64,000 nt of DNA from Mesotoga sp. Brook.08.105.5.1 (GTDB lineage Bacteria > Thermotogota > Thermotogae > Petrotogales > Kosmotogaceae), in NCBI RefSeq assembly GCF_002752635.1, contig NZ_AYTW01000031.1, positions 1 through 64,000 of the forward strand. Reading direction: 5' to 3'. The number at the start of each line of letters is the position of its first letter. Positions within the stretch are counted from its first letter, which is position 1. Positions 1 through 64,000 of the stretch are shown here, piece after piece. Position numbers and translations under genes: made by a program. The notes beneath the pieces are model-generated. The model saw nothing but the letters and a program-made list of their open reading frames with translations. It was not told the DNA's origin and searched no databases.

Positions 1-46
1 CAAAAGCAACAAGTCCTATAAGCAAAACTGCAAAAATCTTCTTCAT
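1..46 (-). CDS. Start of a small secreted peptide gene (partial, runs off left edge)
   Basis: Reading leftward from base 46, an ATG is preceded by GGGAGG at good spacing. Only 15 codons are visible, starting MKKIFAVLLIGLVAF, which looks like a signal peptide. It is nearly identical in pattern to the signal peptide of the complete gene at 90-236 (MKKIVAIILLGLVAF). It is therefore probably another member of the same small-peptide family. The mature part is outside the window, so neither its length nor its function can be judged. Confidence 0.7.
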   Translation of the reverse strand, partial: MKKIFAVLLIGLVAF

Positions 47-89
47 TAAAACAACCTCCCTTAATCCCAACAGGCTAAGTGTAGATAAA

Positions 90-236
90 TCAATGACCTT
101 CAGGAATCTTCCACAGACCCGGTCCACCATCAACGGTTATCTCGTCCTCGGGGATCTTCCAGAGTCCAGGTCCTGCAAAAGCCATACTTCCAAAAGCAAC
201 TAAACCCAATAGAATGATCGCAACAATCTTCTTCAT
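90..236 (-). CDS. Small secreted peptide with duplicated GPGLWKIPE motif (48 aa)
   Basis: A 48-codon gene with a clear GGAGG site nine bases before the ATG. Residues 1-21 form a typical signal peptide ending SMAFA, so export and cleavage would release about 27 residues. That mature part holds GPGLWKIPE twice (about residues 22-30 and 38-46), separated by DEITVDG. A further paralogous start lies downstream (1-46) and a related, possibly broken copy upstream (291-368), so this looks like an operon of short secreted peptides. I do not recognise the family. A signalling, toxic or envelope-binding role is conceivable, but the sequence does not decide between them. The gene is below the size most gene finders report. 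Confidence 0.75.
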   Translation of the reverse strand: MKKIVAIILLGLVAFGSMAFAGPGLWKIPEDEITVDGGPGLWKIPEGH

Positions 237-290
237 CCAGTACACCTCCAAATCAGTCAACTTCCTTTTTACCTTCTCGATTCACCGTTG

Positions 291-368
291 CTAATGCTCG
301 TCTTCTTCAGGTATCTTCCACATACAATGCACCCCCTCGGTCAAGTGTTTGAGCAATAATGCGTACAT
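291..368 (-). CDS. Possible third WKIPE-family mini-gene (25 aa or shorter, possibly decayed)
   Basis: An open frame of 25 codons ends in MWKIPEEDEH, the same core motif as the 48-aa peptide downstream. The first ATG (base 368) has no convincing ribosome binding site. An internal ATG at base 323, just before WKIPE, follows GAGGGGGTG at ideal spacing and would give a 10-residue peptide. In another frame the bases just upstream read G-G-A-L, resembling the GGPGL before the motif in the intact gene, so this may be a frameshifted remnant of a longer peptide. It is either a real micro-ORF or a decaying paralogue. Confidence 0.4.
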   Translation of the reverse strand: MYALLLKHLTEGVHCMWKIPEEDEH

Positions 369-808
369 TAACTGCTTTAATTCTCAGATACTTAGTTCTC
401 ACATCGTCAAGAATCAGTTGAAAAGAATAAGTCACTCGATGATCCATGGATCTAGAAACTTTCCATCAACTTAAGATTACAAGTCTATTGTAGATCACGT
501 TCAGCTGATTTCTAAAACTTATCAAGAGAAAGCATAGAGATGATAATCGATATTGACGGTCTGTAAATGGTTATAATTGCAGATTCTCAAGATCTAATCG
601 TGTAATCATACGCCTGAAGTATTATATAGTTTTAATCAATATATTCATTTTAATCTTCTTAATTATTCAAGTGGAGTCGTCGCTAGATCAGGAAGAAATT
701 GATCAAATTACTCATGCGAATGAAAAATTCGATGTTTGCAATCAAAAGAATGAAGTTTTTCTTGACTCTATTGCACATGTGTGGCTCAGAAGCCAAATAA
801 TATAAGGT
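369..808. other. AT-rich intergenic region
   Basis: No convincing gene in 440 bases. The region is clearly more AT-rich than its neighbours. On the minus strand TATAAT (621-626) could serve as a -10 element for the peptide genes below base 368, but I see no good -35 partner. No terminator-like hairpin with a T run was found after the chromate transporter, so read-through into the peptide genes is possible. Confidence 0.5.
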
Positions 809-1342
809 TTATAGGGGAAGGAACAAGCTCATGATTACTCCCATCAAACCCGTTCCGAGAACAATCCAGATAACTGAAGGTTTAAACTTATAGAGGATGT
901 AAAAAGCAGCAATGCCAAGAATGAGTGCAAAAATACTATTGATAGATTCAATCCCAATTCTGAAAGTCGCCGAAAGAATCAGCGCGATTATGCCCAAACG
1001 TAGTGCATTGAATACTTCGACTGTATCGATCCACTTAGACACAAATTTCAGGATTTTCAATATCAAGAAGATCCAGAACACACTTGGAAGAACTACTCCA
1101 ACTGTAGAGAATATCGATCCTGGTATTCCGGCAATTTGATATCCAATGAAGGTAGCAGAATTGATTGCTATCGGCCCCGGGGTCATCTGAGAGATAGAAA
1201 TAAGAGTGAGAAATTCATCAAGTTCAATCCATTTGTTTATGTTAACTATTTGATCCTGAATGAGGCTGAGAGCACCGTAACCACCCCCGAAGGCAAGAAG
1301 ACCGATTTTGAAGAAGGCCCAGAACAGGTTTATTAGGATCAT
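809..1342 (-). CDS. Chromate transporter half, short-chain CHR family (177 aa)
   Basis: Membrane protein of the CHR family, which moves chromate or a related oxyanion across the inner membrane. It has the family glycine motif FGGGYGALSLIQ near residue 18 and QMTPGPIAIN near residue 52, followed by several hydrophobic segments. At 177 residues it is one CHR domain, about half of the long two-domain ChrA. The ATG overlaps the stop of the other half (1339-1881) as ATGA, so the two are translationally coupled; paired short-chain CHR proteins are thought to act as a heterodimer. The true substrate in this organism is uncertain. Confidence 0.88.
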   Translation of the reverse strand: MILINLFWAFFKIGLLAFGGGYGALSLIQDQIVNINKWIELDEFLTLISISQMTPGPIAINSATFIGYQIAGIPGSIFSTVGVVLPSVFWIFLILKILKFVSKWIDTVEVFNALRLGIIALILSATFRIGIESINSIFALILGIAAFYILYKFKPSVIWIVLGTGLMGVIMSLFLPL

Positions 1343-1881
1343 TGCGTCCTCCGCTTGTCTATGAAGTAGATCAGCATAGAGCAGACTAGCAGGACCCAGA
1401 TCGAAGATAAATTGAGAAGGACAATTGCAATTGTCCCCGCGGTAATAACCGCCAGTATCATATATCTCTTGAGACTTCTCCTCAGCAACTGGAAAGAAAG
1501 ATTGGCCAATATGACGGTAACTCCGACCCTTGCTCCTGCAAAGAAGCCCTTGAAAACAGGTAGATCAACGAAATCAGTGAAGAAGCTTGCGATAACCAGT
1601 ATTATTATGAATGGAGTTAACGAAGCTCCAAGAACCGCGAAAAATGCACCCCAGAATCCGGACAGTCTGCTCCCCAGTATCATCGCGGTGTTGATTGCAA
1701 TTACACCGGGTACTGTCTGGGCAGTAACAATAACATCAAGAAATTCATCGTTTTGCATAATCTTGTACTTATCAACAATGAATTCTTTGATGACGGGGAT
1801 CATCGCGTATCCACCACCTATGGTGAACGTGCTAACTTTGACGAATATCCAGAAAAGCCTAAGTGGGCTCATATAGCGCAT
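1339..1881 (-). CDS. Chromate transporter half, short-chain CHR family (180 aa)
   Basis: First gene of the two-gene CHR operon. It carries the second version of the family motifs, FTIGGGYAMIPVIKEF near residue 20 and QTVPGVIAIN near residue 55, then about five hydrophobic segments. It is the paralogous partner of 809-1342. The start is either the first ATG (1881) or the ATG three codons later; neither has a strong ribosome binding site. The operon diverges from the plus-strand PRC-barrel operon across about 220 bases (1882-2098). Confidence 0.88.
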   Translation of the reverse strand: MRYMSPLRLFWIFVKVSTFTIGGGYAMIPVIKEFIVDKYKIMQNDEFLDVIVTAQTVPGVIAINTAMILGSRLSGFWGAFFAVLGASLTPFIIILVIASFFTDFVDLPVFKGFFAGARVGVTVILANLSFQLLRRSLKRYMILAVITAGTIAIVLLNLSSIWVLLVCSMLIYFIDKRRTQ

Positions 1882-2098
1882 TGTCCATCATATCCAAATC
1901 GGAGAGACGAACTTCCTCCTCTCGGTTTTGATTATTCCTTCAGCGAAGTGCTTTGACCAGTATCAGTATTTCTCTCTATCCTTGACCATTCAGCTCCTAT
2001 ATTTTACAACTCGTTCCAGTTTTCTGCAGTCATATAACCAATTGTCTTTGTGGTAGAGCATACCCTACGTGATAAACTTGTTTTAAGGGGGTGAACCT

Positions 2099-2719
2099 AT
2101 GGAAAACAGAATTAGATGGGGTGCAAAAGCCATTTCTTCCGATGGAAAAGATCTCGGAAAAGTCATCCGGGTTGTTATTCATCCCAAGAACAATGAAGTC
2201 ACTCATGTCGTAATAGAGAAAGGTATCTTCAACAGAGTGGCAAAGCTCGTGCCGATAACGACTGTCTTTTTTGCGGCTCCCGATGAGGTTAGGTTGAAAA
2301 TTGAATCGAAGGATGTTGAAACTCTGCAGGATTACGAGGAGACATTCTTTGTGACCGGAGAGGAGATTGATAACTTGGAAAGCGGGGTTACTCCGGTATA
2401 CTGGCTCAGACCGGTAGGTGATTATGCAGAGCTTTATCCTCTTCCGCCTCTCAATACTTCGATAAACGTTCCCAAAGATACTAAGTCACTCGAACCAGGT
2501 TGTGATATAGTTAGTGCTGAGGAAAAGATGATTGGAAGGTTAAGAAGCTTCGTTCTGAATGACGAAGGGAAGATAACTCATTTAGTTTGCGAATATGGTA
2601 GTTTTGGCTCCAAGTCGAAAAAGCTCATACCGATAGACTGGGTTGAGGAGATTGACGAATGTAAAGTAAGGGTCTCCGCGTCCTCAGTGATGGTGGAGAA
2701 ACTGCCGGAAATGGATTGA
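2099..2719 (+). CDS. PRC-barrel domain protein, two copies (206 aa)
   Basis: Soluble protein with two PRC-barrel-like beta domains. The first (about residues 5-85) contains GKVIRVVIHPKNNEVTHVVI; the second (about 130-200) contains IGRLRSFVLNDEGKITHLV. PRC barrels are small protein- or membrane-interaction modules found in photosynthetic reaction centre H subunits and RimM. The ATG follows AAGGGGGTG. It opens a co-directional run reaching base 8947, and its stop overlaps the next start (TGATG). Exact role unknown; the context suggests an accessory of the membrane protein and ABC transporter downstream. Confidence 0.8.
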   Translation: MENRIRWGAKAISSDGKDLGKVIRVVIHPKNNEVTHVVIEKGIFNRVAKLVPITTVFFAAPDEVRLKIESKDVETLQDYEETFFVTGEEIDNLESGVTPVYWLRPVGDYAELYPLPPLNTSINVPKDTKSLEPGCDIVSAEEKMIGRLRSFVLNDEGKITHLVCEYGSFGSKSKKLIPIDWVEEIDECKVRVSASSVMVEKLPEMD

Positions 2720-3270
2720 TGAAAAAGTTGACGGTTTACTATTTGGTAGCTACTGCAATTCTTTTTATACTCAATTTCGCCGAGGGCACTTATACGCAGC
2801 CCATTTTTTTCTTTCTTCCGCTAGTAATCGTTTTCGACTACTTGATTATAATGGGAGTACCGGGGGGTGGTCGCTCCAAGAAGATCTCTGCCTTTCTAGA
2901 AGATGTTCACAGTGTACTAACTCTTACCGATACCTTTAACGAAAGTACGAAAGGCAAGATAATCGATTCCGAGAATCTGAAGAAGCTTAAAGAAGTTGTG
3001 CTTTCTCTCGAAGAGAAGCTAAGAAAACCATCAGAGCTACAGAGAAAGCTGTACATATTCTCTGCCTATGCCGCACCGCTTTTTCCTCTTGCAGTAATGC
3101 TTTCATCGGTACTGGTTCAGAGGAGGACAGAAGTTGCGGCCGGTATATTCTCCTACTGTGCTTCAGGGATAATTGTTGCTTTATCTAGAAAGGCCTTTTC
3201 AAGTCTTGAGAAGACAATACAGAAGCTCAATAATGAGATAAGGAAAGCTGTGGACGATATTACTTTGTAG
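2719..3270 (+). CDS. Membrane protein of unknown function (183 aa)
   Basis: Starts with the ATG that shares a base with the stop of the PRC-barrel gene. Hydrophobic segments lie at roughly residues 5-22, 28-48, 110-130 and 136-156. A hydrophilic, charged and probably helical stretch (about 55-108) lies between the second and third, and the tail (about 158-183) is also helical and charged. I recognise no family. Tight coupling to the PRC-barrel gene and the ABC transporter 34 bases downstream suggests an envelope role. Confidence 0.75.
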   Translation: MKKLTVYYLVATAILFILNFAEGTYTQPIFFFLPLVIVFDYLIIMGVPGGGRSKKISAFLEDVHSVLTLTDTFNESTKGKIIDSENLKKLKEVVLSLEEKLRKPSELQRKLYIFSAYAAPLFPLAVMLSSVLVQRRTEVAAGIFSYCASGIIVALSRKAFSSLEKTIQKLNNEIRKAVDDITL

Positions 3271-3304
3271 AAACTATCTTTCGCTTACTGAAAGGAGGTT
3301 CGAA

Positions 3305-4012
3305 ATGGCGTTTGTTGAAGTTAGAAACGTTAGTAAAACTTATAGGTCAGGTGAGATTTCGGTTGAGGCTTTGAAGGGTGTATCCTTCGATATCTACGAG
3401 GGGGAGATACTGTCGATTCTCGGACCATCTGGTTGTGGAAAGAGTACGCTTCTGAACTGCCTTTCAGGAATTGATACCCCGACTGAAGGGAAAGTCATGA
3501 TTAGAGGTGTGGATCTTCATTCTTTGAAGGACGACGAAAAGACTCGATTCAGGGCAATGAATATGGGATTTGTTTTTCAGTTCTACAATCTTATACCAGT
3601 ACTGAATGCGGTCGAGAACGTTGAGCTTGCCATGCTTACAATGGGAAGCAACCAAAAAAAGGCTCGAGAAGCCGCTATGGAGATTCTCGCAAAAGTGAAT
3701 CTCAAGGAGCGAGAGTATTATCTGCCTTCTCGACTAAGCGGTGGTGAGCGACAGAGAGTTTCCATTGCAAGAGCACTTGTTCATAAACCTGCAATCGTGT
3801 GGGCCGACGAACCCACCGGAGCCCTCGACACGAAAACCAGCGGCGACCTTATGAATCTTATAACTGAGCTGAACCAAACTCTTAATCAGACTTTCGTTAT
3901 TGTAACCCACGATGAAAGAGTCTCCGATTATTCCAACAGGATTCTCCATATGGACAGCGGTCACATTCTGAAGATTGAAGAGAATAGAGAATTGAAGGTG
4001 GAAGAGTGCTAA
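3305..4012 (+). CDS. ABC transporter ATP-binding protein, MacB/LolD type (235 aa)
   Basis: Complete nucleotide-binding subunit: Walker A GPSGCGKST near residue 40, Q-loop in VFQFYNLIP near 95, signature LSGGERQR near 143, Walker B with ADEPTGALD near 165, switch histidine in VTHDE near 200. The GALD and FQFYNL forms are typical of the MacB/LolD/FtsE class that powers FtsX-type permeases, which act on envelope lipids, peptides or lipoproteins without moving substrate through a classic channel. GGAGG precedes the ATG. The next gene, its permease, overlaps the last codons. Confidence 0.93.
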   Translation: MAFVEVRNVSKTYRSGEISVEALKGVSFDIYEGEILSILGPSGCGKSTLLNCLSGIDTPTEGKVMIRGVDLHSLKDDEKTRFRAMNMGFVFQFYNLIPVLNAVENVELAMLTMGSNQKKAREAAMEILAKVNLKEREYYLPSRLSGGERQRVSIARALVHKPAIVWADEPTGALDTKTSGDLMNLITELNQTLNQTFVIVTHDERVSDYSNRILHMDSGHILKIEENRELKVEEC

Positions 4013-7000
4013 TACAGATAGTGAGTCTTTTTACGGGGATTGCTGTAATTGCAACCATTGTCTCCATGATAATGAATCCAATAATCTTCAAAATAGGTTA
4101 CAGGAACGTCTACAGAAGAAAGTCCGATACTTTCCTCGTAATAATGGGATCATTGATAGGAACGGCACTGATAATGGGCTCCATGGCCATGAACGATTCC
4201 TTTCAGAAGTTTTTGTTTAGTCAGATTGAGAGAACTCATGGTGAGATAGATGAATTGGTCTACATTCCTTCAGATAATCAGAACGTCGCAAAAGAGTTCA
4301 TCCCAAACTTCAAGATAGAAGCTCTTGTCGATTCACTGTCCAGAAATGAACAGGTTGACGGTGTTCTTCCCATTCTCAGCAGGACTGTTTCAGTGGGTCT
4401 CCCGGGTAACGCAAGAAGTCAAACCGGTCAGAGTATGCAGGTCACCATCATAGGAGTCTTGTTCGATCATTTGTCAAAGTGGCCCGACGCTTCCGGTATC
4501 GATCTAGCCATTCCTCCCCCAACGGATGGTGTACCCGGCGTCATAATAAACCGAGAGCTCGCTGATTCATTAAGCGTGTCGGTTGGAGACGAGATCGAAA
4601 TCCTTGCGGATCCTGGACAGAGGTTGCTCTTCTGGATTCCTCTTCCACAAGTGAAAATTATTGACATTGTTGAAGGTAACGGTGTTTTTAATTATCAGAT
4701 AGAGAATCAACGGCCAAACGCATTCACTATGCTTATGGATGTTGAAGTTGCGAGAGAGGTTTTGAAAATCGGTGTGGATGATTATTTCAACGCTTTGCTT
4801 GTATCCAATCGCGGTGATTTCTTAAAGGGGGAGAGGCTTACTGATGATGTTTTGGTAGCGATAAGAGAGGTGGCCGGCGAAGAGTTTGCTGTTAGAGAGG
4901 TAAAGAGGGATTCTATCAGGATGGTTGATCAAGGCAATATCGGTCTTCTATTCCTTATGTTAAGCGTTTTCGCAATATTCGCAGGAGCGCTTCTTCTGAC
5001 AAATATATATTTGATGCTAGCACAAGAGAGAAGAACCGAGCTTGGAACTCTCAGAGCGATAGGCTATTCGAGAAAAAGGGTCTCAAGAACCATTTTCTAT
5101 GAAGGATTCTTCTACTCGATAATATCTTCAGCAATTGGTGTGCTCGCTGGTTTGGCTATCGCAAGGTTGACTCTGGGAAGTTTTGTGAGTCTTTCCGAAG
5201 ATATCGTAACGCTTATTCCCATTGAAGGAGCGAACATCGCATTTGATTCCATGCAGAGCTCGTTTGCCTTTTTTGTGCGTACCGATTCGATTGCTTATGG
5301 GTTTCTCCTTGGATTGATCATTCCATTGGTAATAATTCTATATACGGGAAGGAAAATTTCACGAACAAATATAGTTACCGCCGTAAGGAATATTCCCGAA
5401 GAACTGGACGAGCGCAAAAGACTCTTATTGAATATCATAGCTTCAGTTGGAGTTCTCTTGTCAATAGTAGTTGCATATAGCGCCTACTCTATAGGTAATG
5501 CAAACGGCTTTTTTACGGGTGTCGTATTGACAGGTCTGCTAATACCGATTGCTATTCCAGCGAGAAACAAGAGGTTAATCGAGTCGCTCTTCTCCATTGC
5601 GGTCATAGCGTTTACAATGGTCAGTAACTCTTTTTCATTAATAGCTTCCAGCGGTTCTTCCATCTATCTAACGGTTGCAAAAGGGGCTGCGATTCTTTTC
5701 GCCGGTCTTTTCCTGATTGTCTATAATCTAAAGACTTTCGAGTTTCTCCTTAATAAGTTGTTCCAAAAGGCGAGAGCTGCCGCACCAGTATTCAAGATTT
5801 CGATAGCCTTTTCTTCCAGGAATCGCATGAGGACAGGTCTTACCATTGCCATGTTTGCGGTTGTGATTTTCGTGATTACGCTTATCTCTGTAATACCTTA
5901 CTCGATGGAGCAAATGCTTATAAGAAGCAGGGACGCGGTTTTCACTGGTTTTGATGCTGGCGCCTTCTCGCTTACAGGAGAGAGAACCATCTCCTTCACT
6001 GAACTTCAGTCACAGCCTGAAGTGAGAGAGATCTCGACCGTAGCGAGTTTGAACGTAGCTGTGAGAGAAGAGGATAGCTTTGGACTTGAACAGATATATC
6101 TAGTTGACGACCTTTTCATAGACAATAGCAGATTGACCGATATTCTTTATGATGAGCACCTAGACATATCAAGCGGTGAAGAGCTTTGGGATTACTTGCG
6201 TAGTAATCCCGGTACTGTAATAGTGTCTAATAGCGTTTTGCCGGATGTTGCTCCTGGAGATACTCTGGAACTCAGAGGGATAGTCGATCAGGGAGATTCC
6301 GGTCAAGGTATTGGCGGGTTGTTGAGAAGAGGGGTTTCGTCAGAGTCGATTGACACCAGTCCTGTTTATTTGGAAGTAATCGCTACAATTCCGGAAAATA
6401 CTATCTCCTTCCTCAATGGACTCCTAATCTATGCAGGAAATGTTCCTAGCGAGTTAGCAGGAAGTGCTGCAGAGAGATACTTACTTTTCAACCTTGCAGG
6501 CACTTCTCCGGATCAGAAGAAAGAGAACTTTGACATCCTGCAGAGTAAGATCGAATCTAGGAGCCTCTTCCTCCTTTATGTTGACGACATAATCAATTTA
6601 ACATCCTCTATGCTGCAAGGAACAGTCAACATTCTCAGATCTTTCCTTTACTTCGGGATGCTAGTCGGGATCGTAGGAATCGCGATCATTATGTTCAAGG
6701 CTCTTCACGAAAGAAAGCGAATAATCGGAATGCTTAAGGCAATTGGATTTACGAAGAAGATGGTGTTCTCCTCCTTTCTCTTGGAAAGTTCATTTATCGC
6801 GATTGTTGGTATTGTTCTCGGAATTGTAACCGGCACTCTTACAAGTATAGAGATCTACGCTTCTCCATTGATGGAAGGCATGAAACTGTATATTCCGTGG
6901 GATCAGCTTGCTGCCATGACCCTGATATTCTATTTTGCTTCACTTGTGTCTACGATTATTCCCAGTTATTCGGCCTCAAGAATAGAACCTGCTGAAGCTC

Positions 7001-7017
7001 TGCGGTATTTTGAATAG
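4006..7017 (+). CDS. FtsX/MacB-type ABC permease, two-repeat, 1003 aa
   Basis: Large permease translated from a GTG overlapping the ATPase stop. It begins with a membrane segment and a periplasmic MacB-like domain (about residues 65-300). A first FtsX domain follows (about 310-460) with the typical RTELGTLRAIGYSRKRV loop, then additional membrane helices (about 470-580). A second extracytoplasmic domain (about 640-870) precedes a second FtsX domain near the C-terminus with RIIGMLKAIGFTKKMV. Two FtsX repeats in one chain mean that one polypeptide may supply both halves of the transporter. Substrate unknown. It is followed ten bases later by a signalling module in the same orientation. Confidence 0.88.
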   Translation: MLIQIVSLFTGIAVIATIVSMIMNPIIFKIGYRNVYRRKSDTFLVIMGSLIGTALIMGSMAMNDSFQKFLFSQIERTHGEIDELVYIPSDNQNVAKEFIPNFKIEALVDSLSRNEQVDGVLPILSRTVSVGLPGNARSQTGQSMQVTIIGVLFDHLSKWPDASGIDLAIPPPTDGVPGVIINRELADSLSVSVGDEIEILADPGQRLLFWIPLPQVKIIDIVEGNGVFNYQIENQRPNAFTMLMDVEVAREVLKIGVDDYFNALLVSNRGDFLKGERLTDDVLVAIREVAGEEFAVREVKRDSIRMVDQGNIGLLFLMLSVFAIFAGALLLTNIYLMLAQERRTELGTLRAIGYSRKRVSRTIFYEGFFYSIISSAIGVLAGLAIARLTLGSFVSLSEDIVTLIPIEGANIAFDSMQSSFAFFVRTDSIAYGFLLGLIIPLVIILYTGRKISRTNIVTAVRNIPEELDERKRLLLNIIASVGVLLSIVVAYSAYSIGNANGFFTGVVLTGLLIPIAIPARNKRLIESLFSIAVIAFTMVSNSFSLIASSGSSIYLTVAKGAAILFAGLFLIVYNLKTFEFLLNKLFQKARAAAPVFKISIAFSSRNRMRTGLTIAMFAVVIFVITLISVIPYSMEQMLIRSRDAVFTGFDAGAFSLTGERTISFTELQSQPEVREISTVASLNVAVREEDSFGLEQIYLVDDLFIDNSRLTDILYDEHLDISSGEELWDYLRSNPGTVIVSNSVLPDVAPGDTLELRGIVDQGDSGQGIGGLLRRGVSSESIDTSPVYLEVIATIPENTISFLNGLLIYAGNVPSELAGSAAERYLLFNLAGTSPDQKKENFDILQSKIESRSLFLLYVDDIINLTSSMLQGTVNILRSFLYFGMLVGIVGIAIIMFKALHERKRIIGMLKAIGFTKKMVFSSFLLESSFIAIVGIVLGIVTGTLTSIEIYASPLMEGMKLYIPWDQLAAMTLIFYFASLVSTIIPSYSASRIEPAEALRYFE

Positions 7018-7027
7018 GAGTGGTGAG

Positions 7028-8146
7028 GTGAGCAGGATATTGGTGGTGGATGACGACAGTTCGGTTAGAGTGCTTCTAAAATCAATACTTGTCAGGGATA
7101 GACACGATGTGATCGAAAGCCCCGATGGTGAGTCTGCGTTGTCTTCACTGTCAAGAGACAAGCCTGATATGATTTTGCTGGATCTTATGCTGCCCGACTA
7201 CAATGGACTGGATATTCTGACTGAGCTCAAGTCTAGTGAAGAGCTGCGGTCTATTCCAGTAATCGTACTTACCGGTTCTTCAGACAGGCAGAGCAAACTT
7301 ACTGCTCTCAGTTCGGGGGCCGTTGATTTCATCTCAAAACCCTTTCTTCCCGAAGAGGTTTTACTTAGAGTGAATACTCAGTTGAAGTTACACGAGTTGA
7401 TAAAGTCTCTGAGAATAGCTGTAGACAATCTTGAGAGTGATGTTCTTGCGGCGGGAAAGATACAAAACGCGCTTGTACCGAAAAGCGATCCACAAGGACT
7501 TGCTGTCAGATGGATCTACGAACCTTCCTACAGAGTTGGCGGGGATATATTCGATGTGTTTAGGTTGAACGAAAACCGTTTCTTCGTTTATTTGGCGGAT
7601 ATGTCCGGACATGGAGTAAATGCTGCAATGCTATCGGTTATGGTGCACCGGTTCATTGAAGATTTCAGATCCGGTATTAACGACATAGATTTCGACCTGA
7701 GCAGCTTCATGAAAGAGCTCGACAAGAACTTCGTGTTTGAGAGGTTCAATCTATTCTTTACTATTATCGCCGTAGTTGTTGATCTAGAAGGCTTTGCTCT
7801 TCTGGCAAATGCGGGGCACCCCTCGCCGATGATTCTTAGAAAGGGCTCTGTTGAACTGCTTGATGATAGGAGAGAAAGCCTGATTGGTATGAACATGGTT
7901 CGCGGAGAAGTGTCGAGAGTGCCGTTATTAAAGGGAGATCGTCTTCTGTTGTATACAGACGGATTGATTGAGTTGCTGAACGAAAAAGGTGAGATGTATG
8001 GTGAGAGCAGACTAAGAGATCTCTTTGAGAGTTGTGCGAATATAGACATTGAGGAAACGTCTGAGCGTCTTAAGACCTCATTTGATAGCTTCAAAGGAAG
8101 TGTGTTGGCTGAAGATGATATTACGGCGCTGCTCATAGAGTTCTAG
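7028..8146 (+). CDS. Response regulator with PP2C/SpoIIE-type phosphatase (372 aa)
   Basis: N-terminal receiver domain (about 1-120) with the acidic pair D8-D9, phosphoacceptor D52, T82 and K104. A short helical linker follows, then a PP2C-type phosphatase domain (about 170-372) with metal-binding signatures GGDIFDV, ADMSGHG, TDGLIEL and EDDITAL. This is the RsbU/RssB-like architecture: phosphorylation of the receiver is expected to switch the phosphatase, which dephosphorylates a STAS antagonist. I chose the GTG at 7028 because AGGAG lies seven bases before it; an in-frame TTG at 7010 overlaps the permease and has no site. Its likely substrate is the STAS protein encoded next. Confidence 0.92.
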   Translation: MSRILVVDDDSSVRVLLKSILVRDRHDVIESPDGESALSSLSRDKPDMILLDLMLPDYNGLDILTELKSSEELRSIPVIVLTGSSDRQSKLTALSSGAVDFISKPFLPEEVLLRVNTQLKLHELIKSLRIAVDNLESDVLAAGKIQNALVPKSDPQGLAVRWIYEPSYRVGGDIFDVFRLNENRFFVYLADMSGHGVNAAMLSVMVHRFIEDFRSGINDIDFDLSSFMKELDKNFVFERFNLFFTIIAVVVDLEGFALLANAGHPSPMILRKGSVELLDDRRESLIGMNMVRGEVSRVPLLKGDRLLLYTDGLIELLNEKGEMYGESRLRDLFESCANIDIEETSERLKTSFDSFKGSVLAEDDITALLIEF

Positions 8147-8197
8147 TAAGAACGTCATATGGTCCGGAAATCTATGAAAACTAGGAGCGAGAGTAAG

Positions 8198-8542
8198 ATG
8201 TTTGAATTGAAGATGATGGAGAATAAGATCGGAGTAATTTCCCTCTTGGAAAGAGCGAGAATCACAGGAGAGACATCGGCGAGGTTCAGAAAATGGCAAG
8301 AGACAGTCGATCTCAAAAGCTGTTCGTCAGTGATCGTCGATGGGACCAACATCGAATTCATTGACTCTATGGGCATTGCCGCTTTGATAAGCATCTACAA
8401 GACAGTTGCTGCTGAAGATAGTGATCTCGTCTTGATAAATTTGTCTGATGAGATAAAGAAGCTGCTTAATACTCTGAGGCTCGATAGGCTCTTTGTTGTA
8501 AAGGATTGTAGCCTTGAAGAAGTCATCAAGAATTCGTGTTGA
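8198..8542 (+). CDS. STAS-domain anti-sigma factor antagonist, RsbV/SpoIIAA type (114 aa)
   Basis: Single STAS domain with the phosphorylatable serine in IEFIDSMGIAALI, the hallmark of SpoIIAA/RsbV antagonists. Unphosphorylated it should bind the kinase encoded immediately downstream and release that kinase's partner. The ATG at 8198 has AGGAG ten bases before it and gives the usual family length; an ATG at 8159 would add 13 residues without a clear site. It lies between the phosphatase and the kinase, forming a full partner-switching set. Confidence 0.9.
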   Translation: MFELKMMENKIGVISLLERARITGETSARFRKWQETVDLKSCSSVIVDGTNIEFIDSMGIAALISIYKTVAAEDSDLVLINLSDEIKKLLNTLRLDRLFVVKDCSLEEVIKNSC

Positions 8543-8545
8543 GAG

Positions 8546-8947
8546 ATGGGTGAGAAGAAGTACAATTTCAAGGTTAGACCCGAAATGGGCAAAATCGATG
8601 CTTTCTCGGCTAAAGTCTCGGAGATAGTAAGAAGGTGCATGGACAATGAAACCGGTTTCAGAGCTGGCTTGATAGTAATTGAGGCTTGCTCTAATATCGT
8701 TAAGCACGGCCAGCTTACTGAAGAAGATCTCATATCAGTCAGTCTCGCTATCGGGGAAAATGAAGTAGTAATTACAATCGAAGACACTTCAAGAGAGTTC
8801 AATCCACTTGAGGTGGATGATCCAAATCTTGAGAACATCGAGCTTCTGCAGCAAGGTGGAATGGGTATCTACTTAATAAAGAGGTTTTCCAAGAAAGCTG
8901 AATACTCCTATGTTGACGGCAGAAACATTCTGAAGATCATAATCTAA
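8546..8947 (+). CDS. Anti-sigma factor-like serine kinase, RsbW/SpoIIAB type (133 aa)
   Basis: GHKL ATPase domain with the N-box EACSNIVKHG (about residues 50-60), IEDTSREFNP near 77 and a G-box GGMGIYLIKRF near 107. Family members phosphorylate a STAS antagonist and sequester a sigma factor or another output protein. It starts three bases after the STAS stop. No sigma factor gene is near, so the output may not be a sigma factor. The gene ends the long plus-strand run that began at 2099. Confidence 0.9.
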   Translation: MGEKKYNFKVRPEMGKIDAFSAKVSEIVRRCMDNETGFRAGLIVIEACSNIVKHGQLTEEDLISVSLAIGENEVVITIEDTSREFNPLEVDDPNLENIELLQQGGMGIYLIKRFSKKAEYSYVDGRNILKIII

Positions 8948-9045
8948 CTAGAACTTGCTTTTGCTTTCCATCGCTGTGCAGGTTCACAATCAAACTAAAC
9001 CGTAGTACTTGTTGGTAGTGCATCATGCTCAACTCGATAATGAGT

Positions 9046-9075
9046 TTGACTTGGCCTTGATCTATGTGTTATAAA
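9046..9075 (+). promoter_or_regulatory. Promoter for the ABC-F gene
   Basis: TTGACT (9046-9051) and TATAAA (9070-9075) are separated by 18 bases. Transcription would begin near 9082 and leave a leader of about 150 bases before the ABC-F start. Confidence 0.65.
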
Positions 9076-9104
9076 TTACTGATCGCAAACCAGTAGGTGC
9101 TGAA

Positions 9105-9125
9105 ATGAAGAATAGACTTCTTTAA
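9105..9125 (+). CDS. Leader micro-ORF upstream of ABC-F gene (MKNRLL, 6 aa)
   Basis: Within the leader of the ABC-F gene, ATG-AAG-AAT-AGA-CTT-CTT-TAA follows AGGTG at five-base spacing. Short leader peptides of this kind control several antibiotic-resistance ABC-F genes by ribosome stalling. No clear terminator was seen in this leader, so control, if any, would be by alternative pairing. It could also be chance. Confidence 0.35.
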   Translation: MKNRLL

Positions 9126-9231
9126 TCTACAAAACTGAATACTTCCTCAAAAAACATCGAAAGACTTCAATCCTATTTAGCCGTTCAATTCAAATAACTT
9201 TGAGCTTCTAGCCTTACTGGAGGTGATCAAT

Positions 9232-10950
9232 TTGCTTCAAATACACAATCTTTCAGTTTCCTTTGGAAGCGTAGACGTTCTTAAGAAAGTCAGTCTCGAT
9301 CTTGCTGCAGGAGAGATTTTGGCTGTCACCGGGGCAAACGGTGCCGGCAAGTCGACTCTCCTGAAATCCATCAAAGGTGAAATCACTCCCTCGGAAGGAA
9401 AAATAACTATTGAGCAAGGTATCGACCCGCTTCTTGTTAACCAGGAGATTGCAGACTTTTATGGGACAGTGAAGGAGTATCTACTGGGGGCGAAAAAAGA
9501 GCTCTTCGACATCTACGAGAAATTGGGCAGCTCTGTAAATGATCCTATGACCTATGCGGAACTCATAAATGAATTTCATAATGTTGGGGGATTCGAGTTC
9601 GAAGCAAAGATTTCTTCATCTCTAAATGAGTTTGGCATCAATGTTGACAATCTGGATTTCCCGTACATGAATTTCTCCCATGGGCAGAAGAGAATTCTCT
9701 CCCTTGTCAGGGGAGTTCTCTCCGGTTCGAATCTTTTCTTGCTGGACGAGCCGACAAACCATCTCGACATAGAAATGACCTTAAGACTTGAAGAGATCAT
9801 AACCTCACTAAGCGAGAGGGGTGTTGGAGTTATTGTTGTAAGTCATGACAGGAGATTCATCGACAGAGTCGCTCACAAGACGATCTATCTGAAAAGAGGA
9901 GAGGCAATAGGAGTTCGAGGTGGCTATTCTGAGATGCTGGCGCATCTGAAAAGTGATTTCCTATCAAGGAAGAAGAAAAGTGAAGAGATAAGTAAGAAGA
10001 TACGTCAACTGGAACTCGATGCGACCAGGAGGAAGAGCTGGTCAGATTCAAGAGAGGCTTCAAAGAGATTCGCAAGCGATAAAGGCCATGAAGGACATAT
10101 GGCGGCCAAACTAGCCAGACGTGCGCTAGCTGTACAGAAAAGGACCGAAAGACTGATCGGTGAACTGGAGTGCGAAAAACCGTTTGTTGAGAAGCCTGTT
10201 ACTGTCAGGATTCCTAAATATGGAGTTCCGAACAGAAAAATGGTCATGGTGGAGGGCCTCTCGTTCTCTTACGAAGAAAATGAAGTCATAAGGGAGGCCT
10301 CTGTTAACATGGATACTTCCGATAGAGTTGGTCTCATAGGGCCGAATGGTTCGGGGAAAACAACTCTGATGAAATGCCTGGTAGGGATTCTGGAACCATC
10401 GAGTGGCAGAATGTACAGAAACGAGAGTGTAAACTGGATGTACATTCCACAGAATGTCGCAGAACTCTTCGAAAGAGGAACTCCCTATGAAGAAATCGCC
10501 GACCTTGGACTGGAAGTGACCGCCGTCAGAAGTCACCTGGCCAATATCGGTCTCAAGGGAGAGAAGGCCTTCTCGGAGATTAAAAAGATGAGCTACGGAG
10601 AGTTGATGAGGCTTGCCTTACTGAAATCTCTTCTTTCAAAGGTTGAGTTCATCTTTATGGACGAGCCAACCAATCATTTGGATATTGAATCTCTAGAAGT
10701 ACTTGACAGACTTCTCAACGACTTCGCAGGAGGGTTTTTCTTCATTAGTCACGACAGGCAGTTCATTGCAGAACACGGGGAAAAGATTCTCACCATTGAA
10801 GAAGGTATGCTTAAAAGCTTCGAGTATTCAGAGGAGATTGATATCGACTCCTTTGATTGTACAAAAGAGATTCTTGCGGACTCCTACGATGAGTCGAACT
10901 TCAGGAGAAGCACAAAAACCTTCCTTCATAATTCTGAGGAGGAAGATTGA
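9232..10950 (+). CDS. ABC-F family ATPase, antibiotic-resistance-like (572 aa)
   Basis: Two ABC ATPase domains in one soluble chain without membrane segments. Domain 1 has Walker A GANGAGKST near residue 36, an unusual signature with FSHGQKR near 148 and LLDEPTNHLDIE near 170. A charged helical linker spans about 240-310. Domain 2 has GPNGSGKTT near 365, MSYGELMRL near 455 and MDEPTNHLDIE near 478. ABC-F proteins act on the ribosome, either as translation factors or by displacing antibiotics. I chose the TTG at 9232 because GGAGG ends eight bases before it; the upstream GTG overlaps that site. Promoter and leader lie upstream. Confidence 0.9.
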   Translation: MLQIHNLSVSFGSVDVLKKVSLDLAAGEILAVTGANGAGKSTLLKSIKGEITPSEGKITIEQGIDPLLVNQEIADFYGTVKEYLLGAKKELFDIYEKLGSSVNDPMTYAELINEFHNVGGFEFEAKISSSLNEFGINVDNLDFPYMNFSHGQKRILSLVRGVLSGSNLFLLDEPTNHLDIEMTLRLEEIITSLSERGVGVIVVSHDRRFIDRVAHKTIYLKRGEAIGVRGGYSEMLAHLKSDFLSRKKKSEEISKKIRQLELDATRRKSWSDSREASKRFASDKGHEGHMAAKLARRALAVQKRTERLIGELECEKPFVEKPVTVRIPKYGVPNRKMVMVEGLSFSYEENEVIREASVNMDTSDRVGLIGPNGSGKTTLMKCLVGILEPSSGRMYRNESVNWMYIPQNVAELFERGTPYEEIADLGLEVTAVRSHLANIGLKGEKAFSEIKKMSYGELMRLALLKSLLSKVEFIFMDEPTNHLDIESLEVLDRLLNDFAGGFFFISHDRQFIAEHGEKILTIEEGMLKSFEYSEEIDIDSFDCTKEILADSYDESNFRRSTKTFLHNSEEED

Positions 10951-11051
10951 GAGCTCGGCACCGATGGGGATATTCTAGCAGCTGGAGAACCCAGAGAATA
11001 ACGAGAAATGCCTCATCCGCATTGGAAACTTTTTTATGAGCCTATTTGATA

Positions 11052-11057
11052 TATAAT
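11052..11057 (+). promoter_or_regulatory. TATAAT -10 element before the MFS leader
   Basis: A consensus TATAAT lies about 40 bases before the leader ORF. The -35 region is only T-rich (11029-11035), so the promoter is probable but not certain. Confidence 0.4.
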
Positions 11058-11093
11058 ATTCCTAACTCAATCCAGGAGAAGGAGCGAACCCAC

Positions 11094-11189
11094 ATGCTAG
11101 AAGTTATTCAGGCTTACAGAAGAGCTATTTTGGGCGGATTTTTGGATTCCGTGGGTGAATGCTATCTCGTCGAGCCTGGATTGCTCTGA
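11094..11189 (+). CDS. Leader-type small ORF before MFS transporter (31 aa)
   Basis: ATG preceded by AGGAGAAGGAG, opening 31 codons and ending TGA at 11189. It is followed 16 bases later by a strong intrinsic terminator and then by the MFS gene. The peptide begins MLEVIQAYRRAILGG and is not a recognised family. Small ORF, terminator and transporter in that order are what attenuation by ribosome stalling looks like. It could instead be an independent small gene with its own terminator. Confidence 0.5.
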   Translation: MLEVIQAYRRAILGGFLDSVGECYLVEPGLL

Positions 11190-11205
11190 ATTTTTACTGT
11201 AAATC

Positions 11206-11241
11206 AAGAGGCCGTGACGGGTGTCACGGCCTCTTTCTTTT
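11206..11241 (+). terminator. Strong intrinsic terminator (possible attenuator) before MFS gene
   Basis: Perfect 13-bp stem (11206-11218 with 11223-11235), four-base loop GGGT, then TCTTTT. It sits directly before the ribosome binding site of the MFS gene (GGGAG at 11242), so transcripts from the upstream promoter must pass it to express the transporter. Confidence 0.9.
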
Positions 11242-11254
11242 GGGAGAAATCGTT

Positions 11255-12442
11255 ATGAATAATATGGTTGAGCGCATGAAAAGCAACATAAAGAAGAATT
11301 ACCTATTCTCTTTTCTTATGAACATGAGACTGTCTAGCGGTCTCTGGATGATCTACATGGCCTCCAAGGGAATGAGCTTGACGCAGATCGGTTTCCTTGA
11401 AGGAATATTCCACGTGACCTCTTTGACGATGGAGGTCCCTACAGGGTCTGTAGCAGACTTGTTCGGAAGAAAGCTCAGCAGAACCATGGGGAGGTGTCTA
11501 TCTCTTGTAAGCATTCTAGTATTGATCGGCTCTAGGAACTTCCTTCATTTCGCACTATTCATGGTACTCGCTGCACTTTCGTATAACCTGGAATCTGGTT
11601 CTGGAGAGGCTCTTGTTTATGACTCTCTCAAATATCTGAAAAAAGAAGACAATTTCATATCGGTTCTTGGGAGGCAGGAGGCTATATTTCAAGTGTCTTC
11701 AGTTACGGCGCTTCTAATCGGCGGGTTCCTGGGAACGTACAACTATCACTATGCATTTTGGGTTTCCGCTGGGATCATCACATTTTCGGCGGTCTATTCT
11801 CTTTCGTTTACAGAACCACCAATCCTCGAATCGGTGAGCCGTAACTCAAAGACCTTCCGGGGCTTCTTGAAGCAGATTGTTGATAGCTTCTCAATAATCG
11901 CTAGAGATAAAAAGGTTGCATTTCTTATCTTTTTTGTTCAGACTATATTGGCATTCAGCGCCTGCATATTCTTTTACATTCAAAACTACTGGAAAGGACT
12001 TGGCCGCACGGAGTTTCAGATTGGCATATACCTCGCAGCCGGGTCGTTTCTTGCCGGTTTAGTGGCCATGAAGGTTCAGAGGTTATCTCATCTGCTGAAG
12101 GAGAAGAAAGTCCTGATCATACTGCCTCTTGTTTCTGTCGCATCCATGTGGGGTGTGGCTCTTTGCTCGAACAAGTTACCTTTCTTCATGGTTGTAACTA
12201 TGATTGAAGCCATGCTGTTCGTAGCAGGTAACGACTACATAAATAAGCTGATTCCATCCAGGAGCAGGGCAACGATAATATCCTTTGCAAGTATGATGTA
12301 TAGCTTAGTAATGATAATTTTCTTCCCAATTTTCGGAAGAATCGCTGACACAATCTCGTTTGGAGTTGCTTTTGTCTCACTGGCTGTGATGGCAAGCTGT
12401 CTTTATGTGTTCAGTATGTATTTACTCAAGAAGATCGGATGA
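11255..12442 (+). CDS. Major facilitator superfamily transporter (395 aa)
   Basis: Integral membrane protein with about 11-12 hydrophobic segments. The MFS motif A-like loop GSVADLFGRKLSRTMGR lies near residue 62, after TM2, and GRIADTISFG near 363. It probably exports small molecules such as drugs. The ATG at 11255 follows GGGAG at eight bases; a longer reading frame from 11159 would translate through the terminator hairpin and is rejected. It lies downstream of the ABC-F gene, suggesting a joint antibiotic response. The 76 bases to the convergent oppF-type gene hold no clear terminator. Confidence 0.85.
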   Translation: MNNMVERMKSNIKKNYLFSFLMNMRLSSGLWMIYMASKGMSLTQIGFLEGIFHVTSLTMEVPTGSVADLFGRKLSRTMGRCLSLVSILVLIGSRNFLHFALFMVLAALSYNLESGSGEALVYDSLKYLKKEDNFISVLGRQEAIFQVSSVTALLIGGFLGTYNYHYAFWVSAGIITFSAVYSLSFTEPPILESVSRNSKTFRGFLKQIVDSFSIIARDKKVAFLIFFVQTILAFSACIFFYIQNYWKGLGRTEFQIGIYLAAGSFLAGLVAMKVQRLSHLLKEKKVLIILPLVSVASMWGVALCSNKLPFFMVVTMIEAMLFVAGNDYINKLIPSRSRATIISFASMMYSLVMIIFFPIFGRIADTISFGVAFVSLAVMASCLYVFSMYLLKKIG

Positions 12443-12518
12443 AAGAATTGATTCGCGCTCCTTAAGGCAATGTCGGTCAAAAACCGCCTCGGGTTACAGT
12501 ATTAGGAGAGTGGAACGC

Positions 12519-13478
12519 TCAGTAAAGGTGACAGCTTACAAAATGATCTTTCGTTACCTCGGTCATTTGCGGCTTCACACTCGAACAAATCGCCATTCTC
12601 CTGAAACATCTGGGGTGAAAGAAGCATCCAGTTGGTGGGTTCAAGGGACTGGGAGCATCACCTTCAAGTATTATTCTTTCGAGCTTATGATCGGTTTCAC
12701 CGGGAATCGCCGAAAGGAGGGACTGAGTATATGGGTGAAGCGGTGATCTGTAGAGTTCTTCAGATTCGGAGAGCTCAACGATTTCGCCAAGATACATGAC
12801 GGCTATTCTGTCGCAGAAGTAATGAACAACGTTTAAATCATGGGAAATGAAGAGATAGGTCAGAGAAAGCCTCTCCTGAAGATCGTTCATAAGGTTAAGC
12901 ATCTGTGCCTGGATAGAGACATCGAGCGAAGAAACCGGCTCATCGGCTATTACGACTTCTGGATTAAGAATTAACGCATTCATGATTCCTACGCGCTGCT
13001 TTTGACCTCCAGAAAGCTCGTGAGGGAATCTTCCCAACAGATCCTTGTCAAGTCCCACAAGGTTCATGCTCTCCAAAATCAGCTCTTTGATCTCTCTCTT
13101 TTGCATTCCCATCGCTCTCAAAGGTTCTCTCAGTATCCACTCGACTGTTCCTTTTGGATTCAAGGATCCTGAAGTGTCTTGAAAGATTAGCTGAACCTTC
13201 TTTCTGAATTCACGTTTTTGATCTCTCTTCAGCGAAGTAACGTCGTCGCCTTTGAAGAGGATCCTCCCCTCCGTCGGTTTTAGAAGCCCCACGATTGTAT
13301 AGGCGGCTGTTGATTTTCCACAGCCGGACTCACCTACAAGTCCGAAAGATTCTCCTTCAGAAATACTTAAGGAAACTCCGTTCAGTGCCTTGATCATCCC
13401 CGGCTTCTTCAGCAATCGGGTTCTTCTCAGTATGTAATGTTTTTTAAGGTTATGAATCTCCAGAATACCTCTCTTCAT
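12519..13478 (-). CDS. oppF: Oligopeptide ABC transporter ATP-binding protein, OppF type (319 aa)
   Basis: Second ATPase of the peptide importer: Walker A GESGCGKST near residue 52, signature LSGGQKQR near 160, ADEPVSSLD near 180, and the C-terminal oligopeptide domain with cysteines in GCFFHPRC and MAIC. The ATG at 13478 shares a base with the oppD stop (TGATG) and follows GGAGAG; an extension to 13502 would overlap oppD without a site. Last gene of the five-gene opp operon. Confidence 0.93.
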   Translation of the reverse strand: MKRGILEIHNLKKHYILRRTRLLKKPGMIKALNGVSLSISEGESFGLVGESGCGKSTAAYTIVGLLKPTEGRILFKGDDVTSLKRDQKREFRKKVQLIFQDTSGSLNPKGTVEWILREPLRAMGMQKREIKELILESMNLVGLDKDLLGRFPHELSGGQKQRVGIMNALILNPEVVIADEPVSSLDVSIQAQMLNLMNDLQERLSLTYLFISHDLNVVHYFCDRIAVMYLGEIVELSESEELYRSPLHPYTQSLLSAIPGETDHKLERIILEGDAPSPLNPPTGCFFHPRCFRRMAICSSVKPQMTEVTKDHFVSCHLY

Positions 13479-14455
13479 CAAATCTCTCCAGCAAGGAAGC
13501 ATCTCGCTTCGTGATCATTGTCCATCTTTTTGAAGCCGGGGAACTCTTTCTTACATTTTTCGACAGCGTAGTCACATCTTGGCTCAAATGGGCAACCGTA
13601 AATCATGTCTGCTATTGACGGCACCCGGCCTCGAATGTCGAAGAGCTCTTTGCCTTTTGAGTCTCTCTTAGGCATGGCTTTTATGAGGCCCATTGTGTAG
13701 GGGTGGGCCGGATCTGTGAAGAGCTTATCGACAGGTGCTTTCTCAACGATGTGCCCGGCATACATAACGTAAACCATCGAGCAGATCTCCCGAACTACTC
13801 CTAGATTATGCGAAATAAAAATCATTGAGGAGTTTCTCTCACGATTTATCTCTCTTAACAGCTCCAGTATCTGTGCCTGTATTGTTACGTCCAAAGAAGT
13901 AGTCGGCTCATCTGCGATTATCAGTTTTGGATTGCAGACTATGGCTATGGCTATAGCTATTCTCTGCCTCATACCGCCCGACAGTTCGTGAGGGTACTTG
14001 CCATATGTCCTTTCTGGATCAGGAAGACCGACACCTTTGATGATCTCAAGAACCCTTGAGAATCGCTCTTCCTTGTCAAGAGAAGTGTGCATCTTAAGGT
14101 TCTCCTCAATTTGCCACCCGACCTTCAGTAGAGGATTGAGCGATGAAAGTGTCTCCTGAAAGATCATCGAGATATCTTTGCCACGTATTCGCCTGATTTT
14201 CTCCTCATTTAGAGAGAGCAGATCGGTTCCTGAGAAGAAGAGACTTCCTGTCACGTGCGAATTGCCTGGAAGCAACCTCATTATCGAAAGAGCTGTCACT
14301 GTCTTTCCGCATCCAGATTCTCCAACGATCCCGATTATCTCCTTCTCCAGCACCTCCAGAGATATGCCCTTCACTGCGTAGAGCATCCCTTCTGTAGAAT
14401 CGAAGGCGATTTTGAGATCTTTGATATCTAACAGAGGCTCTATTTCAGTTCGCAT
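13478..14455 (-). CDS. oppD: Oligopeptide ABC transporter ATP-binding protein, OppD type (325 aa)
   Basis: First ATPase of the importer: Walker A GESGCGKT near residue 42, IFQETLSSLNP near 98, signature LSGGMRQR near 155, ADEPTTSLD near 177, and the C-terminal peptide-transporter domain with GCPFEPRC and EKC cysteines. AGGTGAG lies five bases before the ATG. It pairs with OppF under the OppBC permeases. Confidence 0.94.
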   Translation of the reverse strand: MRTEIEPLLDIKDLKIAFDSTEGMLYAVKGISLEVLEKEIIGIVGESGCGKTVTALSIMRLLPGNSHVTGSLFFSGTDLLSLNEEKIRRIRGKDISMIFQETLSSLNPLLKVGWQIEENLKMHTSLDKEERFSRVLEIIKGVGLPDPERTYGKYPHELSGGMRQRIAIAIAIVCNPKLIIADEPTTSLDVTIQAQILELLREINRERNSSMIFISHNLGVVREICSMVYVMYAGHIVEKAPVDKLFTDPAHPYTMGLIKAMPKRDSKGKELFDIRGRVPSIADMIYGCPFEPRCDYAVEKCKKEFPGFKKMDNDHEARCFLAGEI

Positions 14456-14465
14456 ATGTTCTCAC

Positions 14466-15272
14466 CTATTTTCTCTTCTCTCTCATGTCCCGAATCCCAT
14501 CTCCGAGAAAATTGAAGCCCAGCACAAGTAGGGTAATAAAGATTCCGGGTGCTATCGCGTACCAGGGGCTGACGGTTATGAAGACCTGAGACTCACTCAG
14601 CATTCTTCCCCAGCTGGGATTGGGTGGCTGGATTCCAAGTCCAAGATAACTGAGCGCCGCTTCGGCCAGAACTGCATTTGAAAAACCCATAGATGCTGCC
14701 ACAACAATTGGGGAAAGTACATTAGGCAAAATGTGTCTTAACATAATACGGAGGTTTGAAACTCCTCTTACCTTTGCACTTCTTACGTAATCCAGCTCTT
14801 TATACTGAACGAAGCCACTCCTTGTGATCCTGGCAAACGAAGGAATCGACATGATACCTATTGCGACGATCGTGTTTCTCAAACCTACCCCAAAGACTGA
14901 AACAAACATCAATGCAAGGAGAATGCTGGGGAAGGCCATCATTGCATCGATGAATCTCATAATTATCTCATCGACAATTCCTCCGAAGTAACCAGACACG
15001 GCACCGATCGTTACTCCAAAGAGAGTTCCGATAGAAACGGCAACCAATCCTACAAAAAAGGCAGTTTGAGAAGCTTTCATGATCCTGCTAAGCACATCTC
15101 TTCCGAAATTGTCTGTACCCAGAAGATGGCGGACTGACGGAGGTGAAAAACGCTCTTCCCTGTTGATTTCCGTTACTGAAAACGGAGTGTAAAACAAACT
15201 CACAATCATCATTGAGAACAAAAGAGATATCAATACAATTCCAATTCTGAGATTTATGCTTCTCTTGTCCAT
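14466..15272 (-). CDS. oppC: Oligopeptide ABC transporter permease, OppC type (268 aa)
   Basis: Inner-membrane permease. The N-terminal helix is followed by the OppC-type motif HLLGTDNFGRDVLSR (about residues 48-63). Five more helices and the EAA loop EAALSYLGLG(I)QPPNPSWG (about 203-222) contact the ATPase. Ten bases separate it from oppD and seven from oppB, consistent with one transcript. Confidence 0.94.
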   Translation of the reverse strand: MDKRSINLRIGIVLISLLFSMMIVSLFYTPFSVTEINREERFSPPSVRHLLGTDNFGRDVLSRIMKASQTAFFVGLVAVSIGTLFGVTIGAVSGYFGGIVDEIIMRFIDAMMAFPSILLALMFVSVFGVGLRNTIVAIGIMSIPSFARITRSGFVQYKELDYVRSAKVRGVSNLRIMLRHILPNVLSPIVVAASMGFSNAVLAEAALSYLGLGIQPPNPSWGRMLSESQVFITVSPWYAIAPGIFITLLVLGFNFLGDGIRDMREKRK

Positions 15273-15279
15273 ACTATCC

Positions 15280-16224
15280 TCATGCGCCCAATCTGATTCG
15301 AGGGTCGATTACGGTATAGACAATGTCGATCAGGAAGTTGATAATCACAATTATAAACGCAATGTACAGTACCATCCCCTGGACGAGAGGTAGGTCACGG
15401 GTTGAGATCGCATTGATCAACAGTCTTCCAAGACCTGGGAGCGTGAAAACCTGTTCGATCACTATCGAGCCTCCAAGAATGTTTGCCGCTATCATACCGA
15501 GGACTGTAACGATCGGAATTAGAGAGTTCTTCAGCACATGCTTGTACAACACTGAGTTTATGTTCAAACCCTTTGACAGGGCCAGCTGCACATAGTCGCT
15601 CTTCATCTGATCCATTACGGAATTTCTCGTATACCTGATAATCGAGGCAATTGACGGAAGGGCTATTGCGATGGCGGGGAGCAGTAAAGACTTGAAAGCT
15701 CCTACGGCATCCTCGCTCCACGGGACGTATCCTCCAGGCGAAACCCAACGGAGAACGATTCCAAATATGTACATCAAGATTATCCCGCTCCAGAAAGAAG
15801 GAATGGCCATTCCAATTTGTGAGATCATAGAAATCAAAATGTCGGGAAGTCTGTGACCATATTTTGCACTGACTATTCCAAGAGGAATTCCCACTAGAGT
15901 AATGAACATCATGGCCATAAGCGCCAGCGAAAGAGTTACCGGTATCCTGTCTAGAATCAGATCAGACACTGGGACTGAGTATCTCATAGAAGTGCCGAGG
16001 TCTCCCGTCAAAAGACCCTTAAACCACCTCGAAAGTCTCTCGCCGAGAGGATCGTTTAGTCCCAATTCGGCTGAAAGAGCTTCGAATTGCGATTCTTCAG
16101 CGTCTACGCCGAGTCTCGACAGTGCAGGATTCCCGGGGATCACCTCGAAAGCCACAAAAGCTATGAGCGAAACCAGAAGCACTGTCAGAATCATTGCAAA
16201 GAGTTTCTTCAGATATACATACAC
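15280..16224 (-). CDS. oppB: Oligopeptide ABC transporter permease, OppB type (314 aa)
   Basis: Inner-membrane permease with N-terminal helix, the family motif FEVIPGNPA near residue 26, six helices in all, and the EAA loop with GGSIVIEQVFTLPGLGRLL near 250-268. Length and order match OppB/DppB. It is preceded by the binding protein gene and followed by oppC. Confidence 0.94.
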   Translation of the reverse strand: MYVYLKKLFAMILTVLLVSLIAFVAFEVIPGNPALSRLGVDAEESQFEALSAELGLNDPLGERLSRWFKGLLTGDLGTSMRYSVPVSDLILDRIPVTLSLALMAMMFITLVGIPLGIVSAKYGHRLPDILISMISQIGMAIPSFWSGIILMYIFGIVLRWVSPGGYVPWSEDAVGAFKSLLLPAIAIALPSIASIIRYTRNSVMDQMKSDYVQLALSKGLNINSVLYKHVLKNSLIPIVTVLGMIAANILGGSIVIEQVFTLPGLGRLLINAISTRDLPLVQGMVLYIAFIIVIINFLIDIVYTVIDPRIRLGA

Positions 16225-16239
16225 AGATGACGCTCCTCC

Positions 16240-17709
16240 CTAACGGTAATAAAGAGTTGACATATCCTGTACGTACAGTGGATAGACCTTGTACCCAAAT
16301 AGATTAGGAGCAAGTGCCACAAAGAAGTTGGGATCCATTATGTAAACTGCCGCAGCGTCTTCTGTGAGGATTATCTGTGCCTGCTTAAATAGAGAGGCCT
16401 TCTCTTCAATGTCCGTTTTTTCAATGGCCATTTTGACCACTCGATCGTATTCGATGTTGAAGTAGTTGTAAAAGTTTCTCGGATAATCGGAAACGTATCG
16501 CCTCAAAATATCGTATGCGCTTAGTTTCCCAGTGAGACCAATTATTGTCATTTCGTACTCTCTTGACGTATAGACCTTGTCCAGCCATACGCTCCATTCT
16601 ACCAGCTCTATTTCGGCTTCTATGCCAACTCTCTTAAGCTGTTCGACAATTATCTGGGCTGTATCTATGTGAAACTGATAGTTCGAAGGTACTGTGATCT
16701 TTGTGCTGAAACCGTCGGGATACCCTGCCTCAGAAAGAAGCTGTCTTGACCTTACCAAACTGGTTTCATAGTAATCCTCGAGACCCTCCTGATGATACAT
16801 GCTCATTATCGGCGACATGTTTGAACCGAGCTTCGTCCCGTAACCGCCAGCCACGATTTCTATAATCTCGTCCTTGTCCACTGCATGGTTAATCGCCCTC
16901 CTGACTCTAATGTCGTCGAAGGGGCTGACCGCATGGTTCATTGCCATCAACTGGACCATGTTTTGCTCTGCAGTAATTAAGTTGAATCGATTACCCAGAA
17001 CCATTGCCTGAATTGCATCGAGTCTTGGAAGTATCTGAACGTCCCCGGCCATGAAACTCATGATAGCAGCCTGGTTGTCGGGAATTATTCTGAATTCGAC
17101 TTCGTCCACTATAGGCAGCTCGGGATTCCAGTATTCGTCGAATTTCTCTATTACAAGCCTCTGACCCGGCTGATACTTGACGAATTTGAACGGTCCAGTT
17201 CCTATCGGGTTGACTTCATGGTTGTCGTTATTTGCGGGAATTATCGCGATGATGAACTTCTCGAGAAAGTCGGTGTTCAAGGTACTGAGTTCCACCTTTA
17301 TTGTCTCTTCATCTACCGCTTCGATCTTTGAGACGAATTTTTCGAAGTCTGATGAAAGGCCCCTTTCCTGATTGTTTCCTTTCAGCCTGTTGAGAGAGTA
17401 CAGAACATCGTCAACTGTGACCTCAAATCCGTTATGGAACTTCACACCGCTTCTTAACGTAAAAGTATAGGTCAGGCCGTCCTCCGATATATGGTAACTC
17501 TCGGCCACAGCCGGAACAACACTTCCATTCGAGTCGGGTTTGAGGAGACCCTCAAATACGTTGAACATCATTTCGTAAGTGCCCGAAGCAGCCGCTCTAT
17601 GTGGATCAAGAAAATCGGGATCCTGCATCACTGCGACCACGATTTTTTGAGACAGCAAACTGGTCAAAGAAATAATAGAAAGCATTATTATCAAGAGAAT
17701 CTTTCTCAT
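16240..17709 (-). CDS. oppA: Peptide ABC transporter substrate-binding protein (489 aa)
   Basis: Secreted family-5 solute-binding protein. Signal peptide at about 1-20 with no lipobox cysteine, so it would be released or held at the envelope. Family-5 features include LDPHRAAASGTYEMMFNVFEGL, YHISEDGLTYTFTLRSGVKFHNG and later VRRAINHAVDKDEI. It binds di- or oligopeptides (some relatives bind sugars) and delivers them to OppBCDF. GGGAGG lies six bases before the ATG. First gene of the operon. The peptide assignment rests on the neighbours more than on ligand residues. Confidence 0.9.
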   Translation of the reverse strand: MRKILLIIMLSIISLTSLLSQKIVVAVMQDPDFLDPHRAAASGTYEMMFNVFEGLLKPDSNGSVVPAVAESYHISEDGLTYTFTLRSGVKFHNGFEVTVDDVLYSLNRLKGNNQERGLSSDFEKFVSKIEAVDEETIKVELSTLNTDFLEKFIIAIIPANNDNHEVNPIGTGPFKFVKYQPGQRLVIEKFDEYWNPELPIVDEVEFRIIPDNQAAIMSFMAGDVQILPRLDAIQAMVLGNRFNLITAEQNMVQLMAMNHAVSPFDDIRVRRAINHAVDKDEIIEIVAGGYGTKLGSNMSPIMSMYHQEGLEDYYETSLVRSRQLLSEAGYPDGFSTKITVPSNYQFHIDTAQIIVEQLKRVGIEAEIELVEWSVWLDKVYTSREYEMTIIGLTGKLSAYDILRRYVSDYPRNFYNYFNIEYDRVVKMAIEKTDIEEKASLFKQAQIILTEDAAAVYIMDPNFFVALAPNLFGYKVYPLYVQDMSTLYYR

Positions 17710-18189
17710 TTCATTCCTCCCTAAACAAATCTTTTCAGTAACCTCTCTGGTGCAGCCGTCGGATATGCTTCGATCATTGCGTCCTCAACATTTGTTATTT
17801 TAATCTTTATGGCTGCAGAGACCTAATGCTGCTTTCAAAGTGAGACATATGAAATAGATTTGCCAACCGTTGTATTTCAACTATAGTCTAACGCAGATGA
17901 TTTCATTCTGCTCATCGAAGCGATGATCGATTTGGCTCATGACTGTGCAGAAAGACTCTCTCTTTGAGCCACCAGTTAAAATAAGAGCCTCTTGGAGATT
18001 CAATAGACTTAATTCAAAGCCGGTGAAAGCGACAGATGGTTCGGTAGGAATACTGTGGATATCAATTCCGGCAGGTGAACTCAGAACGACGAGCAATTCG
18101 ATTGGTTAATCCAGAATCCATCTCAGTATTGCAGAAGTGAGTTATCATTGATTATGGGCTCCACAAACTCTCTCAACTGGAGGTGCCTT
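17710..18189. other. Intergenic region between divergent opp and serine hydrolase genes
   Basis: About 480 bases. It must hold promoters for both directions, but none stands out. A minus-strand frame (17881-18096) is described separately as a possible remnant. Confidence 0.5.
17881..18096 (-). CDS. Uncertain small reading frame, possibly a gene remnant (71 aa)
   Basis: A TTG-started frame with protein-like composition, beginning near LVVLSSPAGIDIHSIP, but with no ribosome binding site and a stop four codons upstream. I recognise no family. It lies in an otherwise empty region upstream of the opp operon. It could be the tail of a lost gene or a chance frame. Confidence 0.25.
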   Translation of the reverse strand: MLVVLSSPAGIDIHSIPTEPSVAFTGFELSLLNLQEALILTGGSKRESFCTVMSQIDHRFDEQNEIICVRL

Positions 18190-19278
18190 TTGTTCAGAAG
18201 ACTGGCTACTGTAGTGTTATCTGTCACGTCTCTTTCTTTTCTTCTATTTGCCAATCCCATAGATGAAGTTATGAATAAGAGTATTGCGTTTGAAGGCTTT
18301 TGGGGAACCGTTCTTGTCTCAAGAGGAGATGCGATCTTGCACGCAGCAGGATACGGAATGGCAGACATTGAAAGGAATATCCCCAACACTCCTGAAAAGA
18401 AGTTCAGAATTGCATCGATTACCAAGCAGTTTACCGCAGCTGCAGTTCTTAGGCTACTGGAAGAGGGGACAATATCTCTTTCAGATTCTGTTGCAAAATT
18501 CATTCCCGAATTCCCTAACGGAGAGAGAATCCTTATTCATCAGATGCTTAATCATTCTTCTGGAATTCCAACAATGATTAACACGTTAGAACTTCTTGGA
18601 GAAGTCAAGAAATTTGAGGAGGATAGAACTCTTCAAGAAGCCGAAATCGCTTACATCTCCTCTCTGCCTCTGAGATTTGAACCTGGAAGCAGCTTTCTCT
18701 ACAGCAACAGCGCGTATTTTCTTCTCAGCGTCATCATAGAAAGGGCAAGCGGGAAGCGCTATGATGATTATCTGAGAACGAACTTCTTCGAACCACTGGG
18801 AATGAATAATACCGGTTACGATTACAATGAATACGATAGCGGATGGGGTCTTCCTTACTACTGTGATTCCTATGTTATAGATCTCTCTAGCGTAAGACCT
18901 GCTGATTGGGTCGATAGAAGGCTTCCCGGTGGAGCGGGGGGGTTATACTCCACTGTGTATGATCTGTATCTGTGGGACAGAGCGCTTTCCTCCGGAGAAG
19001 TGCTTTCAGAAAGCTCCTTAAGACTAATGGAGAGTCCAACGAATGAACTCTTCGAGGCAGGCTATGGAGTCTTTATCGGTAACGAGCTTATAGATGGCGA
19101 GTACAGAAGGGTCGTTTATCACGACGGGGACACGAAGGGTACCTCGACTAGAATAAATCGGTATGTCGACGACGACATCTTTGTGGTGGTGCTGAGCAAC
19201 ATCGAGGGAAGGGATTTCACCGCGCTCTCGCACGAACTGGCGAAAGCAGTGATAGTGAACGGTATGGGAACGGATTGA
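18190..19278 (+). CDS. Secreted serine hydrolase, beta-lactamase/class C fold (362 aa)
   Basis: Beta-lactamase-family serine hydrolase (Pfam Beta-lactamase class). Signal peptide at about 1-22. Catalytic SxxK is S76-I-T-K79, the tyrosine motif is Y171-S-N173, and a C-terminal HDG near 318 stands in place of KTG. Such proteins are usually DD-peptidases or esterases acting at the cell wall rather than true beta-lactamases. I chose the TTG at 18190 because GGAGG lies six bases before it and the signal peptide then begins correctly. A terminator follows at 19320. Confidence 0.87.
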   Translation: MFRRLATVVLSVTSLSFLLFANPIDEVMNKSIAFEGFWGTVLVSRGDAILHAAGYGMADIERNIPNTPEKKFRIASITKQFTAAAVLRLLEEGTISLSDSVAKFIPEFPNGERILIHQMLNHSSGIPTMINTLELLGEVKKFEEDRTLQEAEIAYISSLPLRFEPGSSFLYSNSAYFLLSVIIERASGKRYDDYLRTNFFEPLGMNNTGYDYNEYDSGWGLPYYCDSYVIDLSSVRPADWVDRRLPGGAGGLYSTVYDLYLWDRALSSGEVLSESSLRLMESPTNELFEAGYGVFIGNELIDGEYRRVVYHDGDTKGTSTRINRYVDDDIFVVVLSNIEGRDFTALSHELAKAVIVNGMGTD

Positions 19279-19319
19279 CTCGACGGGTTGAACGTTCTTG
19301 TGCCGGAAGGTGAAATCAA

Positions 19320-19360
19320 GAGAACCGCTCTCATTCATTTGAAGAGCGGTTCTCCGTTTT
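19320..19360 (+). terminator. Intrinsic terminator after serine hydrolase gene
   Basis: Perfect 12-bp stem (19320-19331 with 19343-19354), 11-base loop, then CGTTTT. Oriented for the plus strand; the minus direction lacks a comparable T run. Confidence 0.8.
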
Positions 19361-19392
19361 GCCGAAAGTGCAATTTGCCAATGGTCTGATCT

Positions 19393-20637
19393 TCAATTGG
19401 TTTTGTACAGAGCTTCTACAGTCTTTTTTATGTCGGAGTAATTGAGCATCAACTTTCCGTTCTGCGGCCGATCAGTGTCGAGGCTGGTCTCGTCGACCCA
19501 GTAACTGTCCAGTTCAACGATAACGCCCTTCGAATCGACGATGAAAACCCTCTCCTCGCCTGGGAAGCCGTAGAAATCGGCCAAGCTTCTTTCGTCTCTC
19601 AAATAGATATTTTCTAACAGCGCCGCTTCCGGCTCAGCTTGCTCCTTTCCTGTGAGTATCCATAGAACCTTCAGATCTGTGTACCTCCGGGCGAGATCGA
19701 TGATTCCGTCCAATCTATACCTTTCGAAAGCGCTCAGAGAACTGCAGTCGCAATCGGTGTATACGGGTTCGACGACTGTCGCAGGCGAGACTTTGCTGAG
19801 AACGATCAGGCTGGGGGACCCCTCAAAAAAGGCCGCATTAACACTTGGATCCGTCTGGAGAACTCCGGGAATTGGAAGAGGTTGTCCCTTGAGAAATTTC
19901 GGTTTCTCCGTCGGAGTCTCCTTAGTCTCCTCAAAGGAAACCTTTTTCCCGTCTTCGGAAACCTCGCCGAGTCTGTATGCCCTGCCGTTCAAAGAGAAGA
20001 CTTCCTTATGCAGGAAAATTTCATATGAGTCATGGATTAGAGCTATTTCGCCGTCGCCGTCCGTATCGACTCCGAAGTAAACCTGGTCGGTAGAGTAAAA
20101 ACCTTTGGGGTCTTGCGTGAAGAGTTTGATCTTTCTCGGGCCGTCTTCGCCCCAGACTAACCCCTCCATGTGCTCGTACAAACAATATCGGATCTCCAGC
20201 TCGCCAGTCAACCCCGTCTTTCTGGCTAACAGTTTGACAGATCTTGATTCCCAATAACCATCGAGTTCGTAAAAGACTTTGACTCTGGTAATCCACTCGT
20301 AGGTCGTTGTGTCTTGGTGGGACTCCTTGAAGTCCGGTGCGATCGTTGGGTCGTCAAGCACATTGCCGTTGTTGTCCGCGTCGATCCACAGGAGGGGGAT
20401 CTCTCCGGGTATTAGCGCGAATACTATCGGCTTGGCGCCGAGCTCGAGAAGGCCGTACTTCAACCCTTCTATAGATGGAGTTTCCAGAGTGTCAGGTTTT
20501 GATTCGCTGAGCGGGACGAGCGTCATTTCGTTTCCGGCCATCCATGGAATCTGTTTAGTCAAGTAGCCTGTAAGGCCGGCGGCAAAGGTCGTGACGAAAC
20601 ACAGGGAAAGGATTAGAACAAGCATTGTTCTTTTCAT
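19393..20637 (-). CDS. Secreted protein with Ca-binding-like loops and redoxin-like C-terminus (414 aa)
   Basis: Signal peptide (about 1-20) after a strong GGAGGTGA site; an upstream in-frame start has none. The middle holds two acidic loops that resemble EF-hand/dockerin calcium loops: DADNNGNVLDD near 85 and DTDGDGE near 193. The C-terminal third begins KGQPLPIPGVL and later reads FYGFPGEERVFIVDSKG, resembling a TlpA/AhpC-type thioredoxin fold. Where the active-site CxxC would sit there is only CDC (TDCDCSS). The precise function is unknown. It lies downstream of a cysteine-rich secreted protein with a nearly identical ribosome binding site, so the two may work together. Confidence 0.75.
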   Translation of the reverse strand: MKRTMLVLILSLCFVTTFAAGLTGYLTKQIPWMAGNEMTLVPLSESKPDTLETPSIEGLKYGLLELGAKPIVFALIPGEIPLLWIDADNNGNVLDDPTIAPDFKESHQDTTTYEWITRVKVFYELDGYWESRSVKLLARKTGLTGELEIRYCLYEHMEGLVWGEDGPRKIKLFTQDPKGFYSTDQVYFGVDTDGDGEIALIHDSYEIFLHKEVFSLNGRAYRLGEVSEDGKKVSFEETKETPTEKPKFLKGQPLPIPGVLQTDPSVNAAFFEGSPSLIVLSKVSPATVVEPVYTDCDCSSLSAFERYRLDGIIDLARRYTDLKVLWILTGKEQAEPEAALLENIYLRDERSLADFYGFPGEERVFIVDSKGVIVELDSYWVDETSLDTDRPQNGKLMLNYSDIKKTVEALYKTN

Positions 20638-20676
20638 AAAATCACCTCCAGTTATCTGTGACATTTCGGATAAACT

Positions 20677-21069
20677 TTATGAGTCCGAACAGGCACATGA
20701 TGACTCATAAGTGAAACAAGAGCCTTCATAAGGCCCGGTGTTTATGAAACAACCGACCGAACCTTCAACCTCTCCGATGCCGGAAAAATCACCGCTGAAA
20801 CTGCAGGACTGAACGAGGAAAAAAACGACGTAACAATCTAGATAGAGATGTAATATTACGGCCAGTGGATTTCCGTTGCCATCGAAGTTCGCCGCTCTGC
20901 CAGTTAGCACGCAGTCGTATCCCTGATCGCCCCGGAAACAGCTTCCGTAGCATCTGATGATATAACAACCCGGAAGTTCGACGCGCGTCTCCATTTCTTT
21001 AACCTGATCGTTTGCGAAAGAGACTGAGAGAAGAAAACAGAGCAGAAGTAGAATTACCGTACGCCTCAT
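20677..21069 (-). CDS. Cysteine-rich secreted protein (130 aa)
   Basis: Signal peptide of about 19 residues (MRRTVILLLLCFLLSVSFA) after GGAGGTGGTATT. The mature part of about 110 residues holds ten cysteines, enough for five disulfides, in an aromatic and glycine-rich sequence ending SSCACSDS. No family recognised. The next gene in the same orientation, about 40 bases on, encodes the redoxin-like secreted protein. An inverted repeat (21123-21148) lies 54 bases upstream. An upstream in-frame start at 21177 lacks a site and is rejected. Confidence 0.75.
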   Translation of the reverse strand: MRRTVILLLLCFLLSVSFANDQVKEMETRVELPGCYIIRCYGSCFRGDQGYDCVLTGRAANFDGNGNPLAVILHLYLDCYVVFFLVQSCSFSGDFSGIGEVEGSVGCFINTGPYEGSCFTYESSCACSDS

Positions 21070-21122
21070 AATACCACCTCCAATGATTGAATTGGATGGG
21101 CCGCATGAGCATGTGCACCATA

Positions 21123-21148
21123 GTTTACCAGAACACCATATGGTAAAC
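21123..21148 (-). promoter_or_regulatory. Inverted repeat, possible operator
   Basis: GTTTACCA (21123-21130) and TGGTAAAC (21141-21148) form a perfect 8-bp inverted repeat with a ten-base spacer. It lies just upstream of the cysteine-rich protein gene. The symmetry suits a dimeric repressor or activator; no regulator is encoded nearby. Confidence 0.5.
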
Positions 21149-21748
21149 CAAAGGCAATAAATAGTTTTTATACACATATTTCATGATATTGGAAAAACAT
21201 TGCTAGCCAGGCGGTAAAGGCGATCAGGAAACCGAACTTTTCGCTTGAGACGGTCGGAAAGAGTTTATCGGCTGAGTTATTTTTGTGCGGAGTTCTGTAT
21301 AGCGCCAGCCATTGATTATTGGAAGAGGGCCATTGGGAGTCAGAGGGAGGCTGGATTGTCGCGGTAAGGAAGATAACGGCAAGCTGCCTTCAAGGTTGTG
21401 ACGAACTGCCTAAAGAGTCTATAGAAACATGCGTTACTGCAGTCATTGTTGGATTTTTATCGAGAGTGGCCCGGTACTAATGGAGAGAGTGAAAATGAAC
21501 TTAAAAAGGTCTCGCTTGCGACTGCAAATAAGAGTATTTGTGTATCGCATCTATATGACCTTTTTCGATTTCTTAATTGAAGTAATGGAATGTATATTTG
21601 AATAGAGAAATTTCGCAGAAGGAGTGGGCACTTTTCATTTAAGCGAAGCTTTTTGTGTAGGATTTTCTTCTCCACTTCGATAATGAATTTTCGATTCGAC
21701 TTTTGGGCTCGTGGTATCATAGTTCAGTTCCCTTCCCGGAGGTGTACG
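21149..21748. other. Intergenic region, mostly without recognisable genes
   Basis: About 600 bases between the divergent cysteine-rich protein and YbaK genes. TATCAT (21715-21720) could be the -10 of the YbaK gene. Apart from the weak small frame listed at 21495-21605, nothing was recognised. Confidence 0.5.
21495..21605 (+). CDS. Possible small ORF (36 aa)
   Basis: ATG preceded by GGAGAG at seven-base spacing, 36 codons to TAG. The product starts MNLKRSRLRLQIRVFVYR and ends with a hydrophobic, acidic stretch. No family; could be chance in an AT-rich gap. Confidence 0.2.
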   Translation: MNLKRSRLRLQIRVFVYRIYMTFFDFLIEVMECIFE

Positions 21749-22219
21749 ATGATCCCAGAAAAGGTGCTTGCAATACTGAAGGCCAACGACCTGAAGTTCT
21801 ACGAATTTCCCGAAGGGACTACACCCACAGCCACGACGGCTGCGCAGATGTTGAAGGTGAAAGTCGGCCAAATTGCAAAGTCGATTCTCTTCACTTGCAA
21901 AAGTGGAAGAGCTTATCTTGTGGTCTGCCCCGGTGATCGGAAGGTCTCGCTTTCGAAGCTGAAGAAGATAGCCGGTGAGAAACCTCGTCTGGCCGATGGG
22001 ACCCTAACGCTTAGAGTGACTGGTTTCTCCCCAGGCGGAGTTTGTCCCTTTGGACTTTCAGGAGTCAAAATCATTGTCGACCAGTCTCTTCAACAGTATG
22101 ATACTGTTTTTCCTGCTGCGGGGACTTCCGGTTCCGCTGTCGAGACTAATTTCGAAGAACTTGTAAGGATAACTGGTGCCGAGGCAGCCGATGTCAGCAA
22201 TCCTATGTCTCAATCGTAG
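21749..22219 (+). CDS. YbaK/prolyl-tRNA editing domain protein (156 aa)
   Basis: Stand-alone aminoacyl-tRNA deacylase of the YbaK/ProX family, which hydrolyses mischarged tRNAs such as Cys- or Ala-tRNA(Pro). Family features: TPTATTAAQMLKVKVGQIAKSILF near residue 28, the KVSLSKLKKI region near 70, and the GFSPGGVCPFG loop near 93. GGAGGT precedes the ATG at 21749; the longer frame from 21653 has no site. Its 3' end overlaps the convergent ABC ATPase gene by ten bases. Confidence 0.9.
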   Translation: MIPEKVLAILKANDLKFYEFPEGTTPTATTAAQMLKVKVGQIAKSILFTCKSGRAYLVVCPGDRKVSLSKLKKIAGEKPRLADGTLTLRVTGFSPGGVCPFGLSGVKIIVDQSLQQYDTVFPAAGTSGSAVETNFEELVRITGAEAADVSNPMSQS

Positions 22220-22992
22220 AACACTACCAGCGGCAGCCCGCTGACCGGGTTTTGCATGATTTTTGATTTGAGGTCGTAAACCTGCCTAATGATTTCCGGA
22301 GTAACGACATCCCAGACCTTGCCTGAAGTAATCACTCTTCCATTATTGATGAATAAGAGCGTGTCTGAAATCTCTACCGCCTGATTTATATCGTGAAAGA
22401 TCGCTATTGCACTTAGTCCCTTTGCGCGGACGAGATCAGTCGCGATTTTTCCAACTCTTCTTGCGTGCCCCGGATCTAGATGAGTTGTGAACTCGTCCAT
22501 AAGAAGTATCTTTCCTTCCTGGGCAAGAGCCTTTGCGATTATTACACGCTGTTTCTCGCCTCCGCTGAGTGTACTGAAGGGACGATCCTTGAATCCGTAT
22601 ACTTCCGTAAGCCTCATCGATTCGTCAATTATCATGTAATCCTCATTTGTTAAGTTTCCCAGTCCCCTCAAATGTGGGTTTCTTCCAAACGAAACAATAG
22701 TCTCAACTTTCAGATCGAATGACGGTTCGAAGCTCTGTGGTATGTAAGATACTATTCTTGCCAGTTTTTTTGTTGAGAGACCGTGAAGATCTTCTCCCAT
22801 GATTTTCACAAGTCCGTTCCAGTTCTTTCTAATTCCACAGATAACACCCATCAGAGTTGATTTTCCACTCCCGTTTGGTCCCAGTATTCCAAGCACTTCC
22901 CCGTGCCTGAGTTCCAGATCGATTCCACTCAGAACCTCTTCCTTTCCATAACTGAAATGCAGATCTCTTACCTGTATTGGATCAACCATCAT
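22210..22992 (-). CDS. btuD: Cobalamin ABC importer ATPase, BtuD type (260 aa)
   Basis: ATPase of the FecE/BtuD class: Walker A GPNGSGKST near residue 38, Q-loop in YIPQSFEP near 85, signature LSGGEKQR near 140, LMDEFTTHLD near 160 (E in place of the usual P after DE), switch histidine in FHDINQA. It overlaps the permease gene. The riboswitch before the binding-protein gene points to vitamin B12 rather than iron-siderophore as the substrate. Confidence 0.88.
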   Translation of the reverse strand: MMVDPIQVRDLHFSYGKEEVLSGIDLELRHGEVLGILGPNGSGKSTLMGVICGIRKNWNGLVKIMGEDLHGLSTKKLARIVSYIPQSFEPSFDLKVETIVSFGRNPHLRGLGNLTNEDYMIIDESMRLTEVYGFKDRPFSTLSGGEKQRVIIAKALAQEGKILLMDEFTTHLDPGHARRVGKIATDLVRAKGLSAIAIFHDINQAVEISDTLLFINNGRVITSGKVWDVVTPEIIRQVYDLKSKIMQNPVSGLPLVVFYD

Positions 22993-23974
22993 TAGCCACT
23001 TCCCTGCTTCTTAGAAGATATATGAAGACGGGAGCGCCTACCAGGGCAGTCACTGCACCGATTGGGAGTTCCGTGGGTTGAAAGAGCGTTCTCGCAATGG
23101 TATCGCAGACCACCAGAAAAACCCCGCCGAACATCGCAGTTGCAGGTAGGTTCAGCTTGCTGTCAGTGCCAAAGGCCAGCCTAACCATGTGGGGTATAAC
23201 AAGCCCCACAAAACCAATCAAACCGGCTGTTGCGACTGCAATTGCCGAAACGATTGATACGGTGAAGAATACGAGGAACTTTATGCGCTCCGGGTGAACT
23301 CCGACGGTTATGGCGTGTTCTTCTCCGGCTGCCATTATTATCATTCTTCGGCGAATTATCGTGAACAAAGCATACTGAAGAATAATAATCGGAAGTAGTC
23401 TGAAAAAATCATCCCAGGTAACACCCGAAAGAGAACCGAGAGACCAGAAGTGCAAGGTAATAACATTTCGCCAGGCAAATACGACAAGAAAAGTCACCGC
23501 CGCGTTGAAAAGAAAGGAGACTATTACTCCGGAAAGAACGAGTGTTGTTATAGGGATTCTCCCTCCTCTCCGGGAGATTGTATAGGTCAGGAATGAAGAA
23601 AACAAGGCAAAGACGAAAGCAAGGAGATCCATGTTCAGCGATATTCTGCCAACATCTCTCAAGAACAAAGACAACACAGCTCCAAAGGAGGCTCCTGCCG
23701 ATATGCCGATAATATATGGGTCTGCAAGGGGATTCTTTAGGGTAAGTTGAAGTCCATTTCCACCTACCGCCAACCCTGAGCCGATCAGGAAAGCCACTAA
23801 TAATCTCGGAAGTCTGAGATTCACATAGATACTGGAAGCTGGTTCCGAAGAGTCTCCAAGAAATATGCCGAAAATCTCATTCAACGAATAATTGACTGTT
23901 CCGAAACTCGAGAGCCACAGCATCCCAAGTACGGATGCTGTGGAGAAAAACGCGAAAAGTGCAGCGCGTTTCAA
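22982..23974 (-). CDS. btuC: Cobalamin ABC importer permease, BtuC type (330 aa)
   Basis: FecCD/BtuC-family permease with about ten helices. Features include RLPRLLVAFLIGSGLAVGG near residue 50, NPLADPYIIGISAGASFGA near 80, and the C-terminal GLIGFVGLVIPHMVR loop near 240 that contacts the ATPase. The start overlaps the binding-protein stop as ATGA. Confidence 0.9.
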   Translation of the reverse strand: MKRAALFAFFSTASVLGMLWLSSFGTVNYSLNEIFGIFLGDSSEPASSIYVNLRLPRLLVAFLIGSGLAVGGNGLQLTLKNPLADPYIIGISAGASFGAVLSLFLRDVGRISLNMDLLAFVFALFSSFLTYTISRRGGRIPITTLVLSGVIVSFLFNAAVTFLVVFAWRNVITLHFWSLGSLSGVTWDDFFRLLPIIILQYALFTIIRRRMIIMAAGEEHAITVGVHPERIKFLVFFTVSIVSAIAVATAGLIGFVGLVIPHMVRLAFGTDSKLNLPATAMFGGVFLVVCDTIARTLFQPTELPIGAVTALVGAPVFIYLLRSREVANDG

Positions 23975-24855
23975 TAGAAGAACTCTTTCAACGTCTTCAC
24001 GAGGTCCACAAAATCAGGGTTTGCATATGCGGTTAGGCCGTCGTAAAGCGGGTAGACTCGGTTATTCTTCACTGCAGGAAGATCTGCAAAGGGTTTGTAA
24101 GAAGTTATCATTTTTACCGCCTCTTCCTGACCGCCTTCGTAATAATATGGCACAAGAATTATGTCCGGCTGGGAGTTAAGAACAAATTCAGGACTGACGG
24201 GAAACCATCCGTTATTTCCGCTGTAAGGTGCTCCGACGTTTGCTCCGCCGGCATATGCGATTGCCTGGTTAACGAAAGATCCCGTTCCACAAGTCCAGAT
24301 ATCGCTTACCTCACCGACTATCATTATATACACAACTTTGGGCTTCTCACTCTGTGGAACATTATAGGAGTCTTTTGCGATTTCAAGAACCTCATCTCTG
24401 AAGTTCATCGCCGTTATACGTCCTTTATCAGGTATGCCGAACAAATTGCCGACAACCATGAGGTTTCTGTAGATATCCTCGAAAGAGTTTGGATTCATTA
24501 CGAAGGTAGAGATCCCGATCTTCTCGAGCTTGGCAACTTCCGGCTCTTGAAAGCCACCAGAGATCATTACCAGATCAGGACCAAGCGAGAGAATCTTCTC
24601 AAGGTTGAGAGGAACGAGATTGCCTATTTTCTCCACTTCATTCGATAAGGCATACGGGTCCCAGTCAGTCACTCCTACGATCCTGGATGATACACCCAGA
24701 ACTTCGAGATATCTGGTGATCGCAGGCGAAGCTATGACAACCCTATCGGGGGGATTGTCAATCGCCACGAGTCTTCCAAGATCATCCACGATTTCAAATG
24801 CTAGTGACAGAACAAAGAACAGTACCATAAAGCCGACTGCAAAAAACCTCTTCAA
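23971..24855 (-). CDS. btuF: Cobalamin-binding periplasmic protein, BtuF type (294 aa)
   Basis: Secreted class-III solute-binding protein. Signal peptide at about 1-19, then a first lobe with RVVIASPAITRYLEVLG and the LGPDLVMISGG segment, a helical linker, and a second lobe with QPDIILVPYYYEGG. I chose the TTG at 24855 because GAGGTGAG lies four bases before it and the signal peptide then starts properly; a frame to 24987 would run through the riboswitch. There is no lipobox cysteine. The cobalamin riboswitch directly upstream supports the B12 assignment. Confidence 0.88.
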   Translation of the reverse strand: MKRFFAVGFMVLFFVLSLAFEIVDDLGRLVAIDNPPDRVVIASPAITRYLEVLGVSSRIVGVTDWDPYALSNEVEKIGNLVPLNLEKILSLGPDLVMISGGFQEPEVAKLEKIGISTFVMNPNSFEDIYRNLMVVGNLFGIPDKGRITAMNFRDEVLEIAKDSYNVPQSEKPKVVYIMIVGEVSDIWTCGTGSFVNQAIAYAGGANVGAPYSGNNGWFPVSPEFVLNSQPDIILVPYYYEGGQEEAVKMITSYKPFADLPAVKNNRVYPLYDGLTAYANPDFVDLVKTLKEFFY

Positions 24856-24881
24856 AAAACTCACCTCTTCTGCAAGGAATT

Positions 24882-24912
24882 TCACCACCCCTCTGCCTCG
24901 GAAGGATGGTGA
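24882..24912 (-). promoter_or_regulatory. Riboswitch expression-platform hairpin
   Basis: On the minus strand TCACCATCC (24904-24912) can pair with GGGGTGGTGA (24882-24891). No T run follows, so this is not a terminator. The same TCACC could instead pair with the btuF ribosome binding site AGAGGTGA (24861-24868), suggesting translational control. Confidence 0.4.
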
Positions 24913-24919
24913 TATCTGA

Positions 24920-25057
24920 GCCTCACACAGGTCTCCTGACTTGCGGATCAATCTACTGTCTGCGCCTTCCCGGTTGCCCAGTGGCATGTGCAGAGTTCGT
25001 ACCGCTTACAGTGGCGGGACCGTACCGGATTCACACCGGTTTCCCTTGATGTGAAGC
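24920..25057 (-). promoter_or_regulatory. Cobalamin (B12) riboswitch
   Basis: Minus-strand RNA with the conserved core GGGAAACCGGTG, GAATCCGGTACGGTCCCGCC, ACTGTAAGCGG and, near the 3' end, the B12 box AGTCAGGAGACCTG (24928-24941). The closing helix P1 pairs GCTTCACA (25050-25057) with TGTGAGGC (24920-24927), with one G-U. It controls the btuFCD genes downstream. It begins only 14 bases after the mutL stop. Confidence 0.95.
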
Positions 25058-25071
25058 ATTGTTTCTGAGAG

Positions 25072-26868
25072 CTATCTGGAGAAGTATCTGTCCAGATCCT
25101 CCAGCCTTATTACCATGGATATCGGTCTTCCATGGGGGCATACAAGAAGATTCTTCTTCTTCAACTCTTCAAAGAGAACTTCAGCCTGCCCTATGTCAAG
25201 TCTGTTTCCAGTCCTAATTGCCGCTTTGCACGCGATTGAGGCTAACAGATTATCGAAAACCCTCTCGGGAGTTTCAAGACCTTCCAACCTCATCTCATCT
25301 AGAATTTCCTCGAGAGTCTCTATTGCACCCTCCGTCTTAATGACTTGAGGAATGGATACCATTATGATTTTATCATTGCCGAAATTGAAAGTGAACCCAA
25401 GTTTCTTCAACGCTTCCTCTCTCGCGATAATCAGATCCATTTTGGACCTCTCGAGATTCAGCTCAAGCGGCATGAGAAGATTCTGAGGGGAGATCTTCTT
25501 GCTTTCTTTGAGAGCCTCGAAAATGATCCTCTCATGAGCGGCGTGCTGATCGATCAACAAGAGACCGTCCTCGAATTCCGCAATCAAATACCGTTCTCCG
25601 AAAACGCCGATGAAGCTAGCTTTTGCTCCCACACTCTTTTCTTTGGTTGCTGATTGTTCGCGCTCTTCAGCGGGAGTGAATGATCTGAAAAGGTGACGAT
25701 CTAGTCTGGACTTCGCATAAGTGTCGCTCGCACTGTTATCGAAGACTCTCTGGTTCCTCCAGGAGTGTTTTATTCCGCGATCCCTTATTAAATGCTCCTG
25801 ATCAATGTCTGAGATATCTCTCCGTTCAACCGATCTTCCGGCGGTGCTCTCTTCGCTATGAACCACATCGATTGTGAAATGACCGGCGCCTTTAACGGCA
25901 GACCGTACAGCTCTCTTCACTTGATCCAGAACGGATGAAGTAGACGCAAATTTCACTTCGAGCTTCTGTGGATGGATGTTAACATCGACTTCGTGAGGAT
26001 CGATATCGATAAAGAGAACTGCAAAAGGAAAATTCCCCTTTTGAAGAGTCTCTCCGTAACCCCTCTCGAGAGCATAATTCAGTTCAAATTGCCTCACATA
26101 TCTACCGTTCACGAAGATGTTTTCACCCATTCTATTCTTTCTTGTGCGATTTGGAAGTGTAACAAAACCCCGTATCTTTATTTCTGCTGAGCTTTCCGAA
26201 ACTGGTATCAAGTCTTTTTCAGAAAGCCCTGGATAGATAAGTGCAGCTCTGGCCTCGACCGATTCAAGGCCCCTTGTATCGAATATCACTTGAGAATCCC
26301 GAGAATAAGTGAAATCGATCTTGTCGAATGCGAGTATGAACCTCTGAACCATCTCAGTTACCATTCGGCCTTCAATTGAAGCGGATTTCAAGAACTTCCT
26401 TCTGGCGGGCGTGTTATAGAGAAGATCGTAGACTTCGACCGCAGTTCCATTTGAACCGCTGAGAGGTTTCTCTCCTATGATATCGCCTCCGGCAATGTCG
26501 AGAGCCACCCCAAGTTCCTCTGTATCTGAGACGGTTGACAGCCGCATGCGCGACACCGAGGCTATCGTTGAAAGGGCCTCTCCCCGGAAGCCGAATGTGA
26601 GAAGAGTATCGAGATCATCTATGGAGACAATCTTGCTGGTAGTATGAGGCAGAATAGCAACGCTTGCTTCTTCTCTGGTCATCCCTCTTCCGTTGTCTCT
26701 TACCATTATGTATTCTTTTCCGCCCGATTTGATCTCGATTTCAATAGCCGTTGCACCGGCATCTATACTGTTTTCCACCAGTTCTTTCACTACGGAAAAG
26801 CATCCCGTTACGACTTCACCTGCGGCAATCTTCCTAACAACATCGGACGACAGTTCGCGTATTCTCAT
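25072..26868 (-). CDS. mutL: DNA mismatch repair protein MutL with endonuclease motif (598 aa)
   Basis: N-terminal GHKL ATPase: VVKELVENSIDAGA near residue 26, RDNGRGM near 57, GFRGEALSTI near 92. The C-terminal dimerisation/endonuclease domain carries DQHAAHERIIFE near 440, matching the metal-binding endonuclease motif DQHA-x2-E-x4-E, plus CPHGRP near 577. It should therefore nick DNA itself, as in bacteria lacking MutH. Last gene of the frr-to-mutL chain, ten bases after rlmB. No mutS is in the window. Confidence 0.95.
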   Translation of the reverse strand: MRIRELSSDVVRKIAAGEVVTGCFSVVKELVENSIDAGATAIEIEIKSGGKEYIMVRDNGRGMTREEASVAILPHTTSKIVSIDDLDTLLTFGFRGEALSTIASVSRMRLSTVSDTEELGVALDIAGGDIIGEKPLSGSNGTAVEVYDLLYNTPARRKFLKSASIEGRMVTEMVQRFILAFDKIDFTYSRDSQVIFDTRGLESVEARAALIYPGLSEKDLIPVSESSAEIKIRGFVTLPNRTRKNRMGENIFVNGRYVRQFELNYALERGYGETLQKGNFPFAVLFIDIDPHEVDVNIHPQKLEVKFASTSSVLDQVKRAVRSAVKGAGHFTIDVVHSEESTAGRSVERRDISDIDQEHLIRDRGIKHSWRNQRVFDNSASDTYAKSRLDRHLFRSFTPAEEREQSATKEKSVGAKASFIGVFGERYLIAEFEDGLLLIDQHAAHERIIFEALKESKKISPQNLLMPLELNLERSKMDLIIAREEALKKLGFTFNFGNDKIIMVSIPQVIKTEGAIETLEEILDEMRLEGLETPERVFDNLLASIACKAAIRTGNRLDIGQAEVLFEELKKKNLLVCPHGRPISMVIRLEDLDRYFSR

Positions 26869-26877
26869 TAGTTTTGT

Positions 26878-27621
26878 TCACTCTCCTCGTACGGCGAGCT
26901 GGCGTCGTCTGTCGAATAAGATAATAGCCGCAGCGGCAGCGACATTCAGTGAATCTACCGTTCTCTCCATGGGAATCGAAATGAGAACGTCGCTTCTCTC
27001 TTTCACCAACCGCCTGACTCCTTTTCCCTCATTTCCGAAGATTATCGCCGATTTGTCAGAATATTCGTTTTCGTAATAAGGGATTCCGTCCATATCTGAA
27101 GCGTATATCCAGAATCCTCTTTCTTTGAGAGATTTCTCAAATTGCGCCATATTGACTATCTTGATTACCGGGATACTAAAGGCAAGTCCTGCAGAGACCT
27201 TTACGACTGCCGGAGTAATTTCTGCAGAGTTGCTTGAAGTGATTGCAATGGCATCGGCCCCGACCGCAACCGAAGTCCTGATAATCGCTCCAAGATTATG
27301 TGGGTCCTGGATCTGGTCTAAAAGCACAATGGTTGCTGTGTTCTGTTCTTCAAGATTATCGAGCATTTCTTCGGAATCCACGTATGAGAACTCCTTGAGA
27401 TCAATCACCACTCCCTGGTGCTTCTTCTCTCGGCAGAGATTTGCGAGTTTTTCCGGGGGCATCTCTTCTATTTTAAACCCCTTAGCTTTCGCTTCGTTGG
27501 CAAGTTCAAGCAACTGAGAATCGACATTCCTCTGATTGGTAAAGAGTATTCGTTTGATTCTCAGTAGTGACGAGTCGATTCCAAGCAGTTCTTTCAGAAC
27601 ATTTCTGCCATGGAGATACAT
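26878..27621 (-). CDS. rlmB: 23S rRNA 2'-O-methyltransferase, TrmH/RlmB family (247 aa)
   Basis: SpoU/TrmH-class methyltransferase with an N-terminal RNA-binding domain (about 1-75) and the three knot motifs: NLGAIIRTSVAVGADAI near 108, IIFGNEGKGVRRLV near 193, and SIPMERTVDSLNVAAA near 215. It modifies a ribose in rRNA (or possibly tRNA). Its ATG shares a base with the mrnC stop. Confidence 0.9.
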   Translation of the reverse strand: MYLHGRNVLKELLGIDSSLLRIKRILFTNQRNVDSQLLELANEAKAKGFKIEEMPPEKLANLCREKKHQGVVIDLKEFSYVDSEEMLDNLEEQNTATIVLLDQIQDPHNLGAIIRTSVAVGADAIAITSSNSAEITPAVVKVSAGLAFSIPVIKIVNMAQFEKSLKERGFWIYASDMDGIPYYENEYSDKSAIIFGNEGKGVRRLVKERSDVLISIPMERTVDSLNVAAAAAIILFDRRRQLAVRGE

Positions 27622-28037
27622 TAAATCACCCTTTCGAGCAGATCTTTTATCCTTTTGACTCTTCCCTCAAGGAATAGATGACCAATAAGGACCTCGAGAG
27701 CGGTAGCCATTCTATAATCCTCGTCGTCCCCATGTTTTTTCGAGCCTCTTGAATTGTAACCCCGTCTGACGATCTTCCTCTCCTCTTCATCGAGAAGTCC
27801 TTCGATTTCTTCGAGAGCCTTTTTCTGACCGGGAGCGCTTACATAGTCTTTCACAATATTGTGCTGATGACCTGCCCTCCGATGCGCCTGCGGGAGAGTC
27901 CTCAATCTGAAGTAAAGAGTGTACACTGCATCTCCCACAAAGGCAAGACTGTCAAGGGAAAGCTTGTCGGGAGCGGCTGAGACGTCAAAGAGGCTGCCTA
28001 AGGAGGCATCGTCAAACTCATTATTAAAGGTATTCAT
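27621..28037 (-). CDS. mrnC: Mini-ribonuclease III (138 aa)
   Basis: RNase III catalytic fold without the double-stranded-RNA-binding domain, about the normal size for Mini-III. Visible motifs are LDSLAFVGDAVYTLYFR near 27, RRGYNSRG near 92 and the second acidic motif TALEVLIGHLFLEG near 112. It matures 23S rRNA ends in Bacillus. The start overlaps the end of alaS by 14 bases, and AGGAT lies just before it. Confidence 0.92.
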   Translation of the reverse strand: MNTFNNEFDDASLGSLFDVSAAPDKLSLDSLAFVGDAVYTLYFRLRTLPQAHRRAGHQHNIVKDYVSAPGQKKALEEIEGLLDEEERKIVRRGYNSRGSKKHGDDEDYRMATALEVLIGHLFLEGRVKRIKDLLERVI

Positions 28038-30633
28038 CGATCCTGTCTATGATGGCTTCCAATTTTGAAACATCCTTTCCACCTGCCTGGGCGAAGTCTG
28101 GCCTGCCTCCTCCTCCTCCTCCCAGGTCGTGGGCTATCTTCTTTGCGATTTCTCCTGCCTTGAACCTGTCAGTAAGTTTCTTCTCGACCTTCACGACGAA
28201 AGAAATAGAATCTTCCAGTTCATTGAAGATAATAACTATGCCGCCATTTTCCTTGCTGAGGAGGACATCTGCACCGTTTCTCAAAGCGCTGGACGGCGCG
28301 TTCTCTACTCTTCTGATAAGCAGATTGACGCCTTTGACCGTCATTCTCTTATCTTTCATTAGTGCATCGCCTGAAAGTAGCTTCTCTTTTAATCTGACAA
28401 TCTCCTGGCCTCCCGACCTAAGTTCGTCGAGTATGCCCTGAAGCCGCTGAATTATTACATCCTCAGGAACTTCAAGTACTTCTCTGATCGTCTTCTGTCT
28501 GTTGAAAAGATTGCGAAAATATTCGAGCGAAGTGGTTCCGGTTATTGCCTCAATTCTCCTTGTTCCGGCCGCTACGGAGGTCTCCGAAAGAATCTTGAAG
28601 AGGCCGATTTCTCCGGTGTTGTTTACATGAGTTCCTCCGCACAGTTCTCTGCTGAATCCCTCTACAGTGATTACTCGAACCTTGTCGCCGTACTTTTCTT
28701 CAAAGAGGGCCATTACGTCTTCACCCTTTATTTCATCGAAGCTCTTCTCTGCTTTTTCGACTGGTTTTGCTTTGAGGATCTCTTCGTTAACCATGTTCTC
28801 CACTTTATTTATCTCATCGGTTGACAAAGACTGGAAGTGTGAGAAATCGAAGCGCAATCTGTCAGGTAGAACCAGTGAACCAGACTGATGAATGTGGCCT
28901 CCTATGATTTTTCTGAGAGCTGCGTGCAGCAAGTGAGTGGCGGTGTGATTTCTCATTATTGCTTTTCTTCGGTCTGTGTCTACAATTAGCCTGGCTTGAT
29001 CCTTCACCCGCAGCGTTCCTTCTTCGACTGAAATTCTGTGGACTATCATCTCTTGATAAGGAATGAACACACTCTCAACTCTAGCCAGTGCTGTCTCGGT
29101 CTCGATAAGCCCGGTGTCCGTTACCTGCCCGCCTCTTTCGGGATAGAAGGGAGTCTTTTCAAGGATGACGTCTCCAGTCTCTCCTTCTTCAAGGGCTTCC
29201 ACGGCATCGCCGTCCTTTAAAATCGCGACTATGGTCGATCTGTCTTCAAGTCTCGAGTAACCTGTGAATTTTGAATTGCCGGTCGTTGGAAAGATACTGG
29301 AGTAGACCTCGATGTTTCCCAGATATTTCCTGTCTCCCAACGCCTCTCTTGCCCTCTCCCTTTGCAACTTCATTTCTCTTTCATAACCTTCTTTGTCTAG
29401 TGTAACGCCGGTATCTGCAACGATCTCTTCGACAAGTTCCAGTGGAAATCCATAAGTGTCGTGAAGAATGAACAACTCGGAGCCAGACAGTTCCTTCTTA
29501 TCTACTAGAATTGATTTAAGCCTCTTCTCGCCGTTCAGCAGCGTTGAAAGAAATCTCTCCTCCTCTTTCATTATGATTTCCTGCGTAAACGAAAGCCGGT
29601 CTTTTAGCTCTGGATATACGTTCCCCATCTGTTCAGCGACCGTCTCCACTATTCTGTAAAGAAATGGAGAATCGTAGCCAAGTAAAGAACTGTGCCTCAC
29701 AGCCCTCCTTAGGACTCTCCTGAGCACGTAACCCCTTCCCTCATTGGAAGGTAAGACTCCGTCGGAAACCATGAATGCAATTGATCTCGCATGATCTGCG
29801 ATAACTTTGATCGAGACATCGGAGATTTCCTTCTCCTTGTACTTGACTCCCAGAAGCTCTTCTATCTTCCTGATTATGGGTATGAACAGATCAGTATCGA
29901 AGTTTGAGTCGACATTCTGAAGAATCGAGGCAGCTCGTTCAAGCCCGAATCCGGTATCGATATTCTTTCTTTCTAGATAGGAGAGATTTCCTTCCTCATC
30001 CTGGTTAAACTCAGTAAATACAAGATTCCAGAATTCAAGGAATCTTCCGCAGTCACAAGCAGGACTGCAGTTTTCGGGATCAGGGCAGTTGTTTCCGTAA
30101 CCCCTGTCTATGAAAATCTCTGAATCAGGTCCACAAGGACCCGAAGGGCCGGCTGGTCCCCACCAATTATCCGCCTTCCCAAGCCTAACAATCTTCTTCT
30201 CGGGGACTCCGACTTCATCTCTCCATATTGAGAACGCTTCATCGTCATCTAGGTAAATCGAAACCCATAGGAGCTCATCCGGTAGAGCCAAATGCTCCGT
30301 AACGAACTCCCAGCCCCACTTTATTGCTTCTCTCTTAAAATAATCTCCAAACGAGAAGTTTCCAAGCATTTCAAAAAAAGTCTGATGTCTGGGAGTTCTA
30401 CCAACATTTTCAATATCGTTGGTTCTCACACACTTTTGACAAGTTGTGACTCTCTTGTATGTGGCTTCGACTTTTCCCCAGAAGATTGGTTTGAAAGGAA
30501 CCATACCGGCAACAGTGAACATCAGTTGTGGATCGTTAGGGATAAGAGAAGCACTCTGTATTCTTTTGTGGCCCTTCGATTCAAAGAAGTTGAGATAACT
30601 CTCCCTTATCTCAGCTCCGGTCATGAATTTCAT
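28024..30633 (-). CDS. alaS: Alanyl-tRNA synthetase (869 aa)
   Basis: Full-length class II synthetase. The catalytic domain starts with EIRESYLNFFESKGHKR and motif 2 around FEMLGNFSFGDYF. The editing domain has HTATHLLHAAL (about 560) and CGGTH (about 660), the zinc-binding set that clears mischarged Ser/Gly-tRNA(Ala). The C-terminal domain contains GGGGGGRPDFAQAGG. It is cotranscribed between cdsA and mrnC. Confidence 0.97.
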   Translation of the reverse strand: MKFMTGAEIRESYLNFFESKGHKRIQSASLIPNDPQLMFTVAGMVPFKPIFWGKVEATYKRVTTCQKCVRTNDIENVGRTPRHQTFFEMLGNFSFGDYFKREAIKWGWEFVTEHLALPDELLWVSIYLDDDEAFSIWRDEVGVPEKKIVRLGKADNWWGPAGPSGPCGPDSEIFIDRGYGNNCPDPENCSPACDCGRFLEFWNLVFTEFNQDEEGNLSYLERKNIDTGFGLERAASILQNVDSNFDTDLFIPIIRKIEELLGVKYKEKEISDVSIKVIADHARSIAFMVSDGVLPSNEGRGYVLRRVLRRAVRHSSLLGYDSPFLYRIVETVAEQMGNVYPELKDRLSFTQEIIMKEEERFLSTLLNGEKRLKSILVDKKELSGSELFILHDTYGFPLELVEEIVADTGVTLDKEGYEREMKLQRERAREALGDRKYLGNIEVYSSIFPTTGNSKFTGYSRLEDRSTIVAILKDGDAVEALEEGETGDVILEKTPFYPERGGQVTDTGLIETETALARVESVFIPYQEMIVHRISVEEGTLRVKDQARLIVDTDRRKAIMRNHTATHLLHAALRKIIGGHIHQSGSLVLPDRLRFDFSHFQSLSTDEINKVENMVNEEILKAKPVEKAEKSFDEIKGEDVMALFEEKYGDKVRVITVEGFSRELCGGTHVNNTGEIGLFKILSETSVAAGTRRIEAITGTTSLEYFRNLFNRQKTIREVLEVPEDVIIQRLQGILDELRSGGQEIVRLKEKLLSGDALMKDKRMTVKGVNLLIRRVENAPSSALRNGADVLLSKENGGIVIIFNELEDSISFVVKVEKKLTDRFKAGEIAKKIAHDLGGGGGGRPDFAQAGGKDVSKLEAIIDRIDEYL

Positions 30634-30645
30634 TGGTTAGCCCCC

Positions 30646-31500
30646 TTAAGTCAAAAGAGTAAGGAATATATAGAACATGGGTGTTACAAAAAGAACACCA
30701 TCTATTCGATCTAGCATACCACCATGGCCGGGAAGTAGATTACCGGAATCTTTAACGCCGTGATACCTCTTGAAAGACGACTCCACAATGTCTCCAATAG
30801 TGCCAAATACGGATACAACAACCGCCAGAACCATGAAATGGGGTATCCCGAGATCGGGTCCGTTGTAGAGTCCTACGAGCTTACTCATAGAGACGAAAAG
30901 CAGCATGAAGAGAAGCGTGGTAACATATCCTCCGATTACACCTTCGAGACTTTTCTTAGGGCTATAACTTGGAGATATTCTGATCCGACCGAAGCGTTTA
31001 CCTATGAAATAAGCTCCCGTGTCGAAGAGCCACACCGATGTGAGAGCCATCAAGGCCATTGAAGAACCAAATCCTAGATAGATGTGATAGAAAAATGCCA
31101 AATCGAAACCAACATAGATTAATGAGAACACAGAATTGGCAATAATCTCTTTGGCACTTCTAACATTGGATACTGTTACTATCACCACAGACGCAAGTGC
31201 AATTACCCCCACTGCGAAAATCAGTTCAGGTCTCGGAGCAAAAGTTTCAACATCGTTGAACCTGTCAAGCAGTATCCCGTATATTACGATTATTGCAGGA
31301 ATAATACCTGACAGGGCAATTCTAACTGTCTGATGATTACTGTCCTTCAGGCTGAACTTCAAGTATTCGTAGTTCGAAAAGAGAACAACGGCAGATACCA
31401 GACCAATGAAGGAGTAGTAATTTGCGAAACAGAGAACCACGAAAGGTGCCACAACTGCAGCCGTAACTATTCTGATATTTGTCTCCGAGATCTTCTTCAT
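30646..31500 (-). CDS. cdsA: Phosphatidate cytidylyltransferase (284 aa)
   Basis: Integral membrane enzyme making CDP-diacylglycerol from phosphatidate and CTP. Multiple hydrophobic helices and the C-terminal CDS signature around DIVESSFKRYHGVKDSG(N)LLPGHGGMLDRID (about residues 238-268). The ATG shares a base with the uppS stop. Confidence 0.95.
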   Translation of the reverse strand: MKKISETNIRIVTAAVVAPFVVLCFANYYSFIGLVSAVVLFSNYEYLKFSLKDSNHQTVRIALSGIIPAIIVIYGILLDRFNDVETFAPRPELIFAVGVIALASVVIVTVSNVRSAKEIIANSVFSLIYVGFDLAFFYHIYLGFGSSMALMALTSVWLFDTGAYFIGKRFGRIRISPSYSPKKSLEGVIGGYVTTLLFMLLFVSMSKLVGLYNGPDLGIPHFMVLAVVVSVFGTIGDIVESSFKRYHGVKDSGNLLPGHGGMLDRIDGVLFVTPMFYIFLTLLT

Positions 31501-32183
31501 CAGCTCAATGCACCAAACCTTCGCTTGCGTTTAGAGTACTCATCCAATATCCTCTCAAATTCCTCTTTCTCGAAATCAGGCCACAAGGTTCTTGTGAAGA
31601 AGAGCTCGCTGTAAACCGACTGCCAGGTTAAGAAGTTGCTTACTCTCTTTTCCCCAGAAGTCCTTATTATCAGGTCTGGTTCAGGCACATCGGGGAGATA
31701 CAAGTTCTCTTCTATATCCTCTTCAGATACCCTATGCTTTCCGCTCTCAATAACTCTGTTGACTGAATCGACAATCTCTGCCCTTCCTCCATAATTCAAA
31801 GCAACTATAACATTCAGTTTCCTGCACAGTGAGGTTTTCTTCTCGATTTCTTTTGTGAACTCGTTGAGTTTCTGAGGGAGTTCATTCAATCTTCCAATGA
31901 AGCGCATCCTCACTCCCTCTTCCAGCATATTGTCGAGCTTGCTGCTTATGTAAATGAGCATCAGTTGGAAAAGGAAATCTATTTCTTGCCTGGGTCGTCT
32001 CCAGTTTTCCGTTGAGAATGCATAGAGAGTTACATAACTAATACCGAGATCGGCACACCAATGAGAGGCGGAGTCTGCAATTTCTGCCCCCTTCTTGTGC
32101 CCCTCAATTCTCTCGAGTCCTCTCCTCTGAGCCCAACGGCCGTTTCCATCCATTATGAAAGCAACGTGAACGGGAAGGGACAT
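31500..32183 (-). CDS. uppS: Undecaprenyl diphosphate synthase (227 aa)
   Basis: cis-Prenyltransferase making the C55 lipid carrier for cell wall synthesis. It shows the catalytic MDGNGRWAQRRG (Asp near residue 12), GHKKGAE near 29, YAFSTENWRRP near 54 and C-terminal DLIIRTSGEKRVSNFLTWQ near 177. It sits between frr and cdsA as in many bacteria, sharing single bases with both. Confidence 0.96.
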   Translation of the reverse strand: MSLPVHVAFIMDGNGRWAQRRGLERIEGHKKGAEIADSASHWCADLGISYVTLYAFSTENWRRPRQEIDFLFQLMLIYISSKLDNMLEEGVRMRFIGRLNELPQKLNEFTKEIEKKTSLCRKLNVIVALNYGGRAEIVDSVNRVIESGKHRVSEEDIEENLYLPDVPEPDLIIRTSGEKRVSNFLTWQSVYSELFFTRTLWPDFEKEEFERILDEYSKRKRRFGALS

Positions 32184-32737
32184 TAAAACTCCATGATCTC
32201 CTTGCTCTTCTTCTCGAAAGCCTTGTCCATTTCTTCTATGTACTTGTTCGTAAGTTCCTGAATATCCTCCTCAAATTTCTTCAGGTCATCTTCGGTCATT
32301 TCAGAAGCCTTCTCAAGATCTCTAGCTTCCTTTATCGCGTCCCTTCGAATGTTTCGAATCGCTATTTTACCCTTTTCCGAATTGTCTCTTGCGAGCTTCA
32401 CCCATTTTTCTCTCTGTTCCGTTGTCGGTATAGGGAAATTTAGCTTAATGTTTGCTCCATCATTAATTGGTGTAAGGTCTAGTTTTGACGCAAAGATGGC
32501 CTTTTCAATCTGACTGAGAACGGTCTTATCCCAAGGCTTAATAATCAGTGATCTTTCTTCAGTCACGGTGATTGTCGCCATCTGATTGATCGGAGTAAGG
32601 ACCCCGTAATAATCGACTTTTACAGACTCAAGAAGGGCAGGAGAAGGTCTACCCGTTCTCATCTGACCGTACTCTTCAACGATCTTTTCAACACTTTTTT
32701 TCATTCTGCTTTCGGCATCTTTTAGCAGGCTATTCAT
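32183..32737 (-). CDS. frr: Ribosome recycling factor (184 aa)
   Basis: Normal-length RRF that splits post-termination ribosomes with EF-G. Typical features are [20 protein letters not shown] near 26, the [17 protein letters not shown] region near 100, and the long C-terminal helix. GGGAGG lies six bases before the ATG. First gene of the minus-strand operon that runs to mutL. A minus-strand TATAAT lies at 32771-32776. Confidence 0.97.
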
Positions 32738-32829
32738 GATCTTCCTCCCTTTCTTCCATTCGTCAACGGAATTATATCATGTAAGACTTTTCGTATTATG
32801 AGCGACTGAACTCCAAAAAGGCTTGTTAG

Positions 32830-32858
32830 TTGAATTGGATAGTCTATTCTGGTAAAAT
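32830..32858 (+). promoter_or_regulatory. Promoter for yajC-secDF
   Basis: TTGAAT (32830-32835) and TAAAAT (32853-32858) with a 17-base spacer, 36 bases before the yajC start. Confidence 0.65.
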
Positions 32859-32894
32859 CATACAGGTGCTCTAACCATGACAGGAGGTATGTAA

Positions 32895-33284
32895 ATGTTT
32901 TCAATCCTTAGTTTCATAGCATATGCCCCGGCCGGAGATGTAGCGGCTCCTTCGGCGGATGCTGGGGCTTCAACTGGGGGCTTTTCGGGGATTATTATCT
33001 GGCTAGTCCTTATGGTTGCCTTCTTCTACTTCTTGATAATTATGCCTCAGAGAAAGAGGGATAAGCAGTTCAAGCAGATGATGGAGAAGCTTAAGGTTGG
33101 TGATAAAGTCGTCACAGCCGGCGGAATAATCGGGAAGATTACCATGATAAAACCGGATAGTCTCAGGATCAGGACCGGCACCGGTACGGAACTGGACGTC
33201 ACAAGAAAGGCGATCGCCGTTGTAGTGAACAAGGGTGAGAATGAAAAGGAAGAAGTAGAACCCGACGTAAATGTTAAGCAGTAA
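32895..33284 (+). CDS. yajC: Preprotein translocase subunit YajC (129 aa)
   Basis: Small accessory protein of SecDF. One membrane helix (about residues 32-52) is followed by the YajC signature PQRKRDKQFKQMMEKLKVGDKVVTAGGI. GGAGG lies seven bases before the ATG. A small hydrophilic Ala/Gly-rich stretch precedes the helix. It heads the secDF operon. Confidence 0.95.
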   Translation: MFSILSFIAYAPAGDVAAPSADAGASTGGFSGIIIWLVLMVAFFYFLIIMPQRKRDKQFKQMMEKLKVGDKVVTAGGIIGKITMIKPDSLRIRTGTGTELDVTRKAIAVVVNKGENEKEEVEPDVNVKQ

Positions 33285-33350
33285 TAGTTTCAGTTATATT
33301 CGTAGATATTGGAAGGGGGTGTCTGTCCGAGTCTTTCGGGCAAAGTCCGT

Positions 33351-34856
33351 ATGAGAGCAAACCGAAAACGTTTGATCGTCACCATGGTGGTGTTGATTGC
33401 AGCATTGCTCCCGCTGTTAATACCACATGGTAGTGCGCCAGCCGATAGCAGCTTCCTCGACAAATTAGCTGCAAACATCAAGTTAGGGCTTGATATAAAG
33501 GGTGGAGCTCTTCTTGAGTACCAGATGGTTACCGATGTGTCAGATTCAGAAATGAATGCCCTTGCAGACAGGGTTATTGAAGTCTTAAGGGCAAGGCTAG
33601 ATGCTGCAGGATTCACAGAGGCAACCGTAGAAAAAGTGACCACAGGAATCTCATTTGGCGAGGATATTCCGCCGGTAAGAGTAAGAGTCCAAATTCCTGG
33701 AATTACTGACGTTTCGAGAGCGGAGAATCTTGTTGGGAAGACAGGTAAACTCTACTTTGCCGATGTTCTTGCTATCGAGACCTCGGTTTCTACGCCCTCG
33801 ATCCCTGCAGGTATGTCCCTAGAGATTAGCAGGAGGAAACTTCAGGGAGCCGAACCTTACTGGGTTAAGGAGCTTCACTACGGGGAGTATGTTGGCGGAG
33901 TACAGAACAATACCTGGTACTTTATCAGTCCAATGATTAGCGTAGGTTCAAGTTATGCTGAACTAGACGGAAGTGTAGTCACCGATGCCAAGGCTCTCGT
34001 CAATAATCAACCGAGACCTGGCCAGGGACGTTTCATGGTTTCTTTGAAGTTCAGTTCAGACGGTGCTCGAACCTTCAGGGACATCACTTCTGTGAAGTCC
34101 ACTTATGCCGATTCAGACATCAAGAAGAGACTCGCCATAGTACTGGATGACAGGGTGATTATAGCTCCGCTTGTTCAGTCTCAAATCTCTGATGGTAACG
34201 CAGTTATCGAAGGTTTGAATTCGATTGAAGAGGCTAGAGAAGTGTCGATTTTGGTCGGAAGTGGAAACCTTCCAGTCGATCTTGCATCCTTTAATAAGAG
34301 GGTTCTCTCTCCTACTCTCGGCAGAGATATCATCAATGCAAGTCTGTGGGCGGGGGTTGCAGGAATTTTCATTATTATGATCTACATGGTTATCTTCTAT
34401 AAGAAGATGGGTCTCGTAGCCGATCTTGCGCTGTTGTACAATGCGATCCTCCTGTTTGGCATGATTTCGCTGACCGGTTCAATACTTACATTACCCGGTA
34501 TAGCTGGTATCGTACTGACCATAGGAATGACGGTCGATGGAAATGTGCTGATCTTTGAGAGGATAAAGGAAGAGCTAAGACTGGGCAAGACGCCAGAGAA
34601 CGCTATAGACTCGGCATTTTCGAAAGTTGTATGGACGATCTTTGACGCGAACCTCACCACAATTCTTGCCGGACTAGTTCTCTTCTACTTTGGAACGGGT
34701 ACAGTGAAGGGATTCGCTATTACTTTGATAATCGGTGTTATAGGCGCCATGTTCACAAACATCGTTGTGTCGAGAACGGTCTTGACTGGAATGTCGGGAA
34801 GCTTGAAGCCTCATCACTATGTCGAAGTTGAAACGGAAGGGAGAGATGCAAGATGA
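33351..34856 (+). CDS. secD: Protein translocase subunit SecD (501 aa)
   Basis: RND-type secretion subunit with N-terminal helix, the family motif LGLDIKGGALLEYQM near residue 45, a periplasmic domain, and the C-terminal six-helix part with GMTVDGNVLIFERIKEELR near 393. It pairs with SecF. The ATG at 33351 gives a normal N-terminus but lacks a close ribosome binding site. AAGGGGG lies upstream at 33313, and an overlapping 11-codon GTG frame (33319-33354) ends on it as ATGA, so translation may be coupled through that mini-ORF. A TTG at 33309 is the other candidate start. Confidence 0.93.
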   Translation: MRANRKRLIVTMVVLIAALLPLLIPHGSAPADSSFLDKLAANIKLGLDIKGGALLEYQMVTDVSDSEMNALADRVIEVLRARLDAAGFTEATVEKVTTGISFGEDIPPVRVRVQIPGITDVSRAENLVGKTGKLYFADVLAIETSVSTPSIPAGMSLEISRRKLQGAEPYWVKELHYGEYVGGVQNNTWYFISPMISVGSSYAELDGSVVTDAKALVNNQPRPGQGRFMVSLKFSSDGARTFRDITSVKSTYADSDIKKRLAIVLDDRVIIAPLVQSQISDGNAVIEGLNSIEEAREVSILVGSGNLPVDLASFNKRVLSPTLGRDIINASLWAGVAGIFIIMIYMVIFYKKMGLVADLALLYNAILLFGMISLTGSILTLPGIAGIVLTIGMTVDGNVLIFERIKEELRLGKTPENAIDSAFSKVVWTIFDANLTTILAGLVLFYFGTGTVKGFAITLIIGVIGAMFTNIVVSRTVLTGMSGSLKPHHYVEVETEGRDAR

Positions 34857-35773
34857 CCTTCAAAGCTGACTTTGTTGGAAAAAGAAAGTACTTCATTGCT
34901 CTTTCTCTTGTACTGATTCTTGTTTCACTTGTCTTCATCTTTACCAAGGGCTTCAATTTCGGAGTGGATTTCACTGGTGGAATTGAAATCAGCGTATCCG
35001 TTCCCGATATTGACATGACCGTAGCGGAGATCCGAGAGCTCCTCAGTGCAGAGGACCCAAGCTTTGCCGCAGCTAGAATCATTAAACAGAGGCCTTTGAT
35101 TGAAGAAGGTTCTTCCGAACAAAGAAGCAGATTCTCGATAATCGTTAACACTAGCGAAAGCGACGAATCGGTGACATCAAAGATCCTGGCCGGTCTTGAG
35201 AGCGAGGGAGTAACGGAGAGTAATATTCTATCTGTTAGTACAATCTCCGGTTATGCAGCTCAGGAAATCAGAGGGTATGCCTGGATTGCAGTCATCGTGT
35301 CGATGGCTCTTCTGTTGTTGTATATAACAATTAGATTCAAGTTTTCATTCGGAGTTGGCGCGATTATTACTCTGATACATGATGTGATTATCGTAATGGG
35401 TTTCTACAGTATTTTCGGAATTGAATTCAATGCACCGGTAGTAGCATCTCTTCTTACGCTTGTTGGATACTCTTTGAATGACACTATCGTAGTCTACGAT
35501 AGAATCAGAGAAAACACCAAGAAGATGAGAGGCAAGACAATAGAGACAGTAGTCAACACAAGCATCAACGATGTGATAGTCAGGTCTATCAATACCTCTT
35601 TGACGACGTTCCTTGCGGTTCTAACGCTCTTCATATTCTCCGGAGAGGTTTTGAGGCCATTTGCATTTGGAATGCTGGTTGGTGTGATAGTTGGAACATA
35701 CTCCTCTCTTTACATCTCCAGTCCGGTGGTTATCGAATGGCTCAAGCGAGTCGAGAACAGAAAGCATGCTTGA
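34853..35773 (+). CDS. secF: Protein translocase subunit SecF (306 aa)
   Basis: Partner of SecD, starting at an ATG overlapping the secD stop. N-terminal helix, FGVDFTGGIEISV near residue 38, and the C-terminal signature VGYSLNDTIVVYDRIRENTKK near 203. Six membrane segments. Together with SecD it uses the ion gradient to aid late protein export. Confidence 0.96.
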   Translation: MTFKADFVGKRKYFIALSLVLILVSLVFIFTKGFNFGVDFTGGIEISVSVPDIDMTVAEIRELLSAEDPSFAAARIIKQRPLIEEGSSEQRSRFSIIVNTSESDESVTSKILAGLESEGVTESNILSVSTISGYAAQEIRGYAWIAVIVSMALLLLYITIRFKFSFGVGAIITLIHDVIIVMGFYSIFGIEFNAPVVASLLTLVGYSLNDTIVVYDRIRENTKKMRGKTIETVVNTSINDVIVRSINTSLTTFLAVLTLFIFSGEVLRPFAFGMLVGVIVGTYSSLYISSPVVIEWLKRVENRKHA

Positions 35774-35787
35774 TCGTTGTCTACCTC

Positions 35788-35816
35788 TTGAAATGTGAAA
35801 CCTGGTAGAGTATAAT
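35788..35816 (+). promoter_or_regulatory. Promoter for tRNA-Ala
   Basis: TTGAAA (35788-35793) and consensus TATAAT (35811-35816), 17-base spacer, 11 bases before the tRNA. Confidence 0.85.
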
Positions 35817-35827
35817 TTTTCTTGAGT

Positions 35828-35903
35828 GGGGACGTAGCGCAGTTGGGAGCGCGATACAATGGCATTGTATAGGCCGAGGGTTCGAATCCCTTCGTCTCCA
35901 CCA
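35828..35903 (+). tRNA. tRNA-Ala (GGC)
   Basis: 76 bases with encoded CCA. The acceptor stem GGGGACG pairs with CGTCTCC and includes the G3-U70 pair that identifies alanine tRNAs. The anticodon stem ATACA/TGTAT encloses loop ATGGCAT, so the anticodon is GGC. The T arm contains GGTTCGAATCC. A strong promoter precedes and a terminator follows, so it is a single-tRNA transcript. Confidence 0.97.
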
Positions 35904-35904
35904 G

Positions 35905-35932
35905 GCGGGGAACGTGAGTTCTCCGCTTTTTT
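35905..35932 (+). terminator. Intrinsic terminator after tRNA-Ala
   Basis: Stem GCGGGGAAC (35905-35913) with GTTCTCCGC (35918-35926), loop GTGA, followed by TTTTTT. Confidence 0.9.
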
Positions 35933-35947
35933 GTTACGGTGATTTGT

Positions 35948-36850
35948 ATGAAGAGATTTTTTCTGGCGGTTGTTATTTTATTGGTTGCTGTAACTCTTCC
36001 CACGGTTTTTTTCACCGATGACGGGAGAGCCATTGAAAGGATAGTTGAAATACTGGAAAGAGCGCAGGAAGAAGTGGTTCTTGTAAGTTATTCCCTTGAC
36101 GAGCAGGAGGTGATTGACTGCCTCAACCGCCTATACATCAAAGGTCTCAATGTCTCGGTTGTGATTGACAATTCCACTGTTTCGAGAACCTTTGCGAAGT
36201 CTCCTCAGTTTAAGGTTATGACTGACACAACCGCGGCGCTCGTTCATTCGAAATTCATCGTTGTTGATAGTCAAATAGTGGTCTTCGGAACAGGAAACTT
36301 CACCGAGGGTAGCCTCAGAGAGGACTCAAATAGCTTCATCATGATTGAGTCGGAAAAACTTGCCTCCCTGTTTCTTGATTACTACAAGGCGATTCTGACT
36401 GGAGACTCAAGAGGAGTGACAAGCGTCGGAAATATGACCCTATTTCTCTGCCCTTCTGAAGAAGCGCGCAAGAGAGTAATCAAGGAGTTGATGAGTGCCA
36501 AAGAGGAGATCCGATTCGCCATGTTCGCTTTTACAGATCCCAAAATTCTCGCGGCTTTGAAGTTCTGTGCTTCAAAAGGGGTTAGGGTTTTTGGGATGGT
36601 TGACAGCTGGAACGAAGATTCTCCGCTCAAAGACTATCTCACAACCGGAATGGAGGTATCACGTGGTGTTTCCATAACTATTCACGATAAAACGTTCGTA
36701 ATAGATCGAAACATCGTGATTACGGGATCGGCCAACGCATCACTTAGCGGATGGGGAAAAAACCGCGAGATAGTTGTTATAATCGAGTCTAGGGACGTTG
36801 CAAATCAATTCATAAGCCATTTCGAATACGTCAGGGAGGTCTCGAAATGA
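35948..36850 (+). CDS. Secreted phospholipase D-like protein with two HKD motifs (300 aa)
   Basis: Signal peptide or N-terminal anchor (about 1-20) and two phospholipase-D catalytic half-sites: VHSKFIVVDSQIVVFGTGNFT near residue 95 and IHDKTFVIDRNIVITGSANAS near 243. The paired HxK(x4)D motifs indicate a complete active site, typical of Nuc-type nucleases or phospholipases. The ATG at 35948 has a weak GGTGAT site. Its stop overlaps the nadE start as ATGA. Substrate unknown. Confidence 0.88.
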   Translation: MKRFFLAVVILLVAVTLPTVFFTDDGRAIERIVEILERAQEEVVLVSYSLDEQEVIDCLNRLYIKGLNVSVVIDNSTVSRTFAKSPQFKVMTDTTAALVHSKFIVVDSQIVVFGTGNFTEGSLREDSNSFIMIESEKLASLFLDYYKAILTGDSRGVTSVGNMTLFLCPSEEARKRVIKELMSAKEEIRFAMFAFTDPKILAALKFCASKGVRVFGMVDSWNEDSPLKDYLTTGMEVSRGVSITIHDKTFVIDRNIVITGSANASLSGWGKNREIVVIIESRDVANQFISHFEYVREVSK

Positions 36851-38556
36851 TAGTCAGGACGGCGCTTGCTCAGATAAACACGACGGTTGGGGATCTTGAT
36901 GGAAACAAAAGGAAGATAATCGAAGCGATCGACAGGGCGACAGCGCTTGATTCAGGAATTGTTCTATTCCCTGAGCTTACGATAACCGGTTATCCGCCTG
37001 AGGACCTCTTGCTGAATACAGGGTTTCTAAGAGAGAATTTCGCTGTGCTCAAAGAAATCGCGGGTCAAACTGCCAGAAGCAAAGCAATGATCGTTCTTGG
37101 ATTTGTTGACTTCGTCAATGAGATCTATAACGCGGCAGCAATTCTCCAGAGAGGGGAAATCAAATCAGTCTATCAAAAGATGAGTTTGCCCAATTACTCT
37201 GTGTTTGACGAGAGAAGATACTTCTCTCCAGGAGCACACCCGCTTCTCGTTAGATTTGGCGAAGCAAAGATTGGGATCAATGTTTGCGAGGACCTCTGGG
37301 TGCCGTCTGGCCCAATAAATGATCAGACTATTGCGGGAGCGAATCTTATTCTCAATCTATCTGCTTCACCGTTCACCTCGCAGAAGCATAAAACCCGGTC
37401 TTCTCTTCTGCTGACGAGAGCGATGGAGTATTCCAGCACCATAGCCTACTGTAACCTGGTTGGTGCTCAGGATGATCTAGTATTCGATGGAAGGAGCTGC
37501 GTAGCAATGCCAGACGGAAGGCTGGTGGTCGGGAGGGCCTTTGAGGAAGATCTGCTTGTGCTGGACATAGACACAGATATTTCCACCAGATACAACCTCT
37601 TTGAAGGAAAAAGGAAGGTCTACTCCAAGAACGTGAGTATCGAAGAAGTGACAGTTGAACCATCATACAGAGAAACAGCTTCAGAGCTTGCTGTTCGAAG
37701 AGAATCAGAACTGAGTAAATGCGACGAGTTGATAGCCGCTTTGGAACTTGGTATAGGAGACTACTTGAAGAAGAACAACTTCGAGAGGATAGTTCTTGGG
37801 CTAAGTGGAGGAATGGACTCCTCCCTAGTAGCGGCTCTTGCAGTAAGGGCGATAGGTAAAAACAATGTCAAAGGCGTGTTCATGCCTTCACGAATAACCT
37901 CGAATGAGTCTAGAAGAGATGCAATGGAGCTTGCAGAGAATCTGGGAATTGAGATCCTTGAGGTACCGATCGAGAGCATAGTGGATTCTACTCTAAAGGC
38001 CTTAAAGACTACCTTCAAGGATGCAGCGGAAGATGTTACTGAAGAAAACCTGCAGGCAAGAATCAGGGGAAACATTCTCATGGCGCTTTCAAACAAGTTT
38101 GGATGGCTTGTACTTGTAACAGGCAACAAGAGTGAGATGGCAACGGGATACTCAACTCTCTACGGAGATATGGCGGGTGGACTTGCGGTTCTTAAGGATC
38201 TCTACAAGACTCAGGTCTATATGATCGCAGAACGCTTGAATGAACTTGAAGAGAAAGATGTCATTCCGAGCAATGTATTCTTGAAGGCACCGTCGGCAGA
38301 ACTTAAGGAAGGTCAGAAGGATCAGGACACTCTCCCTCCATATGAGATTCTAGATGAAATCCTCAGGTTTCACATAGAAGAAGGTCTCTCAGCGGAGGAG
38401 ATCGTACTCGAGGGGTTCGAAAGGTCGACAGTAGAGCATTCGCTGAAACTGTTGAGAAAGAACGAGTACAAGCGCAAGCAGTGCGCTCCTGGGATAAAGG
38501 TTTCCAAAAGAGCGTTTGGGAAAGACTGGAGAATGCCAATCACAAATCATTACTGA
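36847..38556 (+). CDS. nadE: Glutamine-dependent NAD(+) synthetase (569 aa)
   Basis: Two-domain enzyme that amidates deamido-NAD using glutamine. N-terminal nitrilase-type glutaminase (about 1-260) with catalytic Glu in LFPELTITGYPPEDL, Lys in YQKMSLPNYSVFDE and Cys in GINVCEDLW. C-terminal synthetase with the ATP loop LGLSGGMDSSLVAALA near 318 and VTGNKSEMATGYSTLYGDMAGG near 425. Translationally coupled to the phospholipase-D-like gene. No clear terminator follows. Confidence 0.96.
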   Translation: MIVRTALAQINTTVGDLDGNKRKIIEAIDRATALDSGIVLFPELTITGYPPEDLLLNTGFLRENFAVLKEIAGQTARSKAMIVLGFVDFVNEIYNAAAILQRGEIKSVYQKMSLPNYSVFDERRYFSPGAHPLLVRFGEAKIGINVCEDLWVPSGPINDQTIAGANLILNLSASPFTSQKHKTRSSLLLTRAMEYSSTIAYCNLVGAQDDLVFDGRSCVAMPDGRLVVGRAFEEDLLVLDIDTDISTRYNLFEGKRKVYSKNVSIEEVTVEPSYRETASELAVRRESELSKCDELIAALELGIGDYLKKNNFERIVLGLSGGMDSSLVAALAVRAIGKNNVKGVFMPSRITSNESRRDAMELAENLGIEILEVPIESIVDSTLKALKTTFKDAAEDVTEENLQARIRGNILMALSNKFGWLVLVTGNKSEMATGYSTLYGDMAGGLAVLKDLYKTQVYMIAERLNELEEKDVIPSNVFLKAPSAELKEGQKDQDTLPPYEILDEILRFHIEEGLSAEEIVLEGFERSTVEHSLKLLRKNEYKRKQCAPGIKVSKRAFGKDWRMPITNHY

Positions 38557-38872
38557 ATGTTTTTGGCCTAGGAAATACAGTACTTGGCAAGATAAAAATC
38601 CAGAACCCAGGATTAACTGTTTAGCCTCTTATGTTAGAGTGCTCAAATCTGTAACTTCTTCCCGTAAAAACGATCAGATGGCAATGATGAACTAGTCCGT
38701 CAATTATTGCGCTTGTCAGTCAATCGTCATGATGTCGTTCACGAAGAGGTGCTTGAACGGCAAGACTCATAGTAGCTCGGTTTCGGAATCTAGAATGACT
38801 CAACCAATATGGCCGCTTATGCGGGGAAATGCAACTACCATTAATTGCTTAATCTTTGTTACAGCTTATTAC
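38557..38872. other. Intergenic region with mobile-element scar
   Basis: About 315 bases between the convergent nadE and PAS genes. It holds the istB remnant described separately; no intact gene or clear terminator was seen. Confidence 0.5.
38621..38766 (-). pseudogene. istB: Remnant of an IS21-family istB helper gene (C-terminal end)
   Basis: On the minus strand 32 codons (38719 to 38621) read LTSAIIDGLVHHCHLIVFTG then RSYRFEHSNIRG and stop, matching the C-terminal end of IstB ATPases (typically A-I-I-D-R-L-x-H-H ... G-x-S-Y-R). Just upstream, in another frame, VLPFKHLFVNDIMTID continues the same family pattern (LPF...F.D). A frameshift therefore separates the pieces. The rest of the gene and istA are gone. 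It is a scar of an old insertion. Confidence 0.65.
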
Positions 38873-40273
38873 TTAGTCCGTCTGCCTTCCTAGAAAGATG
38901 GTGCCTACCTCTCTGCCGGAATCGCGCACAATCTTCTTGGTGAACTCAACTGGGGGTTCTGAGTTGCTGTTGGCGGGGAATCTTATTCTCTCTCCTGATG
39001 ATTCAGAAGATCTAGATGCAGCCATCTCAAGAAAGGCCCGAAGAGTCTTAGAATTCGTTTCGTTAGAACTTCTTCCTTGTTCTTCTTCGAGTTTTGTGTT
39101 GAAGTATTCTTCGGCAGCTTCATTCATGTAGATCAATCTATTCTCCATGTCTGTCGCGACAGCCAGGTCTCCCGTTCCGTTGAGGAGCAGTGAATGGAGA
39201 TTGGCTCGTTTCTGAAGCTCGATGCTCTCGGTGACGTCAATTCCAATCACAAGCTCATATACATTCTCATCGACTCTCAACATACTTCTTTTCTCTTCTA
39301 CAGTAAATACGGAACCGTCTTTTCTCTTGTGCAGGTGTCTTCCTTTCCATTTTCCAGACTTCATAATGGAGAATTGCATGGACTTTGCTTCTACCTCGTC
39401 TTGCACCAGATACGAAGTGAGACTGTCCCCTATCATTTCCTCAAGATCATAACCATGAATCTCCGCAGCAAATCTGTTCAGATAGACTATTCTTCCCTTC
39501 TCGTCAACGGCTATCGCAATCTCCTCAGCATTGTCCAGAAAACGCCATTGGAAGATTAGTTCTTCCCTATCCCTCTTCTGCTTCGAAACGTCCATGAATG
39601 TTAGTTGTACAACTCTCTCTGCACCGTATAACATTTCTGAAGTGTTGAAAATCACGTAGATTTTCCCCCCGGCCTTCGTCAGCATTACGATCTCTCTATC
39701 GATGTCAAAGTTCTCTCTACCAAGAATAGTCTGCAAGGCAAAGGGTTCATCGTATAAAAGATCCTGTATACTCATCTTCTCGATCTCTTCTTCTGAGTAC
39801 CCGAGAAGGCTCTGCGCAACCTTATTACAGAAGATTACGTTTCCATCTCTCTTTCTAAGGATGAGCATTCCGCATCCCATACTATTGACGAGTCCCATAT
39901 ACTTTTCTCGCTCGAAATCCAGAGTCTTCTGAAGTCGGTGCTTTTCAAGCATTGAGTAGACGATTTCGGGAAGATAATGCAGATAACCCGGTCCCTTTAG
40001 CAAATACTCGCCAGGTACCAGGGAGAACTTCTCTATTGACTTCTCACTTCCGACAAGGCAAAGGTATGGAATTGTTCCTGCACGAAGATTATTGATGATG
40101 TCTTCACTGACATAATCAAAGATCATAGCATCTGAAAATCGACCAAACTCGTCAGACACCTCTTCGACGTATCTGACGTCAAAACGATCATCGAAAGCCT
40201 CAATTAACCTTCTTGCATCCTTCTGGCTTCTTCCCACCAGGATTATTCTTGGCTTTGAATAGAAATCAAACAC
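38873..40273 (-). CDS. PAS-domain sensor protein without output domain (466 aa)
   Basis: Soluble. The N-terminal about 110 residues look like a degenerate receiver domain (RIILVGRSQKDARRLIEAF, with Asp kept only in MIFDY). A short helix and three PAS domains follow: about 125-235 (GNVIFCNKVAQSLLGYSEEE), about 245-360 (GRIVYLNRFAAEIHGYDLEE) and about 365-466 (NRLIYMNEAAEEYF). No kinase, cyclase or DNA-binding domain follows. The second GTG (40273) is preferred because AGGGG lies eight bases before it. It may regulate a partner by binding. Confidence 0.8.
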   Translation of the reverse strand: MFDFYSKPRIILVGRSQKDARRLIEAFDDRFDVRYVEEVSDEFGRFSDAMIFDYVSEDIINNLRAGTIPYLCLVGSEKSIEKFSLVPGEYLLKGPGYLHYLPEIVYSMLEKHRLQKTLDFEREKYMGLVNSMGCGMLILRKRDGNVIFCNKVAQSLLGYSEEEIEKMSIQDLLYDEPFALQTILGRENFDIDREIVMLTKAGGKIYVIFNTSEMLYGAERVVQLTFMDVSKQKRDREELIFQWRFLDNAEEIAIAVDEKGRIVYLNRFAAEIHGYDLEEMIGDSLTSYLVQDEVEAKSMQFSIMKSGKWKGRHLHKRKDGSVFTVEEKRSMLRVDENVYELVIGIDVTESIELQKRANLHSLLLNGTGDLAVATDMENRLIYMNEAAEEYFNTKLEEEQGRSSNETNSKTLRAFLEMAASRSSESSGERIRFPANSNSEPPVEFTKKIVRDSGREVGTIFLGRQTD

Positions 40274-40533
40274 AGACTTCACCCCTGAATAGAACGCACC
40301 GAACAGCGAGAGTACCTATACATCCACCCAAAAAAGCAAAGAATTGCCAAATCTGACCGTAAACGGAGCTAGACTCACAGTGTTCTTACCGGAGGTTACA
40401 GTCGTATTGCTTACAAATACCGTTCAAAGCCTTACAAGGAGAACTGGATGGTTATAGCTACGCAAAGAAAGTTACATTTTCATTCTAGCATAGATTGTAA
40501 TAAGATCCAAAATTAGTACTTTTTCGCATGCTC
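40274..40533. other. Intergenic region between PAS gene and tRNA-Thr terminator
   Basis: About 260 bases that must hold the PAS gene promoter. A minus-strand frame reading TVFVSNTTVTSGKNTVSLAP and then PFTVRFGNSLLFWVDV runs about 36 codons to a stop at about 40317. It has no start site and may be a gene remnant or chance. Confidence 0.35.
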
Positions 40534-40560
40534 AAAAAACAACCGGACTTTCGTCCGGTT
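40534..40560 (-). terminator. Intrinsic terminator after tRNA-Thr
   Basis: Minus-strand stem AACCGGAC/GTCCGGTT (40541-40548, 40553-40560) with GAAA tetraloop, then G and TTTTTT. Confidence 0.92.
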
Positions 40561-40567
40561 ATAAAGA

Positions 40568-40644
40568 TGGAGCAGGCGATGAGATTTGAACTCACAACCT
40601 CCGCCTTACCAAGGCGGCGCTCGACCGATTGAAGCTACGCCTGC
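40568..40644 (-). tRNA. tRNA-Thr (GGT)
   Basis: 77 bases with encoded CCA. Acceptor stem GCAGGCG/CGCCTGC, discriminator T, D stem GCTT/GAGC, anticodon stem CCGCC/GGCGG around TTGGTAA giving anticodon GGT, and T arm GTGAG-TTCAAAT-CTCAT. Own promoter and terminator. Confidence 0.96.
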
Positions 40645-40656
40645 TCTGCTGAAACT

Positions 40657-40685
40657 ATGATATCACAGCACTTTTCAAGTTTCAA
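40657..40685 (-). promoter_or_regulatory. Promoter for tRNA-Thr
   Basis: Minus-strand TTGAAA (40680-40685) and TATCAT (40657-40662) with a 17-base spacer, just after the gcvPB stop. Confidence 0.8.
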
Positions 40686-40687
40686 TA

Positions 40688-42136
40688 TCAAGTTCCCTTG
40701 CTCCACCTTGTCTTTGGCTTTCTTGAAGCAGTTGCTTCATCAAGTCTTCCGACAACTGTCTTCTGAGGAGCAGCTTTAAGTATGCTGGGATCCTCCTTTG
40801 CCTCTTTCAGAATTTTCTCGAAAGTATCGGCAAAAGCATCTAGAGCCTCTTTGGTCTCAGTCTCTGTAGGTTCTATCATCAATGCTTCATCCACAATCAG
40901 CGGAAAGTAGACTGTAGGAGGGTGTATTCCGTAGTCTAGGAGTCTTTTGGCAACATCCAGGGTCTTCACTTCATATTCTGATACAAGCTTGCTGCCTTTC
41001 AGAACGAATTCATGCATGCATATATCGGGATAGGCAGTCGGAATGAGCTTGTTGAGTTTGACTCGAAGATAGTTGGCATTTAAGACGGCCATCTCGCTAG
41101 CTCTCTTGAGACCATTGCCGCCCATGGATAATATGTATGCGTAAGCCTTCAGTAAAACACCGAAATTACCGTAGAAACTCCTAACTTTTCCTATTGAATT
41201 CGGAAGATTGTAATCAAGTGAGAACTTCCGACCATCAAAATTAACCACAGGAACAGGTAGCAAGTCTGCAAGAAAGCTCTTCACTCCCACAGGGCCGCTT
41301 CCGGGGCCTCCCATTCCATGAGGTGTCGAAAAGGTTTTGTGCAAGTTTAAGTGAACGATATCAAAACCCATGTCGCCTGGCCTCGCGTGGCCCATTATCG
41401 CATTGAGATTGGCGCCGTCATAATAGAGCAAAGCGCCCTTCTTGTGCGCGGCCTCCTGAATCTCGCAGATCTCGTTTTCAAAAAGGCCCACTGTGTTCGG
41501 GTTGGTAAGCATTATTCCTGCTACGTCTTCATCAAGCATCTCAACAAGGCTATTAAGGGCAACCCTTCCATTGCTTCCTGAAGGTACTTCGACGACCTCA
41601 AAGCCTGCCATGACTGCCGAGGCGGGGTTAGTCCCATGTGCTGAGTCAGGTACAATAACCTTCTTTCTGTTGCTTTCACCCCTCAGTTCGAAGTATTTTT
41701 TCATCAGAAGCATTCCGACCAGCTCGCCATGTGCCCCTGCGGCCGGTTGAAGAGTGAAGTTGCTCATTCCGGTGATCTCGCACAGAGAGTTCTGTAAGTT
41801 GAACATCACTTCTAAAGCTCCCTGGACAGTCTCTTCAGATTGGTACGGGTGTATCTGACTGAAACCTTCAAGACCAGCGACTTTCTCGTTGAGCCTTGGA
41901 TTGTACTTCATTGTACATGATCCAAGAGGATAGAAACCGGTATCAACTGAGTGGTTTTTCTCCGAGAGTCCGGTGTAATGCCTGATTACCTGAAGCTCGC
42001 TAAGCTGAGGAAGACCGGGATTCTTCTCTCTCAACCAGTCCTCACGTAGCAGATCTGAAGGGTCATAACCGTAGCTCTCTTCTTTCGGGAGATGAAAGGC
42101 CTTTCTTCCTTCAGTTGAAAGATCGAAAATCGTCAT
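40688..42136 (-). CDS. gcvPB: Glycine dehydrogenase (decarboxylating) subunit 2 (482 aa)
   Basis: PLP-binding half of the split P-protein, which decarboxylates glycine and passes the aminomethyl group to GcvH. The PLP lysine lies in [21 protein letters not shown] near residue 268, with [10 protein letters not shown] near 130 and [11 protein letters not shown] near 163. The start overlaps gcvPA as ATGA. Last gene of the gcv operon; the tRNA-Thr promoter follows. Confidence 0.96.
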
Positions 42137-43479
42137 GATATCTCCTCCAGTCTGCCGGCAAAAAACTCAATCTCCTCGTTAAGATTAGCTTCTGTTGTAC
42201 AGATAAGCCCATAACCCTTCATCTCTTCATTAAACCTTTCCAGTTCTAGCGGTCCTAATATCTTGTCTTCTAGTAGCTGTTCGTTAAACTCTTTCAAGTT
42301 ACAGTCAAACTGTGCAACGAATTCGTTGAAAAAGGGGCCTGTGAAGACCAGCCGCACACGATCTGTTCTTCCAATTCTCTCTGCCAAATAATGAGCTTTG
42401 TCAAAAGATCTTTTCGCGATCTCTCTTATCCCATCAGAACCTATCATACTCATGTAGATTGAAGCGATCAGTGCGTTGAATGCATGGTTCGAGCAAATGT
42501 TGGATGTGGCCTTACTTCTTCTGATATGTTGTTCCCGGGTCTGGAGAACCATGACATACCCTGCGCGTCCATCACTGTCTTTTGTCTCTCCGATAATTCT
42601 TCCGGGCATCTTTCTTATATAGCTCTCTTTTGACGCGAAGAAGCCTAGACCCGGTCCGCCAAATGAAGGAGAATTGCCCAACGATTGACCTTCTCCCACA
42701 ACAATATCGGCTCCAAGCTTTCCGGGAGCTTCAAGTATTCCGAGAGCGATTGGGTCAGCGCTTACTATAAGCATTGTCTTCTCGCCGATTTTGGTTCGAA
42801 CCTCCGAAATGTTCTCGATTATTCCGAAGAAGTTTGGGTAGCCCAGCACAAAACCGGAAGTATCCTCGGTGAGTTTCTTTTCTAGATCGGCAAAATCCAC
42901 CTGTCCTGTTTCGGAATCGAAAGCAACGGTTTCAACGCTTATGTCACTGCCAAAACAGTAGGTCTTGATCGTATCTATATACTCGGGATGAAGTGACCCC
43001 GAAACCAGAACCTTCTGACCCCCTCTTACCCTAACAGCCATCAGCGCGGCTTCTGCAGCTGCGCTTGCGCCATCGTACATAGATGAATTTGCTACATCCA
43101 TTCCTGTTAGCTCGCAGATCATCGTCTGGAATTCAAACAGCATCTGAAGAGTCCCCTGTGAGACTTCTGCCTGGTAAGGTGTATATGCGGTGAGAAACTC
43201 GCCTCTCGATGCGATCGCCTGAACCACGCTTGGAACGAAGTGTTTGTACACACCGGCCCCTCTGAAGACGGACAGGTCCTCAAGCGTTATGTTTTTCTCA
43301 CTAAGTTCTTTCAGATCTCTGAGTACACTGAATTCATCCTTGCTTTCGGGTATTGAGATATCGACATCAAACTTATCGGGGATATCCTTGAAAAGCTCCG
43401 AAACGCTCTTGACGCCAACTACCTCCAGCATTTCCTCGACATCCTTGTTGGTCTGGGGCAGATAAGAAAACTCAGGCAT
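42133..43479 (-). CDS. gcvPA: Glycine dehydrogenase (decarboxylating) subunit 1 (448 aa)
   Basis: The other half of the split P-protein, fold type I without the PLP lysine. It begins [10 protein letters not shown] and contains [13 protein letters not shown] near 77, [16 protein letters not shown] near 100 and [12 protein letters not shown] near 255. GGAGG lies six bases before the ATG at 43479; a start at 43497 would overlap gcvH without a site. Confidence 0.95.
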
Positions 43480-43480
43480 A

Positions 43481-43852
43481 TTAGCCCTCCTCTTCACAGT
43501 GCTTCTTATACGCCTCCAAGTCCATCAGACTGTCAAGTTCCGATTCATCTGCAACTTCAATTCTCACTATCCAGCCTTCTCCTTCGGCATCATCGTTAAT
43601 CTTCTCGGGTGAGGAATCAAGCTCCTCATTCACCTCAACGATTTTCCCACTTACGGGAGCGTAGATGTCACTTGCCGCTTTTACAGACTCTATCGTGCAG
43701 AAGACATCGCCCTTCTTAAGAGACTTGCCTACTTCGGGAAGGTCTACATACACAATGTCACCCAGATGGTCTTGAGCGTGATCTGAAATACCAACTGTTG
43801 CTACCTTTCCTTCAATCGATACCCATTCGTGAGTTGCCGCGAACTTCTTCAT
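43481..43852 (-). CDS. gcvH: Glycine cleavage system H protein (123 aa)
   Basis: Lipoyl carrier that shuttles the aminomethyl group between P, T and L proteins. The lipoylated lysine lies in the family motif with FCTIESVKAASDIYAPVSG near residue 60. Length normal. Located between gcvT and gcvPA. Confidence 0.97.
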   Translation of the reverse strand: MKKFAATHEWVSIEGKVATVGISDHAQDHLGDIVYVDLPEVGKSLKKGDVFCTIESVKAASDIYAPVSGKIVEVNEELDSSPEKINDDAEGEGWIVRIEVADESELDSLMDLEAYKKHCEEEG

Positions 43853-43866
43853 TACAAATCTCCTCC

Positions 43867-44973
43867 TTAACTTTTCGATTTTACAGAGCCTCTATAGAAA
43901 GGTGTTTTGACAACTACAGCAGGTGCCTTCTTCGATCGAATTTCGACCTGCACTTCTGAGCCGCTCTTCCAGTAATCCTTTTCCAGATATGCTAGAGCGA
44001 GAGATTTGCCCAGCGTTGGAGAAAATACTCCGCTCGTGATCCAACCGACCTTCTTCTCACCGTCAAAGACCTCAAATCCATGCCTCGCGATACTCCTGCC
44101 GGATAGTTCTAGTCCCTTGAGCTTGTATTTTGTCCCGTTTGCTAGTTGTTCTTCCAGAACAGCTTTGCCGATGAAGTCTTTGTCCATCTTTACCGTCCAT
44201 TTGAGACCAGCCTCAAGAGGGGTTGTCTCATCGGTGAGTTCGTTGCCATAAAGCATGTAGGAAGCCTCAAACCTTAGTGTATCTCTTGCTCCAAGGCCGA
44301 TAGGCTTCACACCTAAATCAGCTCCCGTCTCAAGTATCTTTCTCCAAAGAGGGATAGCACCCTGAGGGTCGATATACAGTTCAAACCCGTCTTCTCCCGT
44401 ATAGCCTGTACGAGAAACCAACGCCTGGATGCCGTTCACTCTGCCGTACACGAAATGGTAGAAGGGAATGTCCGCCAATTTGACCTGCGATATTTCCCGT
44501 AATATCTCCTCTGCATGAGGTCCCTGAAAGGCGATCTGCGCAAAGTCGTCGGATGCGTCTTTAATTTGCACGTCGAAAGCACCCTTGTTTTTCTTGATCC
44601 ACTCGAAATCTTTGTCTTTGTTTGAAGCGTTAACTACGAACATCACCTTTCCATTGCCTATTCTGTAGACCAATACGTCATCGACTATCCCACCATTTTC
44701 ATTGCACATTGGAGAATAGACTATGGCTCCGTTCTTCAGCGAAGAGACAGAGTTTGTTATCAAATAGTCCGAAAATCGAATAGCGTCGGGTCCCACAATT
44801 TCGATTTCTCCCATGTGCGAGACATCAAAGAGGCCGGCTTTCTTCCTGACAAGATTGTGCTCGTTGATTATAGAATCAAACTGCAAAGGCATCTCCCATC
44901 CAGCAAAATCAACCAACTTTCCCTTTAGTCTCACATGTTCGCTGTAAAGCGGCGTTCTCTTTAGATCACTCAT
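43867..44973 (-). CDS. gcvT: Aminomethyltransferase, glycine cleavage T protein (368 aa)
   Basis: Transfers the methylene group from GcvH to tetrahydrofolate, releasing ammonia. Features: LVDFAGWEMPLQF near 20, GLFDVSHMGEIEI near 45, SRTGYTGEDGFELY near 185 and GLGARDTLRFEASYMLYGNEL near 225. The ATG at 44973 has GGAGGG upstream and lies inside the last codons of the DUF2007 gene, so the two are coupled. A longer frame to 45036 is rejected. Confidence 0.96.
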   Translation of the reverse strand: MSDLKRTPLYSEHVRLKGKLVDFAGWEMPLQFDSIINEHNLVRKKAGLFDVSHMGEIEIVGPDAIRFSDYLITNSVSSLKNGAIVYSPMCNENGGIVDDVLVYRIGNGKVMFVVNASNKDKDFEWIKKNKGAFDVQIKDASDDFAQIAFQGPHAEEILREISQVKLADIPFYHFVYGRVNGIQALVSRTGYTGEDGFELYIDPQGAIPLWRKILETGADLGVKPIGLGARDTLRFEASYMLYGNELTDETTPLEAGLKWTVKMDKDFIGKAVLEEQLANGTKYKLKGLELSGRSIARHGFEVFDGEKKVGWITSGVFSPTLGKSLALAYLEKDYWKSGSEVQVEIRSKKAPAVVVKTPFYRGSVKSKS

Positions 44974-45199
44974 CCGTTTCTTCCCTCCCCCTCTCTTGCA
45001 AGTCTTCAAAGATCTGAACGGCTTCTTCGAAATCATCGTCGGCTATAATAATGTCCACCAAGCCGCCCGAACCAAAGTAAACACTGTCGGTGTATGCGAA
45101 ATGAGAATCCACCAGTTCCGAGAAGATTCCTTCTTTTAGAAGGATTTCCTGATACATTTTTGCTTCAAACTCCGGAATTCCTGACTTGAGGACCTTCAT
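44966..45199 (-). CDS. DUF2007-type small protein (77 aa)
   Basis: Small soluble protein with the DUF2007 (putative signal transducing protein) pattern: an N-terminal beta-alpha with EAKMYQEILLKEGIFSELVDS, then GLVDIIIADDDFEEAVQIFEDL. GGAGG lies seven bases before the ATG. First gene of the gcv operon; it overlaps gcvT by eight bases. A regulatory or adapter role for glycine cleavage is suggested only by context. Confidence 0.8.
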   Translation of the reverse strand: MKVLKSGIPEFEAKMYQEILLKEGIFSELVDSHFAYTDSVYFGSGGLVDIIIADDDFEEAVQIFEDLQERGREETDE

Positions 45200-45224
45200 T
45201 CGATCACCTCCTGTTTCACCTGAA

Positions 45225-45253
45225 ATTATACACCAAGTAATTAGATAAGTTAA
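45225..45253 (-). promoter_or_regulatory. Promoter for the glycine cleavage operon
   Basis: Minus-strand TTAACT (45248-45253) and TATAAT (45225-45230), spacer 17. The start point would be near 45218, leaving a leader of about 20 bases and no room for a glycine riboswitch. Confidence 0.75.
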
Positions 45254-45347
45254 CTTCTGGACGCATTTCTAGCTGGTGATTTTAGAATTGCAATGTGCTA
45301 GAATGTAGTCGGTTAGCTAAGTGCAGTCATCGTTAGGAGGGATAATG

Positions 45348-46310
45348 ATGATAAAGAAGGTCGGGGTCCTCACCAGTGGAGGGGATTCGCCAGGGATGAA
45401 TGCAGCTATAAGGGCAGCTGTAAGAACTGCCCAGACAGATGAAATAGCCGTTGTAGGAATTAGGAGAGGGTACTCTGGTCTGCTTGATGAAGAGTTCGTC
45501 GATATGGACTACTCCTCGGTCGGAGGAATAATGGAGAAAGGTGGAACGGTCCTCAGGAGTTCCCGATGCGAAGAGTTCAAGACCGAGGAAGGCAGAGCTA
45601 GGGCTGCCGAAGTCCTGAGAAATAATCACATTGAAGCTCTTATTGTCATCGGAGGAGAGGGGAGTCTTTCCGGTGCAAAACTGCTTATGGAAGAAAACGG
45701 AATTCCAGTTGTCGGCATTCCGGGAACAATAGATAACGACATTGCTATGACAGACATGTGTATCGGGGTGGATACGTGTTTGAATACCTGTGTCGAAACA
45801 ATTCAGAAGCTCAAAGACACGGCTTCTTCGCATGAAAGAGCCTTTGTAGTAGAGGTCATGGGGAGAAATTCCGGTTATGTGGCACTTGCTTCGGGTATTG
45901 CGGTTGGAGCCGAAGCAATAATCGTTCCGGAGCTTCCCGTAGATTATGAATCAATAGCCGATAAGATTTTAAAAGAAAGGAAAAGAGGAAAGATCAACTG
46001 CATCATTGTAGTTGCCGAAGGTGCATCAAGTGCCTACACTGTTGCCAGACATGTAGAACACAGGATTGGGTACGAGACGAGAATAACCATCTTAGGTCAT
46101 ATTCAGAGAGGCGGTTCACCGACTGCTTTTGACAGGGTTCTCGCTTCGAGAATGGGATACGCTTCCATTAAGGTGCTCGAAAAGGAAGAAGGCGGCCTTA
46201 TGATGGCATTGAAAAGCGGAAAAATCGCCGCTGTACCTCTCGAAGAAGTTCTTTCCAACAAAAGGACGTTGGATGTGGAACTGGTTGAAATGGCGAAAAT
46301 ACTCTCCTGA
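45348..46310 (+). CDS. pfkA: ATP-dependent 6-phosphofructokinase (320 aa)
   Basis: Glycolytic enzyme making fructose 1,6-bisphosphate. Motifs: [17 protein letters not shown] at the N-terminus, RSSRCEEF near 73, GGEGSLSG near 103, [14 protein letters not shown] near 123 (catalytic Asp), and [16 protein letters not shown] near 246. The Mg-binding GGDGS of most PFKs is GGEGS here; the following Gly, linked to ATP rather than PPi use, is kept. AGGAGG precedes two adjacent ATGs (45345, 45348); the second has better spacing. It is followed 14 bases later by pyk. Confidence 0.95.
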
Positions 46311-46324
46311 CGGGGTGATCTGCT

Positions 46325-47743
46325 TTGAGAAAGACGAAGATTGTCTGCACTATCGGACCTGTTACTGAGACTCCGGAAATGCTGAGGGCTCTCATACAGA
46401 GAGGGATGGATGTTGCCAGGCTGAATACAACTCATGGCAATATTACTGAACACAAGGATAGAATCAGGAAATTGAAAGAGATTCGCCAATCAATGAGATC
46501 TCCGCTCACGATCTTGCTGGACCTTTCAGGTCCAAAGATCAGAACAGGTGTCTTCAGAAGTCCTTATGTGGAGCTCCCGAAGGGAGGCGAGTTTGTTCTT
46601 ACAACTGAAGACATTGAAGGAGACGATACGATTGTAAGTGTTAACTACAATAAGCTCCCAGAGGAAGTGAAGGCCGGGAATCTTATTATGATGGATGATG
46701 GAAAGATCAAGCTTAAGGTTTTATCCGTCACAAAGTCCGAAGTTAGAACAAGAATCTTGAGTGGGGGAGTTGTAACTCACAGAAGAGGAATCAACCTTCC
46801 GGGAATAGACATAAGCATACCGGCAATTACAGAAAAAGACAGGCGGTTCATTGAACTGGGAATCGAGGAACAAGTTGACTACTTTGCGCTATCCTTTGTC
46901 AGGAGACCAGAAGACGTTCTTCACGCAAAGAAGGTAGTTGAGGAGTTTGGAGGATCTATTCCTATAGTCTCCAAGATAGAGACGGAACAGGCGCTGAAAA
47001 ACATTGAGAAGATAGCAGAAGTTTCCGATGGTATGATGGTTGCAAGAGGCGATCTGGGTGTTGAGATACCCGTTGAGGAGGTGCCGGTCGCTCAGAAGAA
47101 GATCATTAGGGTCGGCAATCAGAAGCGGATTCCCGTGATAACGGCAACCCAGATGCTTGAATCTATGATAGAGAATCCAGCGCCAACGAGGGCCGAGGCA
47201 ACGGATATTACCAATGCGATCATTGACGGTACTGATGCCATAATGCTTTCCGGTGAGACTTCGATTGGCAAATATCCTCTGGAAGCTGTGACAGTTATGG
47301 ATCTAACGGCAAGATCAGCGGAAAGGTATCTTAAGCAGGATCCCGGTTTGCTGAGGTGGACAAGAGAAAAGGTTTCAACAGACGATCACACAGATGCTAT
47401 CTGCAGAGCAGCGTGGGATATTAGCGAAGCGCTGAAGGTGAAGGTCATCGTAAGCTCCACTTTCTCTGGACACACTGCAAGAAATGTCTCGGGGTTCAGG
47501 CCAAGGGCTCATATACTTGCGGTTACTCCCAATGAAGCAACGTATTATAGGCTAAACCTCGTTTGGGGAGCTCATCCAGTATTAATGGGTCTTGGCAATT
47601 CTACAGACGATCTTGTTGAAGTTGCCGGGCCTCTTGCAAGACAGCTTAAGCTTGTGAAAAGCGGGGATACGATAATTCTTACCGCTGGCATTCCCTTTGG
47701 AACTAGTAACTCTACCAATATATTGAAACTGGAGATTGCGTAG
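46325..47743 (+). CDS. pyk: Pyruvate kinase (472 aa)
   Basis: Makes ATP and pyruvate from phosphoenolpyruvate. Motifs: TKIVCTIGPVTETPE at the start, DLSGPKIRTG near 63, the active site IVSKIETEQALKNI near 217, GDLGVEIP near 240 and TATQMLESMIENPAPTRAE near 275, plus a C-terminal allosteric domain. TTG start with GGGGTGATC upstream. Cotranscribed with pfkA, a common pairing. Confidence 0.97.
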   Translation: MRKTKIVCTIGPVTETPEMLRALIQRGMDVARLNTTHGNITEHKDRIRKLKEIRQSMRSPLTILLDLSGPKIRTGVFRSPYVELPKGGEFVLTTEDIEGDDTIVSVNYNKLPEEVKAGNLIMMDDGKIKLKVLSVTKSEVRTRILSGGVVTHRRGINLPGIDISIPAITEKDRRFIELGIEEQVDYFALSFVRRPEDVLHAKKVVEEFGGSIPIVSKIETEQALKNIEKIAEVSDGMMVARGDLGVEIPVEEVPVAQKKIIRVGNQKRIPVITATQMLESMIENPAPTRAEATDITNAIIDGTDAIMLSGETSIGKYPLEAVTVMDLTARSAERYLKQDPGLLRWTREKVSTDDHTDAICRAAWDISEALKVKVIVSSTFSGHTARNVSGFRPRAHILAVTPNEATYYRLNLVWGAHPVLMGLGNSTDDLVEVAGPLARQLKLVKSGDTIILTAGIPFGTSNSTNILKLEIA

Positions 47744-47864
47744 CCGTGAGCTCGAGTGGCGAGAGTGGGCCGAAGATAATCAGAAAAACCTGGGGAAAAA
47801 GAGCATAAACGCCCTCGAACACCCTTAATCTTTCATGTTTACGATCATTTAACACTGGAAGCCC

Positions 47865-47893
47865 TTGAAGAAATCACAATGTTGTTTTATCAT
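47865..47893 (+). promoter_or_regulatory. Promoter for groES-groEL
   Basis: TTGAAG (47865-47870) and TATCAT (47888-47893) with 17-base spacing. The expected start point near 47900 lies inside the CIRCE-like element. Confidence 0.7.
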
Positions 47894-47896
47894 TTA

Positions 47897-47923
47897 TTAG
47901 CAGACTGTTACTTTGAGTGCTAA
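47897..47923 (+). promoter_or_regulatory. CIRCE-like HrcA operator
   Basis: TTAGCAGAC-N9-GAGTGCTAA against the consensus TTAGCACTC-N9-GAGTGCTAA. The right half is perfect and the left half differs at two positions. It implies heat-shock control by HrcA, which is not encoded in this window. Confidence 0.85.
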
Positions 47924-47949
47924 CTATACAATACGAAAGGAGGCTTTTT

Positions 47950-49855
<1,906 letters not shown>

Positions 49856-49871
49856 TAAGAGAATCACTTTG

Positions 49872-49897
49872 AAGGGAGAGCTTGCTCTCCCTTTTTT
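49872..49897 (+). terminator. Intrinsic terminator after groEL
   Basis: Stem AAGGGAGA/TCTCCCTT (49872-49879, 49886-49893; loop GCTTGC, whose GC ends can extend the stem) running into TTTTTT. Confidence 0.92.
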
Positions 49898-50216
49898 GCT
49901 GTCGTTACTCTGAAAATGACTGAACTCATCTTGACTAGCTTAACTGGCATAGATCTTTTACGCAAGCAAACGCGGCGCATATACACCCGAGCCTACAGTG
50001 TTAACCCGCACGATCCTTCAGCAGGATGTGGTGTTTCACCATCAGAACTCACAACTTCGAACTTGCAGTGTCTTCTTCCATCTGCGACCTACATATAGAA
50101 TTGAGTGGTTCTTCCTACCACTTTGCATGTACGCGGATTTGCCTGGACTCAAAACCCGAAGGCTTTTTAGGATGTGCTATAAGAAATCACGGGCTAATTT
50201 GTGGCAGAATAGACAC
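49898..50216. other. Intergenic region before the ABC-2-like permease
   Basis: About 320 bases. Open frames exist but none has a site or a recognisable product. TATAAG near 50179 could be a -10 element for the permease. Nothing else seen. Confidence 0.4.
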
Positions 50217-51848
50217 ATGAGAGACTTCATAGTTATACTCAAGTGGAGAACTATAGAAGGTTACAGAATGCTGACAAGGCAGGGTAAGAGAGCGATTATT
50301 GCAACTTTCCTTGCAGTAATCATTGTGATAGCTATAGGTGTTCCGATTACTTTCTATCTGAGAGGCTTTCTTGTTCCGAATTTCTCTAGAGTTGCAGGTT
50401 TATCCGACCAGCTCAAAGAGCTTACCGGAATCGACCTGAAGCTAATAGTCATCTCCTTTTTTTCCGCGATAATATTCTCTATACTTCTGGGTAGCGATCT
50501 TCCAATCGTAGTTTCGAATCTTTTCTTCTCCGATAGGGCTGAGATGCTGCTCAGCTTGCCGGTTAAGAAGTCTACGGTTGCGAATGTACAACTGCTTGAG
50601 GTTCTCGCTGCAGGAGGATTGCCCATACTTCTATTTGCGCCGATCTTCATGGCTGCACTGAGAGGGCTTGGCTATTCGGGAGGGAGATTCTGGATGGCCC
50701 TGGTCTTGTTGTTTGTATTTGTGCTTGACACTCTGGTGATAACCGCAATTATCTCTTTTGGAATAGTATTCCTTTCCAAGGGGCGGTTTCTCAAGACTCT
50801 CTCTGCCATGATGACTATGGTGACTATCTTCGTCTTCATTTTCACGTTGCGCTTCATGGACTTCTCTACTATAGATCTTGCAAGGCCGGATCAGGTTGCC
50901 GATCAGTTCGGAGGTCTCCAGAGAGTCATCACCTCTCCATATCTACCTTGGACACCCTTTGTAAGGGCAATAACCGGAGAGACCACGGATCTTCTTGTTT
51001 TCGTTACTACTTCGGCAGTTTTGTTTGTTTTGCTTGGCTTCCTAGAAGTCTTTGTTTATCCAACCGTTCTTCAGAAGCTTATGACAAGACCAATAGGAAA
51101 TGCAGCTCTTCATTCAAAAGAGAGGTTTAGGAGACACAGCGTACTATTCGGTTTGATTATTAAGGATCTCCTTCTGCTGGTCAGGGAGCCTAAACTGACG
51201 TTTGCCTTTCTCTATCCCTCACTGTTTGTGCCTGTAGTAGTGTTTGTTAACCCTACGCTTCTGAGCAGCTTCGGGGTTCTGCAGCTCCTTGGTCTTATAG
51301 TCTTTCTTTTCAGTAACTACACAACTGTCTCTTCAACGGCTCTATTTGCCTTTGAACGTCAGATTGGGGATGGCGTATGGTTGTTTCCAATAAGAAGGAT
51401 AAAATCTGTGCTTTCAAAGTCTATTGTTGTCAGCTCGCTATATTCTTTGATAATACTGGTTGTCGGTTTGTATGTGTCTTCAAATGCATCTCAGTATAGG
51501 GCTTTCATGATGAATTTCCTGATTCTAATGATTCCAACGATTTTCACGCTCTCATTGTTCGGGGGCTTTCTTGAGAAGAGCTTCGGGACCAAAGATACAA
51601 GAAATGTCTTCAAGGCGCTCAGCCTACCGGGTGCAATACTCTCGTTCTTACTTTCCACACTGTTGCCGGTTTTTTCTACCCTTCCACTTACCCTCTATCT
51701 TGCAGGAGATATCGGCCTCTTTCTTGGTTTCCTCAATGTTCCGGTTGCCTCTCCATTCACATGGTTGTTTGGGCTGGTATTCCCACTCGCTCTATGGGCA
51801 GTCATTACATGGGCATCGTTAAAGTCGCTGTGCTATAATTTTGTCTGA
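50217..51848 (+). CDS. Multi-spanning ABC-2-like exporter permease (543 aa)
   Basis: About 12-14 hydrophobic segments in two similar halves, with charged cytoplasmic loops such as RRHSVLFGLIIKDLLLLVREPK near 310. Size and layout resemble the 'putative ABC exporter' membrane proteins of Firmicutes and Thermotogae. The ATG at 50217 begins MRDFIVILKWRTIEGYRML, a plausible cytoplasmic N-terminus; the longer frame to 49998 is low-complexity and rejected. No ATPase partner gene is adjacent. No good ribosome binding site is seen. Confidence 0.7.
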   Translation: MRDFIVILKWRTIEGYRMLTRQGKRAIIATFLAVIIVIAIGVPITFYLRGFLVPNFSRVAGLSDQLKELTGIDLKLIVISFFSAIIFSILLGSDLPIVVSNLFFSDRAEMLLSLPVKKSTVANVQLLEVLAAGGLPILLFAPIFMAALRGLGYSGGRFWMALVLLFVFVLDTLVITAIISFGIVFLSKGRFLKTLSAMMTMVTIFVFIFTLRFMDFSTIDLARPDQVADQFGGLQRVITSPYLPWTPFVRAITGETTDLLVFVTTSAVLFVLLGFLEVFVYPTVLQKLMTRPIGNAALHSKERFRRHSVLFGLIIKDLLLLVREPKLTFAFLYPSLFVPVVVFVNPTLLSSFGVLQLLGLIVFLFSNYTTVSSTALFAFERQIGDGVWLFPIRRIKSVLSKSIVVSSLYSLIILVVGLYVSSNASQYRAFMMNFLILMIPTIFTLSLFGGFLEKSFGTKDTRNVFKALSLPGAILSFLLSTLLPVFSTLPLTLYLAGDIGLFLGFLNVPVASPFTWLFGLVFPLALWAVITWASLKSLCYNFV

Positions 51849-51871
51849 ATGAGGATTTTGGAGGGATAGGC

Positions 51872-52969
51872 TTGAAGGTTCAGGACGTAAAACACTTGAG
51901 CAGGAAGATCATGGAATCCGGGGAGATCCCGCTTCTTTGGGGTCACTTTGGGGTAGGAAAGACCGATCTTGCTAGGGAGATTGCAGCTGAGACGGGCAGA
52001 GAGTTGATAATCCTAGTCATATCACAGATGGAGCCAGGTGACCTTATCGGGATGCCGTCGAGAGACGGCGAACGAACCTTGTTTTTGAGGCCCGATTGGT
52101 GGCCGACTGAAGGCAATGTGATACTCATGATAGATGAGATAAATAGGGCTCATAGATCAATCAGGAATGCAATTATGCAACTTCTAATAGATAGAAGAAT
52201 ACACAACCATTTTCTACCCGAAGGTTGTTGGATAATGGCCGCGGCAAATCCGCCGGATGAGGAATATGATCAGGTTGAACTTATTACGGATCCTGCCTTT
52301 ATGTCGCGATTCTTCCACATAGAACTGACTCCCGATCCAGAAGAATGGCTTAAGTGGGCAGAACTCCAGAAGATGCCGGAGACTGTTACCAACTTCATAG
52401 GTGAGTATCCAGAGTTTCTTTCAAGAGACACGGTTGTCTCGATGCGGCTGGAATTGAGACCGAGCCCCCGTAGCTGGTACAAATTGGGCAGAGTATACGC
52501 AGGTCTTTCAAGCATGGAGATCGAAAAGTTCGGCTATGTAATCGCCGCTGGCATAGTAGGACCGGAAGCGGCCAGAACTTTCATGAGTAAGATTCAGGGC
52601 AGCGAGCTCCTTCCTTCTCCCCGAACTCTGCTTCTCGAACTGGATGAGAATATCCTTTCGAGACTCTCTAAAGGTGATATCTCGGGGACTAGCGCCTCGA
52701 TTCTCCGTATCACAAAGCATCTTTCTGAGCTAGATGATTTACAGGTTCAGGAATACTTTCAGAATGTACCTGTAATCTCGGAAAACCTTCTAAGGATAGG
52801 CAGAGTTATCCCGAAAGACTCGTTCTTTTCGGTAATAAGACATATTGTTCACCAGGTCGAGGGGGAAAAGGGATTAAAACGGGCCTTCTACGAGAATCTT
52901 CTCGAAGAACTTGCCATGGACCATGATGTTCTGAAATTCCTTCAGAGGAGCGAAAAGGATGAGAAATGA
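51872..52969 (+). CDS. MoxR-type AAA+ ATPase (365 aa)
   Basis: AAA+ ATPase with Walker A GHFGVGKTDLAR near residue 25, a pore/insert region with ISQMEPGDLIGMPSRDG, Walker B VILMIDEINRAHRSIRNA near 86, sensor 1 AAANPPDEEYDQ near 128, and a helical C-terminal domain. MoxR ATPases work with VWA-domain proteins to assemble or remodel complexes. TTG start seven bases after GGAGG. Its stop overlaps the next gene, which indeed encodes a VWA-like protein. Confidence 0.88.
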   Translation: MKVQDVKHLSRKIMESGEIPLLWGHFGVGKTDLAREIAAETGRELIILVISQMEPGDLIGMPSRDGERTLFLRPDWWPTEGNVILMIDEINRAHRSIRNAIMQLLIDRRIHNHFLPEGCWIMAAANPPDEEYDQVELITDPAFMSRFFHIELTPDPEEWLKWAELQKMPETVTNFIGEYPEFLSRDTVVSMRLELRPSPRSWYKLGRVYAGLSSMEIEKFGYVIAAGIVGPEAARTFMSKIQGSELLPSPRTLLLELDENILSRLSKGDISGTSASILRITKHLSELDDLQVQEYFQNVPVISENLLRIGRVIPKDSFFSVIRHIVHQVEGEKGLKRAFYENLLEELAMDHDVLKFLQRSEKDEK

Positions 52970-54152
52970 GGAGTTGATGGAAAGGGCTGTTTTCGAATTA
53001 GGCAAGGACAGCCCCTTCTACAATTTCCTGCTTCTCTTCATCGACAGAATTCCCTCTCCTTCGGTCAGGACGATGAAATTGAGGGTGAGCTCCAGGGGGA
53101 GATTTCAACTTCTATACAATCCGGATACACTTCGAAACAAACCACTTACATTTTCGAAGGCGCTTTTGAAGCACGAGTGTCTTCACATAGTGAATGGACA
53201 CATTCTGATACCCGTCAACAAATCCAGAGAGAAGATGCTCTGGGATCTATCCATGGATGCCGCCGTAAATCAGTTCATACGCGAGCTTGACGCTTTCAGT
53301 CTTCCTATGGATTCTCTTCTTCAGGAGGGCTGTGGAACCGATAATGAGAGATTCTTCGTTGGGCCTCCGATGCAGCATCCAGGAATGACGGCAGAGTTCT
53401 ACCACGACTGGGGCCTTGACTTCATGAAGAAAAACAAGACCATTGATCTTGAGCTTCTGGACTCAAACATATCCAGGCCCGATTCACATGAGGATTTTGG
53501 AAGGTTTGAACTCCCGAAAGAGTTCGTTGAGGATCTTCTTAAACAGGTGATCTCAGAGACTATGGAAAAGGCTAAGGACGGGATGCCGGAGGGTCTTGAG
53601 GCGGTAATGAAACTGGTTCTTGACAACCCGATCCTTGACTGGAGAAACATGATTAGGCGGTTCTTCGGTTCATCGATGCAGGTTGGCAGATACCGAACTC
53701 CTATGAGACCTAACAGAAGATATGATGATCAGCCCGGCTGGAGAAACGATTACGCAGCGAAACTCGTTGTCGTAGTCGATACTAGCGGGAGCATAATAGA
53801 AGAGGAGTTCAACGCCTTCTTCAGTGAGATAGATGAGGTTACTAGAGTCACAGACTCACGGGTCTGGCTGGTGCAGGTGGACGAGACTGTGCAGAGTGTC
53901 ATGAAGTATGGAAAAGGTATGTGGAGAGATCTTAAGTTAATGGGTAGAGGGGAGACCGATCTTCAGCCTGCCGTTGACTACGCTCAGGAAAAACTCAGAC
54001 CGGAAGGACTACTGCTTTTCACGGATGGATTTACCGATCTTCCTACAATTTCGAGAAGGGCGTTGTTTGTTCTTCCAAAGAGCCACAATCCAGAGTTCGC
54101 CCAGGAGGCAAAATCTATCTATGGACGATCATCGGTGGTGTTCCTTAAGTGA
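52959..54152 (+). CDS. DUF2201-type protein: HExxH metallopeptidase-like plus VWA domain (397 aa)
   Basis: N-terminal half has a zinc-peptidase-like helix ALLKHECLHIVNGHI near residue 68, giving HECLH (HExxH) and a following H. The C-terminal half (about 270-397) is a VWA-like domain with the metal-ion-dependent motif VVVVDTSGSI near 270 and later GRGETDLQPAVDYA. This matches the DUF2201 putative metallopeptidase plus VWA-like architecture. AGAGGAG lies eight bases before the ATG. It overlaps the MoxR gene upstream by 11 bases and the next gene by four, so these form one operon. Confidence 0.85.
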   Translation: MRNEELMERAVFELGKDSPFYNFLLLFIDRIPSPSVRTMKLRVSSRGRFQLLYNPDTLRNKPLTFSKALLKHECLHIVNGHILIPVNKSREKMLWDLSMDAAVNQFIRELDAFSLPMDSLLQEGCGTDNERFFVGPPMQHPGMTAEFYHDWGLDFMKKNKTIDLELLDSNISRPDSHEDFGRFELPKEFVEDLLKQVISETMEKAKDGMPEGLEAVMKLVLDNPILDWRNMIRRFFGSSMQVGRYRTPMRPNRRYDDQPGWRNDYAAKLVVVVDTSGSIIEEEFNAFFSEIDEVTRVTDSRVWLVQVDETVQSVMKYGKGMWRDLKLMGRGETDLQPAVDYAQEKLRPEGLLLFTDGFTDLPTISRRALFVLPKSHNPEFAQEAKSIYGRSSVVFLK

Positions 54153-55018
54153 CATACTATGCCGGTCCAGAAAGCTATAGAAACAAGCTCAAGGCGGTTT
54201 ACGAGACCGTCGAAAGCAATTTTCCATCTTACGCGAAGTTGGTTGTTGAGCGGTCTGATAGACTTGACAATGCTTTCGGTCATTTCATGACGCTTGTAGT
54301 TCAAACTTCGAAGGGGAATGCGCCGGTTCTTTCAATTTTTGTGGACAGTGAGGGCAGAGGCTTTGTGGGACTCTCCAATTCGTCGCCTTTCGAGACGGCC
54401 AGCGCCTTGTACAGATTCTCAAACGAAGAGGAAGAGCCTATCGTTGATGATTTCTCCGGTGTCTTCGAAGAGGGAGCTGAGCTGGTATTCCATAGGGCGA
54501 TCTTTCAGAGTCCGTTGAAGCTGTACTTCCTAGCTTATTTTGGCAATGAAAGACTTCTTCGTAAAGAGATTTTGAAGGATTCTCTCCGAGGAAAGGACTA
54601 CTTCAGGCTGCCTGAAATGATTGACGATGCCCTCTTTTCTATATGCAGAGAGAACTATAGAAGATGGATAGAGTTCGATGACGGGGAGGTCCTGATATTC
54701 CCCTTTCAGAATATCTTGAAGATTGCTTTTGGTCCTCCCAAAATAAACGAGAGTATCGACCATTCAATAATCTTGGAACTTTCAAGGTTATTCAGGATCG
54801 AAGTCACAAAGAAGTGCGGTGTTCTGAGAAACGCCAGCGTCACTCCTAACATGAAAATAGCGAGACCGGTTTCAACCGTCTTCGAAATCGATCTGGTTGA
54901 ATCCAAGCCGGTATACGATAGGCTCGAGGAATTCTATAAGTTCTACTCGAAATTTATATCTGAGACGGTAGACAAGATGCTGGAATTTATTCACAGAGAT
55001 TTTCCGCTTGACGAATAG
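54149..55018 (+). CDS. Conserved-context hypothetical protein (289 aa)
   Basis: GTG start overlapping the VWA gene stop. Soluble mixed alpha/beta protein with no signal peptide and no recognised motif; a conspicuous segment is RWIEFDDGEVLIFPFQNILK near residue 170. Overlap with the MoxR/VWA genes suggests a partner or substrate of that ATPase. Confidence 0.7.
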   Translation: MTYYAGPESYRNKLKAVYETVESNFPSYAKLVVERSDRLDNAFGHFMTLVVQTSKGNAPVLSIFVDSEGRGFVGLSNSSPFETASALYRFSNEEEEPIVDDFSGVFEEGAELVFHRAIFQSPLKLYFLAYFGNERLLRKEILKDSLRGKDYFRLPEMIDDALFSICRENYRRWIEFDDGEVLIFPFQNILKIAFGPPKINESIDHSIILELSRLFRIEVTKKCGVLRNASVTPNMKIARPVSTVFEIDLVESKPVYDRLEEFYKFYSKFISETVDKMLEFIHRDFPLDE

Positions 55019-55029
55019 GGTGGTGTATC

Positions 55030-55542
55030 TTGGCAAGACAGACTTTGAAGATGTTTTATCCGATATCTATAAAGAACATCCGGAGATTGAAGGCCGGGGA
55101 TCTTATCGAATACTCCGGACAGGTCTTACTTGCAGACGAAAAAACAATCGATAAGTATAGAATGTATGAAAGGCTTGAAGGAACACCCTTTCTAAATCTT
55201 TCACGAGAGTTGATTCTCTTCTGTTTACCTGTTGAGGGGACACTCTACTCTGAGCCAATGAAGATCGAACCCGACGAGCTTGAATACCTCTTCATGTCTG
55301 GAATAACGGCAACCATTGGGCTGAATGTCGAAGAAGAAGAAATAACGGCAATCTACAGGCGGTTTTCCAGAGTAAACCTTTCTCTGTGCGACCGCACGGC
55401 CCTCTATCCGCTGGATGTGAGTGAATCCGTTCCGGAGGAAGTAGAGTGTGGTATGAGCATATCTCTGAAAGACGTGCTTCTGTATGTCGATGTCTCGAGT
55501 CAGGGAACGAAATTTGGCAGTGATGCCGATGCCGGACTTTAG
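55030..55542 (+). CDS. Hypothetical protein (170 aa)
   Basis: TTG start 11 bases after the previous gene, with GGTGG nearby. It begins ARQTLKMFYPISIKNIRRL and has RLKAGDLIEYSGQVLLADEKT near residue 18, reminiscent of a small beta-rich ligand-binding or fumarate-hydratase-like fold, but I cannot assign it. Its end overlaps the membrane-protein gene by 20 bases. Confidence 0.65.
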   Translation: MARQTLKMFYPISIKNIRRLKAGDLIEYSGQVLLADEKTIDKYRMYERLEGTPFLNLSRELILFCLPVEGTLYSEPMKIEPDELEYLFMSGITATIGLNVEEEEITAIYRRFSRVNLSLCDRTALYPLDVSESVPEEVECGMSISLKDVLLYVDVSSQGTKFGSDADAGL

Positions 55543-56137
55543 AACGCATGTTTACTGGGGAATAGCGACTTATCCTGTCTTCATCTTTCTCTCACTGACT
55601 TCAATCGAGCTCTTGCATGTCTCTCCTCTTCAAGACAGCAGGCTGATAGGCTATGGATATCTCTTGTTTTTGTTGGGAAGCGATGTACCTGATATTGATT
55701 CAAAAAGCGCTTTAATAAAGAGAATCTTCGAAGTGCTTATCGCTGGTCTCTTTGCCTGCGTCTTTTACTCTTCGGTGATTTCGCCAGAGATTCAGCCTTT
55801 TATTCTATCCTGGCTCAATTCTATGTCTCTTGCTGTTGCAATTTCCTTTTCTCTCTCTATTGGACTGGGCGTGATCGTCTCAAAAGCGATAAATCTTCTC
55901 AGTCACAGAGGCTTCTTTCATTCACTATGGGGAGGATTCCTCTATGGCCTGATCATCGTGACAACGGTGCTTCTAAGATCGGAACTGCTTGGGGGCGAGA
56001 TGAACTACACAGAAGTGTTGTTTCTCGGTGTTGCCGGTTCTGTCGGCTACTTTCTTCATCTGATTCTCGATGGAGCCCACGGCTTTGCAAGAGGCCGGAG
56101 AGTACCTGCCGCTCAAAATGAAAAGGATAGTATATGA
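55523..56137 (+). CDS. YdjM/DUF457-type membrane-bound hydrolase (204 aa)
   Basis: Membrane protein of the YdjM family of putative metal-dependent hydrolases: MPMPDFRTHVYWG at the start, LLGSDVPDIDSKSALIKRI near 50, SHRGFFHSLWGG near 130 and FLHLILDGAHG near 178, whose His and Asp residues are the family's putative metal ligands. Five hydrophobic segments. The ATG lies within the end of the upstream gene (weak site). Function of the family is not settled. Confidence 0.8.
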   Translation: MPMPDFRTHVYWGIATYPVFIFLSLTSIELLHVSPLQDSRLIGYGYLLFLLGSDVPDIDSKSALIKRIFEVLIAGLFACVFYSSVISPEIQPFILSWLNSMSLAVAISFSLSIGLGVIVSKAINLLSHRGFFHSLWGGFLYGLIIVTTVLLRSELLGGEMNYTEVLFLGVAGSVGYFLHLILDGAHGFARGRRVPAAQNEKDSI

Positions 56138-56236
56138 ACTTAATGCTGCGTCCGAAAAGGGACTTCTTCCAAAAAGCCAGTCAATGAAACAGACTCACAA
56201 GAGATATCACTCCAAAGTTCCTAACGGTTGTACTAT

Positions 56237-56938
56237 TCACTTGTTTTTCGGGTCTTGTCCATAGTACGCGTCTTTCCCATGCTTTCGGAAATAGTGTTTG
56301 TCCATTATGTATCTTGGAAGAATGCTTGTTTCCGCGTTTATTAGAAGTGAAAGACATGCCGTCTTGGCTATCTCTTCAAGAATTATGCCGTTCTTGACTG
56401 CGTCCAGTACATCCTTTCCCCATGTGAAGGGCCCATGACCGGCGACGAGGACGCCTGGGGTTCCGAGGTAATCTCTCTCGGAAAAAGCTTCTTCGATTAC
56501 CCTGCCTGTGTTCAACTCGTAATCAGTCTCTGTCTCTTCGGCGTTCAGATATCTAGTACAAGGTACTTCATTGTAGAAGTGATCGGCGTGAGTCGTCCCA
56601 AAGCAGGGAATGCTTTTTCCCGCCTGTGCCCACGAAGTTGCCCAGGTTGAGTGGGTATGGACCACGCCGCCGATTTGCCCGAAGCATCTGTAAAGAAGGA
56701 CGTGAGTTGGAGTGTCGGAAGAAGGCCTCAGCTCTCCTTCGACCACTCTTCCTTCAAGATCTACAACAACCATACTGTCGGGGGAAAGATCGGAATAGTC
56801 TACCCCGCTCGGCTTAATAACTACGAGACGCTCCTTTCTGGAGATTCCGCTTGCGTTTCCCCACGTGAGTTTTACCAGTCCGGATTCAATGAGCGTAACA
56901 TTCGCTCTGTAGACTTCCTCTTTTAGTTCACGTAGCAT
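56237..56938 (-). CDS. araD: L-ribulose-5-phosphate 4-epimerase (233 aa)
   Basis: Zn-dependent class II aldolase-like enzyme. N-terminal NASGISRKERLVVIKPSGVDY, GVVHTHSTWATSWAQAG near 93 and CFGTTHADHFYNEVPCTRYL near 113 supply the metal histidines; C-terminal VAGHGPFTWG near 170. It converts L-ribulose-5-phosphate to D-xylulose-5-phosphate. It lies 55 bases after araA. Confidence 0.95.
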   Translation of the reverse strand: MLRELKEEVYRANVTLIESGLVKLTWGNASGISRKERLVVIKPSGVDYSDLSPDSMVVVDLEGRVVEGELRPSSDTPTHVLLYRCFGQIGGVVHTHSTWATSWAQAGKSIPCFGTTHADHFYNEVPCTRYLNAEETETDYELNTGRVIEEAFSERDYLGTPGVLVAGHGPFTWGKDVLDAVKNGIILEEIAKTACLSLLINAETSILPRYIMDKHYFRKHGKDAYYGQDPKNK

Positions 56939-56993
56939 AGGCTTCCCCCTACCAAGAGATTAGCGTGCACTTTCAGTGATTTGAACCTGCAAA

Positions 56994-58526
56994 TCACAGC
57001 TTTTTCAATTTGTAGTATACCTCGTTGTATCTAAGCTCCTTCTTTAACTCTGTGATATCAGTCTTATCGTCAATAACTACTATCTCAATTCCAAACATGT
57101 CACTAAGGTCTTCAAGCTGTTCTGCAGTAACGGTGTAGCTCATACTTGAATGGTGCGCCCCGCCGGCAAGTATCCACGCGGTCGCTGCTGTTGCCAGATC
57201 TGGCTTTGGGACCCATAACGCCCTTGCAACAGGGAGCTTCGGCATGTCCTCGTCCTGCTTCACTACCTCTAGTTCATTGACTATCATCCTGAACCTGTCT
57301 CCGAACTCGACTATGCAGGCCTGGACTGCAGGGCCTTCCTTTGCATTGAATACCAGTCTCGCTGGAGGTTCTTTCCCTCCAATTGAAAGTGGATGCACTT
57401 CAAGGGAAGGTGTGCCGTCCGCTATGGATTCACAAACTTCTAACATGTGAGATCCCAGTTCCTTTATGTTCCCCGGTTCGAAATGATAAATGTAGTCTTC
57501 GATGAAGGAGGTTCCAATATCGATGCCTTCGGCCATCACTTTCATAATTCTTACAAGGGCCGCGGACTTCCAGTCACCTTCACCCCCGAATCCGTAACCA
57601 TCTCTCATAAGTCTCTGTACAGCAATTCCCGGAAGCTGTCTCATCCCGTGGAGGTCCTGAAAAGTGGTTGTGAATGCTTTGAATCCGCCCTTTTCCAGAA
57701 ACCTCCGGAGTGCGATTTCGATTCTAGCGGCTTCCCTTATAGATGCCTGAAAGACTTCTTCAGAGACTGTTGACTTCTTGATGGGATATTCCTCCAGATA
57801 CCTATTCACGAGTTCCTCAGCTTCGCTTCTCTTGACTTGTTTGAAGTAGCCCTCTATATAGTCGCCAACAGCGAAACCATGAACTTCATAACCAAAGTCA
57901 ATCTGAGCGTCGACCTTGTTTCCCTCAGTAACTGCAACATCTCTCATGTTATCGCCGAGTCTTGCAACCTTGAGTGTATGAGCTTCATTCCAGCCGAGCG
58001 CCGCCCTAATCCAGTCTTCCAGCTTCGATATGACCTTAGAGTCACTCCAGTGTCCTGCGATGACTTTGCGCTTGAGTTCAAGCCTTGCAGAGATGAAGCC
58101 GAATTCTCTTCCTCCATGTGCAGACTGGTTTGTGTTCATGTAGTCCATATCGATGGTATTCCAGGGTATCTTCTGCTCGAACTGAGTATGGAAGTGAAGG
58201 AAAGGCTTTTCAAGTGATTTCAGTCCGGCAATCCACATCTTCGCGGGTGAAAACGTGTGCATCCAGGCTATCAAACCTATGCAAGTTTTGCTGGAGTTAG
58301 CTTCATCAATTACTTTCTTTATCTGATCTGCATCCTTCAACACCGGTTTCCAGGCAATCTTTACAGGAGTTGAGATTGCATCGTTGAGTGCATCTACTAG
58401 TTTCTTCGAATTCTCTTCGACCTTTTTCAGTACTTCCTTTCCATAAAGCTCCTGACTTCCCGTTATAAACCACACCTCGAGGTCTCTAGTAATAGTAATC
58501 AGTCCTCCTTTTCGAAAAACAACCAT
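56994..58526 (-). CDS. araA: L-arabinose isomerase (510 aa)
   Basis: Mn-dependent arabinose/ribulose isomerase. Features: EVWFITGSQELYG near 17, FHTQFEQKIPWNTIDMDYMN near 130, GYGFGGEGDWKSAAL near 310 and the C-terminal GGAHHSSMSY near 455. Length close to the normal 500. The start is unclear: the ATG at 58526 has GGAAG only one base away, whereas a good AAAGGAGG lies in the next codons and would serve an ATT or CTG start close to ITRDLEVWF. Confidence 0.95.
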   Translation of the reverse strand: MVVFRKGGLITITRDLEVWFITGSQELYGKEVLKKVEENSKKLVDALNDAISTPVKIAWKPVLKDADQIKKVIDEANSSKTCIGLIAWMHTFSPAKMWIAGLKSLEKPFLHFHTQFEQKIPWNTIDMDYMNTNQSAHGGREFGFISARLELKRKVIAGHWSDSKVISKLEDWIRAALGWNEAHTLKVARLGDNMRDVAVTEGNKVDAQIDFGYEVHGFAVGDYIEGYFKQVKRSEAEELVNRYLEEYPIKKSTVSEEVFQASIREAARIEIALRRFLEKGGFKAFTTTFQDLHGMRQLPGIAVQRLMRDGYGFGGEGDWKSAALVRIMKVMAEGIDIGTSFIEDYIYHFEPGNIKELGSHMLEVCESIADGTPSLEVHPLSIGGKEPPARLVFNAKEGPAVQACIVEFGDRFRMIVNELEVVKQDEDMPKLPVARALWVPKPDLATAATAWILAGGAHHSSMSYTVTAEQLEDLSDMFGIEIVVIDDKTDITELKKELRYNEVYYKLKKL

Positions 58527-59177
58527 TCTTCCAGAAGTTTGATGTCAGTTAAAGGTCCAGGTTTCAGACTAGGAATAATTTATAGCTTATGCTCTTTCTG
58601 TTTGCCGATCCTATCGGTCATAGGAGAGCTGTTGAATGATCAGGATCTCAGTGTGTATCTAATCTTTGACCATGAGTATCTCTCACCGCTTCCAGTCAAA
58701 AACAGATTGTCTGACCCCGGAGAGCATGGAGTGCCGTTTTACCGGCTGCTCCCAGCCGGAAGTGATTCCTCGCAGTCAAAATCTCTCCCGTCGCTTCGCT
58801 GATTCTTCACCATCACAGTCAGTTCTTAATTCTGTGTCTCAGGCCATGTAGCGTGAATCATTTCCTGGAGCTCTTGATCTTGTGCCCTCTCTTTGTGGGT
58901 GAAGACAAATCGAGGACTTTATGAAACCGACAGGATTACATACCAGTCACGACTGAACCATTGACATACTCTCTTGAAATAGTCTGGAAGACAAAAGTAC
59001 CTTGACCAGTCAGCTAAAGCAGACAATTAACAGTCAGACTGACACTTGGTCATAGGTTCGGGCTAGAGTCACGATGAGACCGATGACTTGCTGTTTATGC
59101 TCCGTCCGGCAATTCGTCTCGGGACTGGATTCTCAGCTAAACATCCTGTCTTCTTGGCCCTAACCACTTACCCGTTC
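58527..59177. other. Long intergenic region upstream of araA
   Basis: About 650 bases between the kinase gene and araA, both minus strand. No gene was recognised in either direction. It contains the imperfect inverted repeat listed at 59003-59052 and a possible minus-strand -10 (TATAAA) near 58576. Presumably it holds the araA promoter. Confidence 0.5.
59003..59052. repeat. Imperfect inverted repeat upstream of araA
   Basis: TGACCAGTCAG (59003-59013) is mirrored by CTGAC-ACT-TGGTCA (59039-59052), with a three-base bulge. No T run. It might be an operator or hairpin. Confidence 0.3.
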
Positions 59178-60701
59178 CTAGTGCATCTTCCACATTATCT
59201 CCTTCGTTTTTTCGTAGAGCTCTCGGAAAATCAAGTACTGTTTCTCGTAAACCCTCTGGTTTTCAGAATTTGGGCTTATAGGATCTCGGAACTTCACCCA
59301 CTCCTTTATTCTTTCCGGCTTGTCTATCAATCCGACACCTAGCCCTGCAAGGAAGGCATCGCCAAACGGTGCTTCAACTAGACTGGATACCTGTCTCATT
59401 TTGTAACCGGTTATATCTGCAAAAATCCTGTTCCAGGCTGTTGATTTCGCAACTCCGCCAACTATCAAACATTCGTCGTCGAGCTTGAGTCCTGCCTTAA
59501 TCCCGTTTTCTATATTATGTCTGAGAGCGTATGCAGCACCTTCCATGAGTGCCTTGTACATATGGGCTCTTGTGTGAACGAGCGTGACTCCAAAGAATAC
59601 ACCCTTCGCAAACGGATCCCAAATTGGCGACCTTTCACCCATGAAATAAGGAAGTACCACGATTCCGTCACTTCCTGCAGGAATCTTTTCAACTTCCATG
59701 TCGAGGAGCTGATATGGAGACCTGCCTGTCCTTCGTCCAACAGACTCTTCGCTGTCGGCAAACTCTTCCTTGAACCACTTGGCAAGCGCACCGGTAGTCG
59801 CCGAGCCTCCAAAAGAGTAGATTCTTTCAGTGTCGTTTACCACATATGGGAAGCTCACCAAACCAAACGGCAGATCCTTACCGTCATGTACGGTACCCCA
59901 GCAGGTAGAGGTTCCGACCATTGCAACGTGTTCGCCTTCTTCAAGCGCTCCGGCCGAAAGCTGAGCCACCGGGGCATCTATCCCCCCTGAGACCACAGGA
60001 GTTCCTTCGAGCAGGCCGCACAGCTTTGAGCTTTCGGCAGTTACTCTGCCGACGATATCACTCGACTTGACGATTCTTTCAGGAAGGTATTCAATGGGTA
60101 TACCAAGGGCCTCACACATCTCTTTCGACCAGGTAAGTTTTCTTATGTCGAATACTCCGCCAATATTACCTGCCGAGGAGTAATCAATCGCGTTTTCACC
60201 TGTAAGCCGATAGATCATGTAATCCTTTGGTGTCACGAATTGATATATCTTTTTCCAGATATCCGGCCTGTTGTCTCTAAGCCACATTATCTTCGTGAAT
60301 CCATAATAGGAATCCACATAGTTTCCTGTGATCGAAAAGATCTTGTCTTTTGATATGTTTTCCTTCACCCAGGAGGTCTGCGATGTCGCTCGTCTGTCCA
60401 TCCAGATGAGACAAGGGTGCAGAGGCTTCATTCCCCTGTCAACAGGGATTCCCGACCCTCCATAAAGTCCGCTTATGGCCAGTGCAGCTATTTCCTTCTT
60501 CTCGACTCCCGACTTCTCAGACACTTCTTTTATGGTTTCGAAAGCTGCCTTAACCCAAACATCGGGCCACTGTTCAGCCCAGTTTGAACCGGGCTTAATG
60601 ACGTCATATTCTCTCTGAGCTTCAACTAGAACCTCTCCTCTTTCATTCACCATCACACTCTTTGTTCCCTGGGTACCAATATCACATCCGATTAAGTACA
60701 T
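59178..60701 (-). CDS. FGGY-family pentulose kinase, probable L-ribulokinase (507 aa)
   Basis: FGGY carbohydrate kinase: N-terminal YLIGCDIGTQGTKSVMV, the GLYGGSGIPVDRGMKPLHP region near 83, DYSSAGNIGGVFDI near 167, GGIDAPVAQLSAGAL near 235, and C-terminal LIVGGVAKSTAWNRIFAD near 420. Sequence alone cannot separate xylulokinase from ribulokinase; the setting with araA, araD and two arabinofuranosidases favours L-ribulose as substrate. The ATG at 60701 follows AAGGTGAT at good spacing. Confidence 0.85.
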   Translation of the reverse strand: MYLIGCDIGTQGTKSVMVNERGEVLVEAQREYDVIKPGSNWAEQWPDVWVKAAFETIKEVSEKSGVEKKEIAALAISGLYGGSGIPVDRGMKPLHPCLIWMDRRATSQTSWVKENISKDKIFSITGNYVDSYYGFTKIMWLRDNRPDIWKKIYQFVTPKDYMIYRLTGENAIDYSSAGNIGGVFDIRKLTWSKEMCEALGIPIEYLPERIVKSSDIVGRVTAESSKLCGLLEGTPVVSGGIDAPVAQLSAGALEEGEHVAMVGTSTCWGTVHDGKDLPFGLVSFPYVVNDTERIYSFGGSATTGALAKWFKEEFADSEESVGRRTGRSPYQLLDMEVEKIPAGSDGIVVLPYFMGERSPIWDPFAKGVFFGVTLVHTRAHMYKALMEGAAYALRHNIENGIKAGLKLDDECLIVGGVAKSTAWNRIFADITGYKMRQVSSLVEAPFGDAFLAGLGVGLIDKPERIKEWVKFRDPISPNSENQRVYEKQYLIFRELYEKTKEIMWKMH

Positions 60702-61035
60702 ACACATCACCTTCTAGATTTCGTCGATTTTATGCCTTAACCACGATTTTACCTCATCCAGTCCGGACTCGCCGGAGTCGAACTCCAGGCATTGTTGCAT
60801 TTAAATGCTCACAGGACGACAGGCATTATACTCACTTGAATACCGGCAACACGATAGATTTACGGGCCACAAATCAGTTCCTGCTAGAATCAGGGCCAGC
60901 TTGATCTTCGATACAGAGTCCCGTCCTATTCTCAATTGAAAATTCCTTCTCTTCAAACCTCCAGAATGCCTTCTCCTCAGGTCGGAAAACTCTCATTGCC
61001 TTAACTTGTGCTGGAGGTAATCCTTTTTCAAAGGG
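60702..61035. other. Intergenic region between arabinofuranosidase and kinase genes
   Basis: About 330 bases, no gene recognised. A minus-strand TATAAT (60826-60831) and the palindrome at 60798-60809 suggest a regulated promoter for the kinase. Confidence 0.5.
60798..60809. promoter_or_regulatory. Perfect 12-bp palindrome, possible operator of the kinase gene
   Basis: GCATTTAAATGC is self-complementary and lies about 90 bases upstream of the kinase start and 16 bases past a minus-strand TATAAT, where a repressor would act. Confidence 0.4.
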
Positions 61036-62520
61036 TTATAGCTTTTCGTCCAGAGAAAACTCGATTACATTTGCCGACATCGGATCGAGCTTCACAGTCA
61101 TTTCCGGAGAGCAGGAGGTCAGCTCTTTGCTCCCAAGTTTTATTCGCTCTGGATTTTCAAAATCATTCATTTCATCGGGAGCAGATCCCGTCAGAACAAG
61201 CTGGACGGCCCTCTTCTGGACTTCGATTCCCGAAAGATCGAGAGAGACTTCTACATCCTTCTGATAGTAGTTAATAAGGGCGACGCTCAAAATATTCTTA
61301 TCTTCGTTATAGGTGGCCGATCCATCAACATAGGGAACTTCGCTGAGCTTGAAGCTGTTTCGGCCCTCGACGAATGTCTTAGAGCTTATTTCGTAAGTTT
61401 CAGAACCAATCGCCATGTCCAGGACAGTTCTTCCGGTATGATTCACAAATAGATCAAATGCATGATAGATGGGAGTCAGTACCATTTCGTCGCCCTTGGT
61501 CTTTATCATACCGAGCGCATTTACCATTTGCGCAAGATTGGCCATCTGAACTGTATTAGCCATACGATGCATCACAGCGAAAATCCCTGCCGCAAAGAGA
61601 CCGTCTTTCAAGGCGTAGGGTTCCTCCAGAAGCACGATTTTTCTCTCGGCGCCTTCCCTTTCCGCGCTGATTTTGTACCAGATGTTCCATTCATCAAAGG
61701 AGATCTTTACGTGATCCAGACGCAGGTGTTTTATCAGCCCCTCCAGGAGCTTAAGCCTCTGTTCACAGTAGTAGACAGATGCGACGGTCCCAAAGTAGTC
61801 GTCGCAACCATGGTACTGGTGGATAGAGATGTAGTCTATCAGATGACCCGCGTGTTTCAACACGGTCATGTCCCAGTCGGGGTTATCGGCTCCAACTGCT
61901 ATTACTTTAATCGATGGATCCACACCCTTCATGAACTGAGAGTACTGGCGGAGTTTTTCTGCGTACTCGGCCGCACTGCAATGGCCGACCTGCCAGGGGC
62001 CGTATACTTCGTTCCCTATTCCCCAGTACTTAACATGGTAGGGCTCTGGATGGCCATTTTCTCTTCTCATTCGAGCGAATTTCGTCGGGGTGTCTAGATT
62101 GCAGTATTCTAGCCAGGCCATTGCTTCGTCTAGAGTCGCCGTTCCTAGACTAACGGCCAGATATGGCTCGGCATCTATTTCGCGACAATACTCTATGAAT
62201 TCATCAGTCCCAAATCTGTTTGACTCCACACCTCCCCAGATGTAATTCAGAAGTTGAGGGCGGTTTTCGAGAGGGCCTATGCCGTCTTGCCAGTGGTAGG
62301 CAGACACGAAGTTTCCGCCAGGCCATCTTAAGATGGGACATTTTATGTTCTTCACGGCGTCCATGATGTCCCTTCTGAAACCCCTAGAATCTGATTTTGG
62401 TGATTTCTCGTTATAGATGCCGTCGTAAATGCATCTTCCTAGATGCTCTGTGAAGTGACCGTAGATCATATTGTCAATCTTTCCGATCTTCCTAGGCCAG
62501 ATTTTTACAGCTGTCTGCAC
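61036..62520 (-). CDS. abfA: Alpha-L-arabinofuranosidase, GH51 (494 aa)
   Basis: Intracellular GH51 enzyme (no signal peptide) releasing L-arabinose from arabinan or arabinoxylan oligomers. Features: IYGHFTEHLGRCIYDGI near 19, CPILRWPGGNFVSAYHW near 60, acid/base Glu in KYWGIGNEVYGPW near 172, and nucleophile Glu in VKISFDEWNIWY near 291, then the C-terminal beta domain. Normal length. It follows another GH51-type gene by 33 bases. Confidence 0.95.
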   Translation of the reverse strand: MQTAVKIWPRKIGKIDNMIYGHFTEHLGRCIYDGIYNEKSPKSDSRGFRRDIMDAVKNIKCPILRWPGGNFVSAYHWQDGIGPLENRPQLLNYIWGGVESNRFGTDEFIEYCREIDAEPYLAVSLGTATLDEAMAWLEYCNLDTPTKFARMRRENGHPEPYHVKYWGIGNEVYGPWQVGHCSAAEYAEKLRQYSQFMKGVDPSIKVIAVGADNPDWDMTVLKHAGHLIDYISIHQYHGCDDYFGTVASVYYCEQRLKLLEGLIKHLRLDHVKISFDEWNIWYKISAEREGAERKIVLLEEPYALKDGLFAAGIFAVMHRMANTVQMANLAQMVNALGMIKTKGDEMVLTPIYHAFDLFVNHTGRTVLDMAIGSETYEISSKTFVEGRNSFKLSEVPYVDGSATYNEDKNILSVALINYYQKDVEVSLDLSGIEVQKRAVQLVLTGSAPDEMNDFENPERIKLGSKELTSCSPEMTVKLDPMSANVIEFSLDEKL

Positions 62521-62553
62521 TTTATTCCCTCCCCAGTAAATTAGATAATCACT

Positions 62554-64000
62554 CTATAAGCCAACTGCTTTCAATCTCAGTATCGTTATGGAATTTTCTG
62601 CAAAGGTAAAAGTAAACTTGTTTGATAGACCCGATAGATCATATTTCTTGGGCAGTACCTTGTTCGGGTTCTGGAAAGTATTTTCATCGAAGACGCTGTC
62701 GGACGTCATCAGAATGACTTCTGCCTGCCCCTCGATCTCAAGTGGCTCGCCAATTTCGACTCTGACCTCTTTCTCCTCGGGCCAAGGATTCACAATCTTT
62801 ATGATTAAGTTCTCCGTTTCACGATCATACTCGCAGACGTGGTACAGCGACTTGAACCAGTAACCGATAACCTCGAGATTCTCGTCGGTAAGCTTAGAAG
62901 GTATTACTACATCTCCGAGATTCTCATTGAAGAGTTTCTGAACATGATAACTTGGTGTTCCATATACTCTTGTGTTGTCGAACCAGATGAGGTCCGGCGT
63001 CCACTGCGACCAGCCCGGCCTGTTGAATAGGGGCGCGTAAGCCGCCATTATTACGACGTCTGAATTTCGTTCAAGGCCAGTCATCAAAGCCGCTTCCGCC
63101 ATTGCTGCTTGAAGGGTGTTCCTTGTCCCGGCCGCGTGGGCTGCGTATTCTCCAAGCATGACCTTTGGACCGGATCTGTCGTACTTGTCGTATCTATCTG
63201 TGTTCCTTAACATCCATTCCGGAACGGCATACATGTGCTCATCAAGAATTTCGACTTCGTTTTCTCTTGCCCATCTCCACGCCCGGTTGAATGAAGCTCC
63301 TTCATATGAAGGCGGGCCGCTGAAAACAATGATGATTTCAGGATACTTCGCTTTGACAGCATCTCTGAACATCGGGAAGCGATCATGATATTCCGTGCCC
63401 CAATTCTCGTTTCCTATACCAATATACTTGACGTTAAAGGGCTCGGGATGACCAAGCTCGACACGTTTCGAGCCCCAGAATGAATTCTTTGGCCCATTTG
63501 CAAACTCTATGAAGTCAAGAACATTAGAAATCCATTGGTCCATCTCATCTATCGGACAGTACTCGGCTCCCCGAACCTGACACGACATGCCCGAGTTGAA
63601 GATCGGTATGGGCTCGGCATCAAGGCGTTCCGACAGGAGGAGGTATTCGAAGAATCCGATGCCATATGACTGGTGATAGCCCCAGAGGTTGTAGTTTGCC
63701 TTCCTCTCTTCTACCGGTCCGATTGTATCCTTCCAGCGATAGGCGTTCTCCAGGCTGTCGCCTTCAACGAGGCAGCCGCCCGGAAACCTTATGAAGCCAG
63801 GCTTAAGCTCTTCGAGCATCTCTAGAAGATCTACCCGCATGCCGTTCCAGTTCTCTTCAGGAAAAAGCGAAATCATGTCCAGGCAGACCTCGCCGGCCCC
63901 TCTCAATATAAGTAAAAGCCTGCCATTGCTGCAGTCTTCGGGAATTACGAATTCGACCGAATACTTCTCCCATTCACCGCCGAAAGCCGACCCGAAGCTT
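62554..64000 (-). CDS. Second GH51-type arabinofuranosidase (partial, 5' end beyond right edge)
   Basis: The frame is open to the window edge; a TTG at 63906 is internal, because codons upstream read WEKYSVEFVIPEDC and LLLILRGAGEV, a beta-sandwich segment common in this subfamily. Visible parts: LKPGFIRFPGGCLVEGD, acid/base Glu in KYIGIGNENWGTEYHDRF, nucleophile Glu in VMLGEYAAHAAGTRNTL, and a C-terminal beta domain ending TILRLKAVGL. It is a distinct paralogue of the complete GH51 gene downstream, probably acting on a different arabinose linkage. Any signal peptide lies outside the window. Confidence 0.88.
   Translation of the reverse strand, partial: SFGSAFGGEWEKYSVEFVIPEDCSNGRLLLILRGAGEVCLDMISLFPEENWNGMRVDLLEMLEELKPGFIRFPGGCLVEGDSLENAYRWKDTIGPVEERKANYNLWGYHQSYGIGFFEYLLLSERLDAEPIPIFNSGMSCQVRGAEYCPIDEMDQWISNVLDFIEFANGPKNSFWGSKRVELGHPEPFNVKYIGIGNENWGTEYHDRFPMFRDAVKAKYPEIIIVFSGPPSYEGASFNRAWRWARENEVEILDEHMYAVPEWMLRNTDRYDKYDRSGPKVMLGEYAAHAAGTRNTLQAAMAEAALMTGLERNSDVVIMAAYAPLFNRPGWSQWTPDLIWFDNTRVYGTPSYHVQKLFNENLGDVVIPSKLTDENLEVIGYWFKSLYHVCEYDRETENLIIKIVNPWPEEKEVRVEIGEPLEIEGQAEVILMTSDSVFDENTFQNPNKVLPKKYDLSGLSNKFTFTFAENSITILRLKAVGL

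Follow-up and report, generated by a model that had tools for sequence, protein, structure and literature searches.

A family of tiny Trp-Pro-acidic peptides encoded beside a TPR-HD-GYP protein in Mesotoga and its relatives

Mesotoga and related genomes contain a genuine family of very small peptides that gene finders overlook and that have a Trp-Pro-acidic motif in common. The peptides are always encoded beside one particular cytosolic enzyme, which joins a TPR region to an HD-GYP domain, a pairing that suggests control of a cyclic-dinucleotide signal by a peptide switch. The two genes represent a well-supported candidate peptide-receptor pair in the Thermotogota, whose output would be a second-messenger enzyme. 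The peptide motif is probably the ligand of the neighboring cytosolic TPR-HD-GYP protein, such that binding would alter HD-GYP activity and the peptide level would set the level of the cyclic dinucleotide.

The window, which is the whole stretch of 64,000 nucleotides analyzed, represents contig C31 of a 3.0 Mb Mesotoga genome (G000), and its start is the contig end. Positions 1-323 of the minus strand contain three short genes in a row, separated by spacers of 54 and 43 bases and each provided with its own Shine-Dalgarno sequence. The first gene (ATG 323..291, minus strand) encodes the 10-residue micropeptide MWKIPEEDEH, which has no signal peptide. Its Shine-Dalgarno sequence GGGGGTG is located at 336-330 (minus strand), and the upstream alignment of seven Mesotoga genomes showed a conserved block, ACTCAAACACTTGACC-GGAGGTG, around this site. 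The second gene (ATG 236..90, minus strand; Shine-Dalgarno GGAGGTG at 249-243) is complete and encodes precursor 1, a secreted precursor of 48 residues, MKKIVAIILLGLVAFGSMAFA followed by GPGLWKIPEDEITVDGGPGLWKIPEGH. By direct reading, its predicted signal peptide (residues 1-21, 174..236, minus strand) ends with A-F-A before GPG, and the predicted mature part GPGLWKIPEDEITVDGGPGLWKIPEGH begins exactly at GPG after this plausible A-x-A cleavage site. The motif search located GPGLWKIPE at 147..173 and again at 99..125 of the minus strand. Precursor 2 is cut by the end of C31, leaving its first 15 residues, MKKIFAVLLIGLVAF (ATG 46..1, minus strand). A fragment at the end of contig C17 (G000:C17:133140-133199) encodes the C-terminal 20 residues of an additional copy, and a TPR-HD-GYP gene (G000:C17:131430-133106) comes immediately after it. 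Given this fragment, the assembly break between C17 and C31 most likely fell in the repeat, and the rest of precursor 2 is probably located at the end of C17.

The initial annotation of this region had reported three frames, two with signal-peptide starts and one ending in MWKIPEEDEH, and a complete gene exporting about 27 residues with a duplicated GPGLWKIPE. All three frames are present, all on the minus strand, and the predicted mature part of precursor 1 has 27 residues with two copies of the motif. The third frame is no damaged secreted gene; it encodes a leaderless micropeptide in its own right, which is invariably the first of the array. The description of the family as secreted holds for most of the peptides, which have signal peptides, but not for the leaderless micropeptides.

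Full-length precursor matches were found in nine of ten Mesotoga genomes, with E values down to about 1e-31, and in one genome of another Kosmotogaceae genus. The order of the array is constant in the sister genus and in the Mesotoga genomes with a resolved locus: the 10-mer comes first and is followed by one to four precursors. Four precursors in tandem are present in G001 and two each in G003, G004 and G007. G009 has one complete precursor and one with an internal deletion (G009:C18:149265-149358, locus L039), which fuses the signal peptide out of frame to the last motif. To judge from this deleted copy, the array copies appear to undergo loss and gain. The micropeptide leads the array in G001, G003, G004, G005, G006, G007, G009, G010 and G014, in the variants MWKIPEEEDH, MWKIPEEDDH, MWKIPEEEEPH and MWKIPEEEEPQ, and as MWKVPDDEEE in G010 and G014. 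The micropeptide is present in G010, where an assembly gap interrupts the precursor gene.

In the pairs that could be measured, dN/dS of the mature part was about 0.01-0.1, indicating strong purifying selection, and the signal part evolves faster, with a dN/dS of 0.1-0.3 where measurable. These values and the nine Mesotoga genomes bear out the earlier proposal of a tandem tiny-peptide family conserved in the Thermotogota. As had also been proposed, no known family accounts for the peptide, which gave no meaningful match in Pfam or NCBIfam, and the genes lie below the usual annotation limits. No earlier report of either the peptides or the TPR-HD-GYP receptor was returned by the literature searches. 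The reversed control pattern gave no matches, and the motif test on random sequence gave none in 2 Mb, a result that is only supportive, as the expression was fitted after examples had been seen. Short and repeated genes could also represent a DNA or RNA element that is untranslated and open by chance. This explanation is extremely improbable, since the mature protein sequence is retained despite strong divergence at synonymous sites, the ribosome sites are kept, and the diverged Kosmotoga genes share with those of Mesotoga only the protein motif. The Rfam search of the array region gave no match.

Three Mesotoga genomes have a second, unlinked site downstream of a conserved protein of 243-245 residues, at which MWKIPEG or MWKIPEGE follows an ATG (G000:C60:22787-22803, G004:C71:34842-34858 and G009:C21:13418-13434; L139, L138 and L140). 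A further micropeptide is possibly encoded here, although the ribosome site is weak. Mesotoga also contains a dispersed DNA repeat with the core GTGGACCCGTCCTTGGGAAGA (G000:C30:935, C32:2877 and C52:16003, with similar copies in G007 and G006). The additional matches of the generic pattern in Mesotoga arose from this repeat and were rejected as motif copies. Weak peptide matches in long frames of Kosmotoga-like, Petrotogaceae and other genomes (L016-L018, L022-L024 and L027) were attributed to chance in unrelated longer proteins.

The TPR-HD-GYP gene, which the initial annotation missed, is adjacent to the array and convergent with it (tail-to-tail) wherever both lie on one contig. In G003 and G007, this pairing is kept although the genes beyond the HD-GYP gene differ. 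Conservation of the motif across Thermotogota genomes had been set as a check; the peptide family was found in 15 of 103 such genomes, and the TPR-HD-GYP family in the same 15. Both are absent from two other members of the Kosmotogaceae, one of which is only 78% complete. Convergent genes are not co-transcribed, and adjacency is therefore weaker evidence than a shared operon would be. The TPR profile was likewise found in 15 of the 103 genomes, all of them Kosmotogaceae, and a scan of the genome-contig collection with this profile, the reach of which is limited by its pattern step, returned Kosmotogaceae/Thermotogae records only. The neighbors of the array are the HD-GYP gene and chromate-transporter genes. 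In the sister genus (G014 and G010), the other flank of the array has a gene for a further TPR protein, which is related to the receptor but has no HD-GYP domain.

The TPR-HD-GYP protein is about 560-590 residues long. It has its TPR region at the N-terminus, its HD-GYP domain at the C-terminus and, by inspection, no signal peptide. The HD-GYP domain matched Pfam HD_5 (E = 2e-35), and its HD, HHER and G-x-GYP residues are invariant or nearly so among 16 aligned proteins. The HD residues and an HHERxxGxGYP signature of the HHExxDGxGYP type are intact, and hydrolysis of c-di-GMP would be the candidate activity. In the TPR region, the invariant residues N155, N193 and K232 recur about every 38 residues. 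The AlphaFold model of the receptor, built with 16 relatives, consists of a TPR-type alpha-solenoid and an HD-GYP domain (mean pLDDT 84.5). Its best Foldseek matches were HD-GYP phosphodiesterases, including the c-di-GMP-bound DvhD, and also TPR proteins. The solenoid matched MalT domain III and the Rap of phage phi3T, among others, and many other TPR proteins match similarly.

The relation between motif and receptor was followed in four Kosmotoga-like genomes (G011, G012, G015 and G016), which have six TPR-HD-GYP genes. Downstream of the receptor orthologues, on the opposite strand, leaderless micropeptides are encoded: MLMMGPGMWQIPDEEEEFDPT in G011, MRMIPTPMGSPGLWAVPVEDEELGEV in G012, MFTVLMGPGMWTFPDDDDKLED in G015 and MFTVLMGPGMWVFPDDDDKLED in G016. 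A genome-wide search for PG-x-W-xx-P-x-(E/D)(E/D) gave six matches in the four genomes, each at a distance of 55-93 bp from where a TPR-HD-GYP gene ends (3' end); the reversed pattern gave none. The pattern was designed after the first examples had been seen, and its genome-wide specificity is an independent result. Four of the matches are in the leaderless micropeptides, and two are the C-terminal tail of an exported barrel-like protein. The latter two belong to G011 and G012, in which a separate locus encodes a diverged paralogue of the HD-GYP protein that shares 36-38% identity with the protein of the window organism. The gene facing the paralogue encodes an exported protein of 434-446 residues, whose model consists largely of beta-strands and has a moderate mean pLDDT of 67. 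Its last residues are PGMWLDPEED or PGAWLDPSED, which form a disordered tail past the last strand in the model. In G015, the barrel gene is in the same place, the paralogue is absent between it and a gene that was named prepilin peptidase by inspection of its sequence, and the tail reads SPDGMWLAGE. The tail motif has, as far as the sequences tell, decayed where the paralogue is absent, which is a single event. None of the Petrotogaceae homologues of the barrel protein has the motif.

These results bear on a role of the peptides outside the cell, in envelope binding, in the toga or as antimicrobials, in which case the HD-GYP neighbor would reflect mere inherited gene order. Synteny between Mesotoga and the sister genus does extend in part to the peptidase C69-like and MBL-fold genes on the far side of the HD-GYP gene, as such inheritance would predict. 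An outside role is nevertheless very unlikely, since an HD-GYP paralogue at an unrelated locus carries its own motif, the motif decayed where that paralogue is absent, every genome-wide match in the Kosmotoga-like genomes adjoins a receptor gene, and several peptides are leaderless. The antimicrobial role considered in the initial annotation is also unlikely in view of the composition and setting of the Mesotoga peptide, which is acidic and free of cysteine, whereas bacteriocins are cationic or cysteine-rich with an immunity or exporter gene nearby; neither gene adjoins the array.

For the ligand explanation, the sequences suggest that motif and receptor most likely bind each other. The ligand core would be Leu/Met/Phe-Trp-x-x-Pro followed by acidic residues, usually preceded by Pro-Gly, and it would be held in the concave groove of the TPR solenoid, with the invariant N155, N193 and K232 as the putative binding site. 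Binding would change the activity of the attached HD-GYP phosphodiesterase, and the amount of cytosolic peptide would thereby set the level of a cyclic dinucleotide, c-di-GMP being the most likely candidate. The leaderless micropeptide would be the source of the cytosolic ligand. The extra copies in Mesotoga and its sister genus, exported precursors with two motif units each, would perhaps let the signal report on neighboring cells or on export. What counts against the ligand explanation is that one cell would make both cytosolic and exported versions of one ligand. A broader claim, on which we are evenly inclined with some leaning toward doubt, is that a single linear motif is read by the TPR-phosphodiesterase fusion whether its carrier is a micropeptide, a secreted precursor with repeats or an exported barrel protein with the motif in its tail. 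If true, this would be an undescribed class of peptide signaling outside the Firmicutes, in which the level of a second messenger is set directly by a genetically encoded peptide. With a 10-residue ligand and one soluble receptor protein, the idea is directly testable.

A stronger form of the ligand explanation is a pheromone of the Rap/Phr type: the precursors would be exported, cut outside to GPGLWKIPE-type peptides, taken up again through an oligopeptide transporter and detected by the TPR-HD-GYP protein, placing the cyclic dinucleotide under control of cell density. The clear signal peptides, the two motif units per precursor and the up to four tandem precursors are consistent with this, duplicated units are known from Phr precursors (PMC11343458), and the Thermotogota have another large TPR-like family divergently paired with short secreted peptides. 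The same array, however, also makes a cytosolic copy of the motif, no dedicated transporter gene was found adjoining the array at the locus, and the Kosmotoga-like relatives have an intact receptor and only cytosolic, leaderless peptides. A pheromone role of the secreted peptides is therefore possible but rather doubtful in this full form. As the peptides of those relatives are all cytosolic, the peptide-receptor pair does not depend on export; export may make a private switch a shared one, or report on export. The latter function is central to another explanation, in which unexported precursors or barrel protein accumulate and the motif is bound in the cytosol by the TPR-HD-GYP protein as a sensor of export status. 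The two motif carriers beside HD-GYP paralogues are indeed barrel-like proteins that are exported and end in a disordered tail with the motif, and the receptor itself has, by inspection, no signal peptide. Such a sensor is unlikely, given that the leaderless peptides, present in all these genera and never exported, would keep it occupied.

Quorum sensing in which peptides act through TPR receptors has been described in the Firmicutes. There, the RRNPP(A) pairs likewise consist of a short peptide gene beside a cytosolic TPR protein, with repeated units in the secreted precursors, and Rap receptors act by protein output and not only as DNA-binding regulators, as the Mesotoga receptor would. The model and Foldseek matches predict a cytosolic TPR-type receptor here too, and an adjacent small propeptide with an export signal is present in Mesotoga and the sister genus, with the Kosmotoga-like peptide being leaderless. 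The Thermotogota pair differs in its leaderless versions, its convergent gene order and its output, a C-terminal HD-GYP domain instead of an HTH or the N-terminal bundle of Rap. As to sequence homology with the RRNPP receptors (Rap, Rgg, NprR, PlcR, PrgX and AimR), the Pfam search gave only weak generic TPR matches, with Rgg_C insignificant (E = 0.088), and the receptor profile search of solved structures matched consensus TPR and PilF and no RRNPP receptor. Because its receptor has no sequence match to those of RRNPP and its output domain is a different one, the peptide/TPR-HD-GYP pair is not an RRNPP member; by analogy, it would work like Rap/Phr.

Some TPR domains read short linear motifs, for example, carboxylate-clamp TPRs with EEVD tails. 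The present case resembles these in the TPR groove, the acidic peptides and, in two cases, the C-terminal placement, but the core differs in its Trp and Pro, and several peptides extend past the acidic run. The HD-GYP phosphodiesterases PmGH (4mcw) and DvhD (9rbz) have the same catalytic domain fold and motifs, whereas the Mesotoga protein has a TPR solenoid as its regulatory part, and a peptide motif is genetically linked to it. In Vibrio vulnificus, rcbAB encodes TPR-domain proteins that modulate c-di-GMP (PMC12282931), which likewise links TPR proteins to c-di-GMP control; the abstract of that report mentions no small peptide ligand. The published large-scale RRNPP survey covered Firmicutes genomes (PMC10075063). 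The present loci illustrate that a conserved neighbor can reveal genes of 10-25 codons.

A separate TPR-like family of about 480-600 residues, sometimes with an HTH, occurs throughout the Thermotogota, in 57 of 103 genomes and with up to about 16 matches per genome. Its Petrotogaceae members showed no detectable relation to the TPR-HD-GYP receptor. In about 19 of 30 loci (L157-L186), it is divergently paired with a gene for a short secreted peptide, mostly of 40-54 residues (for example, L157:2988-3119, L165:1112-1267, L168:954-1097, L176:2953-3102 and L186:2801-2941), and radical SAM or ABC transporter genes are located near some of these loci. This arrangement looks like peptide signaling of the RRNPP kind outside the Firmicutes. 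Three clusters in the Petrotogaceae (L019:1176-1605, L021:1874-2400 and L026:512-1280) have a short secreted peptide beside short cysteine-rich peptides, or beside radical SAM and PqqD-like genes, and are possibly modified-peptide (RiPP) clusters.
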